NCBI GenBank assembly: GCA_945861465.1
Contig: CAMAVB010000006.1
Location: 1-64,000 of the forward strand
DNA: 64,000 nucleotides
Reading direction: 5' to 3'
DNA from: Candidatus Kuenenia stuttgartensis
GTDB lineage: Bacteria; Planctomycetota; Planctomycetia; Planctomycetales; Planctomycetaceae
This document shows positions 1 through 64,000 of this stretch, piece after piece. A program made the translations under genes and the position numbers. The notes under the pieces were generated by a model. That model made no database searches. It was not told where the DNA came from and saw only the letters and a list, made by a program, of their open reading frames with translations. The stretch's first letter is position 1. The number at the start of each line of letters is the position of its first letter.

Positions 1-321
1 TCGGCCCGTTGGGCCTTTGGAGATCATGAGGTCTGGTTTCCTGGCCCGATGGGCCAGGCTATCAAAACGAATGGCCCGTTGGGCCGGAACAAAAGAAAAA
101 GCGGGAAACACCAATACATCCCACGAAGTTGATTCTGGACGGGTTCTAAGCCACTTTGATGAACGTGGTTTGGTTTCGTTGCATCGGAAGCCCAGGAAAT
201 TATGGGAATTCACAATGTCGGGCACCAGCGGATTTTGCCGAAGTATCGTAAGTCGTTTAATTGAAACAGCTTACATCGCAAGAATTGACAAACAGTTGTT
301 GCGGAAACGTCTTGACCCGTT

Positions 322-420
322 TTGCCAATCCTCTTACTGTTCGTCCTGTTGGGACCGAGTGCTGCAAAGCAAGTGGACCCGACGGAAAAAGCGAGCCAAT
401 CGCCCCCGGAAGCAGCTTGA
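322..420 (+). CDS. Possible 32-residue exported peptide (tentative)
   Basis: From a TTG codon this frame encodes a strongly hydrophobic stretch (PILLLFVLLGPSAA) followed by a short polar tail (KQVDPTEKASQSPPEAA) and a TGA. That is the shape of a signal peptide plus a tiny mature part. The stop lies inside the left arm of the intrinsic terminator at 404-465, as expected for the end of a transcript. Against it: no convincing ribosome binding site, a non-ATG start, and an in-frame stop a few bases upstream. It may equally be the tail of a decayed gene. Confidence 0.22.
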   Translation: MPILLLFVLLGPSAAKQVDPTEKASQSPPEAA

Positions 421-465
421 GTCCTCCGCCCCCCTGGGATTCGTTGCTTCCGGGATTTTTTTTGC
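404..465 (+). terminator. Intrinsic terminator
   Basis: An 11-base stem (CCCCGGAAGCA pairing with TGCTTCCGGGA, roughly 404-414 with 447-457) is followed by eight consecutive T residues. The loop is long, about 32 bases, but stem plus U-tract is typical of a Rho-independent terminator reading rightward. Confidence 0.6.
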
Positions 466-694
466 GCTGCGGGAAATGCAATTTCCTGCACCAGACTATC
501 GAAACACCGAAAAGCAAATTCGCCGTCGTTCCTGAATGGCAGATGATTTCGCTGTCCTGGTGCCACGAAGACCCATTTCTTCCTGGTCACGGATGCGTCT
601 GTTCTGTACGCTGCGTAGTTACGGAGGAGCAAACAGTGCCCGCTGTTTGTGTTATTCGTGCTGGGTGACTTTTTGGCTTTGTTCGGAACGTACG

Positions 695-1885
695 ATGGAC
701 TCGTTGTTTCAAGTATTCCCCGGAGATGCAGAAAGCCGTGCCGGTCGAAATCAAGTGTGCTTCGCCTTGTCTGCGTTTCTGATTCTGAGCGCGGGCTGCG
801 GTGGATCCGCAAATTCTCTGCAAGATCCGGCGGCAACGGACAATATCTCGCCCGCCGCGGGGACTTCAGAGTCGGTAACGGACGCGGCACCAACAGGCAC
901 CACCGATTCCGATGGGACGAGCGGCAAGTCGGCAGCAAAGATGGTCAAGCACGGTCGCGGCGAAGTCTGGGTTGATGACACAGGACAGAAGTGGTTTGGC
1001 GACGTCCCGCTGGATGCGTTTTTTGATCAGCCCTACACCGTGGCCAGCGATGCCACTCCGATTGGGGGCGGTGCAGCAGAACCCGCCATCGTCTCCGACA
1101 CGGGCTCAACTGATGTCCCTGAAATCACGCAGACAGAAACACCCGCTGCGCCGTCCGGAACAGAGACTACGCCGCCGACAGCAAGTGGTGATTCATGGGG
1201 CGACCTGATTTCTGAGGTCGAACTCGACAATGAAATAAAAACTATCCGGAACTTTCTGAACGAAAATCTGCAGTCCGTGAGCAACTACAATGCCTCCATG
1301 CTCATGATCCCTCCGAAAGCCGCAACACTTGCGGCGCTCGCCGGGGTGGCCATGGAACACCCCAACGCAGTCTCATGGAAAGACGATGCGAAGTACATCC
1401 GCGACCTTGCTAAACAGATGAACTCCGACACCCTGCGGTCTGGGCCCAAAGATCAGAAACGCATGCAGGGACTGTATGAAGCAATTTCGGACACCTTGAA
1501 CCGGTCGCGCCCGGCGGATCTGTCAGAACCGCCGGAAACGGACGGCTTTGCGGAAGTCTCCGAAATGCGGTTGCTGATGCTTCGCATGGAAGAAGCCCAA
1601 AACCGCATGAAGACGGAAGCAGGTACCGACAGTGCCCTGACATCCCGAAAAGACATGGTCGCCCACGAGGCAGCTTTGATGGCAACGTTTGCAAAAATCG
1701 TCACATTGACCGGTTATGGTTACGAAGATGATCCTAAATTCAAAGGCTACGCCGACGAAGTTGTCAAAGCAGCACTCGCCATCAAGGAGGCAGCAGTCAG
1801 CAACGATTTTGCCACTTACGAACTTTCGCTTACTAAAGTATCGACGACGTGCAGTAATTGTCATTCCGATTACAAGAATAACTAA
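695..1885 (+). CDS. Cytochrome c'-like haem lipoprotein
   Basis: About 396 residues from the ATG at 695. The N-terminus has a hydrophobic segment ending in a lipobox (LSAGC), so the protein is probably a lipoprotein. A low-complexity Ser/Thr/Pro/Ala linker of about 150 residues follows, containing a GEVWVDDTGQKWFGDVPLDAFFD segment read only in part. The last ~200 residues look all-helical and end in CSNCH close to the C-terminus. A single C-terminal CxxCH after a helical bundle is the layout of cytochrome c' and related c-type cytochromes, which hold covalent haem in the periplasm. Electron partners cannot be inferred. An upstream start at 536 would add an unlikely Cys-rich extension that masks the signal peptide. 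Confidence 0.7.
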   Translation: MDSLFQVFPGDAESRAGRNQVCFALSAFLILSAGCGGSANSLQDPAATDNISPAAGTSESVTDAAPTGTTDSDGTSGKSAAKMVKHGRGEVWVDDTGQKWFGDVPLDAFFDQPYTVASDATPIGGGAAEPAIVSDTGSTDVPEITQTETPAAPSGTETTPPTASGDSWGDLISEVELDNEIKTIRNFLNENLQSVSNYNASMLMIPPKAATLAALAGVAMEHPNAVSWKDDAKYIRDLAKQMNSDTLRSGPKDQKRMQGLYEAISDTLNRSRPADLSEPPETDGFAEVSEMRLLMLRMEEAQNRMKTEAGTDSALTSRKDMVAHEAALMATFAKIVTLTGYGYEDDPKFKGYADEVVKAALAIKEAAVSNDFATYELSLTKVSTTCSNCHSDYKNN

Positions 1886-1887
1886 GG

Positions 1888-1981
1888 CCCCCTGACAAAA
1901 CCGCGCTTTGTAGCTGGATTCGCAGGAATTCAGCCCCATACCTGAATTCCTGCAAATTCAGCGACCTGTTCAGTCAGGGGG
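1888..1981. repeat. Nested palindrome between two genes
   Basis: Outer arms CCCCCTGAC and GTCAGGGGG (1888-1896 and 1973-1981) enclose a perfect 12-base inner hairpin, GCAGGAATTCAG with CTGAATTCCTGC (1922-1933 and 1942-1953). It directly follows the cytochrome stop codon. There is no T-run, so it is a poor intrinsic terminator. The nested architecture matches the other palindromic elements in the window, but no second copy was seen. Confidence 0.55.
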
Positions 1982-2058
1982 TCTAAGTATCGAAGTGAGG
2001 ACAGGGATTTTCCATGTTCCCTGGCTTCTTCTACAGCATTTTACTTCCGGAGCTCGTT

Positions 2059-3024
2059 GTGAAGTCCATCCGATTCGCTTTGAACATGTTTTTATGCCTG
2101 TTGATCTCAACGCTGAGTTCCCACGCTGACATCATCGTGATGAAATCCGGTCAGCGCGTCGAAGGGGAAGTGCTGAAAGTCCAGAAGGACACGTTGTTCG
2201 TGGACGTTGGTGTGGACGTGATTCGGATTCCGGTGTCACAGATCCAGGAACGCATCAGCCAGGAACCTGCGAAAGAAGAAGCCAAAACAACCGACAGCGG
2301 CGTCTTCATGACAGCCGATCTCCCGGAACGTACGGTCAAGGAACTCGTATCAAAGTTCGGCGAAGGCGTCGTATTGATTGAGACACCGGATGGTCTTGGT
2401 TCGGGCTTCATCATCAATGATCGTGGCTACTGTGTCACCAATTATCACGTCGTCGAAACGCAGACACGAGTCGCGGTGACTATTTTCCATCGCAGTGAAA
2501 ATGGTGACTTTGAAAGGCGTTCTGTGCGAGACGTCAAGATCCTGGCGCTCAACCCGCACTTCGATTTTGCGTTGCTGGAAATCCCGCCACAGGAAAACCT
2601 GGAGTTTCGGCCCGTTTATATTGCTGAAGATGACAGCCATCGAGAGGGCGATTCTGTGTTTGCGATCGGTAGTCCGCTGGGACTGGAAAGATCGGTCTCC
2701 GAGGGGATTGTGAGTACCCGCAATCGGAACATGAACGGTATTGTTTACATCCAGACGACGGCCCAGATCAATCCCGGTAACAGTGGCGGGCCGTTGTTCA
2801 ATGACAAGGGGCAGGTTGTCGGTGTCATCAATATGAAGCTCAGTTTTGGCGAAGGATTAGGATTCGCGATCCCGGTTTCCTACCTGAAACATTTCCTCCG
2901 CAACCGCGATGCATTTGCATTCGATCGTAACAATCCAAACACCGGCTATCATTATCTGGAACCACCGCGCCGGACGAATGCAAAACAGCCGTACGAAGTC
3001 GCTCCCGAAAAGTCCACGCCATAA
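2059..3024 (+). CDS. HtrA/DegP-like trypsin-family serine protease (S1C)
   Basis: About 321 residues from the GTG at 2059, chosen because GGAG lies six bases upstream and the frame then opens with a clean signal peptide ([22 protein letters not shown]); an ATG at 2014 is the alternative. A small beta domain ([21 protein letters not shown]) follows. The protease domain has the full triad context: His in CVTNYHVVE, Asp in DFALLEI and Ser in NPGNSGGPL. No PDZ domain follows; the protein ends about 45 residues after the catalytic core, so it is shorter than classical DegP. It probably acts in the periplasm in protein quality control or as a regulatory protease; the substrate is unknown. Confidence 0.85.
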
Positions 3025-3438
3025 AGGCAGTCTTCAGCAGCCGTCAGCGGCACGCCGAGCCGTGATTTTTACGCCACGCGGATCTCATTCAGCACCGGCG
3101 GCTGGCGGCTTGCCGCTCACAAAACCTCAAATCTGACCGCGCGAAGTAGAAGTGCGCCTGTTTTCGCGATGAATCTTGAGCAGTTTTTCCGAGATTCCAG
3201 TCGCTGCACGAAATTCCTGTCGTTGACCGCTGTACAAAATTCGCAGATCCCCGTTCTTCTGTCTTTGAAGTAACCGGATTAACTCGCCAGCGTTCCTTGA
3301 AGAATCGGATTCTTCGTCACAACTGTTTTCTCAGGACCATTCGTTTTCGCCGATACAATTGGAGGGCTTCTTTGTGTCGCAAGCACCTGCGTGACAAATA
3401 GACCCAGGGGGAAGTCCGAGTTCTGAAGGGCGCCTGCT
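3025..3438. other. Intergenic region with a half copy of the CACCGGCGGCTAGCGCC repeat
   Basis: No gene seen. Bases 3093-3149 carry a sequence (CACCGGCGGCTGGCGGCTTG, then CCGCTCACAAAACCTCAAAT and CTGACCGCGCGAAGT) whose second part recurs at about 43431-43469 and whose first part recurs, inverted, as the arm of the element at 31909-31991. It is therefore a diverged or truncated member of a dispersed family. Confidence 0.55.
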
Positions 3439-4593
3439 ATGTCTCAGCATCATAAACTCGTCTACGGCAGTCTGTTCGTCTTCTTCGCGGTAACTCACGT
3501 TGGATGTGTGGGGAGCGGCCTGAAGAATATGTTCACCGGAAGTGAAATAGACGGGCAACCGGCGATCGCCGAGCTGGAAACCGAAGAATCGACAGTTCTC
3601 GCCGCCGCAGTCTCCGGAGAAGAAGTTGAGAATCCATCAAGGGCCACTCGACTCGCGTCGCGGAGTCAGTTCAGCAAGCCTGAGCCCACAGAGGACGAAA
3701 CCTTCACAGCCATTGAGTCGAAGAAACGTGCATTATCGAGTATAGCGGATCGCCGGATAAATCAGTTTGATATTCTTCTGGCAGCCGATCCTGACTCCGA
3801 TGGAGAAACTTCCGGAATTGGACGCGATGTCGATACTGAACCGTTCCAGAGTCCAGAACGCAAAGCTCCGGCCACTGAGAAATCAGGAGACTCACTTGCC
3901 ACATTTGATCAGCTCATGGGAACACCCAGACGTGTCGCTTCGCGCGCTGAAACGGAATTGACTGAAATTGAATTCAGAAACACTGCGGCCAGGAGTTCAA
4001 AGAAAAAGAATTCCGCACTGGACATCAATGTGGCCGCCGCCGCAGCTCTTTTCGGAGCACCTGCTGCTCGGCAGAATACTCGTCAGACACAAGCTGAGAC
4101 TGCACATCGTCTGGATTTGTCGAATCGCGATGCAGATCAGTCCGACCGCAACCCCAGTGATGTCGCACGTGCCTTTGCTCGACATCTGAGTGGCGCTACT
4201 CCCAATCGCAAAGCACGCACACACAACGCAGCATTCGGTGCACCACCGGCATCGGCCGGAGATGTCGCAGGCGGCACAGCAGCATTTGCGGACGAACATA
4301 GAATCGTCACGGCAAGCTACGGAACGGCTCAACCAAACGTCGTTGGTCATGCGGCTGGCACAGATCCATCAACGGCTGGCCATGCTCAGTTTACGATGGC
4401 CCCTGTGGCACCCGTTTCCCCACAGGAATCCGACAGCGAAGTTGCCGACAATTCAACTCGACCGGGGCTCGTACAGTCATTTTCGATCCGCAACTGGCTA
4501 CTGCTCATAGGCGGCGTGATCGTCATCGCCCTGCTGTTCGCGCCAGATCGTACTAAACCTTTGACGATGAATGGCCGCCCGGCGAACGGATAG
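3439..4593 (+). CDS. Exported protein of unknown function with C-terminal membrane anchor
   Basis: 384 residues, no family recognised. The N-terminus is signal-peptide-like (LVYGSLFVFFAVTHVGCVGSG); the Cys at about residue 23 could be lipidated, but THVGC is a weak lipobox. The middle 300 residues are low-complexity, rich in Ala, Ser, Thr, Arg and acidic residues, and probably disordered. A single hydrophobic segment near the C-terminus (NWLLLIGGVIVIALLFA, about residues 353-370) is followed by a short basic tail, a tail-anchor layout. Nothing shows a catalytic site. It stands alone between the protease gene and convergent recJ. Confidence 0.6.
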   Translation: MSQHHKLVYGSLFVFFAVTHVGCVGSGLKNMFTGSEIDGQPAIAELETEESTVLAAAVSGEEVENPSRATRLASRSQFSKPEPTEDETFTAIESKKRALSSIADRRINQFDILLAADPDSDGETSGIGRDVDTEPFQSPERKAPATEKSGDSLATFDQLMGTPRRVASRAETELTEIEFRNTAARSSKKKNSALDINVAAAAALFGAPAARQNTRQTQAETAHRLDLSNRDADQSDRNPSDVARAFARHLSGATPNRKARTHNAAFGAPPASAGDVAGGTAAFADEHRIVTASYGTAQPNVVGHAAGTDPSTAGHAQFTMAPVAPVSPQESDSEVADNSTRPGLVQSFSIRNWLLLIGGVIVIALLFAPDRTKPLTMNGRPANG

Positions 4594-4738
4594 GACACTC
4601 CCGGAATTAGACTCCGCCAGCCGCTGGTCACTTATTCCGCATCGCCGAAATCGCAGCAGGAGTATTCTGATGACGAGCTGCGTTTTGTCGGGCAGGAATG
4701 CCCATCGTACCCCAAAGCCAACGATTGACAGGGCACGA

Positions 4739-4844
4739 AGGACCGCTCAAGAAATAACTGTCTCTGTTTTATACCCCTCACCCTGCCCTCTCCCGTTTCC
4801 AGGGGAAAGGAGGATGCGGTCAATTACTTCTCGAACGGTCCTAA
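4739..4844. repeat. Palindromic mobile-like element, family R3, copy A
   Basis: About 106 bases with imperfect terminal inverted repeats (AGGACCGCTCAAGAAATAA at the left; the right end read inverted gives AGGACCGTTCGAGAAGTAA). The inner part is pyrimidine-rich (CCCTCACCCTGCCCTCTCCC). An inverted copy with about 88 percent identity by eye lies at 47772-47880. No transposase is encoded, so it is MITE-like. Its right terminus forms the TAG stop of recJ. Confidence 0.8.
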
Positions 4845-6601
4845 CCGACCGCCTGTTGCACCGCAGCAGCTGGCTTCCAGTCGATCAGATGCAGTTCCAC
4901 TTTATTGAAGCCATTAAACGTGTTGATCACCGGTGCGAAGGTGACCGAGATTGGCCCGACGGCTGATTGCAGTTGTTCGGCCCAGTCACCCCGGCCGAAC
5001 GCCACGCCCCGCATGGTTGTCCCCTGCTGACGGACTTTGATCGCCAGATGCCGGTCGCCTTCACCCATCGTTTTCGGTGGTTCCGCCAGCTCCACGCGCG
5101 ACGCGACGAAACGAGGCTGAGGATTCTCCTGACCAAACGGCCCCAGCCGTTCCAGTTCACGCACGGCGGGAAACGTGACCTCGGAAAGCAGCACTTCGGC
5201 ATCGATTCGCAATTCCGTGTCGGCTGCCGTCGGATGAAAATTCTCCGCTGCCCAGGACGCCAGTGTTTCGCGCACAGCACCGACAGCGACAGCTTTCAGC
5301 CGCACGCCAGCCGCCGCTTTGTGACCTCCGAAGCTGACGACATGCTCGCGACAGGATTCCAGACCCGAGTACAGATCAAAGCCGGCCCAGGATCGGCCAG
5401 ACCCCTGACCGGTTCCGTCCTCGCGCAGGGCAATCAGAACTGTCGGCTTGCCGAATTCCTCCGTCACGCGACTCGCGACGATCCCGATCACGCCGGGATG
5501 CCAGTCGTGATGCGCGAGGACCAGCGTTCTGTGATTTTTCCATTCCGGATTTTCTGCCACCATCTCTCGGGCCTGCTTCAGAATCCGCCGCTCCACGGTT
5601 TTACGATTATTGTTGAGCGTATCCAGATATTCCGCCAGCTTTGTGGCCCGTTCGGCGTTTTCGGTTGTCAGTAATTCCACCGCCAGGCGTGCCTGCCCGA
5701 GGCGACCAGCCGCATTGATCCGTGGCCCCAATCCAAAACCGATATCATCCGCCCGAAGTTCAGGTTTGTCGAACAGACCTGCCACGCGCATCAATGCTTT
5801 CATTCCCGGCGTGGACTGTTCGCGAACTGTCTGCAGACCGTAACGTACGATGACGCGATTTTCGCCCAGCAGCGGGACGACATCGGCGACCGTTCCGAGG
5901 GCCGCAAGTCCCACGGCCTGCTTGAGAAATTCCTTCATGCGCGGGCTGGCCTTTTTTCCGTCGCCCAGTCGCTGGCAGATCGCCCAGGCGAGTTTGAAAG
6001 CGACGCCAGCCCCACAAAGATCACCAAATGGATACGTGGATCCCGGCAAACGCGGATGCACCAGCACCAGGGCATCGGGAAGCTGCGATCCGATATGATG
6101 ATGGTCAGTGATGATCAGATCGAGGCCGATCGATTTTGCCATTGCCGCTTCCGCAACACTGGCGATGCCGCAATCGACGGACACGACCAGCCGCTGCGGA
6201 TCTTCTTCATACAGTTGTTGCAGAGCGGCGTTGTTCAGCCCGTATCCTTCCTCCAGGCGACAGGGAATATAGTAGTCAACGGTCGCGTGGCTTAGCTGCA
6301 GACAGTGCCACAGGATGCTGGTGCCCGTGACTCCATCAACATCATAGTCTCCGTAAATCGTGATACGACGCTTGCCCTGAATCGCCTGCACGATCAAATC
6401 CGCTGCGGCATCAATGCCGGGCAGCTCTGACGGATCGTGCAGGTCACTGAGTTTTGCGCCGAGAAATGCCCTTGCAGAATCCACCTGCGAGAAGCCGCGC
6501 GCGAGCAGCACCTGACTCAGCAGCGGAGAAACTTTTAATTGTCCGCACAGACGACGAATTCCAGCTTCATCGTGTGGGTGAAACGTCCATTTTCTTTCCA
6601 C
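4841..6601 (-). CDS. recJ: Single-stranded-DNA-specific exonuclease RecJ
   Basis: 586 residues, close to the usual RecJ length. RecJ degrades single-stranded DNA 5'-3' in recombination and mismatch repair. The DHH-family metal motifs are intact: GDYDVDGVTG, VSVDCGIAS, ITDHHH and the later HPGVIGIVASR and FGGHKAAAGV (DHHA1 nucleic-acid-binding part), followed by the C-terminal OB-like domain (ELERLGPFGQENPQPRFV). The ATG at 6601 fits the family N-terminus. The terminal TAG lies within repeat R3 copy A, so the element's end seems to have supplied or replaced the native stop. Confidence 0.96.
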   Translation of the reverse strand: MERKWTFHPHDEAGIRRLCGQLKVSPLLSQVLLARGFSQVDSARAFLGAKLSDLHDPSELPGIDAAADLIVQAIQGKRRITIYGDYDVDGVTGTSILWHCLQLSHATVDYYIPCRLEEGYGLNNAALQQLYEEDPQRLVVSVDCGIASVAEAAMAKSIGLDLIITDHHHIGSQLPDALVLVHPRLPGSTYPFGDLCGAGVAFKLAWAICQRLGDGKKASPRMKEFLKQAVGLAALGTVADVVPLLGENRVIVRYGLQTVREQSTPGMKALMRVAGLFDKPELRADDIGFGLGPRINAAGRLGQARLAVELLTTENAERATKLAEYLDTLNNNRKTVERRILKQAREMVAENPEWKNHRTLVLAHHDWHPGVIGIVASRVTEEFGKPTVLIALREDGTGQGSGRSWAGFDLYSGLESCREHVVSFGGHKAAAGVRLKAVAVGAVRETLASWAAENFHPTAADTELRIDAEVLLSEVTFPAVRELERLGPFGQENPQPRFVASRVELAEPPKTMGEGDRHLAIKVRQQGTTMRGVAFGRGDWAEQLQSAVGPISVTFAPVINTFNGFNKVELHLIDWKPAAAVQQAVG

Positions 6602-7353
6602 GTACCTGGCTCCCGCTCGCCCTGTCTCCCGCTTGCCCTGTCTGCTGCATCAGCGGGACAGTGTAGTGGGCCAGCAGCCTGGCGCGAATCGAACGCATGG
6701 ACGGGCCTGACAGGGTGGGGGGCAGTCGCGGATTTCGGTAGGTCCTCCTTGCCGAGGAGGACTTCGCGGCCTGCCGCGACCAGCGACCAGACGAGGTGGC
6801 AAGAAGGGCCACGCCGCGACGTGGAGGGGATGTGCGACCCAGGGCGGTTCGCCTTACGGCGAAAGTCCTTTCCGGCAGAAAGGACCTACGAAACACAGTC
6901 CTTTCCGGCAGAAAGGACCTACTGAACGCAGTCCTTTCCGGCAGAAAGGACCTACTTTGACGATCATCCTCGACTGAGCTGTGTGAATCTGTAGCGATTG
7001 TAATGCATACGCCGATTCGATGGACAGAGCCGACTCTGCCGGTCGTAGGGGTCCATTCGCGCCGGATGTAGTGATTTTGACGCCGCTGATCGAAAGACCG
7101 GACGGTAGATCAAGCACAGAACGCGCAATTGTCGAAACCGGAAGTACCGGTACAAGACATTCTCTCGGCAACTTGTGATTTTTGATGCAAGCCATCACAA
7201 ACGGCAATTCGCAATTCGGAAGCATAACCGGCTTCTGCATTGCGGCAGAAATCCAGGTTGCAGGGCTTCGCAAAGATTGACCTGCAAAAAATCTAAGCGC
7301 AGCAGACCCGATTACCCCGAGAGAGACACAACAGGATTTTGGAGAGCAGCAGG
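6602..7353. other. Divergent intergenic region, recJ / efflux operon
   Basis: About 750 bases without a credible gene. It should contain the promoters of recJ (leftward) and of the efflux operon (rightward), though I can assign no -35/-10 pair. It carries a GGTCCTCCTTGCCGAGGAGG hairpin near 6739, whose relative recurs near 45529, and a three-unit hairpin array at 6864-6957, listed separately. The right 370 bases show nothing recognisable. Confidence 0.5.
6864..6957. repeat. Three tandem 33-bp hairpin units
   Basis: Three copies of AGTCCTTTCCGGCAGAAAGG followed by ACCTAC, starting at 6864, 6897 and 6930 (period 33). Each unit folds by itself: GTCCTTTC pairs with GAAAGGAC around a short loop. 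The 6-7 bases between hairpins differ, so the hairpin is the conserved part. Because 33 is a multiple of 3 the array is open in several frames, which creates spurious reading frames. Confidence 0.8.
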
Positions 7354-10119
7354 ATGCTGGTCCGATCGATGCAACTCACAACGCGCCAATACATAACGTG
7401 GCTGATTCTGGGTGCGATGGGAATCTCATCGTTGTCCGGGTGTTCGCGCCAATTCTGGCGGAAGCAGGCAGACACAGATACGTACAACGGTATTGGTCAG
7501 AAACTGAATGACGAGCGCTGGGAACTTCCACGCATCGATCTGACGCCCGACCATCGGAGCCGGTTTTATGATCCGTACGATCCCGATGAAGAGCCGTTGC
7601 CTCCGGACGATCCCGCTGCGCACGCTTTCATGCACAGCGTGAATGGACGCCGAGGTTACAAGAGCTGGCACAAACTGGGAACCTCCTTTGCAATCGAGAA
7701 TCCGTGCTGGCTGGAAAACTACGGCATCGAGATGAACGGGATGGATCCGGTTGAAGGACACTCAGAAGTCAAGTTGCTTCAGGTATCACTGCCTGCACTG
7801 GTCGATCTGACGTATATTCACAATCGCGATTACCAGAATAACCTTGAGGAACTGTATATCAGCGCCCTTGCGCTGACGCAGCAACGCTATAACCTTGGAG
7901 TTCGCTATCTGGGACGGAATGGCGGTGAACCATTTGTCAACGGCGGAGCCACCACTTTCGGGCGCGGCGGAGGCACTGGGGTTTCTACGGCGGGTTTCGG
8001 AGTGAGTCAGTTGCTTCCTGCCGGTGGACAAGTGGCGGTGGAACTGGCCAACGCAGTCACCTGGAATTTTGGTCAGGGTGGCAGCATATCGGCACCATTA
8101 CTCGGCTACAGTGTGACTCAGCCGCTGATGTTCCAGGCGGGCCGCAAAGTCGTTCTCGAACCGCTGACTCAGGCCGAACGTTCGGTCCTTTACAGTGCAC
8201 GCTCAATGGCACGATTTCGTCAAACATTGTTCGTAAGTGTCTCAACCAGTTACCTGAACCTGCTGCTGCAAAAACAGCTCATCCTGAATCAGATCAACAA
8301 CATTCGGCAACTGGAAGAGCAGTACGAGAAGCAAAAAGCGATCGACTCACGCGATCCAGGTTTTGTAACGGACAAGCTCGAGAATTTCCCGCAACTCCGG
8401 GAGCTGATTCCAGACGACCTGAAGGCCCGCTTCACGTACGACGACCTGTGGTTGAAATGGACAGGACCGATGACGGAAGAAGATGAACAGAGATTGCTGA
8501 GCCTCTCCGATGACCCCGCCTATCTTGCGGCCATACAACAGCTGATTGGATTGAAAAATCAGGATGCGACCAGCCTGGCTGCTTACCAGCTCCTGACTAA
8601 TATCCAGAACGCTCAGGCATCGCTCGCATCCGCGCGACAAGCGTTGGCGGATTCTCAGGACAGCCTGAAGATCCAGCTGGGCTTGCCGCCCAATGTCCAG
8701 CTGGACATTAACGAGACTGGGCTAACGCCCTTCGAAATCATTAGCTGGGATCTGATCGAACTTGAACGGAGAATGCGGGAGATACAGAAAGAACGCGGGG
8801 AGCAACTTCTGCCGGACCTTGGTGAGAATCAGGCCGATACACCGCCAGACTTCGCAACCCTCAGGGCGTATGTCGCTGGACTGGCAGAATTGCGGAACGA
8901 CCTTCTTGAATCCGGGTTCAATGTCGTAATGAACGACTTGAAGCCGGTCGCGGAACTGCTGGAAGCCACGCAGGACGACTGGAAAGCCAGTCGTCCCGGT
9001 CAGCGTTTCTTCCGCAGCGAAGAGGAACGAAATGGACTTGTGCAGAACTATCAGAAGGACAAGGCTAAGTTTGAACAGGCTAAGCGGGACTTCCAGTTCG
9101 GGTCGGACCAACTCGATATGCTGTTGCGACTGGTTGACGTCAAAACTCAGGACGATATCCTGAAGACGCTCGACAGTGATTCCAACGGAATGATCGAAAG
9201 ATCGGAGCTGCCGCAGGGCTGGAATGAACTGCCGCGATTAGGCACAAAGACGGCTTCGGAGACCTACACGGTTGATGCATTCCTGTCCGAAGTCCGCGAT
9301 GGATCCCGAATTCTGCGCGACGATTACCTGCTCCGTCTTGCTCAGCAACTGGAGGTTCTTCAGGCGGGTCTGAGAGTGGAAGCCATCGCAATCAATCGGT
9401 TCACTCTGCCAGATTCACAGGAGTTTCCTGAAATTGAGGAAGTCGTAGAGATCGGCCTTGAGAATCGTCTCGATCTGATGAACAACCGTGCGCAAGTGAT
9501 GGATTCTCGCCGCAGAATGGAAATCGCAGCCAACGGCCTTGAATCGACATTCAACCTGACATTCCAGGGCTCGCAGGGACTGAGCGGTGGCAACCAGCTC
9601 CTGGACAGCAATCAGACGGCTCGACTGGAGTTTACGACGCCCCTGGACCAGATCGATGAACGAAACGTCTACCGCACGTCATTGATCACGTATCAGCGCC
9701 AACGAAGAAGCTACATGCTGTCGGAAGACACGATTGCGCAGAATATTCGCCAAAACTGGCGTCAGCTACAAGTGCAGGAGTACCGTCTGGAAATCGACCG
9801 CAGGGCGGTCAGAACCGCCGCTTTGCAGTACGACAGCGCCTCGTCACTGGCCACCACAGTCGGTCAACAAGGTGCCCTCAACATCACAACGGCCCTGAAT
9901 GCCCTTCTGGGGGCTCAAAACTCACTTGCCAGGGATTGGGTGAGTTATGAGACAAATCGGCTTAACATCTTCGTAAACATGGGTATCATGCAGATTGATC
10001 CTCGCGGAGTCTGGGACGATCCCTTCTACCTGCAGATGAACGATTTGCAGGATGAGGAATCTGTCTCTCCTGCAGTGACTCCCGGTGTTGTTCTTCCAAA
10101 TTCGCAACCACAGAACTAG
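7354..10119 (+). CDS. TolC-like outer-membrane efflux lipoprotein with EF-hand
   Basis: 921 residues from the ATG at 7354, which has GGAG nine bases upstream; a TTG at 7339 is less likely. The N-terminus is a lipoprotein signal with Cys at residue 30 (SSLSGC). Helical OEP-type segments flank the centre: about residues 150-460 (LNLLLQKQLILNQINNIRQLEEQYEK; ASLASARQALADSQDSLKIQLGLPP) and about 660-890 (NRLDLMNNRAQVMDSRRRMEIAANGL). TolC proteins are usually 430-500 residues, so this one is about twice as long. The extra central part contains a canonical calcium loop, DSDSNGMIERSE, near residue 605. It is the first gene of a tripartite efflux operon; the adaptor starts 17 bases after its stop. Confidence 0.87.
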   Translation: MLVRSMQLTTRQYITWLILGAMGISSLSGCSRQFWRKQADTDTYNGIGQKLNDERWELPRIDLTPDHRSRFYDPYDPDEEPLPPDDPAAHAFMHSVNGRRGYKSWHKLGTSFAIENPCWLENYGIEMNGMDPVEGHSEVKLLQVSLPALVDLTYIHNRDYQNNLEELYISALALTQQRYNLGVRYLGRNGGEPFVNGGATTFGRGGGTGVSTAGFGVSQLLPAGGQVAVELANAVTWNFGQGGSISAPLLGYSVTQPLMFQAGRKVVLEPLTQAERSVLYSARSMARFRQTLFVSVSTSYLNLLLQKQLILNQINNIRQLEEQYEKQKAIDSRDPGFVTDKLENFPQLRELIPDDLKARFTYDDLWLKWTGPMTEEDEQRLLSLSDDPAYLAAIQQLIGLKNQDATSLAAYQLLTNIQNAQASLASARQALADSQDSLKIQLGLPPNVQLDINETGLTPFEIISWDLIELERRMREIQKERGEQLLPDLGENQADTPPDFATLRAYVAGLAELRNDLLESGFNVVMNDLKPVAELLEATQDDWKASRPGQRFFRSEEERNGLVQNYQKDKAKFEQAKRDFQFGSDQLDMLLRLVDVKTQDDILKTLDSDSNGMIERSELPQGWNELPRLGTKTASETYTVDAFLSEVRDGSRILRDDYLLRLAQQLEVLQAGLRVEAIAINRFTLPDSQEFPEIEEVVEIGLENRLDLMNNRAQVMDSRRRMEIAANGLESTFNLTFQGSQGLSGGNQLLDSNQTARLEFTTPLDQIDERNVYRTSLITYQRQRRSYMLSEDTIAQNIRQNWRQLQVQEYRLEIDRRAVRTAALQYDSASSLATTVGQQGALNITTALNALLGAQNSLARDWVSYETNRLNIFVNMGIMQIDPRGVWDDPFYLQMNDLQDEESVSPAVTPGVVLPNSQPQN

Positions 10120-10135
10120 AAGAAGGTCTCTGAGG

Positions 10136-12214
10136 ATGCTCCGATCATTCCCACGCACACGTTCCGGCAAGTCCCCGATTGTTATCCTGTTACTGCTGAC
10201 GATCGTCACTGCGGTCACGGCTTATCTGGTGCCATATTCTCGCAACAGACTGATGTCTGCGATGGGTATGAACAAGCAGACGCTGAACGCGAATTATGTT
10301 CTGAAGAAGGCCGAAAAAGCGCCCTTCAGAATCATGATCACCGAGAACGGCACGGTCGACAGCATGAAGAATTCGGTGCTGAGCAACCGTGTGGAGGGCA
10401 GCACGACGATTATCATGCTCGTCCCCGAAGGCAGTCGCGTCAATGCACCGGCCATTGCCGAATTCGACGGCGTCGTAGAGTTCATGGATTCGGCCTCGGA
10501 ATCTTCAAAGACCATCAAGCTGCGCGCAGAAGACGGCAAGGAAAAGATTTATGAAATCGCGCTGGGTGAGTTTTCCGAGATTCTTGTGAAGGATCGACAG
10601 GCCGTTCGGCGTTTTGATTACATTTCAGGTGACGTCGTCTGCGAACTGGATTCCTCGACCCTTGTCGAAAAGGAAAAAGAGCAACAGATCAAAGTGACGA
10701 CGGCCAGGGCTTCGGTTGAAAAATCAGAGATCGATATCGAGATTCAGGAAACGACAAACACCAGTGCCGTGGGAAAGGCTAAATCCCTTGCAGCACTCGC
10801 CGATCTGGACTTAATCAAATACCAGGCCCCTGGTGGTGAATATGAACAGGAAGTTGCCACAATAATGGGTGATGTGAAAAAGACCGAAGAAGAGTTGTCG
10901 ATGAACATGGAGAAGTACGACAAGATCCGCAGTCAGGCTCGGCTTGGTTACAGCAACATCAATGAATTGGAAACTGAGCGACTAAAAGTCACAAATTCGC
11001 TCATTGTGCTCGGTGTGAACAAGGGCAAGCTGAAGGTGCTGCAGGATTTCATGCGCAAGCGCAAGGAGATCGAGCTGACACAGGCCGCCGCCGATTCCAA
11101 ACAGGAAACAATTCGGGCGGGCAAAGAAGGCGAAGCCATGATGACTCAGTTACGCGCGGCACTCGAGGCAGCGCAATTGACTTACAGTGTCGAGATGGAC
11201 AAGTGGGACATGTTTAAGCGGCAGATTCAGGCCTGTCGCCTGGTTGCACCGCAGGCGGGCGAAGTGGTCTATGCTTCACAGAATAACTCACGCGGCAGTG
11301 AGCCGGTCGTCATCGAAGAGGGGGCTGCCGTACGTGAGCGTCAGGCCATTATCAATCTGCCCGACGTCGAGAACATGAAGATCGATGCCCGCATTCACGA
11401 ATCGAAAATCAGCCGCATTGTGATCGGGCAACCGGTGGAGATCGAAGTCGATGCACTTCCAGGACAACCTTACCGCGGCGTGCTTGCAACCGTGTCGTCG
11501 GTGCCCACACCGGGCAGCTGGCCGAATACCGATCTGAAAGAATACGAAACGGCGATTGAGATCAAAGATGACATTGCACGCGTGAAAATGCTCAAACCCG
11601 GCATGAACGCTGAATGCCGGATCATCGTTGAGGATCGTAAAGAACCGGTGCTGCAGATTCCGATTCAGGCGGTCATCGCAACGTCGGGGCACTACTTTTC
11701 GTACGTCGCCGTTGGCAGCAAAGCTGAACGCCGCGAACTCAAGATCGGCGATACGAATGACGAGTACATGGAGATTCTGGACGGCATCGCTGAGGGTGAG
11801 TCCGTGATCATGAATCCACGCACTCACTTTTCAAAAGAACTCAGTGTGCTGGAGGCGGACCTGTCTGCCGAAGTCGAAGCAAATCGCGAGAAGCTGGACA
11901 CCCCGGGAAAAGCGCCGGGCGGTGCAGGGCCAGGCGGCGGCGGACGAGATGGAAAACAAGCGGAAGGTGGCCGACCTGGTGGCGGTGGACCGGGCGCAGG
12001 TGGCCCTCCGGGCGGTGCTCCAGGCGGAATGCCGGATCCAAAAACGATCTTCGACAGCATGGACAAGAATAAGGACGGCAGCGTCACAAAGGACGAACAT
12101 TCTCGCCCTGAGTTCTTTGATCGCAGTGACAAGGACGGAGACGGAAAAATCACGCTGGAGGAAATGCAGCAGGCATTTCAGCAGCGTGGTCAGGGTGCGG
12201 GCAAGGGGCCTTAG
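10136..12214 (+). CDS. HlyD/MacA-like periplasmic adaptor with C-terminal EF-hands
   Basis: 692 residues from the ATG at 10136. One N-terminal membrane anchor (IVILLLLTIVTAVTAYLV, about residues 17-34) precedes a barrel-sandwich/coiled-coil region: long Glu/Lys-rich helices at about 180-350, then the returning lipoyl strand (CRLVAPQAGEVVYASQ) and a beta-barrel part (VGQPVEIEVDALPGQPYRG). A Gly/Pro-rich linker (about 585-638) leads to two EF-hand loops, DKNKDGSVTKDE and DKDGDGKITLEE. MacA-type adaptors are normally 370-400 residues, so the tail and enlarged core are unusual. It should link the inner-membrane MacB-like pump to the TolC-like channel encoded upstream. Confidence 0.87.
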   Translation: MLRSFPRTRSGKSPIVILLLLTIVTAVTAYLVPYSRNRLMSAMGMNKQTLNANYVLKKAEKAPFRIMITENGTVDSMKNSVLSNRVEGSTTIIMLVPEGSRVNAPAIAEFDGVVEFMDSASESSKTIKLRAEDGKEKIYEIALGEFSEILVKDRQAVRRFDYISGDVVCELDSSTLVEKEKEQQIKVTTARASVEKSEIDIEIQETTNTSAVGKAKSLAALADLDLIKYQAPGGEYEQEVATIMGDVKKTEEELSMNMEKYDKIRSQARLGYSNINELETERLKVTNSLIVLGVNKGKLKVLQDFMRKRKEIELTQAAADSKQETIRAGKEGEAMMTQLRAALEAAQLTYSVEMDKWDMFKRQIQACRLVAPQAGEVVYASQNNSRGSEPVVIEEGAAVRERQAIINLPDVENMKIDARIHESKISRIVIGQPVEIEVDALPGQPYRGVLATVSSVPTPGSWPNTDLKEYETAIEIKDDIARVKMLKPGMNAECRIIVEDRKEPVLQIPIQAVIATSGHYFSYVAVGSKAERRELKIGDTNDEYMEILDGIAEGESVIMNPRTHFSKELSVLEADLSAEVEANREKLDTPGKAPGGAGPGGGGRDGKQAEGGRPGGGGPGAGGPPGGAPGGMPDPKTIFDSMDKNKDGSVTKDEHSRPEFFDRSDKDGDGKITLEEMQQAFQQRGQGAGKGP

Positions 12215-12252
12215 TCGAGTGCTTTGTCAAGCCAACGAATTGAGGTTGAAAC

Positions 12253-12332
12253 TATAGGCCGGACCAGGCGGAACCCCGTTCCGGACGGTCGGCCAATTGC
12301 CGGAACTACGCTTCGCCTGGCCCGGCCTATCT
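12253..12332. repeat. Palindromic element between adaptor and ATPase genes
   Basis: Arms TAGGCCGGACCAGGCG and CGCCTGGCCCGGCCTA bracket about 45 bases that include further GC-rich symmetry (GGAACCCCGTTCC). A related GTAGGCCGGACCGAGCAAAC ... GATCCGGCCTAC pair occurs at about 43228-43372. It separates two genes of the efflux operon. Confidence 0.7.
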
Positions 12333-12351
12333 GAAAACCAGGTCTCGCGGA

Positions 12352-13098
12352 ATGCGAAGACTCTTCATCGCTTTGTTCGTCGTATTGAAAAAACGTCACA
12401 TGGAACTGGCTGCTCAAGTCCTGGATCTCAAGAAACACTTCCTGCTGGGAACTGTGACCGTCGAAGCCCTGCGGGGTGTGACGATCGAATTTCCGAAGGG
12501 CGATTTCGTCGCCATCATGGGGTCGTCCGGAAGCGGCAAAAGCACGCTCCTGAATCTGCTGGGCGCTCTCGACCGTCCGACGTTTGGAAAATACATCATC
12601 GGTGGAAAGGACGTGTCTGTTCTTTCCGACGACCAGTTGTCATCGATCCGCAACGAGATGATCGGTTTTATTTTTCAGTCCTACAATCTGATCCCACAGT
12701 ACACAGTTCTCGAGAATATCGAGGTCCCGGTCCACTATCGGGCCGGGTATCCTGCGATCGGAACCAAAGAAAAAAAATGGATTGAGCATCTGGCTGAAAT
12801 GGTGGGACTCGCTGATCGCATGGACCATCGGCCATTTCAGTTGTCCGGAGGTCAGCAGCAGCGCGTGGCAATTGCACGGGCTCTTGTGAACAACCCTGAA
12901 ATCATTCTGGCGGACGAGCCAACCGGAAATCTGGACTCGAAGACCGAACATGAAATCATGGAGATGTTGCTGAGACTCAATGCCGAAGGCCGAACCATTA
13001 TCATGGTGACGCACGAACCCAATGTTGCCAAACTGGCCAAGCGCCGAATCTTTATGCGTGACGGTGTTGTTGCCGGCGAAGGTATATTTCCAGGGTAA
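12352..13098 (+). CDS. MacB/LolD-type ABC transporter ATP-binding protein
   Basis: 248 residues. All ABC motifs are intact: Walker [10 protein letters not shown] (about 57-65), Q-loop region [13 protein letters not shown], signature LSGGQQQR (about 164), Walker [12 protein letters not shown] (about 185) and H-loop MVTHEP. The TVLENIEVP context and size are those of MacB/LolD/FtsE-like ATPases. An internal ATG at 12400 ([14 protein letters not shown]) is a strong alternative start, because homologues usually begin just before this motif and neither site has a clear ribosome binding site. It energises the permease encoded next. Confidence 0.94.
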
Positions 13099-13107
13099 GT
13101 ACGTAGC

Positions 13108-13129
13108 TCAGTCGCTCCGCCGACTGAGA
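13108..13129. repeat. Short perfect hairpin after ATPase gene
   Basis: CTCAGTCG and CGACTGAG pair across a six-base loop, ten bases after the ATPase stop. No T-run follows, so it is not a classic terminator; it could stabilise the mRNA 3' end or attenuate expression of the downstream permease gene. Confidence 0.5.
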
Positions 13130-13145
13130 TTCCATTGTTGATTCG

Positions 13146-13285
13146 GCACGCGGTTGGCATTGGCTCGTTTAACCGCGTGCCCAGCGGGCCGCGATTGTTC
13201 TATTTACGATTTGAAATACGAAATACGAATCGCGGGGCGTTGCCCACGCGGTTAAACGAATGTGCCATCCTCAACCGCGTGCGGT
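13146..13285. repeat. Long inverted-repeat element, family R6, copy A
   Basis: Two arms of about 55 bases with roughly 80 percent complementarity (left: CACGCGGTTGGC... GTTTAACCGCGTG... GCCGCGATTG; right: its inverse, ending CAACCGCGTGCGG) flank an AT-rich spacer. The same arm motif (CAATCGCGGCCCGCTGGGCA, CGCGGT, CAACCGCGTGC) occurs at about 43080-43187 with a shortened partner arm. The element opens a 250-base gap inside the efflux operon. Confidence 0.75.
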
Positions 13286-13347
13286 ATAATGTCGTTAGGA
13301 AACACGGACACCTTAACCACGCATCCCGGCAAAGTAGTACCCGTTCC

Positions 13348-14691
13348 ATGATGAATTTACTCCGGACAATCGAACTGGCATTGAAAAGCTTGATGTTGCA
13401 CAAGCTGCGGTCGGGTCTCACGATGCTCGGGATCGTGTTTGGAGTGTTCTCCGTCATCGCGATGCTGGCCATCGGCGAAGGTGCCAGCCAGCAGGCTCAG
13501 GAGCAAGTGCTGAAACTTGGAGCCACCAACATCATCGTCCGCAGCGTCAAACCTCCACGCGAAACAGCCGGTAGTCAGGCGCCAGGATCCTTCGTGCTGC
13601 GTTATGGCCTGCTGCGGGCCGACTACGATTTGCTGTCGCGCACAATTCCGACTGTGGAGCAGGCAATTCCGATTCGGGAATTGACAAAACCGTGCCGCTA
13701 TCTCCATCGCGAGTTGAACTGCCGGATCGTCGGTTGTACTCCGGACTATCGCGACGTCAATCACTTGAACATGGCTCAGGGGCGATTCATTACCGATGAA
13801 GACCGTCGCACGAAAGATAATATCGCCGTGCTTGCGGCAGGTTCGGCACAAGCGTTGTTTCAGTACGAAGACCCGCTGGGGAAAACGGTGAAGATTGCGG
13901 ATAAACGCTATATGATCGTCGGAGTCACCGAATCGCGTGAAGCGAGTGCCGCCATCGGTGGCAGTATGTCCGGGCAGGACTACAACAACGACATCTATAT
14001 TCCACTCGAAACCATGCGCGTGCGCATGGGAGATCTGGACGTCGATCGCCGCACCGGTTCATTCAGCGCTGAAGAAGTCCAGTTGAACCAGATCACGCTG
14101 CGGATCAGCGACAAGGATCAGGTCGTAGCCACGGCCGCAGTCATTCGCGAGAGCCTTGCAAAGAATCACAAGGATCCCAACCAGTACAGCGTCGTCGTTC
14201 CGCAGGAACTGCTCAAACAAGCCGAACAGATCAAGGTCATTTTCAATGTTGTGCTGGGATCAATTGCGGCCATCAGTCTGATTGTCGGCGGCATCGGCAT
14301 CATGAACATCATGCTGGCGACCGTCACGGAACGCACCCGTGAGATTGGCATTCGCCGCGCGCTGGGAGCCAAGCAGAGCGATATCACGGCCCAGTTCCTG
14401 ACCGAGACGATGGTGCTGGCAGGCAGCGGGGGCCTGATCGGCGTGATCATGGGATTGCTCACACCATTCGCATTCGATGGCACTAAATGGCTGGCAACCG
14501 AATTCATGCTGGAAGGTGGTCAGGCGACGTCTGAAGTCGGCACGATGTTTCTGAGTCTGACGCCGCGGATCGTCTGGAGCAGCTTGCCCCTTGCATTCGG
14601 GATTTCCGTCGGCATCGGAATCATCTTTGGTCTCTATCCCGCCCGCGCCGCTGCCAGAATGGACCCCATCGAAGCCCTGCGCCACGAGTAG
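13348..14691 (+). CDS. MacB-like ABC permease (FtsX family)
   Basis: About 447 residues from the ATG at 13348 (a second ATG follows directly). The first membrane segment lies in [27 protein letters not shown], followed by a MacB-type periplasmic core domain (ILGATNIIV-like [35 protein letters not shown]) and the FtsX domain with three C-terminal membrane segments ([55 protein letters not shown]). [15 protein letters not shown] is the conserved cytoplasmic motif. The ATPase is on a separate polypeptide, unlike fused E. coli MacB. No obvious ribosome binding site. It closes the operon. Confidence 0.93.
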
Positions 14692-15166
14692 ACATGTGAA
14701 TGGCACAGAAACGTGCTTGGCACCTTGATATTTTTCAAAGTCGGACAATCGACGGAACACAGTGCATTTCAAGTTTTGTCAGCATCGCGTTCGACGTTTG
14801 ATTATCCTGACCGGAATCACGGAGCGAGTATACTCTGGGCGTCGATTACGAGCACGAGCACCGTTTCACTTAGCACGAGCACGAAGAATCGCCAGAGCCG
14901 TCGCATGCAGCGGAACCGACGGACGGGTCGGTCTCGAAATCAATCTGTCTCGCGCCCCCACAAAAAGAGCCAGTCACTTGACGAGCGCCATCGCGGTGCA
15001 GTCGTGGCAGAACATCTCGAACAATGGCGCGAGCGGAAGCGTGGATATGTGCGACCTCGTGGCGCGCGCCCGGACTGAGTTTGCCTGACAACAGAGTCAT
15101 CGACAGACCGCTAGCGCCCTGCGGCTGATATGGAATTGCCACCAGGTGAAGCACGCTCACTCATGA
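14692..15166. other. Convergent intergenic region, no gene seen
   Basis: Lies between the permease and the kinase, which converge. It contains a repetitive stretch of GAGCACGA units (about 14850-14890) and a CGACAGACCGCTAGCGCCCT sequence near 15102 that is a diverged match to the CGCTAGCGCC-type repeat seen near 42500, 43410 and 31910. Open frames exist on both strands, but they overlap and are Arg/Cys-rich, so none is called. Confidence 0.4.
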
Positions 15167-16753
15167 TCAGCGTTCTTTTCCGTCTCCGGAGTCCAGAACT
15201 ACGAACAGACCCAACAGATAATCTGACAAAGACTGCCTTCTGCCCGAGAAAACCAGAAAGATCGCATTGATCAGGATCCAGAACACTGAAACGATCCCGA
15301 TGATCCTTCCGGGAAGCGTAGTTTTGAATTCCGTTGGCCAGTCTGCAATCGAGAACATTGCCTGCATTAATGTGTCTATGACGATGCCCAGGTATGGCAG
15401 GAAGGTGCTCACGACCGACAGACGTAACTTCCAGGGGACCGGCTGTAACCCGAACTCATCAACGATTCGCAGCTGCAGGAGTTTCTTGCCGGGTGTACTT
15501 TGCAGTCTCCCGCAGATCCGGAACAGGATCACAGCGAAGCAGATGAAGATCGGTGCCAAGATTCGCTGCATCGTCGTCTGCGAAGGATCGAGACTGGCAA
15601 TCAGCAGGGATAATGCGAGTCCGCTTCCCGACAGACATCCTGTGACAGTCATATCCAGAATCCAGGCCACGAACCGACTGATCCGGCCCGCTCGGAGCAA
15701 CGTGACGGGCCGGATTCTCGACAACTCAGTGGTCAGTTCCTCATACGATCCGAAACGCTCCGACGGATCGCGATGCACGAGCCGACTCAATACGTCCTTC
15801 CAGGCCGTCGGGCGGTCCGTTGGCCAGGTCGCGGGGAACTTAACGGTCGCCTGCTGCCGCAGTCGCAAGCTTTCCTGCAAATTATCCGTCGATGTTGCCA
15901 ACGGCAGTTCTCCGAACGTCATTTCATAAAACATGACTCCCAGCGAATACATGTCGCTGCGCACATCGGCAGGTTGGCCGGCCGCGACTTCCGGGGCCAT
16001 GTAGTTCAAAGTTCCCTCTGGTCCATTCTGGCTCTGAACGCAGTCAGTTTTTTCTGCCCGGCTGGCGAGTCCGAAGTCCGAGAGCTTCACGCAGCCATGT
16101 TCGTCCAGCAGGATATTTTCTGGCTTCACGTCACCATGCACGATGCCAAGACTTGCCGAATACCTCAGGGCGTCAACGGCCTGCAATCCAATGCGGATGA
16201 TCTCACTGAATGTCAACCGGTGCTGATGAATCAACATCGCAAGTGACTGGCCCGGCACCAATTCCATGGCGAAAAAAGGGCAGCTTTCGTGAGTGCCGAC
16301 GTAGTAAATGTGAACCACATTCGGATGGTTGACGCGGGCCTGAGCACGAGCTTCCTGAATTAGTCGCTCGCATCTCAGTCTGTCGCCTTCACCATCGCGG
16401 CTGCGGATCACTTTGATCGCCACATATCTCTGAAGCGATTCATCGCGTGCCCGATAGACGGCTCCCATGCCGCCCGCACCCAGCAGATCGATCAGCGAAT
16501 AGTGGTCCAGTCGTTCATCGGACATCAGCAACATATCGTCGGTATCGGACGTCGTCGCTCCGATGACCGTTGCTTCCAACGAAGCCATTGACTGTTCGAG
16601 CATCCCCGGACTGATCACTCGATCGCAATGAAGGCAACGCAACGTCTGCGTCGATCCGCCCGGCACTGTCAGCTCCTGTCCGCAGACGCACTGGAAGACC
16701 CGGGCTGGTTCGTCTTCAGCAGAAGTCGCCGGAGTCTTGAATGCATCGGTCAT
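15167..16753 (-). CDS. Serine/threonine protein kinase with RDD membrane domain
   Basis: About 528 residues from the ATG at 16753. A small Cys-rich N-terminal module (CVCGQELTVPGGSTQTLRCLHC) looks like a zinc ribbon. The Hanks-type kinase domain (about 90-350) is complete: Gly loop LGAGGMGAVY, Lys in VAIKVI, catalytic loop HGDVKPENIL, SDFGLAS, MAPEV and the arginine in DPSERFGSYEEL. The last 170 residues hold hydrophobic segments and an RDD-like domain (RISRFVAWILDMTVTGCL ... GKKLLQLRIVD). An ORF extension to 16948 exists, but it lacks kinase-like features. Target proteins are not evident. The HRD motif reads HGD, a common variant in planctomycetal kinases. Confidence 0.92.
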   Translation of the reverse strand: MTDAFKTPATSAEDEPARVFQCVCGQELTVPGGSTQTLRCLHCDRVISPGMLEQSMASLEATVIGATTSDTDDMLLMSDERLDHYSLIDLLGAGGMGAVYRARDESLQRYVAIKVIRSRDGEGDRLRCERLIQEARAQARVNHPNVVHIYYVGTHESCPFFAMELVPGQSLAMLIHQHRLTFSEIIRIGLQAVDALRYSASLGIVHGDVKPENILLDEHGCVKLSDFGLASRAEKTDCVQSQNGPEGTLNYMAPEVAAGQPADVRSDMYSLGVMFYEMTFGELPLATSTDNLQESLRLRQQATVKFPATWPTDRPTAWKDVLSRLVHRDPSERFGSYEELTTELSRIRPVTLLRAGRISRFVAWILDMTVTGCLSGSGLALSLLIASLDPSQTTMQRILAPIFICFAVILFRICGRLQSTPGKKLLQLRIVDEFGLQPVPWKLRLSVVSTFLPYLGIVIDTLMQAMFSIADWPTEFKTTLPGRIIGIVSVFWILINAIFLVFSGRRQSLSDYLLGLFVVLDSGDGKER

Positions 16754-17055
16754 CAGGACTACCTGAAGGAGTTTGATTTGAGCCTGTCGAAGCGGGAGCG
16801 CCACATCGTCACGATATCGCGCAACCAACGCATCGGACAAGTCCAGGGGAAGTCTAATCGACGTGCGCCGACTCGATCCGATTCGGGTTATGCGGGAACT
16901 GACACCGGTTGCAATCTGATTCAGGAAACCCATTGCGCGCACTTGCAAGGAGACTTCTGATGATGCAGAATGTCTCCCGAAAAGTCCCGAACGAGCAATT
17001 CTACAGAATTGCGGCTGTTCTCACGCCCGTTCGTCCACAGTGGCCTGTAAATCGT

Positions 17056-17547
17056 ATGGACGACAGCATCAACATCCTGCTCCGATTCATCGATGAGGCT
17101 TTCGACCGGAAATCCTGGCACGGAACCAACCTGCGCGGATCGCTTCGTGGGCTGACTGTCGCGGATGTCCTCTGGCGCCCGCAGCCACAACGCCACAATA
17201 TCTGGGAAGTTGCGTTGCATGCCGCTTACTGGAAATACACTGTCCGGCGGCGCTTGCTCGGTGAAAAACGCGGTTCGTTTCCGCTGAAAGGCTCCAATTG
17301 GTTCGATCGTCCAATTGTGGGTGCTGAGGATGAAACGCATTGGAAATCAGACATGGCGTTATTAGTATCGACCCATGTGTCGCTGCGAAGTGCCGTCTCG
17401 CAGTTGACCTCAAAAGATCTTGCACGGCATCCCGATGGCGGCACGACGCCCATCCTCTCGCTGATCACCGGCATCGCTGCACACGACTTGTACCATGCCG
17501 GACAGATTCAACTCCTCAAGCGACTCCGCGCTGATCATGCGTCGTAG
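17056..17547 (+). CDS. DinB-like metal-dependent helical-bundle protein
   Basis: 163 residues from the ATG at 17056 (MDDSINILLRFIDEAFDRKSWHG), typical for the DinB/DUF664-like superfamily; extension to 16909 is possible but adds an odd Arg-rich stretch. Metal-ligand histidines are visible in WEVALHAAYWKY and HDLYHAGQIQLLK, and LRGLTVADVLWRP is the usual first-helix region. Members include thiol-dependent transferases and damage-inducible proteins; no substrate can be assigned. It is divergent from the kinase gene, with about 300 bases between the two starts, which probably hold both promoters. Confidence 0.78.
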   Translation: MDDSINILLRFIDEAFDRKSWHGTNLRGSLRGLTVADVLWRPQPQRHNIWEVALHAAYWKYTVRRRLLGEKRGSFPLKGSNWFDRPIVGAEDETHWKSDMALLVSTHVSLRSAVSQLTSKDLARHPDGGTTPILSLITGIAAHDLYHAGQIQLLKRLRADHAS

Positions 17548-18373
17548 GGCTGTGGTCTATCGTGCGACGACGCTTTCGCCCGGGCTTCCCTGGACTGTTA
17601 AAAATCTGTTATTGACGAGTGTATATTTCACTTTTGAATTGTGCCATTTTTGTTCATGGTTGCTAAGCTTGCCTCGGTGGTAGCTTCGTTTGGTTCAGCA
17701 ACGTGCCCGGCAGCCAGATTCGCTTCCACCTGGGCAAGCCAGTGTGGAAAGCGGCGTGATGGGAATGGTGGCCCAATCTGGTTGCAAAATTTGGCTTCCA
17801 CCTGGGTGAGGCTGTCCATGCCGTCAGTGGCCAGCAGCCGTTTCGAATCGAACCTCTGAGGTGAACATGAATCCCCGCGTGAATGCAGTTGTGGCGACGG
17901 ATAATTAGATGATTCTCACATCGAGCGCAAATCGAAACACAATCTGGCTGACGATCAGGCGCTGCGTCTCGTTCTCCTTCCATGCGATCCCGAAGAGGAA
18001 TCGGGGAAATGGGACACCTTCGTTTTTCGAATTCTGAAGCATCATCTGATGTGAGGATTTCAGCGGCTGATGAATTTACGCCGTATGTAGGGTGGGACAA
18101 GCGACAGGGACGGCACACCATTCATGCTGGTGGGCCTGCGCTCCACTGGTCGTCTGGTATTGGATTTGTGCTTGGCGGAAATAATCACCATTCATGCTGG
18201 TGGGCCTGCGCTTCGCTGGTCCCACCCTACAAATTCACAAACCAGCCGGCCTTGGCTGACGCCTCTGGTTACTGTCAATTTCAACGGCGTGAAGTATATA
18301 CTGTCGATCTCCGAAATCTGCGAATCGCCATCACGATTCGTTCCCGCCTGTACAAATCAAGTGAACGTCCGAC
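17548..18373. other. Repeat-rich intergenic region upstream of the DUF1549 gene
   Basis: About 825 bases without a credible gene. Two direct copies of GGCTTCCACCTGGG-like sequence lie near 17727 and 17790. A CACCATTCATGCTGGTGGGC motif with CTGCGCT follows at about 18117-18150 and again at 18187-18220; the second copy continues into CCCACCCTACAAATTCACAA, which recurs inverted-palindromic at 62031-62090. A GTAGGGTGGGACAAGCGA half copy lies at 18088. The open frames here are translations of repeats. The promoter of the 18374 gene should be near the right end. Confidence 0.5.
18117..18253. repeat. Two direct copies of the GGTGGGCCTGCGCT repeat, family R8
   Basis: Copies at 18117-18152 and 18187-18253 share CACCATTCATGCTGGTGGGC and CTGCGCT; only the second has the full CCCACCCTAC-AAATTCACAAACC tail. 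A third member, with both arms (GTAGGGTGGGACCAGCGGAG ... GGCCCACCCTAC), follows the TlpA-like gene at 62031. Confidence 0.7.
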
Positions 18374-21300
18374 ATGCAGCGAATCGTTTTGACTGCTGTT
18401 CTTCTAATGGCCCCGCTGCTGGTCCCGGCAGATGCGTTGCCACGATGTGCGGCAGAAGATGATGTCCGGCTACCACGAGCGGTTGACTATGAGCGCGAGA
18501 TCAAACCACTGCTGTTTCAGAAATGTGCCGCCTGCCACGGCGCGCTGAAACAGAACTCAGGGCTGAGGCTGGATGCCGGGGAATTGATCCGCAAGGGCGG
18601 CGACAACGGACCGACCGTGGTGCCTGGCCAAAGCATTCACAGCGTGCTGATCGACCGTGTGACTGCACAGGACCACAGCGTTCGCATGCCTCCGGAGGGT
18701 CAGGGCGAAAAACTGTCGGAGTCTCAGGTTGATCTGCTGCGACGATGGATTGATCAGGGAGCCGCTTCGCCAGCCGATGAAAAAATCCCGGACGATCCCG
18801 CTCGGTACTGGTCTTATCAGAGTCCCGTTCGTCCTGCCGTCCCGGCAGTCAGAAATCAGGCATGGGTGCGCAATCCGATTGATGCCTTTATCGCCGTCGA
18901 ACATGAGGAGCGCGGGCTGTCGCCGACCGTTGAAGCGCCCCGGGAGGTCTGGTTGCGTCGAGTCTGCCTGGATCTGACCGGGCTTCCACCAACACGCACG
19001 GAATTGCACGCATTCCTGCAGGATCAATCCGCCGATGCTTTTGAGAAAATCGTTGACGGACTGCTTGCTCGCCCGGAGTATGGCGAACGCTGGGGACGCC
19101 ACTGGATGGACGTCTGGCGTTACAGCGATTGGTATGGAAGTCGAGGCATTAACGAAATCCGTTACAGCCAGCGACATCTCTGGCGCTGGCGTGACTGGAT
19201 TATCGAATCGCTCAATAATGACAAACCGTATGACCAGATGGTTGTCGAAATGCTGGCAGGTGATGAACTGGCTCCGGCGGATTCTGATGTCCTCCGCGCC
19301 ACAGGATTTCTCGGACGCAACTGGTACAAGTTCGACCGCAATGTCTGGATGTTTGAGACTGTTGAACAAACGAGTCAGGCATTTCTGGGTCTGACACTTA
19401 AGTGCGCACGGTGCCATGATCACAAGTTTGATCCGATCACACAGGAGGATTATTACCACTTCCGCGCGTTCTTTGAACCGCATGATCTTCGCACAGATCC
19501 GGTCAGCGGAAACGCAGACACCGAAAAAGATGCAACGCTGGGACCTGTGCTGAAGGAAGGCGTTGCCCGAGTATTCGACAAAGTGATTGAAGCGAAGACC
19601 TTTGTCTTTCAACGAGGCGACAGCCGCTATCCGGATGAGTCAAAGTTAATGACGCCGGCGGTTCCCAAAGCATTGGGCGAACTGACCGGTAATATCCAGC
19701 TTGTGACGCTTTCTCCGGATGCGTGGTATCCACAATTGCGTCCCGCCGTCGCCGATGGACTGATTGCTGCAGCCGAAGCGAAATCGGTGTTGGCGGAACA
19801 GCAGATCGCAAAGGCTCGCGAAGAAGCAGCTCTGGCTGAAAAAGCCGTGGGAGAACTTCAGGCCTGGCGTGAACAGCAGGCTCAGGGAGCGGAAGCCGCG
19901 AGTGTTACCCCAGTGCTGTTTGATGACTTCCATTCGCGATCGGATGTCTGGAACGTCATATCAGGTAACTGGTCGTGGCAGGACGGCAAATTGCTTGAGT
20001 CGTCTGTCGGAAGTTTCGCAACCGTCGTGGCCAACACCATTCATCCCAGAAACTTCCAGGCTCGCGTGCGATATCGAACTTTGCAGCCTGGGACTTTTCG
20101 ATCGGTTGGATTCAGCTTTGATTATATCGACAACGGAAACTCGCAGGACATCTACACGTCCACCGGTGACGCAGCGCAGTCCGTTCAGGCATTTCACCGT
20201 GACAAGGGACAGCAGATTTATCCGCAGCCTGGGATCGTCAGCACCAAACTTTCTGTGGGCGAAGTGACAACGGTCGAGATCACGGTTCGAGATCAACAAC
20301 TGACGATGACGCTGAATGGCGAACACAAACTGGATTACACAATGCCGGTGGCTCGCCGTGACGGAAGATTTGCGCTGTGGGTTCACAGCGGCTCAGCCGA
20401 GTTTCTGGAAGTAAATGTCCGTGAACTGGTGCCGGATCTGAAGGATCTCAGGCAGCGTCAAGTCACGGCGATGCACCAGGTGAAGCTCGCGGAAGCAAGG
20501 CAGATCACCGCTTGGCAGGAACTCGAAGCAATCAAGGCCAGACTTGCGGCCGAACGGGCAAAGTACTTCGGCGAACCTGAGGACGTCGCTCGTGGGAAGG
20601 CTCTCGCCGCCAGTCGTGCGGAGCGCCAGGTTGCCGTTGCGAAGCTGTCGGAAGAAGTGCTGGCCGCAGAGCAGTTTCTGACAGGCGTTCGGGCGTCATC
20701 AGCAACGCCCGAGAATGCCGCTGGGGCTCTGACTGAGGCCGAACAGAAGCACTCAGCGGCGCAGCAGAAGCTCGCCGACGCGAGGGCTGCCGTCGATCAG
20801 GCCGATGGTACTTACGCTGCGCTGGGAGAAACCTTTCCGAGCTCCTCAACCGGACGAAGATTGGCACTCGCGCGGTGGATCACGAGTCCTCAGAATCCGC
20901 GAGCCTCGCGCATTGCGGTGAATCATATGTGGCTGCGTCACTTCGGAGAAGCACTTGTTCCGTCTGTCGCCAACTTTGGACTCAACGGTCAGCAGCCATC
21001 GAATCCGGATCTGCTCGACTGGTTGGCGACGGAGCTGACGGGCGATGGTTGGAAGATGAAGTCTCTGCATCGCATGATTGTGCTGTCCTCGGTGTATCGG
21101 CAGAGTTCCTCGACCATGCATCAATCGGCTTCTGCAATGGCAAACGTGGCCGCCGACCCGGGCAATCGATTTTTGTGGCGGATGAATTCTCGTCGCATGG
21201 AAGCGGAAGCCGTCCGCGATTCAATCCTGTTCGTCGCTGGCTCACTCGATCCTTCACGCGGTGGTCCGGAGATTCCGGAAACGGAGGCCCAAACCAACCT

Positions 21301-21763
21301 TCGGCGGAGTCTGTATTTTCGAAGTACGCCGAACGAGAAAGCCGGGTTTCTCGAGACATTCGATGCCGCGAATCCTAACGAGTGCTATCGCCGCCAGGAA
21401 AGTGTTGTTCCTCAGCAGGCTCTGGCGTTAATGAACAGCCGCCTGTCGCTGGATCACGCGCGACTTCTGGCTGGGAAACTCAGCGACGATGCAGGTCAAG
21501 GTGACGATGCGGTGACAAGAGCGGCCTTCATCACGGTTGCGTTTGGAGCCATTCTGAACAGACCCCCGACGGAGGCCGAAGTCGCGGTGTGTCAGAAGTT
21601 TCTCGAACGAAACATCGTAACGGCTGGCACGGCCAACCTCGCTGTATTTTCCACCGGAGGGGAATCCTCGCAGCGAGCACCTGCGACTGTGGCTTACCTG
21701 CGAGCCCGCGAGAACCTGGTTCATGTGCTGATGAGTCACAATGATTTTGTCACGAGCCGATAA
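18374..21763 (+). CDS. Planctomycete cytochrome c (PSCyt1)-DUF1549-DUF1553 protein with inserted domain
   Basis: 1129 residues with an N-terminal signal peptide. Order: PSCyt1 haem domain (CAACHG, about residue 52; preceded by [13 protein letters not shown]), DUF1549 at about 170-390 ([35 protein letters not shown]), a central insertion at about 460-820 made of two Ala/Glu-rich coiled coils flanking a jelly-roll-like segment ([20 protein letters not shown] ... [15 protein letters not shown]), then DUF1553 ([44 protein letters not shown]). Most family members lack this insertion, which resembles DUF1080/LamG glycan-binding folds. These proteins are exported and thought to act in polysaccharide or sulfated-glycan metabolism; this is not proven. 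The next gene starts 20 bases downstream. Confidence 0.92.
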
Positions 21764-21783
21764 ATTCTTCAAAGAACTCCCGA

Positions 21784-23271
21784 ATGAAAACAGCTGCACC
21801 GTCGCGAGTAAGGTCTGATTCCGATATGAAACTCGGTCGCCGACATTTCCTTTCCGACATGGGCATGGGCTTCACAGGGCTGGCACTGGGTTCCCTGCTG
21901 GCCCGCGACGGAATTGCGCGAACTGCCGAGTCAACCGCGGGCGCGGTGGTCGATTCCGCGATCACTCAGTTCGCGCCAAAAGCAAAGAGCGTCATCTGGT
22001 ATTTTATGCTGGGCGGCACCAGTCATCTTGAGAGTTTTGATCCCAAACCGGCTGTCGATAAGTACGCCGGACTGACCATTGATGAATCACCATTCAGGTC
22101 GTCCGTCCTGGACTCACCGTTCTACCGAAAAAACGTGCGAGACTTTGCCGGAACTCCACGAGCCCTGATGGCAAAATTGTATCCCACGCAGGTCGGGTTT
22201 CGAAGACGCGGCGACAGTGGGACTGAGGTCAGTGACTGGTGGCCTCACGTTGGCGACTGCGTCGATGATCTTGCCATTGTGCGGTCCATGTGGACCACCG
22301 ACAATGATCATGCCGCTCAGTTGCAGTTTCACACAGGACGACACATCTTTGATGGCTTTCACCCGTCGATTGGATCATGGGTGCATTACGGCCTTGGTTC
22401 CCTGAATAACAACCTGCCGCAGTTTGTTGTGATGGGTGGCGGTCCGGGAGACTGCTGCGGAGGAGTGGGAGCCCACAGTGGCAGCTATCTTGGCCCGGAA
22501 CACTCCGGAGTCAACATGGCCCTGGACCCGAACAACCCCTTGCCGTTCGGGACTCCGGGTTCCAGCGTGTCGATTGCCGAGCGGCGGGAACAACTGGATC
22601 TGCTGAATGAACTGAACGGCCTTGCCGGGATCCAGTATCCGGATGATCCAGCCATGCGGGCACGCATTAAAAGTTACGAACTTGCGTTCCGCATGCAGAT
22701 GTCGGTGCCGGAAGTCGTGCGACTCAGTGACGAAACGCAACAGACACAGGAACTGTACGGTCTGAACGAACCTGCCACGGAACGTGTCGGTCGCTTCAGT
22801 CTCGCGGCACGTCGACTGGTGGAACGCGGCGTTCGATTTGTTCAGATCTACGACGACGGCTGGGATGCCCATACTGAACTTTTGAAGAATCACTCGACTC
22901 GCTGCAAGGCAGTCGATAAGCCGATTGCCGGACTGTTGAAAGACCTGAAACAACGCGGACTGCTGGACGAAACCCTGGTCGTCTGGGCGACGGAATTCGG
23001 TCGCACACCAGGTGCCGAACGCTCCGACGGACGTGATCATCATCCTTATGGATTCTCGGTCTGGATGGCCGGCGGCGGACTGAAACGCGGCGTTGTGCAT
23101 GGGGCGACAGATGAGATTGGATTTCACGCCGTCGAAGATCGCCACTATGTCACGGACATCCATGCGACGATTTTGCACCAGTTGGGCATCGACTCTCGTC
23201 GCCTTGAATTTCCAGGACAAAAGAGACTGGAGATCGACTTCGGCACGCCGATCCAGGGGATCATTGCGTAA
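21784..23271 (+). CDS. DUF1501 Tat-exported protein (sulfatase-like fold)
   Basis: 495 residues. A twin-arginine-type signal ([24 protein letters not shown]) starts at about residue 16, and a second ATG at 21826 begins exactly there. The body has DUF1501 landmarks: [91 protein letters not shown] and [17 protein letters not shown], the last resembling an alkaline-phosphatase/sulfatase metal site. DUF1501 genes nearly always follow DUF1549/DUF1553 genes in planctomycetes, and here the spacing of 20 bases implies one operon. Exported by Tat, it probably works with the upstream protein outside the cytoplasm. Confidence 0.93.
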
Positions 23272-23509
23272 TCGAGATCGCGACGTTCTTAAAGGGAGTA
23301 CCGTCCCCTGCCCACGACTGGCCCGTTTGTGAATTTGTAGGGTGTGTGCCAATCTCGCTAGTTCGCTCCGAGACATCCGACACCGCGCAGCCCAATTGCG
23401 AGTTTGTTCAATTTGACACCTTTCAGTCATGTTGATACCGTGATATTTGCGGCGTGTGTAATTCAGAGTTCTGCGAAAATGACAAGTGACTGCTGAGTGG
23501 TGATCCGAT

Positions 23510-23947
23510 ATGAGCACCAAGCCTGCTAATGGCCCCGACTCGCTTGAGATTGACGCTGACCTGTGGGTCTTGCTTCATCGTTGTCCCGGCAAACACTATT
23601 TGCTTTACAACCCACATACATTCGTCGGACGCATTGCGGTTTATTGCGAATCCAAAAATCGAATCGCGAACATATCCAAAGCCGAAATAGCTGAAACATC
23701 ACGCGAAGCGGGGTACTGGCTCAAAGGGTTCTTCGCCGGTTGTGAGCCTGACTGTCCGAAAACGGAAGACGGCGACATTTTGCCAGACGACGATTCCAGT
23801 GTAATTGAATGGCGTGCGGCGATAAAAGAATTCCCGCAATCCGGGTTGTGGTACTCGGGCGCACGTCAATGCTCGTCTTGCGGCGCTCAACTACTCCCGA
23901 GTACGCTCGGCGAATACTGCCACGAATGTTCCAGCTTGAGACCTTGA
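23510..23947 (+). CDS. Unknown protein with C-terminal zinc ribbon
   Basis: 145 residues, family not recognised. The first 120 residues look like a small mixed fold (WVLLHRCPGKHYLLYNPHTFVGRI; REAGYWLKGFFAG). The C-terminus has two CxxC pairs (CSSCGAQ ... EYCHEC), a probable treble-clef or zinc ribbon. It stands alone, about 240 bases after the DUF1501 gene and 145 bases before the PIN gene. The sequence directly after its stop folds like a degenerate attC hairpin, so it may be a gene cassette; that is inference. Confidence 0.6.
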   Translation: MSTKPANGPDSLEIDADLWVLLHRCPGKHYLLYNPHTFVGRIAVYCESKNRIANISKAEIAETSREAGYWLKGFFAGCEPDCPKTEDGDILPDDDSSVIEWRAAIKEFPQSGLWYSGARQCSSCGAQLLPSTLGEYCHECSSLRP

Positions 23948-23949
23948 AT

Positions 23950-24066
23950 GTTACAATCGGGGCGTAAGAAATATTCGTGGAGCCAAGCCAGGCAGCCGAT
24001 TGGCGGTAGGTCGCGGGTTGAAATGGATACACGTTTCCGGGCATCCCCTGATAGCGGGCGTGCTGC
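23950..24066 (+). other. Possible degenerate attC-like hairpin
   Basis: After the stop at 23947 the sequence runs CAATCGGGGCGTAAGA ... GGAGCCAAGCCAGGCAGCCG ... GGGTTGAAATGGATACACG ... CCTGATAGCGGGCGTGCTG. The order of blocks parallels the better hairpin at 24708-24797 (GGAGCCGCCGATCACGCGGT, TTTCAGACGGAGAAACTG, GATAATCGCGATCGTTAGGC). The final core is GCGTGCT rather than GTTRRRY, so this is weak. Confidence 0.25.
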
Positions 24067-24091
24067 CATTTAATCATTGAGCTTCAGCACA

Positions 24092-24577
24092 ATGGCGCGA
24101 ATTTACATCGAAACCACCGTCATCAGCTTTTACTTCAACGCTCGCTCTGAGGCCGAAATGGTTGCACGCGAACAATGGACACGACGCTGGCTTGATGCTG
24201 CACTTACTGGAGCTGACGAACTTGTGACGAGCCTTGCCGTCGAAACCGAACTCGGCGCAGGCGAATTTCCTAACAAGGCTGAAATGCTAAAGCTGGCAGC
24301 ACGTTTCCCGTTGCTGGATGTGAACGATGCCGTTATCGAAGCAGTCGAGGCATATATCGCGAATCACGTAATGCCGAATGATCCTGGCGGTGATGCGTTT
24401 CACTTAGCCATCGCATCATTTCATCGGTGCGACTTTCTGGTCACGTGGAACTGCCGACACATCGCAAATGCAAACAAGTTTGGACATATCCGGCGCGTGA
24501 ATGGTATACTTGGTCTGGGCAACCCAGCGTTGGTAACGCCACTTGAACTCCTGAATGAAGATATTGACAATGGATAG
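24092..24577 (+). CDS. PIN-domain (VapC-like) ribonuclease toxin
   Basis: 161 residues from the ATG at 24092 (MARIYIETTVISFYF); a start at 24077 would add five residues. PIN landmarks: the first acidic residue in YIETTVIS (Glu replaces the more common Asp), SLAVETELGAG with the second acidic cluster, and GGDAFHLAIASFHRCDFLVTWNCRHIAN with the third and fourth. PIN toxins cut RNA in toxin-antitoxin modules. The downstream frame starts inside its last codons (ATG 24570, stop 24575-24577), the coupling expected of such a pair. Confidence 0.85.
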   Translation: MARIYIETTVISFYFNARSEAEMVAREQWTRRWLDAALTGADELVTSLAVETELGAGEFPNKAEMLKLAARFPLLDVNDAVIEAVEAYIANHVMPNDPGGDAFHLAIASFHRCDFLVTWNCRHIANANKFGHIRRVNGILGLGNPALVTPLELLNEDIDNG

Positions 24578-24782
24578 TTATAGTGAGGTACGCCGCGTGC
24601 GAAAGGCAATGTCAGATGCCGTGGGGCATGATGTTCGCAAATTGGCTGCCACGTTCAACGAGCGCAGATCACAGGTTGCGGATCGCATCATCGACCCCGG
24701 GACAAAGGCAGAACAATGCGATCCACGCGGAGCCGCCGATCACGCGGTTTCAGACGGAGAAACTGCTTCGGCGGCTCGATAA
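24570..24782 (+). CDS. Putative antitoxin partner of the PIN protein
   Basis: 70 residues from an ATG overlapping the PIN stop by eight bases in another frame. The first 45 residues (SYSEVRRVRKAMSDAVGHDVRKLAATFNERR) have the charged helical look of the short partners often encoded after this PIN subtype, usually of the form EVRRIR...HDxRKLA. The last 25 residues are encoded by the attC-like hairpin, so the C-terminus is probably not under protein-level selection. The gene order toxin then antitoxin is the reverse of classical vapBC. Confidence 0.6.
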   Translation: MDSYSEVRRVRKAMSDAVGHDVRKLAATFNERRSQVADRIIDPGTKAEQCDPRGAADHAVSDGETASAAR

Positions 24783-24797
24783 TCGCGATCGTTAGGC
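24708..24797 (+). other. attC-like recombination hairpin
   Basis: The ends resemble integron cores: GCAGAAC at 24708-24714 and GTTAGGC at 24791-24797. Inside, AGCCGCCGA (24731-24739) pairs with TCGGCGGCT (24768-24776), and the outer AACAATGCGAT pairs imperfectly with ATCGCGATCGTT, leaving unpaired bases as in attC stems. The loop side (GGTTTCAGACGGAGAAACTG) folds again. It closes the PIN/antitoxin unit. No integron integrase is present in the window, so at most this is a cassette remnant or a CALIN-type site. Confidence 0.5.
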
Positions 24798-25101
24798 TGG
24801 ACAACGACAATGTGTGCTCTCAGGTTTTCCCCACAACCCCTACCGAATCAGCAATGCGTGCCGATTTGCTACGCGACTGCGTCGGGTGGAACAACGATTG
24901 ATTGCGATTCGGAAGGCGGCAATCCGTTTGCTCGCGGAGTCCTGCTCCGCTCGCACCCTGAACCTCGTGTTCTTTGCCGGATGTCGATCAAAGTAGTTGA
25001 CCGCGATGGTCAGAATTCCTCTGTGGCATGGTCGTTAAGCAGCTAAGGAGACGGCGTGCAAAGTAAATCAGGTCGGGGTTCCCCCATCGAAACAACAACC
25101 G
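24798..25101. other. Short region after attC-like site, no clear gene
   Basis: Two overlapping small frames begin near 24810, both without recognisable features. The DNA right after the GTTAGGC core (TGGACAACGACAATG...) could be the start of another, decayed cassette. Nothing more can be supported. Confidence 0.35.
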
Positions 25102-26076
25102 TTATTTCCGAGGCAGCCATTCGAAGTCAAGGATCTGCAATCGATGGTCGCTCAGCAACGTGGACTGCAGTTGGAAATGAACGGGCTTCAGGCGAGGCCC
25201 GATGATGCACTGATCGATGGCAAGAATTGGCACCGGTACCGGCCATGTACACGACCAGCCCGCGCCCGCTGCATCGTAAGCGTGTCGATAGCCTGGCGGC
25301 AGATCGCTGAAAGCCAGCGATCGTCGCGGTGCGTTGAAGTCGCCAACGGACACGTCGATTTTTCGATCCGCCAGCAGCGCGACAAATGGCCGCAAATACG
25401 GATCTCGAGGTATGGCGATCGACGAAGTCATGTCGGCGATCAGCACTTCCAGGGGCCCTTCGGAAAGTTGACACGTCACATGCCGCGCCTGCAGCGCACC
25501 TCCTCGGACAAGTTGTACGGTCTTCGTCATCGATCCGTGACACGCGACTGCCATTTCATCGACCACGAGCACGTCAAATCCGGTCAATGTCTTTGTGTCA
25601 AACAACACCGGAATTTCAGACAGTACGATGATGTCGGGATCCAGGCTTTCGATGTGTCGCCATTGCTTTTCCCAGCCCATTACGCCCCGCGCCAGATTCC
25701 AGTGGATGAGTCGCAGCGGAATCAAATCTGGTGTTGCGTCGAATGCTGCCGTGTCGGGCGCCGATGAACTCTCGTGCATGTCGATCGTCGAGATTTCCGT
25801 GGTCGTGAACTCTGGTTGCACCCATTGATGCTCAACCCCCAGCAGGATCGCCAGCGGTGCAATCAATAACCCAAGCGTGAGGCGTCGGCTTGTGCGCGAA
25901 AGTTTCAACAGCAGCAATAAACACGCGACGAGTACGGGCGTCGGAAAGTAGAACATCAGGCCCGTCCACCAGTTTCGATCTCGCAAAATCTGGCCCAACG
26001 CCCAAACGGCCACGAGCCCAATAGACAGGATCGGAGCAACGCGGGCAAAACCTGTACCAATCTTCCATGATCCCAT
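25102..26076 (-). CDS. Membrane-anchored endonuclease/exonuclease/phosphatase family protein
   Basis: 324 residues. Three N-terminal hydrophobic segments (ARVAPILSIGLVAVWALG; TGLMFYFPTPVLVACLLLLL; LTLGLLIAPLAILLGV) precede an EEP domain with its usual landmarks: LRLIHWNLARG, DPDIIVLSEIP, VGDFNAP, and LLSDHRLQILDFEW at the end. The metal-binding Asn, Glu, Asp/Asn and Asp/His positions are all present. This TM-plus-EEP layout is common in planctomycetes and cyanobacteria; the active site would face the periplasm. The substrate (nucleic acid, phospholipid head group or other phosphodiester) is unknown. It is divergent from leuC. Confidence 0.88.
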   Translation of the reverse strand: MGSWKIGTGFARVAPILSIGLVAVWALGQILRDRNWWTGLMFYFPTPVLVACLLLLLKLSRTSRRLTLGLLIAPLAILLGVEHQWVQPEFTTTEISTIDMHESSSAPDTAAFDATPDLIPLRLIHWNLARGVMGWEKQWRHIESLDPDIIVLSEIPVLFDTKTLTGFDVLVVDEMAVACHGSMTKTVQLVRGGALQARHVTCQLSEGPLEVLIADMTSSIAIPRDPYLRPFVALLADRKIDVSVGDFNAPRRSLAFSDLPPGYRHAYDAAGAGWSCTWPVPVPILAIDQCIIGPRLKPVHFQLQSTLLSDHRLQILDFEWLPRK

Positions 26077-26270
26077 GACGAATCCCGCTCGCCTCAGAGC
26101 ACAAACAACGTATCCGAAGGGAGCATGTTAACCGAACGAGAATAACCGGCAATGTGCAACCGTACGGCGATATTCGTGTCTTCGTTGAGCGAAACTACGA
26201 TTCTTGCGGCAAAGGATCGCTGACTCGACGATTTGGCTCCGCTATACTGTTGCTGGCATCAGTTAGGATG

Positions 26271-26377
26271 TTTAGGACTGCGACAGAAATAAGTGGGGCA
26301 CGATTCCATCGTGCCGAGCACGTTAAAAACGTGCTCCACGTCCGGAAGACGACAGCTATTTCTGCGCTGGTTCTTAG
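26271..26377. repeat. Palindromic mobile-like element, family R2, copy A
   Basis: About 107 bases with terminal inverted repeats (TTTAGGACTGCGACAGAAAT and, inverted from the right end, CTAAGAACCAGCGCAGAAAT). Two inner hairpins are visible: GGCACGATTCCATCGTGCC and GAGCACGTTAAAAACGTGCTC. A second, nearly identical copy lies inverted at 31990-32096. This copy sits in the leader of leuC, ending 55 bases before the start codon, so it could influence expression of the leuC transcript. Confidence 0.88.
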
Positions 26378-26432
26378 CCTCTGCGCCGCAACGCGGGGGA
26401 TTTTTTGCACATTTTCCATTGAACAAGCTTCC

Positions 26433-27851
26433 ATGCCTGACACACGCAATCTTTTCAACAAAGTCTGGGATCTGCATACCGTACAAACTCTGCCGGGAGG
26501 GCAGACGCAACTATTTATCGGTCTGCATTTGATCCACGAAGTCACCAGCCCACAGGCGTTTGAGATTCTGCGTGACCGTCAGCTCAAAGTCGCTTTTCCG
26601 GAACGCACCATTGCGACAGTCGATCACATTGTGCCCACAGGAAATCAGGCTCGCCCGTTTTTGGACGATCTGGCGGAACAGATGATGTCTGCTATCGAAC
26701 AGAACTGTGCTGATTTTGGCGTAACCCTGCTGGATCTGAAAGATGATCGTCAGGGCATCGTGCATGTCGTCGGACCTGAGCAGGGGTTGACTCAGCCCGG
26801 CATGACGATCGTGTGCGGCGACAGTCACACCAGCACGCACGGAGCGTTCGGCAGCATCGCCATCGGCATCGGCACCAGCAATGTTGCGGAAGTCCTCGCG
26901 ACTCAGACGATGTTCCTCAACCGTCCGAAGGTTCGCCAGGTTGTCGTCAACGGGGAACTGGCTCCAGGCGTCTACGCCAAGGACGTGATCCTGTACATCA
27001 TTCAGAAACTGGGCGTACAGGGCGGCGTCGGATACGCCTACGAATTCGCTGGTTCAACCTTTGACGCGATGTCGATCGAAGAACGTATGACGGTGTGCAA
27101 CATGAGCATCGAAGGCGGGGCTCGGTGCGGCTACATCAATCCGGATCAGACGACTGTCGATTACCTAAAGGGCCGTCCGTTTTCTCCGAAAGGAGCGGAC
27201 TTTGACCGAGCCGCCGCATGGTGGCTAAGTCTTGCATCGGGCGATGACGCTCAGTTCGACGATGTCGTGGTCTTCGACGCAGCCAATATTGAGCCGACAG
27301 TGACCTGGGGAATCACGCCGGCGCAGTCTGTCGGAGTCAGCCAGCCGCTGCCAAGAATCAGCGAAGTGGCACCGGAAGAGCAGACGCTGATCCGTGAGGC
27401 GTTGAAATTCATGGGGCTGGAAGAAGGCCAGCCGATCAAAGGGACAAAGATCGACGTCGCGTTTATCGGATCGTGTACGAACTCCCGCATGTCTGACCTG
27501 CGTGAGGCAGCGCGCATCGTCGAAGGCCACAAAGTTGCGCCGCATGTGAAGGCGATCGTAGTCCCCGGTTCACAGCTTGTTCGCAGGCAGGCGATGGCGG
27601 AAGGTCTGCATCTGATTTTTGAAGCCGCCGGATTCGAATGGCGTGCTGCCGGTTGTTCCATGTGTCTCGCCATGAACCCGGACAAACTGCAAGGCCGCGA
27701 AGTCTGTGCGTCGTCCAGCAACCGCAATTTCAAAGGCCGCCAGGGCAGCCCAACGGGGCGCACGCTGCTGATGAGCCCAGCGATGGTCGCCGCGGCGGCC
27801 ATTGAGGGGCATGTGGCGGATATCCGAGAGTTTGCCGGAGCGATGGTTTAG
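26433..27851 (+). CDS. leuC: 3-isopropylmalate dehydratase large subunit
   Basis: 472 residues from the ATG at 26433, matching family length; a longer frame from 26154 only reads through the R2 repeat. LeuC with LeuD isomerises 2- to 3-isopropylmalate in leucine biosynthesis and needs a [4Fe-4S] cluster; the ligands are visible in GSCTNSR and [10 protein letters not shown]. Other landmarks: [41 protein letters not shown] and [11 protein letters not shown]. leuD is not adjacent but lies 2.3 kb downstream, beyond two inserted genes on the same strand. Confidence 0.96.
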
Positions 27852-27868
27852 AGCACACAGGAGCGTTC

Positions 27869-29119
27869 ATGCTGACTCGAATTCGGGCGATGAATTACAA
27901 ATGCCTCAAGCGCGTTAATCAGACGTTGAGCAATTTCGACATCCTTGTCGGAGGCAACGGCGTTGGCAAATCGACGTTTCTGGATGTGATCAGTTTTTTA
28001 TCCGAGATCGTGAGTCAGCCACGTGACAGTTTGGCAAACGCGCTGCAAAAACGAACTGACGTATTTGACCAACTGCTTTTCGATAATACACGAGGTTCAT
28101 TCGAACTCGAAGTTGACGCGACGATCCCACCCGATGTTGTCAAGATGCTTGGCTGGAACACGGGATTTGGGAATTTGAACTACCGAATCGAGGTTGGGTA
28201 TCTTACTTCGAATCGAAATGACGTTGGCATTCTGAGCGAAAGGCTTCTTTTGACACACCTCAGAGACTCGTCTGCAGGCACGCCCGCTTTTTCGTCGGAG
28301 AATGTTGGTGAAAATTTGAGGTCGTGGCTAATTATTTCAAGGCTTGGACCACCCGAAGAAACAACTGAATTTTGTTGGGAGGCGGGTGAACAGGAATACT
28401 CTACTTTTTTCAGCCACTTTCGGCTCTCGCCTTCGACTTCAGCGTTTGCTAATCTTCCGGAGGATACGACGCATTTCCCTGCCGCTACGTGGTTTCGCAG
28501 GTTCCTTGGAGATTCTGTTGTAAAACCAAGTCTTACGCCCGAGGATCTCAGGCACCCCAAATTCGTGACCGGAACCGGACTGTCAAATGCAGAATTCAAT
28601 CTCGCGGAGAGAATAGAGGCCTTTAGGGAGAATCGCGACGACGACAGTTTTGATGCATGGCTCCGTCATCTCCGAATCGCTGTGCCGGATCTGGATACGA
28701 TCACTACCGTTCACGAACGAGGGATTCGGTCCAATGTTGTCCTTGTGTACAACGATGGCAGACGGGTGCCTTCCTGGCTTGCCTCTGACGGAACGCTTCG
28801 TCTCATTGCTCTTACGTTAATTGCCTACGCAATGGATTACGGAATCATCATTCTGATCGAAGAACCAGAAAATTGTATCCATCCGCTGGCGATTGAGATC
28901 GTAATGCAATCGCTGAGCAGCATGTACGAGTCGCAGGTTTTTGTCACAACGCACTCGCCTGCAATTCTGAGTCTGGCAGCTCCGCAGAACATTCTTTGTT
29001 TTTCGAAGTCGGCCGAAGAAGGGACGATGATCGTTCGAGGCGATTTGCATCCTCGTATGGCAGCATGGAAGGGAACCGTTGACCCGGGGATGCTTCTGGC
29101 CTCCGGGATTCTGGACTGA
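27869..29119 (+). CDS. RecF/OLD-like AAA ATPase, putative defence module component
   Basis: 416 residues, ATG with GGAG six bases upstream, 17 bases after the leuC stop. Walker A GGNGVGKST is at residues 28-36, behind the typical start IRAMNYKCLKRVNQTLSNFDILVG. The C-terminal ATPase half has PSWLASDGTLRLIALTLIAYA, Walker B IILIEEPENCIHP and the switch FVTTHSPAIL. This is the AAA_15/AAA_21 type found in OLD nucleases, Gabija and PARIS. It has no TOPRIM domain of its own; the coupled next gene appears to supply one. A nucleotide-dependent sensor in phage defence is inferred, not shown. The AT-richer middle differs from leuC and leuD. Confidence 0.85.
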   Translation: MLTRIRAMNYKCLKRVNQTLSNFDILVGGNGVGKSTFLDVISFLSEIVSQPRDSLANALQKRTDVFDQLLFDNTRGSFELEVDATIPPDVVKMLGWNTGFGNLNYRIEVGYLTSNRNDVGILSERLLLTHLRDSSAGTPAFSSENVGENLRSWLIISRLGPPEETTEFCWEAGEQEYSTFFSHFRLSPSTSAFANLPEDTTHFPAATWFRRFLGDSVVKPSLTPEDLRHPKFVTGTGLSNAEFNLAERIEAFRENRDDDSFDAWLRHLRIAVPDLDTITTVHERGIRSNVVLVYNDGRRVPSWLASDGTLRLIALTLIAYAMDYGIIILIEEPENCIHPLAIEIVMQSLSSMYESQVFVTTHSPAILSLAAPQNILCFSKSAEEGTMIVRGDLHPRMAAWKGTVDPGMLLASGILD

Positions 29120-29748
29120 TGCCGATGAGCGAACCTGCTGAGTTGTTTGTGCTTGTCGCCGATCGAGATATCGAGCAAACGGTGCTTGGATTACTTGCAC
29201 GAACGCACGCATTGGCTATTCGAAGTATTCAGAGTGCTAAGGTTCGGCCTTTTGCTCGGCACGATGGCGGCTGTCGAGTCGAAGGTGTCGCCCTGCTCCG
29301 GGCACTCAGGGGCCAGTTCCGACATTCGCTGCTGATCTTTGATCATGAAGGATCGGGAGCGGATACGACGACCGTCGAGCTGGAAAACCTGCTCCAGGAA
29401 GATCTTTGTAAATCCGGCTGGGGAGACAATGCGGCAGTCATCGTGATCGATCCCGAAATCGAGGCTTGGGTTTGGGCGGAATCGAAACACGTGGACAGAA
29501 TTCTTGGCTGGAGCGAGGATGGAAGTCTTCGAAGCTGGCTGCAATCCAACAACTATATCAAACCTGGACAACAGAAACCTGTTGATCCCAAGGCGGCAAT
29601 GCTTGCGGCGTTGAAACACAAAGCGAAAAAACCATCCTCGTCAATCTTCCGGCAACTTGCTGACAGCGTCAGTTTCAAGGGATGCACCGATCGCAGTTTC
29701 AATAAACTGACATCAACCCTGCAACGATGGTTTCCGCCATCTGAATGA
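29119..29748 (+). CDS. TOPRIM-like protein coupled to the AAA ATPase (MAD4-like?)
   Basis: 209 residues; the ATG overlaps the ATPase stop (TGATG), implying translational coupling. Conserved-looking acidic motifs occur in order: LFVLVADRDIEQTVLGLL (about 9-26), LLIFDHEGSG (about 71-80) and VIVIDPEIEAWVWAES (about 97-112), then DPKAAMLAALK and a C-terminal FNKLTSTLQRWFP. The E...DxE...DPExE pattern recalls a TOPRIM/DUF4276-like metal site. From memory it resembles proteins annotated as methylation-associated defence protein MAD4; this is unverified. No methyltransferase or other MADS genes are nearby. It probably forms a complex with the ATPase. Confidence 0.72.
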   Translation: MPMSEPAELFVLVADRDIEQTVLGLLARTHALAIRSIQSAKVRPFARHDGGCRVEGVALLRALRGQFRHSLLIFDHEGSGADTTTVELENLLQEDLCKSGWGDNAAVIVIDPEIEAWVWAESKHVDRILGWSEDGSLRSWLQSNNYIKPGQQKPVDPKAAMLAALKHKAKKPSSSIFRQLADSVSFKGCTDRSFNKLTSTLQRWFPPSE

Positions 29749-30147
29749 CTCAATTATACGGCTCAACGACAAATGAAGTGCGCGGCACACTAAAGTCGAC
29801 GTGACTGCGATTCATCCTGAAAGGATGGCAGAAATTAGCCGGTGGTCGCCGACAGGCGCACCACCGGTCAATGAAACAAGGACACACGCATCCTGAAGGG
29901 ATGCCAGAAGCAACGAATCTGGCACCCTTGTCAGGGTGCGATCGCAATTTTATGCTCGAACCGGTGGTAGCGCTTTGCTTACCACCGGCTAATTTCTCAA
30001 ACCGCTTCGCGGTGAATCACAAGAAGCACCACGAAAACCAAAAAGCAGCAAAATCTGATTCCCAACGAACTCGCGCACACGATTCGTCGATGCACCTATT
30101 ATACTTTTGAGCCACTATTCCACAACATTTCTTAGACTGTTATCCAG
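29749..30147. other. Palindrome-rich spacer between the ATPase/TOPRIM pair and leuD
   Basis: About 400 bases, no gene. A CGGCTCAACGACAAATGAAG-type motif (29757-29781) follows the TOPRIM stop. An inverted-repeat element at about 29837-29993 has arms ATTAGCCGGTGGT and ACCACCGGCTAAT and contains two direct copies of a CATCCTGAAGGGATG-type hairpin. leuD may be transcribed from its own promoter near 30080-30140; no convincing boxes. Confidence 0.55.
29837..29993. repeat. Inverted-repeat element with CCGGTGGT arms
   Basis: Outer arms ATTAGCCGGTGGT (29837) and ACCACCGGCTAAT (ends about 29993). Each arm is itself half of a smaller hairpin (CCGGTGGTCGCC...GCACCACCGG; ACCGGTGGTAGC...ACCACCGGC). Between them lies GCATCCTGAAGGGATGCC and GGCACCCTTGTCAGGGTGC. 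No second full copy seen in the window. Confidence 0.65.
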
Positions 30148-30741
30148 ATGAACGAAATCAAATCTGTCACCGCCACCGGCATTTCTCTTCTGCTCGACGA
30201 CATCGATACGGACCGCATTATTCCGGCGCGGTTTCTGCGATGTGTGACCTTTGATGGTCTCGGCGAGCATGCATTTGAAGACGATCGGCAGCAGGATCCG
30301 AGTCATCCGTTCAATCAGCCGCAGTTTCAGGGGGCCGGGATTCTGGCAGCGGGGCGGAATTTCGGCTGCGGATCGTCGCGCGAACATGCACCTCAGTCGT
30401 TGATGCGCTGGGGGATCAAAGCGATCATTGCAGAATCGTTCGCGGAGATCTTTTTCGGTAACTGCGGCTCACTCGGCATTCCTGCCGTGAAAGCCAGTCG
30501 TGCCGATCTGGAAAAACTGGCGAACGCAATTCAGAAGAATCCGAAACTGGAAATCATGGTCGATCTGCAGAAGTTGACCGTCACAACGGGCGATGTGGCA
30601 TTCTCCGTGACGATGCCCGACAGCGCTCGCGATGCACTTGTGACTGGTCAGTGGGATTACCTCGGTCGCTTGCTGAGTGCCGCAGACAAGGTGACAGAAC
30701 ATGCGAAGACTGTTCCATACCTGAGCGGCTTCCGAGCCTGA
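30148..30741 (+). CDS. leuD: 3-isopropylmalate dehydratase small subunit
   Basis: 197 residues, standard length. Swivel-domain landmarks: [64 protein letters not shown]. It completes the isopropylmalate isomerase with LeuC. It starts about 2.3 kb after the leuC stop, whereas the two genes are usually adjacent in bacteria, which supports a later insertion of the ATPase/TOPRIM pair. Confidence 0.96.
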
Positions 30742-30825
30742 TACTGCAGTCCATCGGGTAACAAAGTTTACGGTCTCGTTCATCAAAGATCGCCTGCTGC
30801 CTGCCTTCGAGCAGCGCCAGAGGCG

Positions 30826-31770
30826 TCACATAGCCAGTCTACATCCGTGCGCGGAGCGCCTGAAACGAATGACGGCAAGACCAGACAAGCATGAGCAACA
30901 GGATGACTGCCGCGAAAAAAAAAAGCGTACTCCCAGAACAAATGCCGCAGGGATGTAGTGCAATTCAATCGCATGGCTGCCCCTGGCAATTGCAATACCG
31001 CGCAACACATGATTGACGCACAGCAGTTCCGCAGGTTGACCATCGACAGTCGCTTGCCAGCCCGAGCCATAGCGGTCACCAATCACCACAAGGCCCGCCG
31101 AATCCATTTTGGCCGTCAGTGACATGAATTGTGGATTTTCGCTGATGAGTTCCACACTGCCGCTGCCGCCATCCGGAATGGCTGCGGTGGATTCCAACGT
31201 GAATGCCTGCTGTGCCGGATCAAAACTCCAGTCCCGCATAGACTGCAGGATGGCATCGGTTGACGCCAGCCGCTCATGGTGTTGTGGAATCCAGGCTCCT
31301 GGCAGAGCGTCGTTGTTGAGATAGACCTTGAGTGGCGGGCTCGCGGAACTCGGGGAAATACCACATGGACCTTGCATATTCGGGGGCCGCCGTTCTCTGC
31401 GGATCATACGAAAGGGACAGCAGCTGAACGTAGGCGAGAGGATCGACACCATCGTACCCGCGAATGTCTCGCAGTTGATGGGACTCCAGGAGTTTCGGCG
31501 GCAGACATTCTATGCCAAGGACTCTGCCGGGCGATGAACGCTGAATGAACTCCAGGGCCGGTAGTCGCGGATAGTAGAACTTCGGATCGGGCTGCGGATG
31601 AAGATTCCAGCAATGCAGGAATGGTTCAAGCATCATGAGCAGGCAGAAGAACCACGAACGGCGATTCTTGTCGAACCACGCCCAGGGAAGTGCAAACAGC
31701 AGGGCGCAGCAACCTGCATTGGCTCCTGCCGAACTCTCCAGGCGGACGCCGCTCTCATGCACAAATACAG
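30826..31770 (-). pseudogene. YfhO-like membrane protein, frameshifted C-terminal remnant
   Basis: Two overlapping minus-strand frames together give the last third of a YfhO/GT39-like multispanning protein. The upstream frame has CCALLFALPWAWFDKNRRSW, LPALEFIQRSSPGRVLGI and LRDIRGYDGVDPLAYVQL. The downstream frame continues with PPLKVYLNNDALPGAW, VVIGDRYGSGWQATVDGQPA and GSHAIELHYIPAAFVLG. The switch between frames is near 31340. YfhO proteins span the membrane about 12 times and are about 800 residues long, so the N-terminal two thirds are gone as well. Non-functional. Confidence 0.75.
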
Positions 31771-31855
31771 TGTGATCTCTCTCCGTTCCAAACACTTCCG
31801 CGAACAGCTCGCCAGAGTCGCTGTCACATAGGGGACAATTTCGGTGTTTCTGCAT
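31771..31855 (-). pseudogene. Methyltransferase N-terminal fragment fused to the YfhO remnant
   Basis: The frame opens with MQKHRNCPLCDSDSGELFAE, the Cys-pair start typical of SAM methyltransferases in glycan clusters, then runs after about 28 residues into YfhO sequence with no methyltransferase core. A deletion junction is the simplest reading. Palindromic elements R5 and R2 lie just upstream. Confidence 0.45.
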
Positions 31856-31908
31856 CTTGTTCCTCCGCTGCCGGGGGTTCTCGAATGGCGTGGACTTCGA
31901 CGTTTTTT

Positions 31909-31991
31909 CAGTGAGCGGCAAGGCGCTAGCCGCCGGTGTCTTGCTGCTTTTTCAGGAACAGTTACCGGTGGCTAGCGTCATTCCGCTCACT
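31909..31991. repeat. Palindromic element, family R5
   Basis: 83 bases with 28-base terminal inverted repeats matching at about 24 positions: AGTGAGCGGCAAGGCGCTAG then CCGCCGGT on the left, and on the right, inverted, AGTGAGCGGAATGACGCTAG then CCACCGGT. Half copies of the arm occur near 3093-3120, 43200 and 43420. It directly abuts R2 copy B. Confidence 0.8.
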
Positions 31992-32096
31992 AAGGACCGG
32001 CGCAGAAATAACTGTCGTCTTCCGGACGTGAAACACGTTTTTAACGTGCTCGGCACGATGGAATCGTGCCCCACTTATTTCTGTCTCGGTACTGAG
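31990..32096. repeat. Palindromic mobile-like element, family R2, copy B
   Basis: Inverted relative to copy A at 26271-26377 and nearly identical over the core (AAATAAGTGGGGCACGATTC ... AACGTG ... CACGTCCGGAAGACGACAG). Ends read CTAAGGACCGGCGCAGAAAT and, inverted, an ACCGAGACAGAAATAAGTG end. It lies just after the stop of the methyltransferase remnant. Confidence 0.88.
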
Positions 32097-32097
32097 T

Positions 32098-32520
32098 CTA
32101 TGTTTCGCGAATTCCCACAACAACGTAAACCGCGCAGGCCAGTTGCCGAACAACTGGCAAAGCCTCCAGGAGCGGTTCGATTTGCTTCATGCACTTCGCA
32201 AGTAATGTCGGGCAAAAAAGGGAACGAAGCCCGCCCATTTCCTCCAGACGACCACGGCTTTTTGAGAATGGATCCAGGCATCGATCTGCGAGGAGAAAAG
32301 AGACCTTTCGTTGTGCTCCCGATGGTATGAGGAGAGCATTTCGATGCACTTCAGCCCAGGATTCCAGCCATTCGGCTCTATGATGAATACGCATGGCGCG
32401 ACCCGCAGCGCTTCAGCAACCGCCAGCATGGGATTCTCCATGTGGTGCAGGACCCCTCGCAGATGCACGACGTCATAGGAATTGTCGGCAAACGGCAGGC
32501 GACTCCCCGAGCAGACGGAA
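32098..32520 (-). pseudogene. SAM-dependent methyltransferase remnant, frameshifted
   Basis: One frame gives the second half of a class I methyltransferase (LPFADNSYDVVHLRGVLHHMENPMLAVAEALR, quoted here in part: DVVHLRGVLHHMENP, FIIEPNGWNPGLKC, HNERSLFSSQIDAW) and stops at ARHYLRSA. Sequence in the next frame resumes with LLAKCMKQIEPLLEALPVVR and VVVGIRET. The frame change is near 32210. The N-terminal SAM-binding half is absent and GT2 sequence precedes directly, so the gene is truncated at both levels. Confidence 0.7.
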
Positions 32521-32529
32521 CGTCACCGC

Positions 32530-33423
32530 GTGCATTGCGAATCTCACCATGTCGCACAAGACTGTGGCGAATATAAAGCGGCCGGCGCTTCACCTCTTCA
32601 AAGATTTTTGCGATGTATTCACCTACGACCGCAATCGCGAATATCGACAGCGAGCCAAAGAACATGATCGCCAGCAGCACGGTCGTCAGGCCCTGTGGAA
32701 CCCATTCCGGATGCCACAGCCGAAGGACAACCTGAAGAATCGCCAGTGTGAACGTAATCAAAAGCAGACCGACCCCCATAACACTCAACATGTTGAGCGG
32801 CGTGTTGCTGAAGCTGAGGATTCCCTTCTTGGCCCAGCCCAGATTTCCGAGAAGACTGTTTGTGCTTCGACCAAACATGCGTTCAGGACGATGATTGTCA
32901 ACACCCACCTGCTTGAAGCCCGCAAAAGCACGTAGGCCGCGAAGGAAGAGATCTCGCTCCGGGAACTGCGTCAGCGCCTGCACAACTTTACGATCGAGCA
33001 GTGAAAAATCGCCGGCATCATGCGGCACGGTGACGTAAGAAAAGAAATCAAAGACCCGATAAAATGCCTTGTAAGCAAACTGCATAAACAGAGTTGCATC
33101 ACGTTTTACCCGGCGACCATAAACGACGTCGAAGCCTTCACGCCATTTTGTGACGAACTACTCGATCAATTCCGGCGGATCCTGAAGGTCTCCGTCCAGC
33201 AGGACGCACGAGTTCTTATTTGCGATTCGCAAGCCGCTCATGAAGGCCGCCTGTGATCCGAAATTACGGGAGTGCGAGATCCCCAGGACACGCGGATCGT
33301 CCTGCGACAGGAGGCGGATGATTTCTTCCGAATCGTCCGGGCTGCAGTCATTCACAAAGATGATTTCGTGATCAACATTCAGTTTCTGAAACGTATCTTT
33401 CAGTCTGCGGTACATGATCGGAA
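32530..33423 (-). pseudogene. Glycosyltransferase family 2 (DPM/ArnC-like), interrupted by an in-frame TAG
   Basis: Read through, this is most of a GT2 polyprenyl-phosphate glycosyltransferase: YRRLKDTFQKLNVDHEIIFV, NDCSPDDSEEIIRLL, SRNFGSQAAFMSGLRIA, LLDGDLQDPPELIE, then a TAG at 33158-33160, then in the same frame FVTKWREGFDVVYGRRVKRD, MQFAYKAFYRVFDFFSYVTV, DAGDFSLLDRKVVQAL and two membrane segments (LLLITFTLAILQVVL; LAIMFFGSLSIFAIAVVGEYI). Homologues have Gln at the stop position, so CAG to TAG fits. The extreme N-terminus (nucleotide-binding IPVYNEE) is missing, replaced by transketolase sequence. Confidence 0.82.
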
Positions 33424-34115
33424 TGGCCACGATCATGCACGGCCCCGGAATTGCGGTCGAATTCAGTACGCCAGTCAGCGCTGCCTGGTCATGTCCGTCG
33501 ATCTCCCATGTCGTCAGCCCAAACGCCCGGAATTTGTCCGCCAGAGGAGAGAGATCGGCAACTTCCGATGTCGTGCCAAATCCCTGCAAACCGTTCTGAT
33601 CAACCAGCACGACCAGATTCGCGAGATGCTGCTGTTTCGCAAAAATCAACGATTCCCAGGTCGAGCCTTCGTTCCATTCACCATCCGAGGTCAGGCAGAT
33701 CACACGGCCAGCAGTCTCGTTCTGAGGTTGTCCCAGCGCGAGTCCGGCGGCGAGACCAACTCCGTGACCCAGACTTCCGGTTACAAATGGAATGTCGGCA
33801 ATGCCTCTTGCCGGAGGATGACCACTCAGCAACGTGCCGTCGCGATGAAACGTTCGCAGGTCATTGTCCGACAGTCGCCCAACCGACCACAGCGCTGTGT
33901 AGAGAGCACCGGCAGCGTGCCCTTTTGGAAAGCACGAAGTGATCAATATCAGTCAGGACATCGTGGTAGATCGCCAGAAGAATATCCAGGCAGGAGAGGT
34001 TTCCGCCGATCTGTCCAACGCCGCTCTCAAAGTGCATCTGAAGCAGCCGCTTTCTGGCCAAAGCCGTACGACGGGTTGCGGCTGAATTCGTTGTCCGCAG
34101 AGTCGATTTCGTCAC
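33424..34115 (-). pseudogene. Transketolase N-terminal remnant, frameshifted and fused to GT2
   Basis: N-terminal thiamine-diphosphate-type transketolase sequence in two frames: LARKRLLQMHFESGVGQIGG, LDILLAIYHDVLTDIDHFVLSK, then after an extra A in a run of four (near 33930) KGHAAGALYTALWSVGRLSD, GSLGHGVGLAAGLALG, DGEWNEGSTWESLIFA and LVVLVDQNGLQG. It ends at PGPCMIVA, where it is joined in frame to GT2 sequence (IPIMYRRLKDT). Such half-length transketolase N-subunits occur in glycan clusters making branched sugars. Frameshift plus fusion make it non-functional. Confidence 0.8.
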
Positions 34116-34182
34116 GGGGAGACTACCTGAGGATGTAAGTCAGATCGACGGAAAGATGATGCATGGCAATTGAGAAGGAATT

Positions 34183-34312
34183 CTTAGGCGAGCAGCAGAA
34201 ATGAATTTACCGGTACGACGGACTTCCAGTCCGTCGCATGGTGCTACTCGACGGACTGGAAGTCCGTCGTACAAATTGCGAATGGTAAGTTCTATCCTGC
34301 CGCTCGCCTTAA
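34183..34312. repeat. Nested palindromic element, family R1, copy A
   Basis: 130 bases, inverted relative to copies B (42237-42366) and C (47874-48003). Outer terminal repeats CTTAGGCGAGCAGCAG / CTGCCGCTCGCCTTAAG and inner repeats ACGACGGACTTCCAGTCCGT / CGGACTGGAAGTCCGTCGT, themselves palindromic. Its right end provides the TAA that closes the TPR pseudogene. Confidence 0.9.
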
Positions 34313-35035
34313 GGGCCAACGGCTGATCCTTGCGAAGGAATCTGCCGCTGCGCTTGCTGAAATATACGCAGATTTTCCTTCAGCTGAGGGTTTTCAGGAT
34401 CGATCTTTATGGCCGTTCTGAGCAGTTCTATGGCTCAAGCGAAATTGCCTTCTTCCGCTTCACAATTGGCCAGATTCCCCATCGCCACGACGTTCATTGG
34501 GACATACTTCAGCGCCTGTGTAAACAACTGCTTCGATTCACCGAGATCCGATGTATGCACTGCAAATGTTCCTCCGTAAGATCGGTTCTCGACATAACGC
34601 ATTGCAATTTGCGATTCCCTGAGTGGCTCCTCAATCTGATCGTCTGCAAGAAGTGCCAGGGCCAACTGGTCGTGCCCGCGAAAATTGTCCGGATCAACCT
34701 TCAGGCATGCCTGCCACAGAGAAATATTGTTACGCCAGATCTGCAACTGCCTCCACGTCAGCACACTGCACACAGTAACCGCGAGGACCAAAATGCAGGC
34801 ATTCATGATCAGGCGTCGCTTCTGAAGAAAGACAGGCAGTGTTCCGATGAGAAGGAAGAGGCCTAGCGACCCGTCAAGCTGTTCAGCAGGCAGGCCACCA
34901 GAACGGCGTTCAAACCATGCAACCCAAGGTTTGTCAGGTGCATCGCATCCGGATCTAACCCGCACAGTTCGATCTCAAGCACGACCACCAACCCGATATG
35001 GAAGGCCCATTTCGGCGAAGGTAATCAATGATTTG
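34309..35035 (-). pseudogene. TMTC/TPR-like membrane protein remnant with in-frame stop
   Basis: Upstream part in one frame: WAFHIGLVVVLEIELCGLDP, HLTNLGLHGLNAVLVACLLN and SLTGR then a stop, the start region of TMTC-like O-mannosyl/TPR membrane proteins. Next, in another frame, LFLLIGTLPVFLQKRRLIMN and a hydrophobic segment, then TPR-type helices (LWQACLKVDPDNFRGHDQLA; KQLFTQALKYVPMNVVAMGN). A TGA at 34435-34437 interrupts; the same frame continues AIELLRTAIKIDPENPQLKE to a TAA inside repeat R1. CGA to TGA is a plausible cause. Most membrane segments are deleted. Confidence 0.75.
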
Positions 35036-35041
35036 CTGCGT

Positions 35042-38000
35042 TCATTTCTCACCGGAATCCGACAACACCATCTTCTGTCCACTGATGCTGTAAACGTCAA
35101 AGTCTTTGCCTTCAGTATCGGCCAGCAAGACAAGTTCACCGCCCGTTCCAATTACCGAAAGATCAAATGTGGTCGTGCGGCCCATGCCAGATTCGGAAAC
35201 GTTGAAATCGTCTGCCATTGTGTAAACCAGTCCGGACCGTGACACAACAATGAGGTCTGAATCTTCGGGAATGCCTTTCGCGGTCACAAAGCCAAACTCG
35301 TCCGGATTCGGCAGAAACTTAACGAAACCTAAGTTCTTTGCGTCCAATATCAGGCAACCCTTCGGCATCCACAAGGCCAAATATTTCATGTCTTCTGTAA
35401 ACAATACAGATAAAATTGCCCCAAGCTGGTCCTCACCGGTCATCTGCTTCAATTCACCGGACATCTGCTTCCCATCAACAGGGAACACCTCTCCAGTCGA
35501 TAATTCGCAAAGCGACAATTTACCTTTAGCGTCCAGCATTAGCACGATCTTAAAATCGGGGCTGACAGTACATCCACCGCTCAAAGCGGCCTTGATCGGA
35601 TAGGTCTTCTTTTCCTGCAGCGTGACGGCATCCAGAACTTTCAATGTGGTCTCAGCACCTTGGTTATCAAAAATACAAAGCGAGTTTTCCTTCTCGTGAA
35701 AAAAGACCGAACTGGGTCGCATATCCAGCTTGATGGATGTCATTTTTTCAGAAGAAAACTGCGATTCAGGATCCAGACGGCCAATTTCTTCGCCCATCAA
35801 CAAAATTACGCCACCATCTCGTTCTGCGATGACACGTTCCACTGTCGCCGGAACCCGGACTCGTGCTGTCAACTTCTGATCATTGATCGACCACACATCC
35901 AGGACGCCATTCGTTCGAAGAATGATCGCCGACTTCGGTGACTTCGGTCCTGCCGAAAGGTCAACGTTGACAATACGTCCTACCGGCAGTGTTTCTCCGG
36001 GACCGATCCTGGAAGCGATCATCGGAAATGCGTAGTACCCTCCAACCAGCATCATAGCGACGATGACCAGGTAGAGACTTTTCGCGCCGCCAGGTACGGC
36101 ACCGGCAAGTGATGACGGTGTCAATATGGAAGCCAGACTGACAAACCGCTTTCGCAGTCGCTTCGATCGAATTGATCCCGTACTCTCTCCAAGATCCTTC
36201 AGAGACTGCTCTGCTCCGCGACGGACCATCTCCTCCCGATCTTCCAGCAGCGGAACGATTTGCTCTTCAACGCCTTCCAGCTTCAGCTGTGCGATAGCCC
36301 GCACGGCTTGATAACGCACCTCCGGCAACTGATCACGCATCAATGACAGTAATATCGGCCCCGCCGATGCCTGTCCCAGACGGCCTAACGCAATTACAGC
36401 CTGTAACCGGACCAGCGGATGATCTTCCAACGCTTCTTCCAGGAGATGCACCGACGTCGCGTCGCCGAAATCGCCGAGTGCTTTTGCGCACGCGCTGCGG
36501 ACCATTTCGCTTGGATCCCGCTTCAGCATATCCCGCAGTCTCGGAAGAACACCGTCAGGTTTCAGCACTCCCAACTGCTCAATCGCCTTACGTCGCAGCG
36601 CGGGAGCCTGGTCGTCGAGGAGTCGGCGAAAAACCGGAACGCTGTCCGGGATCTTCAGTTTGCGAAGTGCATCGACCGCCTGCTCGCGAAATGGCGACGA
36701 TTCTCCTTCAATAAAGCGCTGCAGAATCTGCAAAGACCTGTTCGTACCGTTTCTCTGCAGTGCTTCAAGCAGATATTCAACAGTTGTCGCATCGGTCTCC
36801 TGATTCAGCGCTTTGCCGATTACGTCGCCGAGTTTAGGTTCATCAATTCGCGACATCGATTGTGCGGCATTGCGGCGCACGTTCAAGTTGGGGTCAAAGA
36901 TCACCTGCTGCAGTAATTCGACACTTCGCGGACTGTACATCGTTGCCACAGACATCGCTGCCTGCGCCCGTACTGTCGGGTCTTTGTCTTGCAGAGCGTT
37001 GTTAATCCGAGAGATGCCGCGCTTCGCCTGCGTGCGAGCCAGTGCATCCACCGCCGCAACTCGCAGAACTGGTGCTTCGTGCGATGCCAGTTTTTGAAAG
37101 ACCTTCAGTTGCTTGTCGCCGGCAACCCGAGCAAGAAGCGAAACCGCGAATGCGGTCGAGTTAATGTCTGCGCCCCGCAGGATGCCCAGCAGAAATTCTT
37201 CCCATGCCGATTTCTTACCGTCAGCAACTGATTCAACACCTACGGTCACCACGGTTCTCAGGCTGGTTCCACAGAGACCAGCGGCAAACAGTACCGGACG
37301 AGTGGGCTCCAGATCGAGTTTGATGAGTGACTTCAGCGCGGCTTCGACAACGGTCCCGGACTTGTCAGCGAGTAGTTTCAGCAGCAACACGGCAGAGCCC
37401 GAATGCGGGATGCAACCGATCGCCTCGGCAGACGCTTCGCGAACCAGCTTTGCCGGCTTTTGAGAGAATGACGCCAGCGTGGAAAGCGCGCTTGGCGAAT
37501 TTGTGGCACCTAACTCACGAAGCTGTTCGATTATGCGATCGATATTCGTCGATGGTGTTGCCATCAATGCTGACACTCGACTTTTCAACGGCCGAGGCAT
37601 TGTCGCAGGGATCTTTGCTGAATCTTCAACCAGTTTCCGAAATGCATCCTCACGCGCAGCACTCAAACTGGCCATTGCTTTTTCTTGCGCCGCTGCTGTA
37701 AGTGTCTGGGCGGCTTCGATCCCTTCAACTGACTGTTCATCATGCCCCGGCAACACAATATTGGTCACTACGTCTGCGGAGCTGGAATGGTTGACCGTGG
37801 ATGACACATCAGAGCCGAATTTCCCGGTGCCGTTGGTTGTCGCGGTGAAAGCGACAGGTTGACTTGCCGAGCCGGTGAATGCTGGAATCAGCGGCGATGA
37901 TGTGGTGATATCGAACTCCGGAGCCGCCGACTTTCTGCCTGCGTGCTTGGCTGGCGTGTGTGTGCCGTTCGACGGCATCGCTGGCGGATGCTTCACCCGC

Positions 38001-39598
38001 ATTAATGGAGCACTCAAGCCTGGCGTGTTGCCCATCGCCGTGACTGTTTCGCCTGCAGAAATTGGAAACAGATTCTGACCAGACGCAGACGAGTCCTGTT
38101 TCGACTGACCATGGAGTTCTGACGGACGATAACCCTGATCGGAATGCTGTCCGGCAGGTCGAGTCATTTGACCACTCGATAGCATTGAGATTTCGCGAGC
38201 AGACAGCATTCCGCTCACCGACATAATACTCTGTGAATCGTCCGTAGCGAATTCCTGATCGCTCTGATCAACATTGAAGGATCCAGTGTCCTGGTACCCA
38301 GAAACTGAATTGAAGAATTCCTGATCGACAGCACTTCGGACGAATCCCCGGTTTACATCACTTCCGTTGCTGTCATCGGCCAGGTGGACGTCATCTGCAA
38401 GGTGGACGTCATCGGCCAGGCAGACGTCATCCACCAGGCGGACGTCACTTCGGTCATCGTCATCGTCATCGTCATCGAAATTTGCGGTCTCTTGGTATCG
38501 GCCTGCCGTCTGAGACTCCTTCGTGGCAGCAGACACGGCGCGTGTGTTGTACGGGCGACCTGAAGCCGCACCATTGATCGGGGTTGACTGACTTTTCTCG
38601 GCGCTACCCCAACCGAATACACTCGACTCTGACGAGTCTGAAGAATTTGAAACCGTTGCGACAGCGACCAGTGGTAGCGCAGATTTTTGAAGTTGCGGTC
38701 GCGCCTGCTGAGGGAGAATTTCAGGAACCGGCTGTGGCTCAACCGTCACACTGGCGGTAATGTGTTCAGAATCTCTGTCCATGATGGAATCGCGGAACTC
38801 AAATCGCAGCCAGTCTGCTGCAATCTTCAGTTCCGGGTGTTGGTCCGCATCTGATTCGCGGATCAATTGAAAGAAATGACTGCATTTACTGGTCGAGACA
38901 AGTCGCAGGACTTCCAGAATCAGGACGCGCAGAGAACGGCTGCCTGAACATGCAATCAGAATGGGCACCACCGTGTGAGGCTGATGCAACTGGACCAGTG
39001 CCTGAAACGCTGTATGCCTGACGCGCGAAGAACCGTCCTGGAGCCTCGGCAATAGCAAATACGCTGACAACGGATGCCGGATATAACCAAGCGCGACCGC
39101 AGCGGCATTGCGCACGTCTTTGGAGTGGGATCCTGAGACCAGTAATAGCGGAGGCAAAACGGCTGGATCACCCATTCGTCCAAGTGCAGTGATGATCGCG
39201 ATGCGCGCCGAGATTTCGTTACTCGGCAGAGCCGTCAGGCTTTCCATCAACGACACGAGCATCGGATTCGATGTTTTCGGAAGCGCTACTCCTATCGCCT
39301 TCAGCTTAGCCCGGCTTGATTGGATCTCCGCCGCCAGCCGAGACGTCACGTCTTCATGCGCTAATTCAAGGACAAAGCTTTCAAACGCTATTCGAGGATC
39401 AATGGGATGATCGGGCGACATCCCTTCATCCAACGCTGGATCCGATTCCGGCGCAGGACCCGAACCCAACGCTCCAGGACGTGAGACCATCGTCTCGGCA
39501 CCAAACCGGTCACCGCATTGACTGCAGAACTTCGCAACCATCAGGTTGCCGTACCCGCATCCCGAACACGGCTTAGATGTCTGGACTGCTTCCGTCAC
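35042..39598 (-). CDS. Giant zinc-ribbon/HEAT-repeat membrane protein with C-terminal propeller-like domain
   Basis: About 1518 residues from a GTG at 39598 with AGGAAGG five bases upstream; a GTG at 39613 is the alternative. N-terminal zinc ribbon (CSGCGYGN ... FCSQCGDRFG), a first HEAT/PBS-lyase-type block at about 100-270 (MGDPAVLPPLLLVSG), a long low-complexity acidic section with an Asp run and repeated (V/H)LADDVHLADD units at about 375-420, a second HEAT array at about 670-1130 (DPTVRAQAAMSVATM, NVRRNAAQSMSRIDEP, ALEDHPLVRLQAVIALGRLG), one membrane segment at about 1175 (SLYLVIVAMMLVGGYYAF) and about 300 residues resembling a beta-propeller. Probably a scaffold spanning the membrane; partners unknown. 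Confidence 0.85.
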   Translation of the reverse strand: MTEAVQTSKPCSGCGYGNLMVAKFCSQCGDRFGAETMVSRPGALGSGPAPESDPALDEGMSPDHPIDPRIAFESFVLELAHEDVTSRLAAEIQSSRAKLKAIGVALPKTSNPMLVSLMESLTALPSNEISARIAIITALGRMGDPAVLPPLLLVSGSHSKDVRNAAAVALGYIRHPLSAYLLLPRLQDGSSRVRHTAFQALVQLHQPHTVVPILIACSGSRSLRVLILEVLRLVSTSKCSHFFQLIRESDADQHPELKIAADWLRFEFRDSIMDRDSEHITASVTVEPQPVPEILPQQARPQLQKSALPLVAVATVSNSSDSSESSVFGWGSAEKSQSTPINGAASGRPYNTRAVSAATKESQTAGRYQETANFDDDDDDDDRSDVRLVDDVCLADDVHLADDVHLADDSNGSDVNRGFVRSAVDQEFFNSVSGYQDTGSFNVDQSDQEFATDDSQSIMSVSGMLSAREISMLSSGQMTRPAGQHSDQGYRPSELHGQSKQDSSASGQNLFPISAGETVTAMGNTPGLSAPLMRVKHPPAMPSNGTHTPAKHAGRKSAAPEFDITTSSPLIPAFTGSASQPVAFTATTNGTGKFGSDVSSTVNHSSSADVVTNIVLPGHDEQSVEGIEAAQTLTAAAQEKAMASLSAAREDAFRKLVEDSAKIPATMPRPLKSRVSALMATPSTNIDRIIEQLRELGATNSPSALSTLASFSQKPAKLVREASAEAIGCIPHSGSAVLLLKLLADKSGTVVEAALKSLIKLDLEPTRPVLFAAGLCGTSLRTVVTVGVESVADGKKSAWEEFLLGILRGADINSTAFAVSLLARVAGDKQLKVFQKLASHEAPVLRVAAVDALARTQAKRGISRINNALQDKDPTVRAQAAMSVATMYSPRSVELLQQVIFDPNLNVRRNAAQSMSRIDEPKLGDVIGKALNQETDATTVEYLLEALQRNGTNRSLQILQRFIEGESSPFREQAVDALRKLKIPDSVPVFRRLLDDQAPALRRKAIEQLGVLKPDGVLPRLRDMLKRDPSEMVRSACAKALGDFGDATSVHLLEEALEDHPLVRLQAVIALGRLGQASAGPILLSLMRDQLPEVRYQAVRAIAQLKLEGVEEQIVPLLEDREEMVRRGAEQSLKDLGESTGSIRSKRLRKRFVSLASILTPSSLAGAVPGGAKSLYLVIVAMMLVGGYYAFPMIASRIGPGETLPVGRIVNVDLSAGPKSPKSAIILRTNGVLDVWSINDQKLTARVRVPATVERVIAERDGGVILLMGEEIGRLDPESQFSSEKMTSIKLDMRPSSVFFHEKENSLCIFDNQGAETTLKVLDAVTLQEKKTYPIKAALSGGCTVSPDFKIVLMLDAKGKLSLCELSTGEVFPVDGKQMSGELKQMTGEDQLGAILSVLFTEDMKYLALWMPKGCLILDAKNLGFVKFLPNPDEFGFVTAKGIPEDSDLIVVSRSGLVYTMADDFNVSESGMGRTTTFDLSVIGTGGELVLLADTEGKDFDVYSISGQKMVLSDSGEK

Positions 39599-39702
39599 GA
39601 GTGCCTTCCTCACGCGGAATCGCGAAACAATTCATCACCGCTGGGATGGCACGGTTCAATCCAGCGCCAATCTTCGGCAACAAATTTGTTCGACTAATCC
39701 CC

Positions 39703-39746
39703 GACAATAAAAAGAAAGATCCGGCTGCGACCTACGTCGCAGCCGG
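39703..39746 (-). terminator. Intrinsic terminator of the DUF1559 gene
   Basis: A perfect 11-base stem, CCGGCTGCGAC (39721-39731) with GTCGCAGCCGG (39736-39746), four-base loop, followed on the minus strand by a T-rich run (ATCTTTCTTTTTATT). It lies 45 bases after the stop of the minus-strand DUF1559 gene. Confidence 0.85.
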
Positions 39747-39790
39747 GCAATCAAATCAACAATTCTTTCCGGACAACAGCACGCCGTACA

Positions 39791-41065
39791 CTAGTTTTCG
39801 AAATTAACCTTGGTATCGGCCGCTGGGTCCGTGATCCAAGTTCCACAAAACACGTCGAATGAGTTGATCTCACAAGGACCAGGAGTGTACCCGTCAGTCC
39901 CAGCGTCCATCCCTGTGGTATTGAACCCGGGATTCAGGTACTTGTCGCCGTTCGAATCGAACAGCGATTTGATGCTGCCGTCCGCCATCAGCAAATTGCA
40001 GCTGCCACGGTGCGTTGCCGCCCAGTCACGGGTGTCCTGCAGTACCAAACCCAAAGTCGAATCTTTAGAATAGTCGGTTTCGTTCGTAGCTGTTACCAAC
40101 TCATCAACAAGGGGATATCTCTTTGGATTGTACGAAGTAACAGACAAGCCGTTCATCGCAGCCTCTTTATCCAGCAATTCGATAGTGGCCGCCGCTGGTC
40201 TCCGCCGGGCAGGGCCATCGTTGGCTGTTTCACAAAGACGAGATCCTGCGATCAGTTGCCCACTATCGTCCAGGGATCCAGTGAACAAACCAGTGTTGAG
40301 TATCGCTTCACTCGCATCGCCTGGACTGGCGTCACCCAGTAGCGGAATCGAGCTCGATGGAACATCAGAACGACTCAGCTGAGTCTGAGTTAAAGGACCA
40401 GTACATGTCGGTGCGTCGTTCGCTGTAATTGTCAAACTTTTGCACCCAATTCCGTTCATTAGCGGAGGATCGGTAGCTACGGGCGCGACCGTCTTCAACG
40501 CCTGACCACGACTCATGAACCAGCTTGAAGCGTAGTTCGCATTTACACCCTTGCGAATCCATTCCTTCATGACTAAGCCACGATCGTTCGTCAAAGCACC
40601 AAAGGCATTCAATGCCGTGACCATCGGGCCCGCACCCTGGCGGCTGTTCAAAGTCCTGGAGTTGCCGCTTGTAAAGTTTGCGTTCGCTAGACCATCATTA
40701 AGCTTCTCATAGCCTTTTGTCTCGTTTGTTGGACAGAGCATGGCACTTGGCAGACCGCCCTTAACCGCCAAGACATTCCCTACCCAGCTGTACAGCGTCG
40801 GGTCACCGTCGCGGATAAAGTCATACTGACCTGAACAGAGCCGTTTGGCCGGATCGCTGTCACTCCATGAGTACAGGGCGAGACCGAATTGGCGCAAATT
40901 ATTCTTGCATTGTGCACTCCTGGCTGCTTCGCGTGCGGCTTGGATTGCCGGGAGAATCAGTGCCATCAGGATTGCGATGATCGCAATTACGACCAGAAGT
41001 TCGATCAAAGTGAACCCCTTACGCCGGGCTTCGACGATCATTCGATTCTTACAAAATGTCTTCAT
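39791..41065 (-). CDS. DUF1559 prepilin-like (type II pseudopilin N-terminus) protein
   Basis: 424 residues from the ATG at 41065, preceded by AAGGAA; a frame to 41119 exists. The N-terminus has a prepilin peptidase site and hydrophobic helix ([20 protein letters not shown]), then the DUF1559 signature [32 protein letters not shown]. Near the C-terminus [19 protein letters not shown] is the usual H-x9-DG motif. Planctomycete genomes carry dozens of these proteins; they are assumed to be surface or pseudopilus-like, with unknown function. A 17-bp tandem array starts 49 bases upstream of the start codon, in the expected promoter/5' UTR. Confidence 0.93.
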
Positions 41066-41113
41066 TTGTGTGTGTTCCTTTTGAAAAACAATACCAAAAT
41101 CCTGGTAATTCGA

Positions 41114-41506
41114 CTGCAATCACACTTGGACTGCAATCGCACCCTTGGACTGCAATCACACTTGGACCGCAATCACACTTGGACCGCAATCACACTTGGA
41201 CCGCAATCACACTCTGACTGCAATCACACTCTGATTGCAATCACACTCTGACTGCAATCACACTTGGACTGCAATCACACTCTGACTGCAATCACACTTG
41301 GACTGCAATCACACTCTGACTGCAATCACACTTGGACTGCAATCACACTTGGACTGCAATCACACTTGGACTGCAATCACACTTGGACTGCAATCACACT
41401 TGGACTGCAATCACACTTGGACTGCAATCACACTTGGACTGCAATCCGCCTTGGGCTGCAATCACACTCTGACTGCAATCCGCCTTGGGCTGCAATCACA
41501 CTTTGA
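41114..41506. repeat. Tandem array, 23 copies of a 17-bp unit
   Basis: Consensus CTGCAATCACACTTGGA, 23 head-to-tail copies, all 17 bases except the second (19). Variants cluster by position: CCGC-starts in copies 4-6, CTCTGA ends in 6-8, 10, 12 and 21, CCGCCTTGGG in copies 20 and 22. Copies 13-19 are identical, which suggests recent expansion. The period is not a multiple of three, so reading frames through it are artefacts. It lies directly upstream of the DUF1559 gene; on that strand the unit reads TCCAAGTGTGATTGCAG. Confidence 0.97.
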
Positions 41507-42236
41507 CTGCAGAATCCCGACCCTTTTTTATGTTTGCATCGACCAATCGCTGTCGTTCGTTCTGGATACCTCTTCTCTTCTCTTCTCTCCTCTTCTCTTC
41601 TTCCTTGCGGACACATTCCTCCCTGCCAACTGAAACCTTTGAAAGCCCAGTGGCTTGCAAAAAACCCCTTATCCAAATTCTGACAGATCGCCGACTGATT
41701 CAGGAACCATCAAACAACCGTGGCAGCGACTTCCGTTCAGCCACGTTTTTCATCAACGCCGCATGGTATTCTTCGCGGTCGTGTTAAGCAATTATTAATT
41801 AGGGAGGCATTGACAAAAGTTTTCCTGAAATTTGTCTTAACTGCTCCTGCACGCTGGCAATCGGTCACTAAGTCGCCTTAAACTGAGGGTTTTCACCTAT
41901 TTGAGCTGGGGATTTACACCCAAGCGTCTGTCTGTTCACAGCTGTTCTTCTGTGCGGCAAGGTGCTCCCCGCAGGTATCTGCAGGTCGATTTCCCGCATC
42001 GAACGCTCCGTCAAGATATGATTTTCGGGTCCAAATTATCAGCCGGAACGCAGTGTCCGGCTCTAACCGTGGGCCAACGCCCAGCGGCTGATAAACACAA
42101 CCCGAAGTTGATGGTTTGAAAGAGCACCCTCTAGCGGCGTGTCATTTTAATACCAACCCGAAGCACCAACCATGCCGAAATGGCTGAATTCCTGGCTGCC
42201 GCTTTGCGTTGACATGACCATGAGCCATAAAAACCA

Positions 42237-42366
42237 CTAAGGCGAGCGGCAGGATAGAACTTACCATCCGCAATTTGTACGACGGACTTCCAGTCCGTCG
42301 AGTAGCACCATGCGACGGACTGGAAGTCCGTCGTACCAGTAAATTCATTTCTGCCGCTCGCCTTAG
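42237..42366. repeat. Nested palindromic element, family R1, copy B
   Basis: 130 bases, same orientation as copy C and nearly identical to it. Terminal repeats CTAAGGCGAGCGGCAG / CTGCCGCTCGCCTTAG; inner palindromes ACGGACTTCCAGTCCGTCGA and CGACGGACTGGAAGTCCGTC. Its right CTTAG end runs straight into another palindrome (42377-42475). Confidence 0.92.
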
Positions 42367-42376
42367 AGGCTATCCG

Positions 42377-42475
42377 AAAAGTCGTGGTTCGTTCCGCGAA
42401 CCGACGTCTTGATATGAGAAATGCCATAATTGGCAGCGTTTGAAATGCGATGGTTCGCGGAGCGTACCACGACTA
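42377..42475. repeat. Inverted repeat with CGTGGT/ACCACG arms
   Basis: Left arm GTCGTGGTTCGTTCCGCGAA (from about 42377) and right arm GGTTCGCGGAGCGTACCACG (ending near 42471) pair with few mismatches around about 55 bases. Flanking GGCTATCCG and TATCCGG extend the symmetry. Single copy in the window. Confidence 0.65.
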
Positions 42476-43079
42476 TCCGGTTCTCGGATTGCCTCTAAAT
42501 CAACATACCGCTAGCGACTTGCGCCTTAAGGTATTCGATTTTCGGGACTGAACTCCGCGACATGAAATTTAAGTCGGCGAACGACGGGGAATCGCGGAGT
42601 GGGTATTTTGAGTTCAATATGTCGCGGAAAATGGCTTCAGCGTAAGAACAAACTGCCATCAACTACTGTGCCGTGACAGTCGGAAATTGACTGCAAAGCT
42701 GTTGCAGACAGTAAGTTGTCGCGAAAAGTTCGCATTGCTTTCAAATCGGAGTCAACAATTCGTCAGATGTGTATTCAGCAGACCCGTGGTGATCCATCAA
42801 TGACGCGAAAACGGCAAAGTCTACCATTAGGTTCCGGAAATTTTTAATAAATTGACAGAAAAACAATCGAAATACCCAAGAATTCTGTCGCAATCGGATT
42901 GCAACGGTCTACGGGTTTAGCCTAAGTCGTGGAAACGGCGGAAGAGAATCGCAGGCTGCGGACGATTTACAATTCACGGTGGTCTGCTCGAACATTTCCC
43001 GACAAAGTCTGAGAGGGCGAAAGCCTGCGGCACTGTGCGTATGTGCGGATCCGGATGTTGATATGTGCGAATACGTCAC

Positions 43080-43187
43080 GTGAGCCACGCCCCGCGATTC
43101 AAATTGAAAATTGAAAACTGAACAATCGCGGCCCGCTGGGCACGCGGTGAAACGAGCGACTGCCAACCGCGTGCAGGATACAAACCT
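43080..43187. repeat. Family R6, copy B (one arm shortened)
   Basis: The right arm, CAATCGCGGCCCGCTGGGCA then CGCGGTGAAACGAGCGACTG then CCAACCGCGTGC, matches the left arm of copy A at 13146 inverted. The left arm retains only GCCACGCCCCGCGATTC. The spacer is AT-rich, as in copy A. Confidence 0.65.
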
Positions 43188-43227
43188 AAATCCACACCGG
43201 CGGCTAGCCTGCATTGCTCACAGGTCC

Positions 43228-43375
43228 GTAGGCCGGACCGAGCAAACCCAATGAAAGCCGGAGCGGCGTCCGCCAGTCAAATCCAGATCGACGCGACAGG
43301 GTGTCACGACGAGGAATCCGGGTTTGCGCTGTTCCGGCATCGGCGGCGGATTTGATCCGGCCTACACCTACGGCA
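43228..43375. repeat. GGCCGGA-type inverted repeat
   Basis: Arms GTAGGCCGGACCGAGCAAAC and, inverted from the right, GTAGGCCGGATCAAATCCGC with an internal GGGTTTGCGCTGTTCCGGC. Related to the TAGGCCGGACCAGGCG element at 12253. Confidence 0.5.
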
Positions 43376-43522
43376 TCGGGTTAAACGAAAACACTCCCGA
43401 TCGTCCTTAAATCAACAGACCGCTAGCGCCTTGCCGCTCACAAAATCTCAAATCTGACCGCGCGAAGTGTACTTGCGGCGGATGAGTCGAGGATCCATCC
43501 GAACACTCAGATGCGTGGAGTC

Positions 43523-44302
43523 CTAAGAGTGCATCACGCAGCCGCCGTCAACGTTGATCGTCTGCCCCGTGACTTCTCCCGCTCGAGCACTGCACAGAAA
43601 GACGATCATCGCTGCGATGTCGTCAGGCTGCTGCCAGCGTCGCAGCGGAATCACCTGATGAATTTTGTCCGCCGCCCAATCTTCATAAGAGCGGCGTTTC
43701 TCCGCCGGCTGCTGGTCGTGCCATGATTTCCAGACCGATTCATTCAGCGGCGTCTTCACCATTCCCGGACAAACGGAGTTCACGCGAACTCCGGACGCCG
43801 CGAGATCTTTCGCGATGCATTGCGCGAAATTGATATTCGCTGCTTTGCTCGCACTGTACGGCGGATCTGTCTGTGATCCGATTTGACCGGCAACGCTCGC
43901 CAGGAAAACCATCGCTCCCTGTCCACGAGACTGCATCGCCGGTCCAGCCACATGGGCCAAATGCACCATGCCGAGAATATTGACCTGCAAAACTCTGTCC
44001 CACGCCGAGACGGGAACCCGGGTGTAAGGAAACCCGAAGTGCCCGGAACCAATCGCCGCTGCATGTACGAGAATATCAACCGACCCCAGATGTTCTTCCG
44101 TATGCTGCCATGCCGCTGCAACTGCGGTCAGACTTGTGACATCCACCGACTGAATCAGCTCTGCCCCGACCGTCTCTTGTGCAGTCAAGTCCCAGACGGC
44201 AACGCGTACGCCTTCCTGAGCCAGTAACCGCACCGTCGCCGCTCCGATCCCACTCGCCCCACCCGTCACAATGGCCACTCGGCCAGCAATGCCAAGATCC
44301 AA
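43523..44302 (-). CDS. Short-chain dehydrogenase/reductase (SDR)
   Basis: About 259 residues from a TTG at 44302, which has GGAG six bases upstream; a TTG at 44308 has worse spacing. Classical SDR: cofactor motif TGGASGIG, DILVHAAA (the usual NNAG is altered), catalytic Ser in FLASVAGQIGS, YSASK, and the C-terminal GQTINVDGGCVMHS. Aspartate in VAVWDLT favours NAD(H). The substrate is unknown; family members reduce or oxidise sugars, steroids and acyl chains. gatC lies upstream, 36 bases away on the same strand. Confidence 0.93.
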   Translation of the reverse strand: MDLGIAGRVAIVTGGASGIGAATVRLLAQEGVRVAVWDLTAQETVGAELIQSVDVTSLTAVAAAWQHTEEHLGSVDILVHAAAIGSGHFGFPYTRVPVSAWDRVLQVNILGMVHLAHVAGPAMQSRGQGAMVFLASVAGQIGSQTDPPYSASKAANINFAQCIAKDLAASGVRVNSVCPGMVKTPLNESVWKSWHDQQPAEKRRSYEDWAADKIHQVIPLRRWQQPDDIAAMIVFLCSARAGEVTGQTINVDGGCVMHS

Positions 44303-44338
44303 ATTCAATCTCCTTTAACGTTACTGTCGAGAGCGGAC

Positions 44339-44635
44339 TCAACTGTTTCCCTTTTCCTCCAGAATTTTGGGCACGAGGAAGAACTGTCCGTCGGACTTCG
44401 GAGCGTTTGCCAAAGCGGCTGCGCGGGGAAGAGACGCCCGTTGTTCATCGTCGCGAAACACATTCTCTGCGGGGATCGGGTGCGGCATCGGAGCGACATC
44501 TGCCGTCTCGACTTCGTTCAGCAGGCTGACATAGTCCAGAATGACGGTTAGCTGATCACCACATGCAGTCAGTTCCTGTTCATTCAAGGACAGTCGAGCG
44601 AGTAAGGCAACCTTGCGTACTTCGGCGAGTTCCAT
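44339..44635 (-). CDS. gatC: Aspartyl/glutamyl-tRNA amidotransferase subunit C
   Basis: 98 residues from the ATG at 44635. The start MELAEVRKVALLARLSLNEQ and the closing segment FFLVPKILEEKGNS match the GatC pattern (VxxxARLxL ... F.VPKV). GatC stabilises the GatAB amidotransferase that makes Gln-tRNA(Gln) and Asn-tRNA(Asn). gatA and gatB are not in the window. Confidence 0.93.
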   Translation of the reverse strand: MELAEVRKVALLARLSLNEQELTACGDQLTVILDYVSLLNEVETADVAPMPHPIPAENVFRDDEQRASLPRAAALANAPKSDGQFFLVPKILEEKGNS

Positions 44636-44721
44636 AGTTTTCAAGTCCTGAGTTCATCGGGATGCCATTGAATCCGGGTGATACTTCACGCAAACCTCGC
44701 GAGATGCGATTCGGTCAGCGT

Positions 44722-45408
44722 TCAGTCCGCCGCCTTGTTTTTTTTTGCCCATTCGTCCATGTTCTCGACAAGTCGGTTGGTCAGGCTGAGTCCCAAAGAT
44801 CTTCGTGTCAGGAACATGACGCCGTCAATGAGGGACACGTCTCTGAGAGTCGCTGCCAGATTCGAAAGTCGCACTTCCTCCACCAGTTTGCTCACTTCGA
44901 CACGTTCGGCTTCCCTGTGCAGCAGCCTGATGATGGCGGAACAGTCGTTGATGTCAACGGTTTTCAGCTGTTGCATCCGCTGCCACGAAAAATAGGCCGC
45001 ACAGAACAGGCGTTGCGGCAATGCCAATTTGCCGAGCAGGCGTTCGACCCAGGTTTGGTCACTCTCCAGACTTCCGAGTGCGTACGTCCAGACGGCGGTC
45101 ATCGTGGGAGCCGCGCGGATCAGAATCATCTCACCCTCTTGTTCGAATTCATGTTCTGTGTCACCCAGTTGTTTGGGCAGACGCAGAAATGTGAAGAACA
45201 GCATTCCTCCAAAAATGCCAAACGCCACGACAAACGCCGCAATCCATGAACCGACAAATCCGAGCCGCAGGATGACAGCAAAGGCCCCTGCTTCCAACAA
45301 CGTCGCCACGAGCCCCAAGCCGACCATCGCGGTGATCGCACCGATCAGGAGACGATTCTGCCCCTGTAACTTATCAGAAAACCATCGACGGTATTCATCT
45401 TTCTTCAT
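44722..45408 (-). CDS. Membrane protein of unknown function
   Basis: 228 residues, family not recognised. A charged N-terminus (MKKDEYRRWFSDKLQGQNRL) precedes two adjacent membrane segments (LIGAITAMVGLGLVATLLEAG; GSWIAAFVVAFGIFGGMLFF). The rest is a helical soluble domain (about residues 75-228) with Glu/Leu/Arg-rich heptad-like stretches, so probably cytosolic. It is upstream of gatC on the same strand, 87 bases away, and may be co-transcribed. Confidence 0.65.
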   Translation of the reverse strand: MKKDEYRRWFSDKLQGQNRLLIGAITAMVGLGLVATLLEAGAFAVILRLGFVGSWIAAFVVAFGIFGGMLFFTFLRLPKQLGDTEHEFEQEGEMILIRAAPTMTAVWTYALGSLESDQTWVERLLGKLALPQRLFCAAYFSWQRMQQLKTVDINDCSAIIRLLHREAERVEVSKLVEEVRLSNLAATLRDVSLIDGVMFLTRRSLGLSLTNRLVENMDEWAKKNKAAD

Positions 45409-45710
45409 GATGCGGACTTCTCGCTGTGGACGGCTTCAAGGCAAGGCGAACGTGCCTTGACGGGGAATCAGCACGGAGACATGGAGTCTATGCGAAGTTG
45501 TGAGTCATGGAAAACGTGAGTCCCGCAGGTCCTCCTTGCCGAGGCGGACTTCGAGTAACGAGCATCGAGCGAGTACACCCCGCACGCCGGATTAACGAAA
45601 AACTCGTGCGTTCTTCACGGTTTCCTCGCAGCCAGAATGCAGAACTCCTGAATTCGATCATGGTGGCAGGGACGCCAAAACACTCCGCGACTACTGAGAA
45701 AGGTGAAATC

Positions 45711-45890
45711 ATGCTGTTAATCGATTCATTTGATGACGACTTTACCGATGACCCTGAACCGCTCGTCGTTCGCTGTACCGTACCGATCAGGGTCAATTCG
45801 CGACTGACATCAACATGGCTTGATGACGACTTTTTGTGCTGGTCCAGTCGTCAGAAAGATGCAGAAATCGTCGTTGAATACGACGTTTAA
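45711..45890 (+). CDS. Small acidic protein of unknown function
   Basis: 59 residues from the ATG at 45711 with AAAGGTG upstream (MLLIDSFDDDFTDDPEPLVV). No family recognised. A longer frame from 45507 reads through a GCAGGTCCTCCTTGCCGAGG hairpin repeat and is unlikely. The stop is followed at once by the CGGTTCATCGACAAATGAAC motif that also follows two other genes, which mildly supports a real gene end here. Confidence 0.42.
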   Translation: MLLIDSFDDDFTDDPEPLVVRCTVPIRVNSRLTSTWLDDDFLCWSSRQKDAEIVVEYDV

Positions 45891-46294
45891 CGGTTCATCG
45901 ACAAATGAACTGCGCGGGGATTTTCTGAGGCATTTCTCCGATGTCAAATGTTGACATTCGGGAGTGGTTTCGGATGGAATCCAGCGTCAGGGATATCGGC
46001 TGCAGGCTCTTGTTCTTGTCCTTCCATATCGAAATGATAATCCAGCCAACCGCGAGCCGCATAATCGACGTCCCAGCGCTGAGAACGAGGTTGCAGGAAA
46101 GAGAAGAACCAAAAGTCGTATTCGACTTGGCTCAGGCATCGCGCTAAAATGAGCCCGGCAACATACCGGTAGGTCGGAAGTTGCACATCGAGTCGCTGCG
46201 CTGCGTAGTGCATCTGTCCTGCGGGGAGTTGTGAGCCAGCCTCTCGATAGTTTCACCTGACAATTGTTCCTCAACTCCTTCAAGGAATTTGAAC
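45891..46294. other. Intergenic region upstream of the cupredoxin-like gene
   Basis: Starts with the R7 motif (45891-45916). A minus-strand frame at 45944-46213 (starts MHYAAQRLDVQLPTYRYVAG, contains YDFWFFSFLQPRSQRWDVDY) has protein-like composition but no recognised family, no clear ribosome binding site and no partner; it could be a remnant. The cupredoxin promoter should lie in the right half. Confidence 0.35.
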
Positions 46295-47056
46295 ATGAAA
46301 ATGATGGTATTGTCCGCCAGCCTGATGTTGTGCTGCGGTGTGTCGGCGATTGCTGAAGACTGGGGAACCATTTCAGGTCAGGTCGTAGTGACTGGCGACA
46401 TTCCGGCCCCTGTTTTGTTGCACGCGAAAGGTGCTCAGGTTAAAGACCCTGCGGTTTGTGCCGCTGCGGATACCTACAAAGATGATCTGGTCATTGATGT
46501 GGATTCCAAGGGTCTGGCAAATGTGTTCATCTATCTCCCGAAAGCTCCAAAGAGTATCCATCCCGATCTGAAGAAGCCTGATCCGGCAGTGGTGGTCTTC
46601 GACCAGAAAGGCTGTATGTTCACGCCGCACGCGATGGTTGTTCTTGGCGGACAGACTGTGGAAGTCATTTCCAGTGACGCGATTGCTCACAACACCCATA
46701 CGTATCCGCTCAAGAACCAGGCGATCAACGTGCTTGTCGCTGCGAACACGGCAGCGGGCAAAGGCTTGGCAGTGGACTACAAGATCAGCGAATCTTTGCC
46801 CATGAAGGTCGCGTGCGACTTCCATCCGTGGATGCAGGCGTACTGGATGGTGGTTGATCATCCGTATGCTGCCGTGACGGACAAGGACGGAAAGTTCAGC
46901 ATCCCGAATTTGCCAGTCGGCGAACATGAATTCCGAGTGTGGCACGAACGTAAAGGCTATCTCGAACGCAAGTACAGCGTTAAGGTTCAGAAAGGCGACA
47001 ACGAACTGAAGCCCGTCGAAGTCAAGATCGCCGACCTCAAGGGTGACGGCAAGTAG
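46295..47056 (+). CDS. Exported cupredoxin-like / methylamine-utilisation-like protein
   Basis: 253 residues from the ATG at 46295, with AAGGA eight bases upstream. Signal peptide MVLSASLMLCCGVSAIAEDW. The central domain (about 20-190) has a copper-protein look: CMFTPHAMVV, AIAHNTHTYP, and VACDFHPWMQAYWMVVDHPY with Cys-x2-His-x2-Met. The C-terminal 65 residues (AAVTDKDGKFSIPNLPVGEHEF) match a carboxypeptidase-regulatory/Ig-like domain. This two-domain layout is frequent in planctomycetes near respiratory or carbohydrate genes. Periplasmic electron transfer is plausible; the copper ligand set is inferred from spacing only. Confidence 0.75.
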   Translation: MKMMVLSASLMLCCGVSAIAEDWGTISGQVVVTGDIPAPVLLHAKGAQVKDPAVCAAADTYKDDLVIDVDSKGLANVFIYLPKAPKSIHPDLKKPDPAVVVFDQKGCMFTPHAMVVLGGQTVEVISSDAIAHNTHTYPLKNQAINVLVAANTAAGKGLAVDYKISESLPMKVACDFHPWMQAYWMVVDHPYAAVTDKDGKFSIPNLPVGEHEFRVWHERKGYLERKYSVKVQKGDNELKPVEVKIADLKGDGK

Positions 47057-47083
47057 GTCTCTTCGCTTCCCGAAGTCCGCTGG

Positions 47084-47653
47084 TCAACCTCCGGACTTGG
47101 GCACCAAATCCAGTTCCGCAGCAATTGGTTGCAGCGCCGCGATCACGAAGGCGATGTGTTCGGTGAGATCGACACCCAGATCGGCAGCACCGCGAGTAAT
47201 GTCGTCGCGGTTGACGGCGGCGGCGAAGGAGAGTTGTTTCATCTTCTTGCGGACGCTGGTGGGTGTCATGCCTTCAAGGCGGTCGGGGCGCATCAGAGCA
47301 CAAGCGACGATGAAGCCGCAGAGTTCGTCGCAGGCGTACAGGGTCTTGTCGAGGCGTGAAACGCGGGGGCAGTCGATGAGGTAATCGGCGTGCGACTTGA
47401 TCGCGTAAATCACATCTTCCGGATAGCCTCGCTGCTTCAAAATCTCAGCGCCCTGCAAAGGATGGTCAGGCGGATCGGGCCAGCGTTCGTAGTCGAAGTC
47501 GTGCAGGAGACCGACTGTGGCCCACTTGTCGGCGTCTTCTCCGAAATTCCTGGCGTATGCACGCAACGCCGCCTCAACGGCCAGCATGTGCCGAATGAGA
47601 CTTGGGCTCTGAGTATACTCGTGCAGAAGTTTCAGATCTTCCTGTCGCGACAT
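47084..47653 (-). CDS. HD-domain phosphohydrolase-like protein
   Basis: 189 residues. HD landmarks: RHMLAVEAALRAYA, GLLHDFDYERWPDPPDHPLQGAEIL and AIKSHADYL, giving the H...HD...H...D-type metal site. This is the HDIG-type hydrolase often annotated as a predicted metal-dependent phosphohydrolase. The substrate is unknown. It converges with the cupredoxin-like gene, 27 bases apart. Confidence 0.88.
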   Translation of the reverse strand: MSRQEDLKLLHEYTQSPSLIRHMLAVEAALRAYARNFGEDADKWATVGLLHDFDYERWPDPPDHPLQGAEILKQRGYPEDVIYAIKSHADYLIDCPRVSRLDKTLYACDELCGFIVACALMRPDRLEGMTPTSVRKKMKQLSFAAAVNRDDITRGAADLGVDLTEHIAFVIAALQPIAAELDLVPKSGG

Positions 47654-47771
47654 GTTTCAGTACTCTCCCACAACTTCCTGCAGGAGTGATGGTCGTGGCA
47701 GATTTCCAGACCATTTTGAATCAAGCCCGCATTCCAGGAGTTGCATCACCATTGCCGAGTTGCGTATTCTG

Positions 47772-47880
47772 CTTAGGACGGTTCGAGAAATGATTGACCG
47801 CATCCTCCTCTCCCCTGGCAAGGGGAGAGGGCAGTGTGAGGGTATAAGAAGAGACAGTTATTTATCGAGCGGTCCTTAGG
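47772..47880. repeat. Palindromic mobile-like element, family R3, copy B
   Basis: Inverted relative to copy A at 4739. Ends TTAGGACGGTTCGAGAAATG and, inverted, CTAAGGACCGCTCGATAAAT. It abuts R1 copy C so closely that both share the CCTTAGG at 47874-47880. Confidence 0.85.
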
Positions 47881-48003
47881 CGAGCGGCAGGATAGAACTT
47901 ACCATCCGCAATTTGTACGACGGACTTCCAGTCCGCCGAGTAGCACCATGCGACGGACTGGAAGTCCGTCGTACCAGTAAATTCATTTCTGCCGCTCGCC
48001 TTA
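47874..48003. repeat. Nested palindromic element, family R1, copy C
   Basis: 130 bases, nearly identical to copy B (one visible change, CCGCCG for CCGTCG in the inner palindrome). Terminal repeats CTTAGGCGAGCGGCAG / CTGCCGCTCGCCTTAA. Confidence 0.92.
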
Positions 48004-48366
48004 ATAGACGTTAAGCGTGTTGTTTCTGTGAGAAGAATTTCGATTTCGGGTGATGTCTGCTGATGATTCTCGCTCAAGGGAGGCAAGCTCCGCCGGGGGC
48101 GTAAATTGGGTTGTGGGCGAAGGTAGCATCAAGAATCCGGCAAATCCGATTACGTACAAGCTTATGAGTACTACGGGGGCGTGGAGTTATTTCCACCTAG
48201 GGGCAGTTCAACCCAGATTTTTTTCCGAATTCCTGAAACATACTGGAAAGATTGTCTCGTACGCATTTGCAGCTGAGAAGCGAGTTTGTCACAATTGCGG
48301 CGTCGCGGGAGGCTGGTTTTCTGTAGGTCAGGATGGTTTGGCATTGTGGCAGAGGAAATCTTGCCG
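48004..48366. other. Leader of the RsbW-like gene
   Basis: About 360 bases with no convincing gene. One 125-residue frame (48050-48427) overlaps the downstream start and has no recognisable features, so it is not called. The region should hold the promoter of the two-gene signalling unit. Confidence 0.4.
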
Positions 48367-48963
48367 ATGGAAGATGAATTTTCAATCTCTGAGGAAATCG
48401 TCGTCCTGTCGCGGCATGTGCGGCTAACGCAGTTGCGATCGCCTATGTGCTGTCGCTTGATTCCGAAACTGCGCGACCGGTTAATGCGCAGTCTGGCTGA
48501 ATATCAAGTCGTCGCTGGGAAACGGGAGATTCAATTCTGCATGGCGCTGGAAGAAGCGCTGAACAATGCCTTCTATCATGGGAATCTGGAACTCAGTTCG
48601 AAGCTGAAGGAAGACGGATCGTCCAGATTCATTGAATTGGCGGCCGAGCGCGAAGCGCTCTCACCGTGGTGCGAACGGTCAGTGCAGATCACAGAACTGG
48701 TAAGTGCGTTTGGCCTGTGGCTGACAATACAGGATTCCGGCGACGGCTTTGATGTTCAGGGCGTGTTGGATCGCAGCAATGACCCGGAGATGTTGCTCGC
48801 GAGTGGACGCGGATTGATGCTCATGCGTGCATTCGCAGATGAGATGTTTTACAACCGCGCGGGAAATGAATTGACACTTGTGCTCTACGCGGACGGAGAG
48901 GACCGGGAACTGCCCTTGGGGACATCATCGTCCGAAGCAGAACGCCGCCGCGTTGTTGTTTGA
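48367..48963 (+). CDS. RsbW-like HATPase (anti-sigma factor kinase family)
   Basis: 198 residues from the ATG at 48367 (MEDEFSISEEIVV), with GAGGAAATC upstream. GHKL ATPase motifs: N-box EEALNNAFYHGNLEL, G1 DSGDGFD and G2 GRGLMLMRAFADEM. An insertion between N-box and G1 (KEDGSSRFIELAAEREAL) is somewhat long. Such proteins bind ATP and phosphorylate or sequester anti-anti-sigma (STAS) partners, or serve in stress signalling. The FHA-GGDEF gene begins 43 bases after its stop, so they probably form one unit. Confidence 0.85.
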   Translation: MEDEFSISEEIVVLSRHVRLTQLRSPMCCRLIPKLRDRLMRSLAEYQVVAGKREIQFCMALEEALNNAFYHGNLELSSKLKEDGSSRFIELAAEREALSPWCERSVQITELVSAFGLWLTIQDSGDGFDVQGVLDRSNDPEMLLASGRGLMLMRAFADEMFYNRAGNELTLVLYADGEDRELPLGTSSSEAERRRVVV

Positions 48964-49006
48964 CGGGCACTGCCCTGTTGGAACGTATTTGCAATTGGCG
49001 ATCGAA

Positions 49007-49954
49007 ATGACCGGAAAATTGCCGGTAAAGCAGATTGATCAGGAATCTAGTGAACAGCGAACGCTCGCCGACACAGAGGGCGATAGCTTTCAGCTTATTC
49101 CGCCTGCGGACGTGCGTTCCGGTCATGGCTGCGTGATGCAGATCTGTCCGGTGACCGCACCAGCCGAAATGTTTCGTCTGAGCAACCAGCGTACGGTCAT
49201 CGGACGCGGACCGTCCTGTGATATCCCGCTCGACGACAATGCGGTTTCCAGAAGCCATGCTGTGATCGAACTGGATGGTTCCAATTACTTTGTCTCAGAC
49301 CTTGGAAGCCGCAATGGGACTTTTGTCGATGACAAGCCGCTGCGTGACAGGCACCGACTGAAGGGTGGAGAACTGATCCGGCTGGGCATCACGATTCTGA
49401 AATTTATGGCATCTATGGCCGAAGAAGCGACTTACCACACCGTCGTACATGAACGCATGGCGCGCGATCCGCTGACGCAAGCCTTCAATCGCAGTTACCT
49501 GATGTCAACGCTCGAAAAATTGCTGCCGCGCTGCCAGTTCTCGAAGCTCCCTCTGGCGGTCATCATGATCGATATCGATGACTTCAAGAAAATCAACGAT
49601 TCGTACGGACATCTGGTCGGTGACCAGGTACTGCGAGCTTTCAGTGAACAAATCAGCCAGACGCTGCGCGAGGATCATCCGCTCTGCCGTCTGGGTGGCG
49701 AGGAGTTTGTGGTCATCTGTGAACAAACGGAACTGCAGGATGCAGTGCGTATCGCCGAAGGGATTCGTCTGACGGTGGCATCGACTCCCTTCAGCACGCC
49801 GTCCGGTCCTGTGTCTGTCACCTGCAGTCTGGGAGTGGTGTCATTGTCTATGTCAGACGTCGGCACCGTCAATGAATTGTTATCGCGTGCGGACGAGCGG
49901 CTGTATGCTGCAAAAACATCCGGGCGGAATTGTGTCCGATCCCGGTTAGATTAG
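49007..49954 (+). CDS. FHA-GGDEF diguanylate cyclase
   Basis: 315 residues from the ATG at 49007 (MTGKLPVKQIDQ); a longer frame from 48878 overlaps the upstream gene and adds an odd N-terminus. The FHA domain (about 60-140) is complete: TVIGRGPSCDIPLDD, VSRSHAVIEL, SDLGSRNGTFVDD. The GGDEF domain (about 150-315) has DPLTQAFNRSYL, IDIDDFKKINDSYGHLVGDQ and RLGGEEFVV, an active-site GGEEF. The RxxD inhibitory site before it is not obvious. FHA binds phosphothreonine, so c-di-GMP synthesis may be controlled by a Ser/Thr kinase. Confidence 0.94.
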   Translation: MTGKLPVKQIDQESSEQRTLADTEGDSFQLIPPADVRSGHGCVMQICPVTAPAEMFRLSNQRTVIGRGPSCDIPLDDNAVSRSHAVIELDGSNYFVSDLGSRNGTFVDDKPLRDRHRLKGGELIRLGITILKFMASMAEEATYHTVVHERMARDPLTQAFNRSYLMSTLEKLLPRCQFSKLPLAVIMIDIDDFKKINDSYGHLVGDQVLRAFSEQISQTLREDHPLCRLGGEEFVVICEQTELQDAVRIAEGIRLTVASTPFSTPSGPVSVTCSLGVVSLSMSDVGTVNELLSRADERLYAAKTSGRNCVRSRLD

Positions 49955-50231
49955 ACCCTGAACACGCAACCTCCGCACCGCTTTTCGGGGTCAAAAATCG
50001 GCTCACCGACAAATGAAGTGCGCGACATAGAAACCGGGTGTAGCAAGCAACGCGCAGACACACCAAATTGCTGCAGAATGGCGTACCGGCGCTCCGCTGG
50101 TCACACCCTGCAGAACACTCAGGTTCAAAGAATGCGTTGCCGCAGAATATTTAGCGCCCCCACTAGCGTGTTTGCGCTCGTGGCTTTATCCTCAGGCGAT
50201 CTGTGTACCACCCCCCGAAAACGAGTCGATT
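49955..50231. other. Short intergenic region with R7 motif
   Basis: Contains CGGCTCACCGACAAATGAAG at 49998-50023, then a GGGTGTAGCAAG ... GGTCACACCCTGCAG inverted pair (about 50037-50115). The upstream end of the next frame (GTG 50172) is not used as start here. Confidence 0.5.
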
Positions 50232-53200
50232 ATGAACTTGAATTTCCACGCTGTTTTGTCCACCGACTTCGCCAATCGCAGACTACTCTTCGCGGTTTGT
50301 GTATTCATTTGTTTGGCTGGAGCATGTCCTTTGAAGGCCCTGCGATTTCAAGATCTGCCTGTCGAGCAGATGAAATACTTTGACGGATACCTGAAACGAG
50401 GCGGTCCGGTTGTCGGGCAGCGAGCTACTACGCATGGATTCAAGATCTCTGCAGGCAGTGAGTTCTCGAAATACTCCTTCGACTCAAACGAACGGGGCTA
50501 CGAACCGGGATTCGGACATCAGGTTCTCGGCCAAACGTGGGTTAGTCACTATGGCCGAAACTACGATGGTTATCGTCGGCTGATTTGTAACGGCATATTC
50601 TGGGCGGTCGGTTTGGAAGACAAAATCACGCCCGAGATGAACGTCGCAACCGTTGGTCTTTTCAAGCCCATAAAGGACAAACCGAAGAAAGACAAATCGG
50701 AGACGAAAGCGGAAGCAGCCATCTCGGAAAAGCGACCAGCCAAAGTCCTCGCCACCGGAAAGCCAGCGCGTTTTGTTCGCATCGAGCTTCCCGGCGACAA
50801 ACGTATTCTCACCCTTGCCGAAGTGGAAGTGATCAGCGGCAACAAGAACATTGCCCCGGATGGAGCGGCGACTCAATCCAGCACCAGCGGCGACGGCACC
50901 GCGGCCAGAGCGATTGATGGAAATCAATCGCCGGACTGGAATAAAGGCGGACAGACTCATACAACCAACGCCGGTTCGACGAATCCGTGGTGGGAAGTCG
51001 ATCTGAAAACGTCCACGAAGATTGAAAAGGTCGGCATCTGGAATCGTGAAGGCTTCGAGCAGCGGTTGGAGGGCTTCACCATCACGCTGCTGGATGAGGA
51101 TCGGAAAGAGGTCTTCCGCGCTGTGAATGTCGCAGCGCCGGAAGCGATGGTCATTGATGTTGAGAACGAAGGCCGGATGACCTGGCTCACATACAGCGGG
51201 AAAACCGGTGCGCCGGTCGCGGGAGGAGAAAAACCAGCCAGAGAAAAAGGAAAGAAGAGCGATCCGCAGCCGTCCGATGAGCCTGCATTGGCCGACATAC
51301 CAGCCGACTACCGTGATCCGCTGCCATTCTCGTTCCAGGACGGCGATGTTGTCGCAGTCATGGGCAACGGCTTGCCCGATCGCATGCAGCACGACGGATG
51401 GATGGAGACTTTGTTGCAGAGCGAACTGCAGGGCAGGAAAGTCCGCTTCCGAAACATGAGCGTCAGCGGCGACCGACCTGACTCGTTCCCGCGCAGTAGC
51501 GGCGCGATGTCGATGACGGAGTACCTGCAATACGTGAAGGCCGATGTCGTCTTCGCGTTTTTTGGTTACAACGAATCATTCGATGGAGTGGAAAAGGCGG
51601 CTGACTATCAGCAGAAGCTGGTCGCGTTCGTCAGGAAGACACGCGGCTCGAAAGCCAACGGAAAGTCGTTCCCGCGAATTGTCCTGTTCAGCCCGATTGC
51701 CCATGAAGAGACCGGTAACCCAAACGTCCCGGACGGTCAGGCTCACAACATTCAGTTGGAGGCGTACACGGCAGCAACAGAAGCGGCCGCCAAAGAAGCA
51801 GGCGTGGCGTTCGTGGATCTGTTTCATCCTTCGTTCAAACTTTTTGAAACAGCCAGCGAGCCGTTGACGATCAATGGCGTGCATCTGACAGCCGAAGGGA
51901 ATCGCCAGTTTGCGGAGGTCATTGCCACCGCATTACTCGGCCAGAAAGTCGCGACTTCGCAATCGATGGATCCCTTGCGGAGCGCGGTACTCGACAGTGC
52001 CAACCACTGGCACAACCGTTTTCGCGCTCGCGATGGAAACGACGTATGGGGCGGACGTTCCACACTGACGTTCACGAACGACCAAACCAATGCGGACGTG
52101 TTGCAGCATGAACTCAGGATGCTCGATGTCATGACCATGAATCGAGACGCTCGCGTCTGGGCTGTGGCCCAGGGACGAGACATTGCCATTGATGACAGCA
52201 ACGTCCCGAAGCCGATCGAAGTGATTTCGAACGTCGGAGGCGGAAGCAAGAGCTCCAGTGCAGAGAAGGAAGGCAAGCTGGACTACATCAGCGGAGAAGA
52301 AGGCCTCAAACACATGGCCGTCGCGGAGGGCTTTGAAGTAAATCTGTTCGCGGACGAAGTGCAGTTTCCGCAGTTGGCGAATCCGGTGCAGATGCAGTTC
52401 GATACTCAAGGTCGATTGTGGGTCGCCGTCTGGCCGACCTATCCGAAGTGGGAACCGCTGAAAGAAATGAACGATGCACTGATGATCGTTCACGACGCCA
52501 ACAACGACGGCAAAGCAGACCGAGTCACCGAGTTCGCTCGCGTACAGAACCCACTGGGTTTTGAATTCTGGAATGGCGGCGTGATCGTGACATGCGCGCC
52601 GGAAATCCTGTTCCTCAAGGACACCGATGGCGACGACGTGGCCGATGTGCGAACAATCATGCTTCAGGGCCTTGATTCCTCGGATACGCATCATGCTGCA
52701 AACAATCTGATCTATGGCCCGGATGGTGCGATCTATTGGCAAAGCGGTGTCTTCATGCAGCACAACCACGAACATCCGTGGGGATCGTCATTACAGTCCG
52801 GGGCGTCGGCGATGTATCGCTTCGATCCGCGACGTTTCACGATCTCGATGCATGCCAACAACTCGCCCAACCCCCACGGCATCGCCTTTGACCATTGGGG
52901 ATACCACTACGCGACCGACGGTACTGGTGGTCGAGCGTATCAGGTCCGGCCCGAAGGCCAGGGCTTCGCCATGCACGAACTTCTGACGAAAGAAGTTCGT
53001 CCCGTGACTGCCAGCGAAGTCGTCAGCAGTACGCATTTCCCGGAATCGATGCAGGGTGACTTCCTGATCTGCAACGTGATCGGTTTCCTTGGTATCAAGC
53101 ACTATCATCTGGAACGAAACGCTGAAAAGGGAACCGTTTGGGGAGAACCGGCCGGGACCGATCTCACCGTCACCACCATCAACGCCGATGGCTCAACGAC

Positions 53201-54803
53201 GCTCGATAAATCACGCGGGCTGATGATGAGTGGCGACAAGAACTTCCGGCCTTCGGATGCGATCTTTGCTCCGGATGGGTCGCTCTATATCAGCGACTGG
53301 CACAACGCCATCATCGGCCACATGCAGCACAACGTGCGCGACCCCAATCGCGATCACACTCACGGTCGCATCTATCGCATGACCGCCAAAGACCGACCGC
53401 TCCAGCAGCCAATCGCCATCAATGGCCAGCCAATTGCAGCCTTGCTGGACAACCTGAAGTCGCCGGTCGATTCCATTCGACATCGAACGCGCGTTGAACT
53501 CAGCGAGCGCGACTCCTCGGAAGTCATCGCTGAGACAAAAAAATGGATGGAGAAGCTGGATCCGAACGACCCGGCTGACGCACATCATCTGCTGGAAGCT
53601 CTTTGGTTGCATCAGCAGCACGACGTCAGAGACTATGAGCTGATGGGCGAACTGTTGAAGTCTCCGGACCCGCATGCCCGAATTGCAGCGAACACGGTTA
53701 AGCACCTGTGGTTCAATGTCGAACGCACGATGCGAGGTGGCATAATCGCCGCCGAAAAGATGGCCGCCGCCGAAAAGTCAGGCATCCTGAGCGACACTTC
53801 CGAACTGACGACCATCCGCATCGGCACGGTTCCCGAACGCATGCTGTACGATGTCACAGAATTGACTGTCAAGCCGGGGAAGAAGGTCAAGCTGACCTTC
53901 GCGAATCCCGACTTCATGCCGCATAACATTCTGCTCGTGAAGCCGGGCACGGACAACGACATCGGCCTCAAGGCAATGGCATTGGGTGCGGGTGGATTTT
54001 CCGTCAGTTACGTTCCAGAAAGTTCAGATATTTTCTGGTCCAGCAAGCTGGTGGATCACGGAAAGGAGCAAGTGATTGAATTCACCGCTCCGAACGAAGA
54101 AGGTGCCTACCCTTATATCTGTTCGTTCCCCGGACACCACCTGTTGATGCGAGGCACCATGTATGTGACCAACGATCTCGAACAATTCCTCGTCAGGAAT
54201 CCGAAGCCAGTGGTCAAGATAACCGAATGGACGCTCCGCGCTCTGCAGGATGATGTCACACAAGTCGCGGAAAACCGGAATTTCTTTCAGGGACAACAAC
54301 TGTTCGTCAAACTGGCCTGCGCGCAGTGCCACAAAATGACCGGTGCTGACCCAATTTCCGCAGCTCTTCATAATCACGTCAATGCAGGCCATGCGCACGG
54401 CCCCAGTCTGACCGTTGGCCCGGATCTGGCCGACGTCGTCAAAAAGCACAAAGGGGACGCCAGGGTTTTACTGCGGGAGATTCTTGAACCTTCTCTCAAC
54501 GTGGAGGCAAAGTATCAAAAGTTCCTGCTTGAGATGGAGTCCGGAACAGTTGTCGTCGGGAACATCGTTGTGGAAGACGAAGAGACGGTCACAGTGCAGA
54601 CCGGCCCGACTGCCGATCAGCAGCAGAAGGTCGTCAAAAAGGAAATCGAGTCCCGGCGCCCATCCCCTGTCTCCATCATGCCAACAGCACTGCTCAACAC
54701 ACTGGATAAAGAACAGATTCTGGACCTGCTCGCATACCTGCTGGCAACGGGGAATGCAGATCACCCTGCGTTCAAGCAACAGGAGACTCCCCTAAAGCCA
54801 TGA
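50232..54803 (+). CDS. Multidomain discoidin-SGNH hydrolase-sorbosone dehydrogenase-cupredoxin-cytochrome c protein
   Basis: 1523 residues from the ATG at 50232, with signal peptide [20 protein letters not shown]. Order: remnant ThuA-like piece ([48 protein letters not shown], about 45-135); F5/8 type C domain at about 175-325 ([30 protein letters not shown]); SGNH hydrolase at about 360-570 ([35 protein letters not shown]); PQQ/L-sorbosone-dehydrogenase-like propeller at about 670-1060 ([31 protein letters not shown]); HEAT-like spacer; azurin-like cupredoxin at about 1193-1313 with His1231 and Cys1297/His1302/Met1306; cytochrome c at about 1346-1523 (CAQCH, residues 1363-1367). Secreted; probably oxidises a sugar or polysaccharide and passes electrons via Cu and haem. 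Confidence 0.9.
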
Positions 54804-55053
54804 GCGCCGAGCACGACCGACAGAGCCGTTTCGGTCTCAAATCCAGTCGTCGAAACGAGGGACTCGGAATCCGGACGGAGAAAACGATGAAAATTCATTC
54901 CGCGCTAGACGCGGGGGGCCGCGCTGTTAAAATGGCGACCGCGACGAGCTGGGATCTGTTCCAAGCTCAAGCCAAATGGGAAATGCCGAAAAGAGCTGGC
55001 GTAGAACTTGCCATTGTCCGTCTCCGTCCCATGAGACACCCGTGAGGCAAACC

Positions 55054-56190
55054 ATGCGAAGAGCGATTCGTATCCTTTGCCGCTGCCTTGCGGCGGCTCT
55101 TTTGCTTCTCAACAACGCCGTTGCCGACGACCAGCTCACCGAGGCGATCGACCGCTTGGCGGCAAGCGAGGGAATCACCGACGACGGTCCCGGCGTGGCG
55201 GTTCTGGTCTTCCAGCCTGGGAAGATCAACTTCCGCAAGGGATACGGGCTCGCCGATCTGAAATCCGCAGCACCGATTACGACTCGCACAATGTTCGAGT
55301 TGGCGTCGATTTCCAAGCAATTCACGGCAACGGCGATCTTGATCTTACACGAGCGAGGTGCGTTGTCCGTCGATGAGGACGTTCGCAAATACTTGCCTGA
55401 GTTGCCGGTCTATCGTTCTGGTCCGATTCGTATTCGTGATCTGCTGACTCATACCTCGGGCCTGCCTGACTACATGAAGTTCGACGACCCGCCGGCGCGC
55501 CATAGCACGTATTGGGTAAACGAGGACTACGTCGGCGAATTTGCGAGGCAGAAGAACGACTTCCCTTTAGGCTTCGCGACGGGACGCAAGTACGAATACA
55601 GCAATTCGAATTATCTATTGCTGGGAACAATTATCGCCCGCGTTTCAAAAAAGTCGTACGGCACGTTTCTACACGACGAAATCTTTGCCCCCGCCGAAAT
55701 GCGGCACACCTTCGCCTACGAAAGTCCACAAGCCGTACCGGAACCGCCGCCGGCCGGTTGCCTGAGGGCCATTGGTTACCAGGAAGGAAAAGGCCAACAA
55801 TGGAGAGCCGGCTGGGGTGCCCCGCCCGCTCGAAACGAGCGTTATTTAAGCGTCGGCGACGGCGGCATTTGGTCCAACCTCGAGGACATGGCCGCCTGGG
55901 ACGCCGCGCAACGTTCCGGCACCTTTTTGAAGCCCGCGACCAGGACTTTTTCGCTTCTACCGACGAAAACGCGAAACGGTAAGCAGAACGATTACGGGTG
56001 CGGCCTGGAATTGGAATTCGAAAACGGAAAACTGATCGGTTACGGGCACGACGGATCCTGGGACGGATTTCGCACAATATACTGGCGAGACCTCAAAGCC
56101 GATCGCACGGCGGTATTGCTCGGCAATCGCAACGACTTCGACCCTTACGACATTTTGGAGTCGCTCGATGAATTGATTCAGGACGATTAG
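55054..56190 (+). CDS. Beta-lactamase family (class C-like) serine hydrolase
   Basis: 378 residues from the ATG at 55054, with GAGG upstream. Signal peptide LCRCLAAALLLLNNAVADD. Penicillin-binding-type motifs: SxxK in ELASISKQFTATA, YxN in KYEYSNSNYLLLG, and a HxG-type HDGSW near the C-terminus. IRDLLTHTSGLPDYM is characteristic of the AmpC/esterase EstB-like family. Most members are esterases or peptidases rather than antibiotic-resistance enzymes, so drug resistance should not be assumed. It is followed by two more exported-type genes on the same strand. Confidence 0.92.
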   Translation: MRRAIRILCRCLAAALLLLNNAVADDQLTEAIDRLAASEGITDDGPGVAVLVFQPGKINFRKGYGLADLKSAAPITTRTMFELASISKQFTATAILILHERGALSVDEDVRKYLPELPVYRSGPIRIRDLLTHTSGLPDYMKFDDPPARHSTYWVNEDYVGEFARQKNDFPLGFATGRKYEYSNSNYLLLGTIIARVSKKSYGTFLHDEIFAPAEMRHTFAYESPQAVPEPPPAGCLRAIGYQEGKGQQWRAGWGAPPARNERYLSVGDGGIWSNLEDMAAWDAAQRSGTFLKPATRTFSLLPTKTRNGKQNDYGCGLELEFENGKLIGYGHDGSWDGFRTIYWRDLKADRTAVLLGNRNDFDPYDILESLDELIQDD

Positions 56191-56275
56191 GCGAATGATC
56201 GTATGTAGCGGTCGATTTTGGGCGCGTTCCCAACAGAATTTCTCATCTAGTTTATGTCAATCGGGAGCTTTTTTT

Positions 56276-57460
56276 GTGAAAACAAACCTCTGCGGCATTC
56301 TGGCTCTATTCGCATTGTCAGCGTCGCCATTGCTCGCCTCCGAGTGGGAACCGTTCTGCCTGACCGAACGGATGATCTTTCCTTCCGCTCTGATCTCCCT
56401 GGCCACCTACGAATTGCCCGAAGAAGATCAGGACGACTCCGTGGTGGGCGATCAGACGGGGCTGATGGGCATCTCAATTGCGGCTCCCAGGAAGGACACC
56501 GACATCGAAGTCACGCTCACTTCCGATGCGATCATGGAGCCTAGCACGTTCAAGGGCAAATTGCCCGCCGGGGGAGAGAGCGACGTCTACTACGTGCTTC
56601 CCAGAATCCGCTACAAGTTCGATGCCTTGGTCGCTAACAAGCAAGCTCGTCCGGTAAGCGTTTCGGTCGCCGTGAAGCTGGACGGCAAGGATGCCGGCAC
56701 CACGAACGAAAACCTGACCTTGCGATCGATTAACGAATGCCCCTTCCTCTTGCTCAACCCCGAGGACGAAACAGACCCCGGCGAAGACCTGAGCTTCTTG
56801 TTCGCCGGCTACGTCAACGAGGACCATCCGCTGGTGGACAAAATCCTGAAAGACGCTTTGAAGCTGGGAGTGGTGGACGCCTTCACCGGCTACCAGTCCA
56901 ACGACCCGCTCGAAGTGTACAAGCAGGTCTACGCCGTCTGGCACGCTTTGCAGCAGCACGGCATCAAGTATAGCGACATCTCCACCACCAGCGGCACCAG
57001 CAAGGTCGTTCTCAGCCAGCATGTGCGTTTGTTGGATGATTCTCTGGCGGCCGAACAAGCCAACTGCGTTGACGGCAGCGTGTTGTTTGCATCGGTACTT
57101 CGCAAGATTGGCATCGAGCCGAGTCTGATACTCGTCCCTGGCCATTGTTACCTCGGCTTCTTCAGCGACCGGGAACGCGAGCACCTGATGGGCCTGGAGA
57201 CGACGCTGATCGGTGCACGGGACCTCAAAGTGGACAACGTCCCCGCAGACTTCGCGCAGGCCGTCGATCCCAGGTTCCACAAGGAAGCGTCCTGGGCCTC
57301 GTTTAACGGCGCGATGGCCATAGGGACCGCCGATCTCGCCAAGAACGCCGAAAAGTTCGACACGGAAAGGGAGCCAGCCTACAGGCTGATCCATATCTCC
57401 GAAGCTCGCCAGCTTGGGGTGCTGCCGATCGGAAGCGCCGTGCAGAAGAAGCCCAGGTAA
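56276..57460 (+). CDS. Exported transglutaminase-like cysteine protein
   Basis: 394 residues from a GTG at 56276 with GGGAG eight bases upstream, giving a clean signal peptide (KTNLCGILALFALSASPLLA); a frame to 56195 exists. The N-terminal half (about 25-170) looks like a beta-rich domain. The C-terminal half has EQANCVDGSVLFASVLRKIG with a candidate catalytic Cys and LVPGHCYLGFFSD with a candidate His, the transglutaminase/cysteine-protease fold pattern; a following Asp is not certain. Function unknown. Spacing of 85 bases to the upstream gene allows an operon. Confidence 0.68.
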   Translation: MKTNLCGILALFALSASPLLASEWEPFCLTERMIFPSALISLATYELPEEDQDDSVVGDQTGLMGISIAAPRKDTDIEVTLTSDAIMEPSTFKGKLPAGGESDVYYVLPRIRYKFDALVANKQARPVSVSVAVKLDGKDAGTTNENLTLRSINECPFLLLNPEDETDPGEDLSFLFAGYVNEDHPLVDKILKDALKLGVVDAFTGYQSNDPLEVYKQVYAVWHALQQHGIKYSDISTTSGTSKVVLSQHVRLLDDSLAAEQANCVDGSVLFASVLRKIGIEPSLILVPGHCYLGFFSDREREHLMGLETTLIGARDLKVDNVPADFAQAVDPRFHKEASWASFNGAMAIGTADLAKNAEKFDTEREPAYRLIHISEARQLGVLPIGSAVQKKPR

Positions 57461-57544
57461 TTCAGGCCGCTAGCGGCGCTTCACGTCAAGTGGTTGTGGA
57501 GCGCCCGCTTCTCGTTTTCCCATACCCAGACTGCACGTCCGAAG

Positions 57545-58909
57545 ATGACTCATAATCTTGATCGTCGTACCGTTCTCGCCGCTCTGTTCGCGGGTGCCTT
57601 TTCGCAAGTCTGGAAGGTCCGAGAAGCATTCGGGCGCGAGGGCACCGGGAAAGGCCTCGTAATAGGGGCGGGAATCTCGGGCCTGGCAGCGGCTCGCGAG
57701 CTCAAGTCGCACGGCAATCAAGTCACCGTTCTCGAAGCACGGGCTCGAGTTGGCGGTCGCGTCTGGACCGATCGTTCGCTCGGCGTGCCGATCGATATGG
57801 GCGCGTCGTGGATCTCCGGCGTGCGAGGAAATCCCATCGCCAGGTTGGCCAGAGAGTTTGGCGTCAAGACGATCGTCGATGACGAGGAGTGGGCCCTCTA
57901 CGATCGCTCGGGACAGCGAATCTCTGACGACACCATCAAGGAGGTCCGTGCGGAACAGGAATCCGTGGCAGAGGCCATCGAGAAACTTACGGAAGACCTT
58001 GATGCCGATATCTCATTTAGCGCAATTGTTCGCCGCGTGCTGGCCGGCGAGCAACTCGACGCGGCCGAGCAGCGGTACCTCGACCTCTTCGTCGTCGGCA
58101 TCGAGAGCGATACCGGCGGAGACGCTGATAAACTCTCGGCCAGCTACGGCCTCGACGACGACGGCTTCGGAGGCGATTCGCACCTCTTCCCCGGCGGCTA
58201 CGGACAAATTGCCGACGGACTCGCCCGAGGGCTCGATATCCGCTTGTCGCAAAAAGTGACGAGGATAGAGCACGGCGACGAGGGCGTCAGGGTTACCACC
58301 GACAAAGACGCATACGAAGGCGACTGGGCCGTGATTACGCTCCCGCTGGGGGTGCTCAAGATAGGAAGCGTGCAGTTCGTGCCACCCTTGTCCCGCCCGA
58401 AACGAGACGTCATCGAGCGGCTCGACATGGGAAGGTTGGACAAGATCGTCCTGAAGTTTCCCCGCGTGTTCTGGCCGCATGATGTGACGAACCTCGCGTA
58501 TGTCTCCGACGTCAAAGGGGAGTTTGCGCAGTTCTTGAACGGCTGGAAACTGTCGGGTGAGCCGGTGCTGGTGGCACTCGTCGGCGGGAAATTTGCAAGG
58601 CAACTCGAAGAGTTGGCCGACGAAGAAGTCCAGGCCCGCACAATGACGGTGCTCCGCAGAATCTTCGGCGACGGCATTCCCGGCCCTGTCGGCATGAAGT
58701 ACAGCCGCTGGGGCAAGGACCCGCTGGCGGGCGGCTGCTATTCGTATGTGCCGCTCGGCGCAACCAGCGACGACTTTGGGATTCTGGCCGAGCCGGCACC
58801 TCCTTTGTTCTTCGCCGGCGAAGCGACCAACCGGGACTACCGTGGAACCGTCCACGGGGCGTTTCTGTCAGGTATTCGCGAAGCCCAGCGCATCCGCGAA
58901 TTGTCGTGA
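57545..58909 (+). CDS. Flavin-containing monoamine oxidase family protein
   Basis: 454 residues from the ATG at 57545. A twin-arginine-like start (LDRRTVLAALFAGAFSQVW) suggests Tat export, often seen when the cofactor is loaded in the cytoplasm. The FAD dinucleotide motif is GLVIGAGISGLAAARELKSH, followed by VTVLEARARVGGRVWT and the C-terminal FAD motif LFFAGEATNRDYRGTVHGAF. GGCYSYVPLGA resembles the substrate-side motif of polyamine oxidases. It probably oxidises a primary amine or polyamine with O2 as acceptor; the substrate is not deducible. Confidence 0.92.
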   Translation: MTHNLDRRTVLAALFAGAFSQVWKVREAFGREGTGKGLVIGAGISGLAAARELKSHGNQVTVLEARARVGGRVWTDRSLGVPIDMGASWISGVRGNPIARLAREFGVKTIVDDEEWALYDRSGQRISDDTIKEVRAEQESVAEAIEKLTEDLDADISFSAIVRRVLAGEQLDAAEQRYLDLFVVGIESDTGGDADKLSASYGLDDDGFGGDSHLFPGGYGQIADGLARGLDIRLSQKVTRIEHGDEGVRVTTDKDAYEGDWAVITLPLGVLKIGSVQFVPPLSRPKRDVIERLDMGRLDKIVLKFPRVFWPHDVTNLAYVSDVKGEFAQFLNGWKLSGEPVLVALVGGKFARQLEELADEEVQARTMTVLRRIFGDGIPGPVGMKYSRWGKDPLAGGCYSYVPLGATSDDFGILAEPAPPLFFAGEATNRDYRGTVHGAFLSGIREAQRIRELS

Positions 58910-58937
58910 AATCGTCGTGAAATCGTCGGCGCGACGC

Positions 58938-59120
58938 ATGAGCCGTGGCACCCCACCGGTAACCAGGGATCTGAGCTATTTCCAGCAGATGGCGGCAGCC
59001 AAAATCCCCGTGACCATCAACATGGCCATCAACGCCACCGTCACGGTCGAGCACCTCATCTTCAATCCCCAATGCGCGGCCATCATGGACAAAGTGAGGA
59101 AAGCCATTCGCGGAAAGTAG
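58938..59120 (+). CDS. Small unknown ORF downstream of the amine oxidase
   Basis: 60 residues (MSRGTPPVTRDLSYFQQMAA; INATVTVEHLIFNPQCAAIM). Composition is protein-like, but no family is recognised and no ribosome binding site is clear. It begins 28 bases after the oxidase stop. It may be a genuine small protein or the tail of a deleted gene. Confidence 0.3.
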   Translation: MSRGTPPVTRDLSYFQQMAAAKIPVTINMAINATVTVEHLIFNPQCAAIMDKVRKAIRGK

Positions 59121-59181
59121 ACCTTCTCAACGAACCCGAGTCTGTTCTCCTGCCTTCATTCTCCTGCCATTCAACACAGAT

Positions 59182-59420
59182 TCATTGGCAGAAGAATGAA
59201 GGCAGAAGAATGAGCTTCAGGTTCTGGTAATTCGCCACCAGTTTTCTTGAGATTCGGCGTCGCGTCATCACCGAAATGAAACTGCACGCCACCGAAGTCC
59301 CAGCGGTCGAGATGCTCAGTCTGGCTGAAGTCCGTGTCTCCGGGAAGCAGGATCGATCTCCAGCCGTTGCTCTTGACCGCCACGATGACACTATCGACGT
59401 ACGCGGCCTGATTCCTGGAC
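59182..59420 (-). pseudogene. C-terminal gene fragment
   Basis: The minus-strand frame QAAYVDSVIVAVKSNGWRS, ILLPGDTDFSQTEHLDRWDF, GGVQFHFGDDATPNLKKTGG then stop reads like the end of a real protein, without start codon or upstream body: the frame meets the CnoX-like stop at 59427. Family not identified. Near-repeats of ATTCTCCTGCC / GGCAGAAGAAT flank it. Confidence 0.4.
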
Positions 59421-59426
59421 AGGTCC

Positions 59427-60290
59427 TTAGTAGAACGCCGTCGCCAGCCGTTTACGGAAATCTGCCGCCAGCCGCGATTTGGGACCCATCACGGTCAACA
59501 GACCGACCATGACTTCCTTGGCGGGCACGCCCACTCCGCTGCGGTCTTTCGCGACGATCGCCAGACACATTTCGCAGGCCTCTTCAAACCGGCTGTCCGC
59601 CCCGAGCGCTTCTGCCAGTTTGAGTTGCAGGTTGAGGTCTGCCGGGTTCGCCTCAAGGGCCTTCTTTGCTTCGGCGACTCCGCCAGATTCTTCCACCTGA
59701 CTCCGCATTTCCAGCTGCGCGACCAATGCCTGAGCTTCCGGTTCCAGATAGCCACGTTTATTGAGTTCATCAATGATCTCGCGGGCTTCCTGATCGCGAT
59801 TCAGTTCCAATAGTACACGCGCGTGCGTAATGCGAAACTCGGCGATCTCAGGTTCCAGCTCGCTGGCCTTGCGATAACTGACTTCCGCGAGTTCCAACGA
59901 ACCGTCGGTTTCATGCTGCTGACCCTGTTCAAAGGCTTCTGCTGCAGGAGACGGCATAAACGACTTCAACCAGGCCCGCAATTCCGGTTCGGGCTTCACT
60001 CCCGCAAATTGACTCACCGGCTGCCCATCCAGCATGGCCACCACAAACGGTATCGACTGCACACCGAACGCCCCGGCGATCTCCGGACACTGATCGACAT
60101 TGACTTTCACAAGGCAGAACGCGCCTTTGGCTTCGGAGGTCAGCTTCTCCAGAATCGGAATCAGCTGCTTGCAGGGACCACACCAATCCGCCCAAAAATC
60201 CACGATGACCGGGCGCAAAGTGGACTGCTGGATGACATCATTCTGGAATGTCTCCATGGTCGTATTGATGATGGACGGTGTGTCTGGCAT
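59427..60290 (-). CDS. Thioredoxin-TPR co-chaperone (CnoX/YbbN-like)
   Basis: 287 residues from the ATG at 60290 (MPDTPSIINTTMETFQNDVI); a longer frame to 60362 exists. Thioredoxin domain at about 1-110 with WADWCGPCKQLIP and the cis-Pro in VQSIPFVV, followed by TPR-like repeats at about 125-285 (EAFEQGQQHETDGSLELAEV; EAKKALEANPADLNLQLKLA). E. coli CnoX (YbbN) has the same layout and protects proteins from oxidation while transferring clients to GroEL and DnaK. This one keeps both active-site Cys, so it should be redox active. Divergent from the TlpA-like gene. Confidence 0.9.
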   Translation of the reverse strand: MPDTPSIINTTMETFQNDVIQQSTLRPVIVDFWADWCGPCKQLIPILEKLTSEAKGAFCLVKVNVDQCPEIAGAFGVQSIPFVVAMLDGQPVSQFAGVKPEPELRAWLKSFMPSPAAEAFEQGQQHETDGSLELAEVSYRKASELEPEIAEFRITHARVLLELNRDQEAREIIDELNKRGYLEPEAQALVAQLEMRSQVEESGGVAEAKKALEANPADLNLQLKLAEALGADSRFEEACEMCLAIVAKDRSGVGVPAKEVMVGLLTVMGPKSRLAADFRKRLATAFY

Positions 60291-60497
60291 AAGAAAATGC
60301 TTTGAAGGTTCGGGAGGCGGAAAACAAGGATCATAATGATCCCGAGCGCGGTGATCAATCACGCTGATCTAGCCAGAAACCCCTGTTTCTGTGTTATGAT
60401 CCCGTTTTCGCAGAGTCGTGGACTCGGAGCAACAGTCGTTTCCGCAGTCAATTGGCGGCTTTTAGACACAGTTCTATCAGGTAAGGTGTGATCTCTC

Positions 60498-62012
60498 ATG
60501 TCCAAACGATTCGAAACATGGATGCTCGGATTGGTGGCGATTTCCGTATTTTTCTGTGGATCATGTCCGACTGCCGCAGCACAGGCCAAGTCTCCGCAGG
60601 CCAAGTCTCCGCAGGCCAAGTCTCCGCAAGCCAAGTCTCCGCAAAGTAAGTCTGCTGCAGAGAAACCCGCAGCCGTAAAGCCCGCGGCCGCAAAACCGGC
60701 TGCGGCAAAGCCCGCAGCCACAAAATCAGCCCCCGAAAATGCTGCCGTCGCAGAAACGGCACTTCTCACGATCGGTTCCAAGGCCCCGCCGATCGACATT
60801 GAGCACTGGATCAGCAACGGAAACGGCAAGTTTAAGCCGGTGACGAAGTTTGCACCGGGCAGAGTTTATGTCGTCGAATTCTGGGCAACCTGGTGCGGTC
60901 CGTGTGTCGCCAGTATGCCGCATCTGGCTGAAACTCAGGCCAGATACGCCGACAAAGGCGTCCAGATTATCAGCATCAGCGACGAAGATCTGGAGACGAT
61001 TCAGGGCTTTCTGGCGACCAATGTGCGCAGTTCCAAACCGGCTGACGGTGAGGAGACAGGTGAAAAGGATGGCGAGAAGGCAGTCGAAAAGAAACCAAAG
61101 GCCGCGAAAGTACAGGAGGCCGAAAAGAAAACATACGCTCAACTCACAAGCGCCTACTGTCTGACAACGGACCCTGATGCTTCGGTCAGTATCGACTATA
61201 TGGAAGCCGCTGCCCAAAACGGAATTCCTACTTCGTTTATCGTCGGCAAAACCGGGCTTGTGGAATGGATTGGACACCCGATGAGCCTGGATAAACCTCT
61301 GGAGCAGGTCGTTGCCGACAAATGGGATCGAGCCGCGTTTCTGGTGCAGTTCAAAAAGGAACAGGACCACGACTCGCTGATGGCAAAACTTGGCGCAAAA
61401 ATGCGCAAAGGTGACACCACAGGCGCACTGGCGATTATCGCAGACGCAAAGCAGAAAGCCGCAGGCGACGCCGCGTCAATCACGATGCTGGACAAGCTGG
61501 AGTTTCAGATCCGGGTCACGCCGATCTTCGCAAAGATCGAAGAAGGTGACGTGCAGGAAGGCATCGCCGAACTGGATGAAGTCATCAGGACGGCAACCTC
61601 CGCACAGAAGTCTGAGTTGAGCATGATCAAGTTCAAGCTGTTGGTGGAAGCGGAAGAGTACGATGCCGCCGCTCAGGCTCTGATGGTCGTCGCCAACGAC
61701 AAAAACATTGATGTCGATTCGATCAATGAACTCACATGGCAAATCTACGAAGGTGCCAGTGCCGACGCAGAGTTTCCGAAGGTGCTGGTGACTGCTGCTG
61801 CGGCCGCCACAGAAAAGGCGCTGGTCACATCACCGAAGAGTGGCATGATTCTGGACACTCTGGCGCACCTGGTGCATCACCAGGGCAAACTGGACCGTGC
61901 GATCGAACTGCAGACCCAGGCACTCGCAAACTCCGCTGACTTGAGTGACGAAGGCAAGAAGGAAATGCAGGCATTCCTGCAGGAACTGAAAAAGGAAAAA
62001 ACGGGCAAATAA
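60498..62012 (+). CDS. Exported TlpA-like thioredoxin with repeat linker and TPR-like tail
   Basis: 504 residues. Signal peptide (LGLVAISVFFCGSCPTAAAQ), then a linker built of five AKSPQ repeats (15-bp unit CAGGCCAAGTCTCCG) and several KPAA repeats (about 30-78). TlpA/ResA-type domain at about 95-290 with FWATWCGPCVASMPHL; an extra Lys/Glu-rich stretch of about 35 residues (about 175-210) is inserted between its strands, and GIPTSFIV carries the cis-Pro. The last 190 residues are helical and TPR-like. A periplasmic disulfide reductase role is likely. The slippage-prone 15-bp repeats keep frame. Confidence 0.87.
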   Translation: MSKRFETWMLGLVAISVFFCGSCPTAAAQAKSPQAKSPQAKSPQAKSPQSKSAAEKPAAVKPAAAKPAAAKPAATKSAPENAAVAETALLTIGSKAPPIDIEHWISNGNGKFKPVTKFAPGRVYVVEFWATWCGPCVASMPHLAETQARYADKGVQIISISDEDLETIQGFLATNVRSSKPADGEETGEKDGEKAVEKKPKAAKVQEAEKKTYAQLTSAYCLTTDPDASVSIDYMEAAAQNGIPTSFIVGKTGLVEWIGHPMSLDKPLEQVVADKWDRAAFLVQFKKEQDHDSLMAKLGAKMRKGDTTGALAIIADAKQKAAGDAASITMLDKLEFQIRVTPIFAKIEEGDVQEGIAELDEVIRTATSAQKSELSMIKFKLLVEAEEYDAAAQALMVVANDKNIDVDSINELTWQIYEGASADAEFPKVLVTAAAAATEKALVTSPKSGMILDTLAHLVHHQGKLDRAIELQTQALANSADLSDEGKKEMQAFLQELKKEKTGK

Positions 62013-62030
62013 CTCGCCCTTCTTGCATTC

Positions 62031-62096
62031 GTAGGGTGGGACCAGCGGAGCGCAGGCCCACCCTACAAAACAAATTCACAAACCGGCCAGCCGTGG
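62031..62096. repeat. Family R8 palindrome with both arms
   Basis: GTAGGGTGGGACCAGCGGAG then CGCAGGCCCACCCTAC, followed by AAATTCACAAACCGGCC. Arms GTAGGGTGGG / CCCACCCTAC pair perfectly. It follows the TlpA-like stop by 18 bases. The right half matches 18220-18253; other GTAGGGTG sequences lie at 18088 and 23337. Confidence 0.75.
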
Positions 62097-62187
62097 TACT
62101 AGCGGTCGGGAGGCTTAAAACCTGGAAGCGAGGACGCTACAATGCGGCGTCCTGAATCTGACTCGCTGGCCTCCATATCCACGGTGA

Positions 62188-64000
62188 ATGCTGATGTTCC
62201 ACAATTCTGGCAGGACTCGGGGAACTGACATCCCGCGTCGCCTGATTCTGCGCTGGCTCACAGGCATTGTCGTTGCTGCGTGGCTGGCACCAAATCTTCC
62301 TGCGGACGAATCAAGTCCGATTGTGCGTTGGGATTTTGAAGAGGAAGAAGCCACGCCTCTGCAGTCTCATGGCGGCGTGCAGCGTGATGTGCCGGGACCG
62401 CGACCGCCGGAGTATCCGGATTTTTCGCCCGGCAATACGGCCGTCAGACTGGATGGCAATGGTGCGTATTTTTCGCTCGATGACACTGGGGTGCAAAGCC
62501 CGTTTGATTTTACAAACGGCGATGCAGTGACGCTCGAAGCATGGGTCCAGCTCGATTCATTGCGCGGCGGCGAAAACGTGTATGTGATCGGAAAAGGTCG
62601 GACAGGTTCCAGTGGCTTTGCGGCGGACAATCAGAACTGGGCGTTGCGTGTCCGCGAGACGAAAGGCAAGGCAGGCGTCAGTTTCCTCTTTGCGACTGTC
62701 CCGGTGAGTGGCAAGGCAAAGTCCGGTGAGCAGTGGCATCGCTGGACAACGGAAAGTGGATTTACGCCCGGAAAGTACTGGCATCACATTGCCGTGTCTT
62801 ATCAGTTTGGCGATCCTGACAGCATTCGCGGATGGATCGATGGAAAACTTCAACCCGGTGTCTGGGACATGGGCGGCGCAACCGCAGAGGCTCCTGTTGT
62901 CGATGACGATGCCATCTGGATCGGGTCGTCGCAAGGCGGAGCGTCAGCGAACAGTTTTCACGGTTCGCTCGACGCGATTGCCGTCTATCGTGAAGTTCTT
63001 GATGACAAAGTCATGCAGGCAAGATTCCGTCGCATCGGCGAGGAGATCGTGGTTCAGGCGGCTCCGGAAATCATGCCGGACCTTGGCAAACTGCCGATAG
63101 GCCGTACGGTTGTGACGCTTTCTGAAGGCATGCCGGACCATAGCCGATGGTTGAATACCGATGAAAAGGAGCCGACGGAAACGCTGCGTTGGAGCACGGA
63201 TTCATTTCTGCTGGACCGCCTGCCGCAGCGTTATGATGCATGGGGAATTCGGGCCGACTGGAAACCGCCTGTTTTGGTCAGACTCGCCGCTGATGTGCCG
63301 CTGACGCCAGGCAGACATCGCTTCCTGATGCGGGTTCGAGGGCTGAGTCGTCTGTGGGTTGATGGACAACTGATCGCGCGGAGCAAACCCGTGTCAGGTT
63401 CTCCGAGTGGCGAAGAACCGATGACGCCGGTCGCCGGACCGCCCCTGACTGGTTTGCGAATTGCCGAGCATCGTCAACAGGAGTTGTTCGGGGAAGCGAT
63501 CATTCGCGACAACGGAGCTTGTCGCATCGTTTTGGAAACACTCGTCGGTGGCAAAGCGTTTCGGACTGATCCCGGCGAAATCTGCGTTGCCGTTGAAGCT
63601 GAAGACCGAAGCACTTTTCTGCTGCTGAACCCGAATGCTTCCAGACCCGTTTCGCTGACAGACGCCGACGTCACATCCGAACTGGCTCGCCTCGAAGTGT
63701 CGCTGCAGGCATTCGACACACAGTCTCGTCGCTCGGCGGCATCCAGTCAGGAGGAATACTGGAACATGCGACACGATTTTGCCCGCCAATGGGCGGCACA
63801 GCATCCGGTGCCGACGGTCCCGGATGCCGGTGCGCATCCGATCGATGCTTTTCTTACGGCGAAGATTCAGCGTGCAGTCACCGCATCTTCCGAGACACCG
63901 CTCGCTGAGGCGCGCGCGTTTCACAGAGACGTGTTTCCCATCCTGCGGGATCATTGCTTTGGCTGCCACGGCGACAAAGCGAAGGGCGGTTTGGTCCTGA
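62188..64000 (+). CDS. LamG-domain protein with PSCyt1-type haem site (3' end outside window)
   Basis: An uninterrupted frame from the ATG at 62188 (or 62194) to the last base, at least 604 residues, truncated by the window. N-terminal hydrophobic segment (LILRWLTGIVVAAWLAPNLP), then a concanavalin/LamG-like domain at about 45-285 (VRWDFEEEEATPL; AVRLDGNGAYFSL; VTLEAWVQLDSL; KYWHHIAVSYQFG; SFHGSLDAIAVYREVLDD). A second beta-rich region (about 340-480) follows, then HPIDAFLTAKIQ, and RDVFPILRDHCFGCHG with the CxxCH haem motif at the edge. DUF1549 and DUF1553 probably follow beyond the window, as in the protein at 18374. Confidence 0.85.
   Translation, partial: MLMFHNSGRTRGTDIPRRLILRWLTGIVVAAWLAPNLPADESSPIVRWDFEEEEATPLQSHGGVQRDVPGPRPPEYPDFSPGNTAVRLDGNGAYFSLDDTGVQSPFDFTNGDAVTLEAWVQLDSLRGGENVYVIGKGRTGSSGFAADNQNWALRVRETKGKAGVSFLFATVPVSGKAKSGEQWHRWTTESGFTPGKYWHHIAVSYQFGDPDSIRGWIDGKLQPGVWDMGGATAEAPVVDDDAIWIGSSQGGASANSFHGSLDAIAVYREVLDDKVMQARFRRIGEEIVVQAAPEIMPDLGKLPIGRTVVTLSEGMPDHSRWLNTDEKEPTETLRWSTDSFLLDRLPQRYDAWGIRADWKPPVLVRLAADVPLTPGRHRFLMRVRGLSRLWVDGQLIARSKPVSGSPSGEEPMTPVAGPPLTGLRIAEHRQQELFGEAIIRDNGACRIVLETLVGGKAFRTDPGEICVAVEAEDRSTFLLLNPNASRPVSLTDADVTSELARLEVSLQAFDTQSRRSAASSQEEYWNMRHDFARQWAAQHPVPTVPDAGAHPIDAFLTAKIQRAVTASSETPLAEARAFHRDVFPILRDHCFGCHGDKAKGGLVL

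What the first reader, a model, noticed from the sequence alone, without database searches (positions are those of the whole stretch)
41114..41506. 23-copy 17-bp tandem array directly upstream of a prepilin-like gene
The array begins 49 bases from the start codon of the DUF1559 gene, so it lies in the promoter/5' UTR. Units are 17 bp (1.6 helical turns), not coding, with position-specific variants and a homogenised block of seven identical copies, which implies copy-number change by slippage or unequal exchange. That is the layout of a phase-variable or titratable switch: repeat number could set expression of a surface protein, or the unit could be a repeated binding site.
Basis: partly seen in the sequence, partly recalled or inferred. 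Interest (0 to 1): 0.62.

Follow-up and report, generated by a model that had tools for sequence, protein, structure and literature searches.

The report
17-bp repeat array in gene leader
A planctomycete bacterium carries 23 copies of a 17-letter DNA repeat between a predicted phosphate-starvation control site and a pilin-like gene; the repeat is real and, as far as could be searched, unique to this species, but nothing shows that it works as a switch, and the more informative find is the phosphate-type control site beside it.

Summary
The array is real: 41112-41511, 23.4 copies of 17 bp, 46 bp upstream of the start codon (41065) of a DUF1559 prepilin-like gene. It is non-coding in the gene's direction. 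It was found nowhere else in its 8.2-Mb genome, in 39 relatives, or in a scan of about 85,000 species. Several units look recently duplicated, including seven identical copies in a row. The gene has orthologs, upstream of the same HEAT-repeat gene in the three congeners checked. None of the ortholog upstream regions examined carries the array. Instead they share 11-bp-spaced TTMAY direct repeats, the layout of PhoB/SphR Pho boxes: 43 pairs at spacing 11, against 0-2 at neighbouring spacings. The same motif precedes phoU-phoB in this genome and a phosphate transporter in a relative. In this genome a Pho-box-like pair survives at 41777-41798, beyond the array. The array therefore probably sits inside the mRNA leader of a phosphate-regulated gene, not in its promoter. 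The sense RNA would fold into a self-contained rod; predicted access to the ribosome site does not change from 0 to 23 copies. The unit is not a dispersed binding site. Phase variation remains untested. Best reading: a lineage-specific minisatellite in a Pho-controlled leader, probably with little effect on expression.

The parts
41112..41511 (-). 17-bp tandem array, 23.4 copies; sense-strand unit CAAGTGTGATTGCAGTC = 7-nt spacer + 10-nt near-palindrome GATTGCAGTC
   Evidence: TRF, unit listing
41318..41436 (-). homogenised block of seven identical units
41437..41504 (-). duplicated 34-bp dimer (CAAGGCGGATTGCAGTC paired with a ...GCAGCC unit, twice)
39791..41065 (-). DUF1559 (PF07596) prepilin-like gene with N-terminal methylation motif (PF07963), 424 aa
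   Evidence: Pfam scan; orthologs in 38 of 170 family genomes searched, own genome included
35042..39613 (-). HEAT-repeat protein downstream; the pair DUF1559-HEAT is conserved in three congeners
   Evidence: tblastn synteny
41777..41798 (-). pair of 11-bp-spaced Pho-type boxes TTAATAATTGC TTAACACGACC
   Evidence: scores 15.1 against a 95th percentile of 9.9 in shuffles, 0 of 100 shuffles as high; coordinates
41763..41768 (-). possible -10 hexamer TACCAT (TANNNT form), 19 bp from the first T of the last box; inferred only
   Evidence: the sigma-70 consensus scan found nothing above threshold
41570..41601 (-). pentanucleotide AGAAG run, 6.4 copies, in the same leader
   Evidence: TRF
41066..41111 (-). 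46-bp stretch between array and start codon, with AAAGGA ribosome site and CACACAC
   Evidence: sequence

Best explanation
The array is a lineage-specific, recently expanded minisatellite that lies in the long 5' leader of a DUF1559 prepilin-like gene whose transcription is predicted to be set by a PhoB-type response regulator bound at direct repeats beyond the array (41777-41798). Units multiply by slippage or unequal exchange, helped by the 10-nt near-palindrome in each unit, which lets neighbouring units pair. In the mRNA the array would fold on itself into a rod of stacked 10-bp helices that leaves the ribosome site about as accessible as without it, so it is most likely tolerated spacer DNA with little or only modest effect on expression. 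Shown: the array, its uniqueness, its place between the Pho-type site and the start codon, the conserved Pho-type boxes in relatives. Inferred: that transcription starts beyond the array, that phosphate starvation induces the gene, and that copy number matters little.
For: Array and unit structure. Absent from other species and from the rest of the genome. Orthologs of the same locus lack it. Pho-type boxes: 43 pairs at spacing 11 in 31 ortholog upstream regions, 15 triples at period 11, against 1 pair in 22 paralog upstream regions; same motif 58 bp before phoU-phoB in this genome, before a PhoU-like/PHO4 phosphate transporter pair in G005 and before a secreted lamin-tail-domain protein in this genome. 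Own pair scores above all 100 shuffles. Without the 400-bp array the last box would stand at about -322, inside the range seen in relatives. Ribosome-site access unchanged by copy number. Sense RNA -199 kcal/mol, antisense -103.
Against: The transcription start is not known; the own Pho-type site is a single pair, weaker than in close relatives, and no consensus -10/-35 was found. 'Little effect' is the absence of evidence for an effect; long structured leaders can change mRNA stability, which was not modelled. The array is the only one of its kind in 10% of the genome sampled, so its place in a leader could be more than accident.
Confidence: 0.55

Rival explanations
1. Copy-number tuner (contingency locus): gain or loss of units changes transcript level, mRNA stability or translation of the prepilin-like gene step by step, as the 7-bp repeats do for hmw1A of Haemophilus influenzae.
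For: Surface-type protein, array of similar copy number close to the start codon, runs of identical units, strong sense-strand RNA fold. Known precedent with 20-24 non-coding repeats between promoter regions and gene (PMC8262952).
Against: Predicted ribosome-site access does not depend on copy number. Half of the units carry point differences, which slows slippage. Orthologs have no such array, so it is not a conserved device. No data on copy-number variation.
Confidence: 0.2
2. The array has cut the gene off from the old Pho-type promoter, and a new start site lies in the 46 bp between array and ATG or within the array.
For: The Pho-type site is 722 bp from the start codon, farther than in most relatives, and is reduced to one pair where close relatives have several.
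Against: No promoter-like pair was found at the threshold used in 40950-42100 on either strand; without the array the distance is ordinary.
Confidence: 0.15
3. Array of binding sites for a dimeric regulator at the near-palindrome GATTGCAGTC, acting cooperatively or by titration.
For: Each unit holds a 10-bp dyad, and substitutions are fewer in the 10-nt dyad (6) than in the 7-nt spacer (19).
Against: 17 bp is 1.6 turns, so neighbouring sites face different sides. Outside the array, 17 matches with up to 2 mismatches against 7 for the reversed control and about 15 expected. Absent from paralog upstream regions apart from one weak match and from orthologs. The unit differences are few events inherited by duplication.
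Confidence: 0.07
4. Assembly artefact: copy number or the array itself made by misjoined reads.
For: Draft genome of 474 contigs.
Against: Units differ in a position-specific way and the longest identical block is 119 bp, short enough for common reads; a wrong copy number is possible, a false array is not likely.
Confidence: 0.03

Closest known systems
hmw1A/hmw2A heptanucleotide repeats of Haemophilus influenzae (PMC8262952)
   Same: Non-coding head-to-tail repeats, about 20-24 copies, upstream of a surface-protein gene; copy number can change.
   Different: There the unit is a perfect 7-bp simple repeat and copy number is shown to change transcript level; here the unit is 17 bp, many units differ, and no variation or effect is shown.
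TAACTGA direct repeats upstream of start codons in Beggiatoaceae and others (PMC4679880)
   Same: Non-coding direct repeats just upstream of start codons, proposed to act on the mRNA.
   Different: Those are one heptamer at 169 places in a genome; this 17-mer is at a single place.
Pho boxes of PhoB (E. coli) and SphR (cyanobacteria) (PMC1906773, PMC2648988)
   Same: Two or more direct repeats with 11-bp period, TTAAC/TTCAY core close to cyanobacterial CTTAACCT, before phosphate genes.
   Different: Here found before a DUF1559 prepilin-like gene in planctomycetes; binding was not tested. This concerns the site beside the array, not the array.
Bacterial minisatellites / VNTR loci
   Same: Tandem unit of more than 10 bp with homogenised and divergent units.
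   Different: No second isolate, so variability is not shown.

Membership tests
Minisatellite (tandem array, unit 10-100 bp) | Head-to-tail copies of a unit above 9 bp | tested here: met
Minisatellite (tandem array, unit 10-100 bp) | Signs of local duplication of units | tested here: met
   seven identical units in a row, p = 0.019 by shuffling order; duplicated 34-bp dimer
Phase-variable (contingency) locus | Copy number differs between cells or strains | not testable with these tools
   no reads or second isolate of the species held
Phase-variable (contingency) locus | Copy number changes expression | not testable with these tools
   only a folding proxy: ribosome-site access unchanged for 0-23 copies
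Repeated regulator-binding site | Site recurs upstream of other target genes | tested here: not met
Pho box (PhoB/SphR type), for 41777-41798 | Direct repeats of period 11 bp upstream of the gene | tested here: met
   relatives: 43 pairs at spacing 11 against 0-2 at neighbouring spacings; own pair
Pho box (PhoB/SphR type), for 41777-41798 | Same motif upstream of phosphate genes | tested here: met
   phoU-phoB in own genome; PhoU-like/PHO4 transporter in G005
Pho box (PhoB/SphR type), for 41777-41798 | Bound by the regulator; gene induced by phosphate starvation | not testable with these tools
   needs experiment

The most novel reading that the evidence does not exclude
The array is a copy-number tuner placed in the leader of a phosphate-starvation-induced prepilin gene, so that random unit gain and loss sets the height of a regulated response; this would be a contingency locus in a free-living, large-genome planctomycete, working through RNA rod length rather than reading frame or promoter spacing.
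Probability: 0.12. Interest if true: 0.6.

Novelty: new member of a known kind. Interest (0 to 1): 0.3.

Why it matters
The array by itself is an ordinary minisatellite in an unusual place. What may matter more is what its study brought out: one DUF1559 prepilin-like ortholog group, with a partner HEAT-repeat protein in the genus, carries Pho-type boxes upstream across the family. DUF1559 proteins are numerous in planctomycetes (59 domain matches in this genome) and mostly without known function, so a predicted phosphate-starvation trigger gives one of them a directly testable role. If copy number of the array did change the response, it would be a contingency locus in a lineage where, to my knowledge, none has been described.

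Tried and rejected
Array as coding sequence: stops in all frames on the gene strand. Array as a dispersed regulatory site: no excess outside the array, and one weak match in paralog upstream regions. Array as conserved device: absent from orthologs; the only DNA hit in a relative (G005:C261, 36 bp, 86%) lies at the start of what reads as an unrelated coding sequence and was treated as chance. Origin of the unit from the ancestral leader: best matches no better than shuffles. Anti-start pairing of GUGUG in each unit with CACACAC before the ATG: seen in one minimum-energy fold but not copy-number dependent and not above permuted arrays. RNA fold as evidence of selection: z = -20 against shuffles is misleading for a tandem array; against arrays with permuted unit columns 11 of 300 fold as well. 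Known RNA family: none in the window. Promoter and terminator consensus scans: nothing. Literature searches for Pho boxes or phosphate starvation together with planctomycete pseudopilins found nothing relevant.

Full report
Observation. Tandem Repeats Finder reports 41112-41511, period 17, 23.4 copies, score 600. Listing the units shows 23 units and a degenerate end. On the gene strand the consensus unit is CAAGTGTGATTGCAGTC. Variants: CAAG or AGAG at the start, three units with GCGGTC, one with GCAATC, one with a 2-bp insertion, and a 34-bp dimer repeated twice at the far end. Seven units at 41318-41436 are identical; a run that long arises in 1.9% of random orders. The 17-mer matches 20 times in the window, all in the array, against 0.27 expected. 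The start codon is at 41065, so 46 bp separate array and gene.

Rarity. A 28-base piece with up to 3 mismatches is found in the own genome only in this array. The array region gave one short chance-like hit in 39 relatives. Two exact patterns for the array gave no hit in about 85,000 species, and the first of them none in viral contigs; the tool may leave out the window's own genome. In 800 kb of the own genome no other non-coding array with as many copies of a unit of 10 bp or more was seen. It is thus a single, species-level feature as far as could be searched.

Gene and relatives. The gene encodes 424 aa with an N-terminal methylation motif and DUF1559. Good matches at E <= 1e-80 exist in 38 of 170 genomes of the family, one per genome, own genome included. 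In the three congeners with full-length orthologs (G003, G005, G017) the HEAT-repeat gene follows the DUF1559 gene as it does here, which supports orthology. Their upstream regions contain no 17-bp array; G003 has an unrelated array of three 115-bp units.

What the relatives do have. The upstream regions of 31 loci are rich in TTMAY words spaced exactly 11 bp apart: 43 pairs at spacing 11, 0-2 at spacings 6-10 and 12-17, and 15 triples. One upstream set of 22 DUF1559 paralogs from the own genome has 1 pair. The G003 pairs include repeats copied within its 115-bp array, so the 43 are not all independent. Direct repeats with 11-bp period are the known layout of PhoB and SphR sites (PMC2648988; PMC1906773), and the cyanobacterial box is CTTAACCT. 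The same pattern precedes a PhoU-like/PHO4 phosphate transporter gene pair in G005 and a secreted lamin-tail-domain protein in the own genome. In the own genome the pst locus on contig C24 holds genes for a sensor kinase, PstS-type protein, ABC ATPase, PhoU and an OmpR/PhoB-type regulator, with TTAACCATTCATTAATC 58 bp before phoU. Calling these sites Pho boxes is an inference from spacing, core and gene context; binding was not tested.

Where the array sits. In the own genome the best such site upstream of the DUF1559 gene is TTAATAATTGCTTAACACGACC at 41777-41798, above all 100 shuffles (coordinates). The array lies between it and the start codon. Without the array the last box would be about 322 bp from the ATG; in relatives the nearest cluster is commonly 160-420 bp away. 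A TANNNT hexamer stands 19 bp after the first T of the last box, near the distance described for E. coli (PMC1906773), but the consensus scan found no full promoter, so the start site is inferred. The simplest reading is that the array is transcribed as part of the leader.

Does it do something? Each unit carries the near-palindrome GATTGCAGTC, so any two units can pair. The sense RNA of the array folds to -199 kcal/mol, the antisense to -103. Dinucleotide shuffles overstate this (z = -20); against arrays with permuted unit columns 11 of 300 are as stable, so the signal is weak. Predicted access to the ribosome site stays at 0.40-0.42 from 0 to 23 copies. The unit does not recur as a dispersed site: 17 matches outside the array against 7 for the reversed control and about 15 expected from composition-free counting. 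I found no support for occlusion of translation or for a repeated binding site. Effects on mRNA stability were not modelled.

Verdict. A real, rare, lineage-specific minisatellite in the probable leader of a Pho-controlled prepilin-like gene. The switch idea is possible but untested; known precedents such as the hmw1A repeats (PMC8262952) show that it can happen. I rate a passive or nearly passive array as most likely.

Noticed in passing
window 42234-42369 and 47875-48003: About 130-bp palindromic (REP/MITE-like) element with core GTACGACGGACTTCCAGTCCGTCG; about 40 copies at 92-100% identity in the own genome.
   Followed up: partly
window 42374-42480: A second palindromic repeat, similar DNA on contigs C138 and C309.
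   Followed up: no
window 43228-43368: A stretch 96% identical to contig C47; nature unknown.
   Followed up: no
window 6864-6956: 33-bp unit AGTCCTTTCCGGCAGAAAGGACC..., 2.8 copies; the same unit recurs in tandem in L166 and upstream of the DUF1559 gene of L105.
   Followed up: no
window 41570-41601: Pentanucleotide run (AGAAG on the gene strand, 6.4 copies) in the same leader, itself prone to slippage.
   Followed up: no
L059 6508-6850 (G003): The G003 ortholog has three 115-bp tandem units upstream, each carrying a triple Pho-type box, so the control site itself is multiplied there.
   Followed up: partly
L126 (G177 contig C3) and L127 (G052): Triple Pho-type boxes also precede other DUF1559 genes, one of them directly and one through an upstream small gene.
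   Followed up: no
L179 9971-9990 (G000 contig C24, about 26970): Pho-type pair TTAACCATTCATTAATC before phoU-phoB, suggesting autoregulation of the Pho system in this planctomycete.
   Followed up: partly
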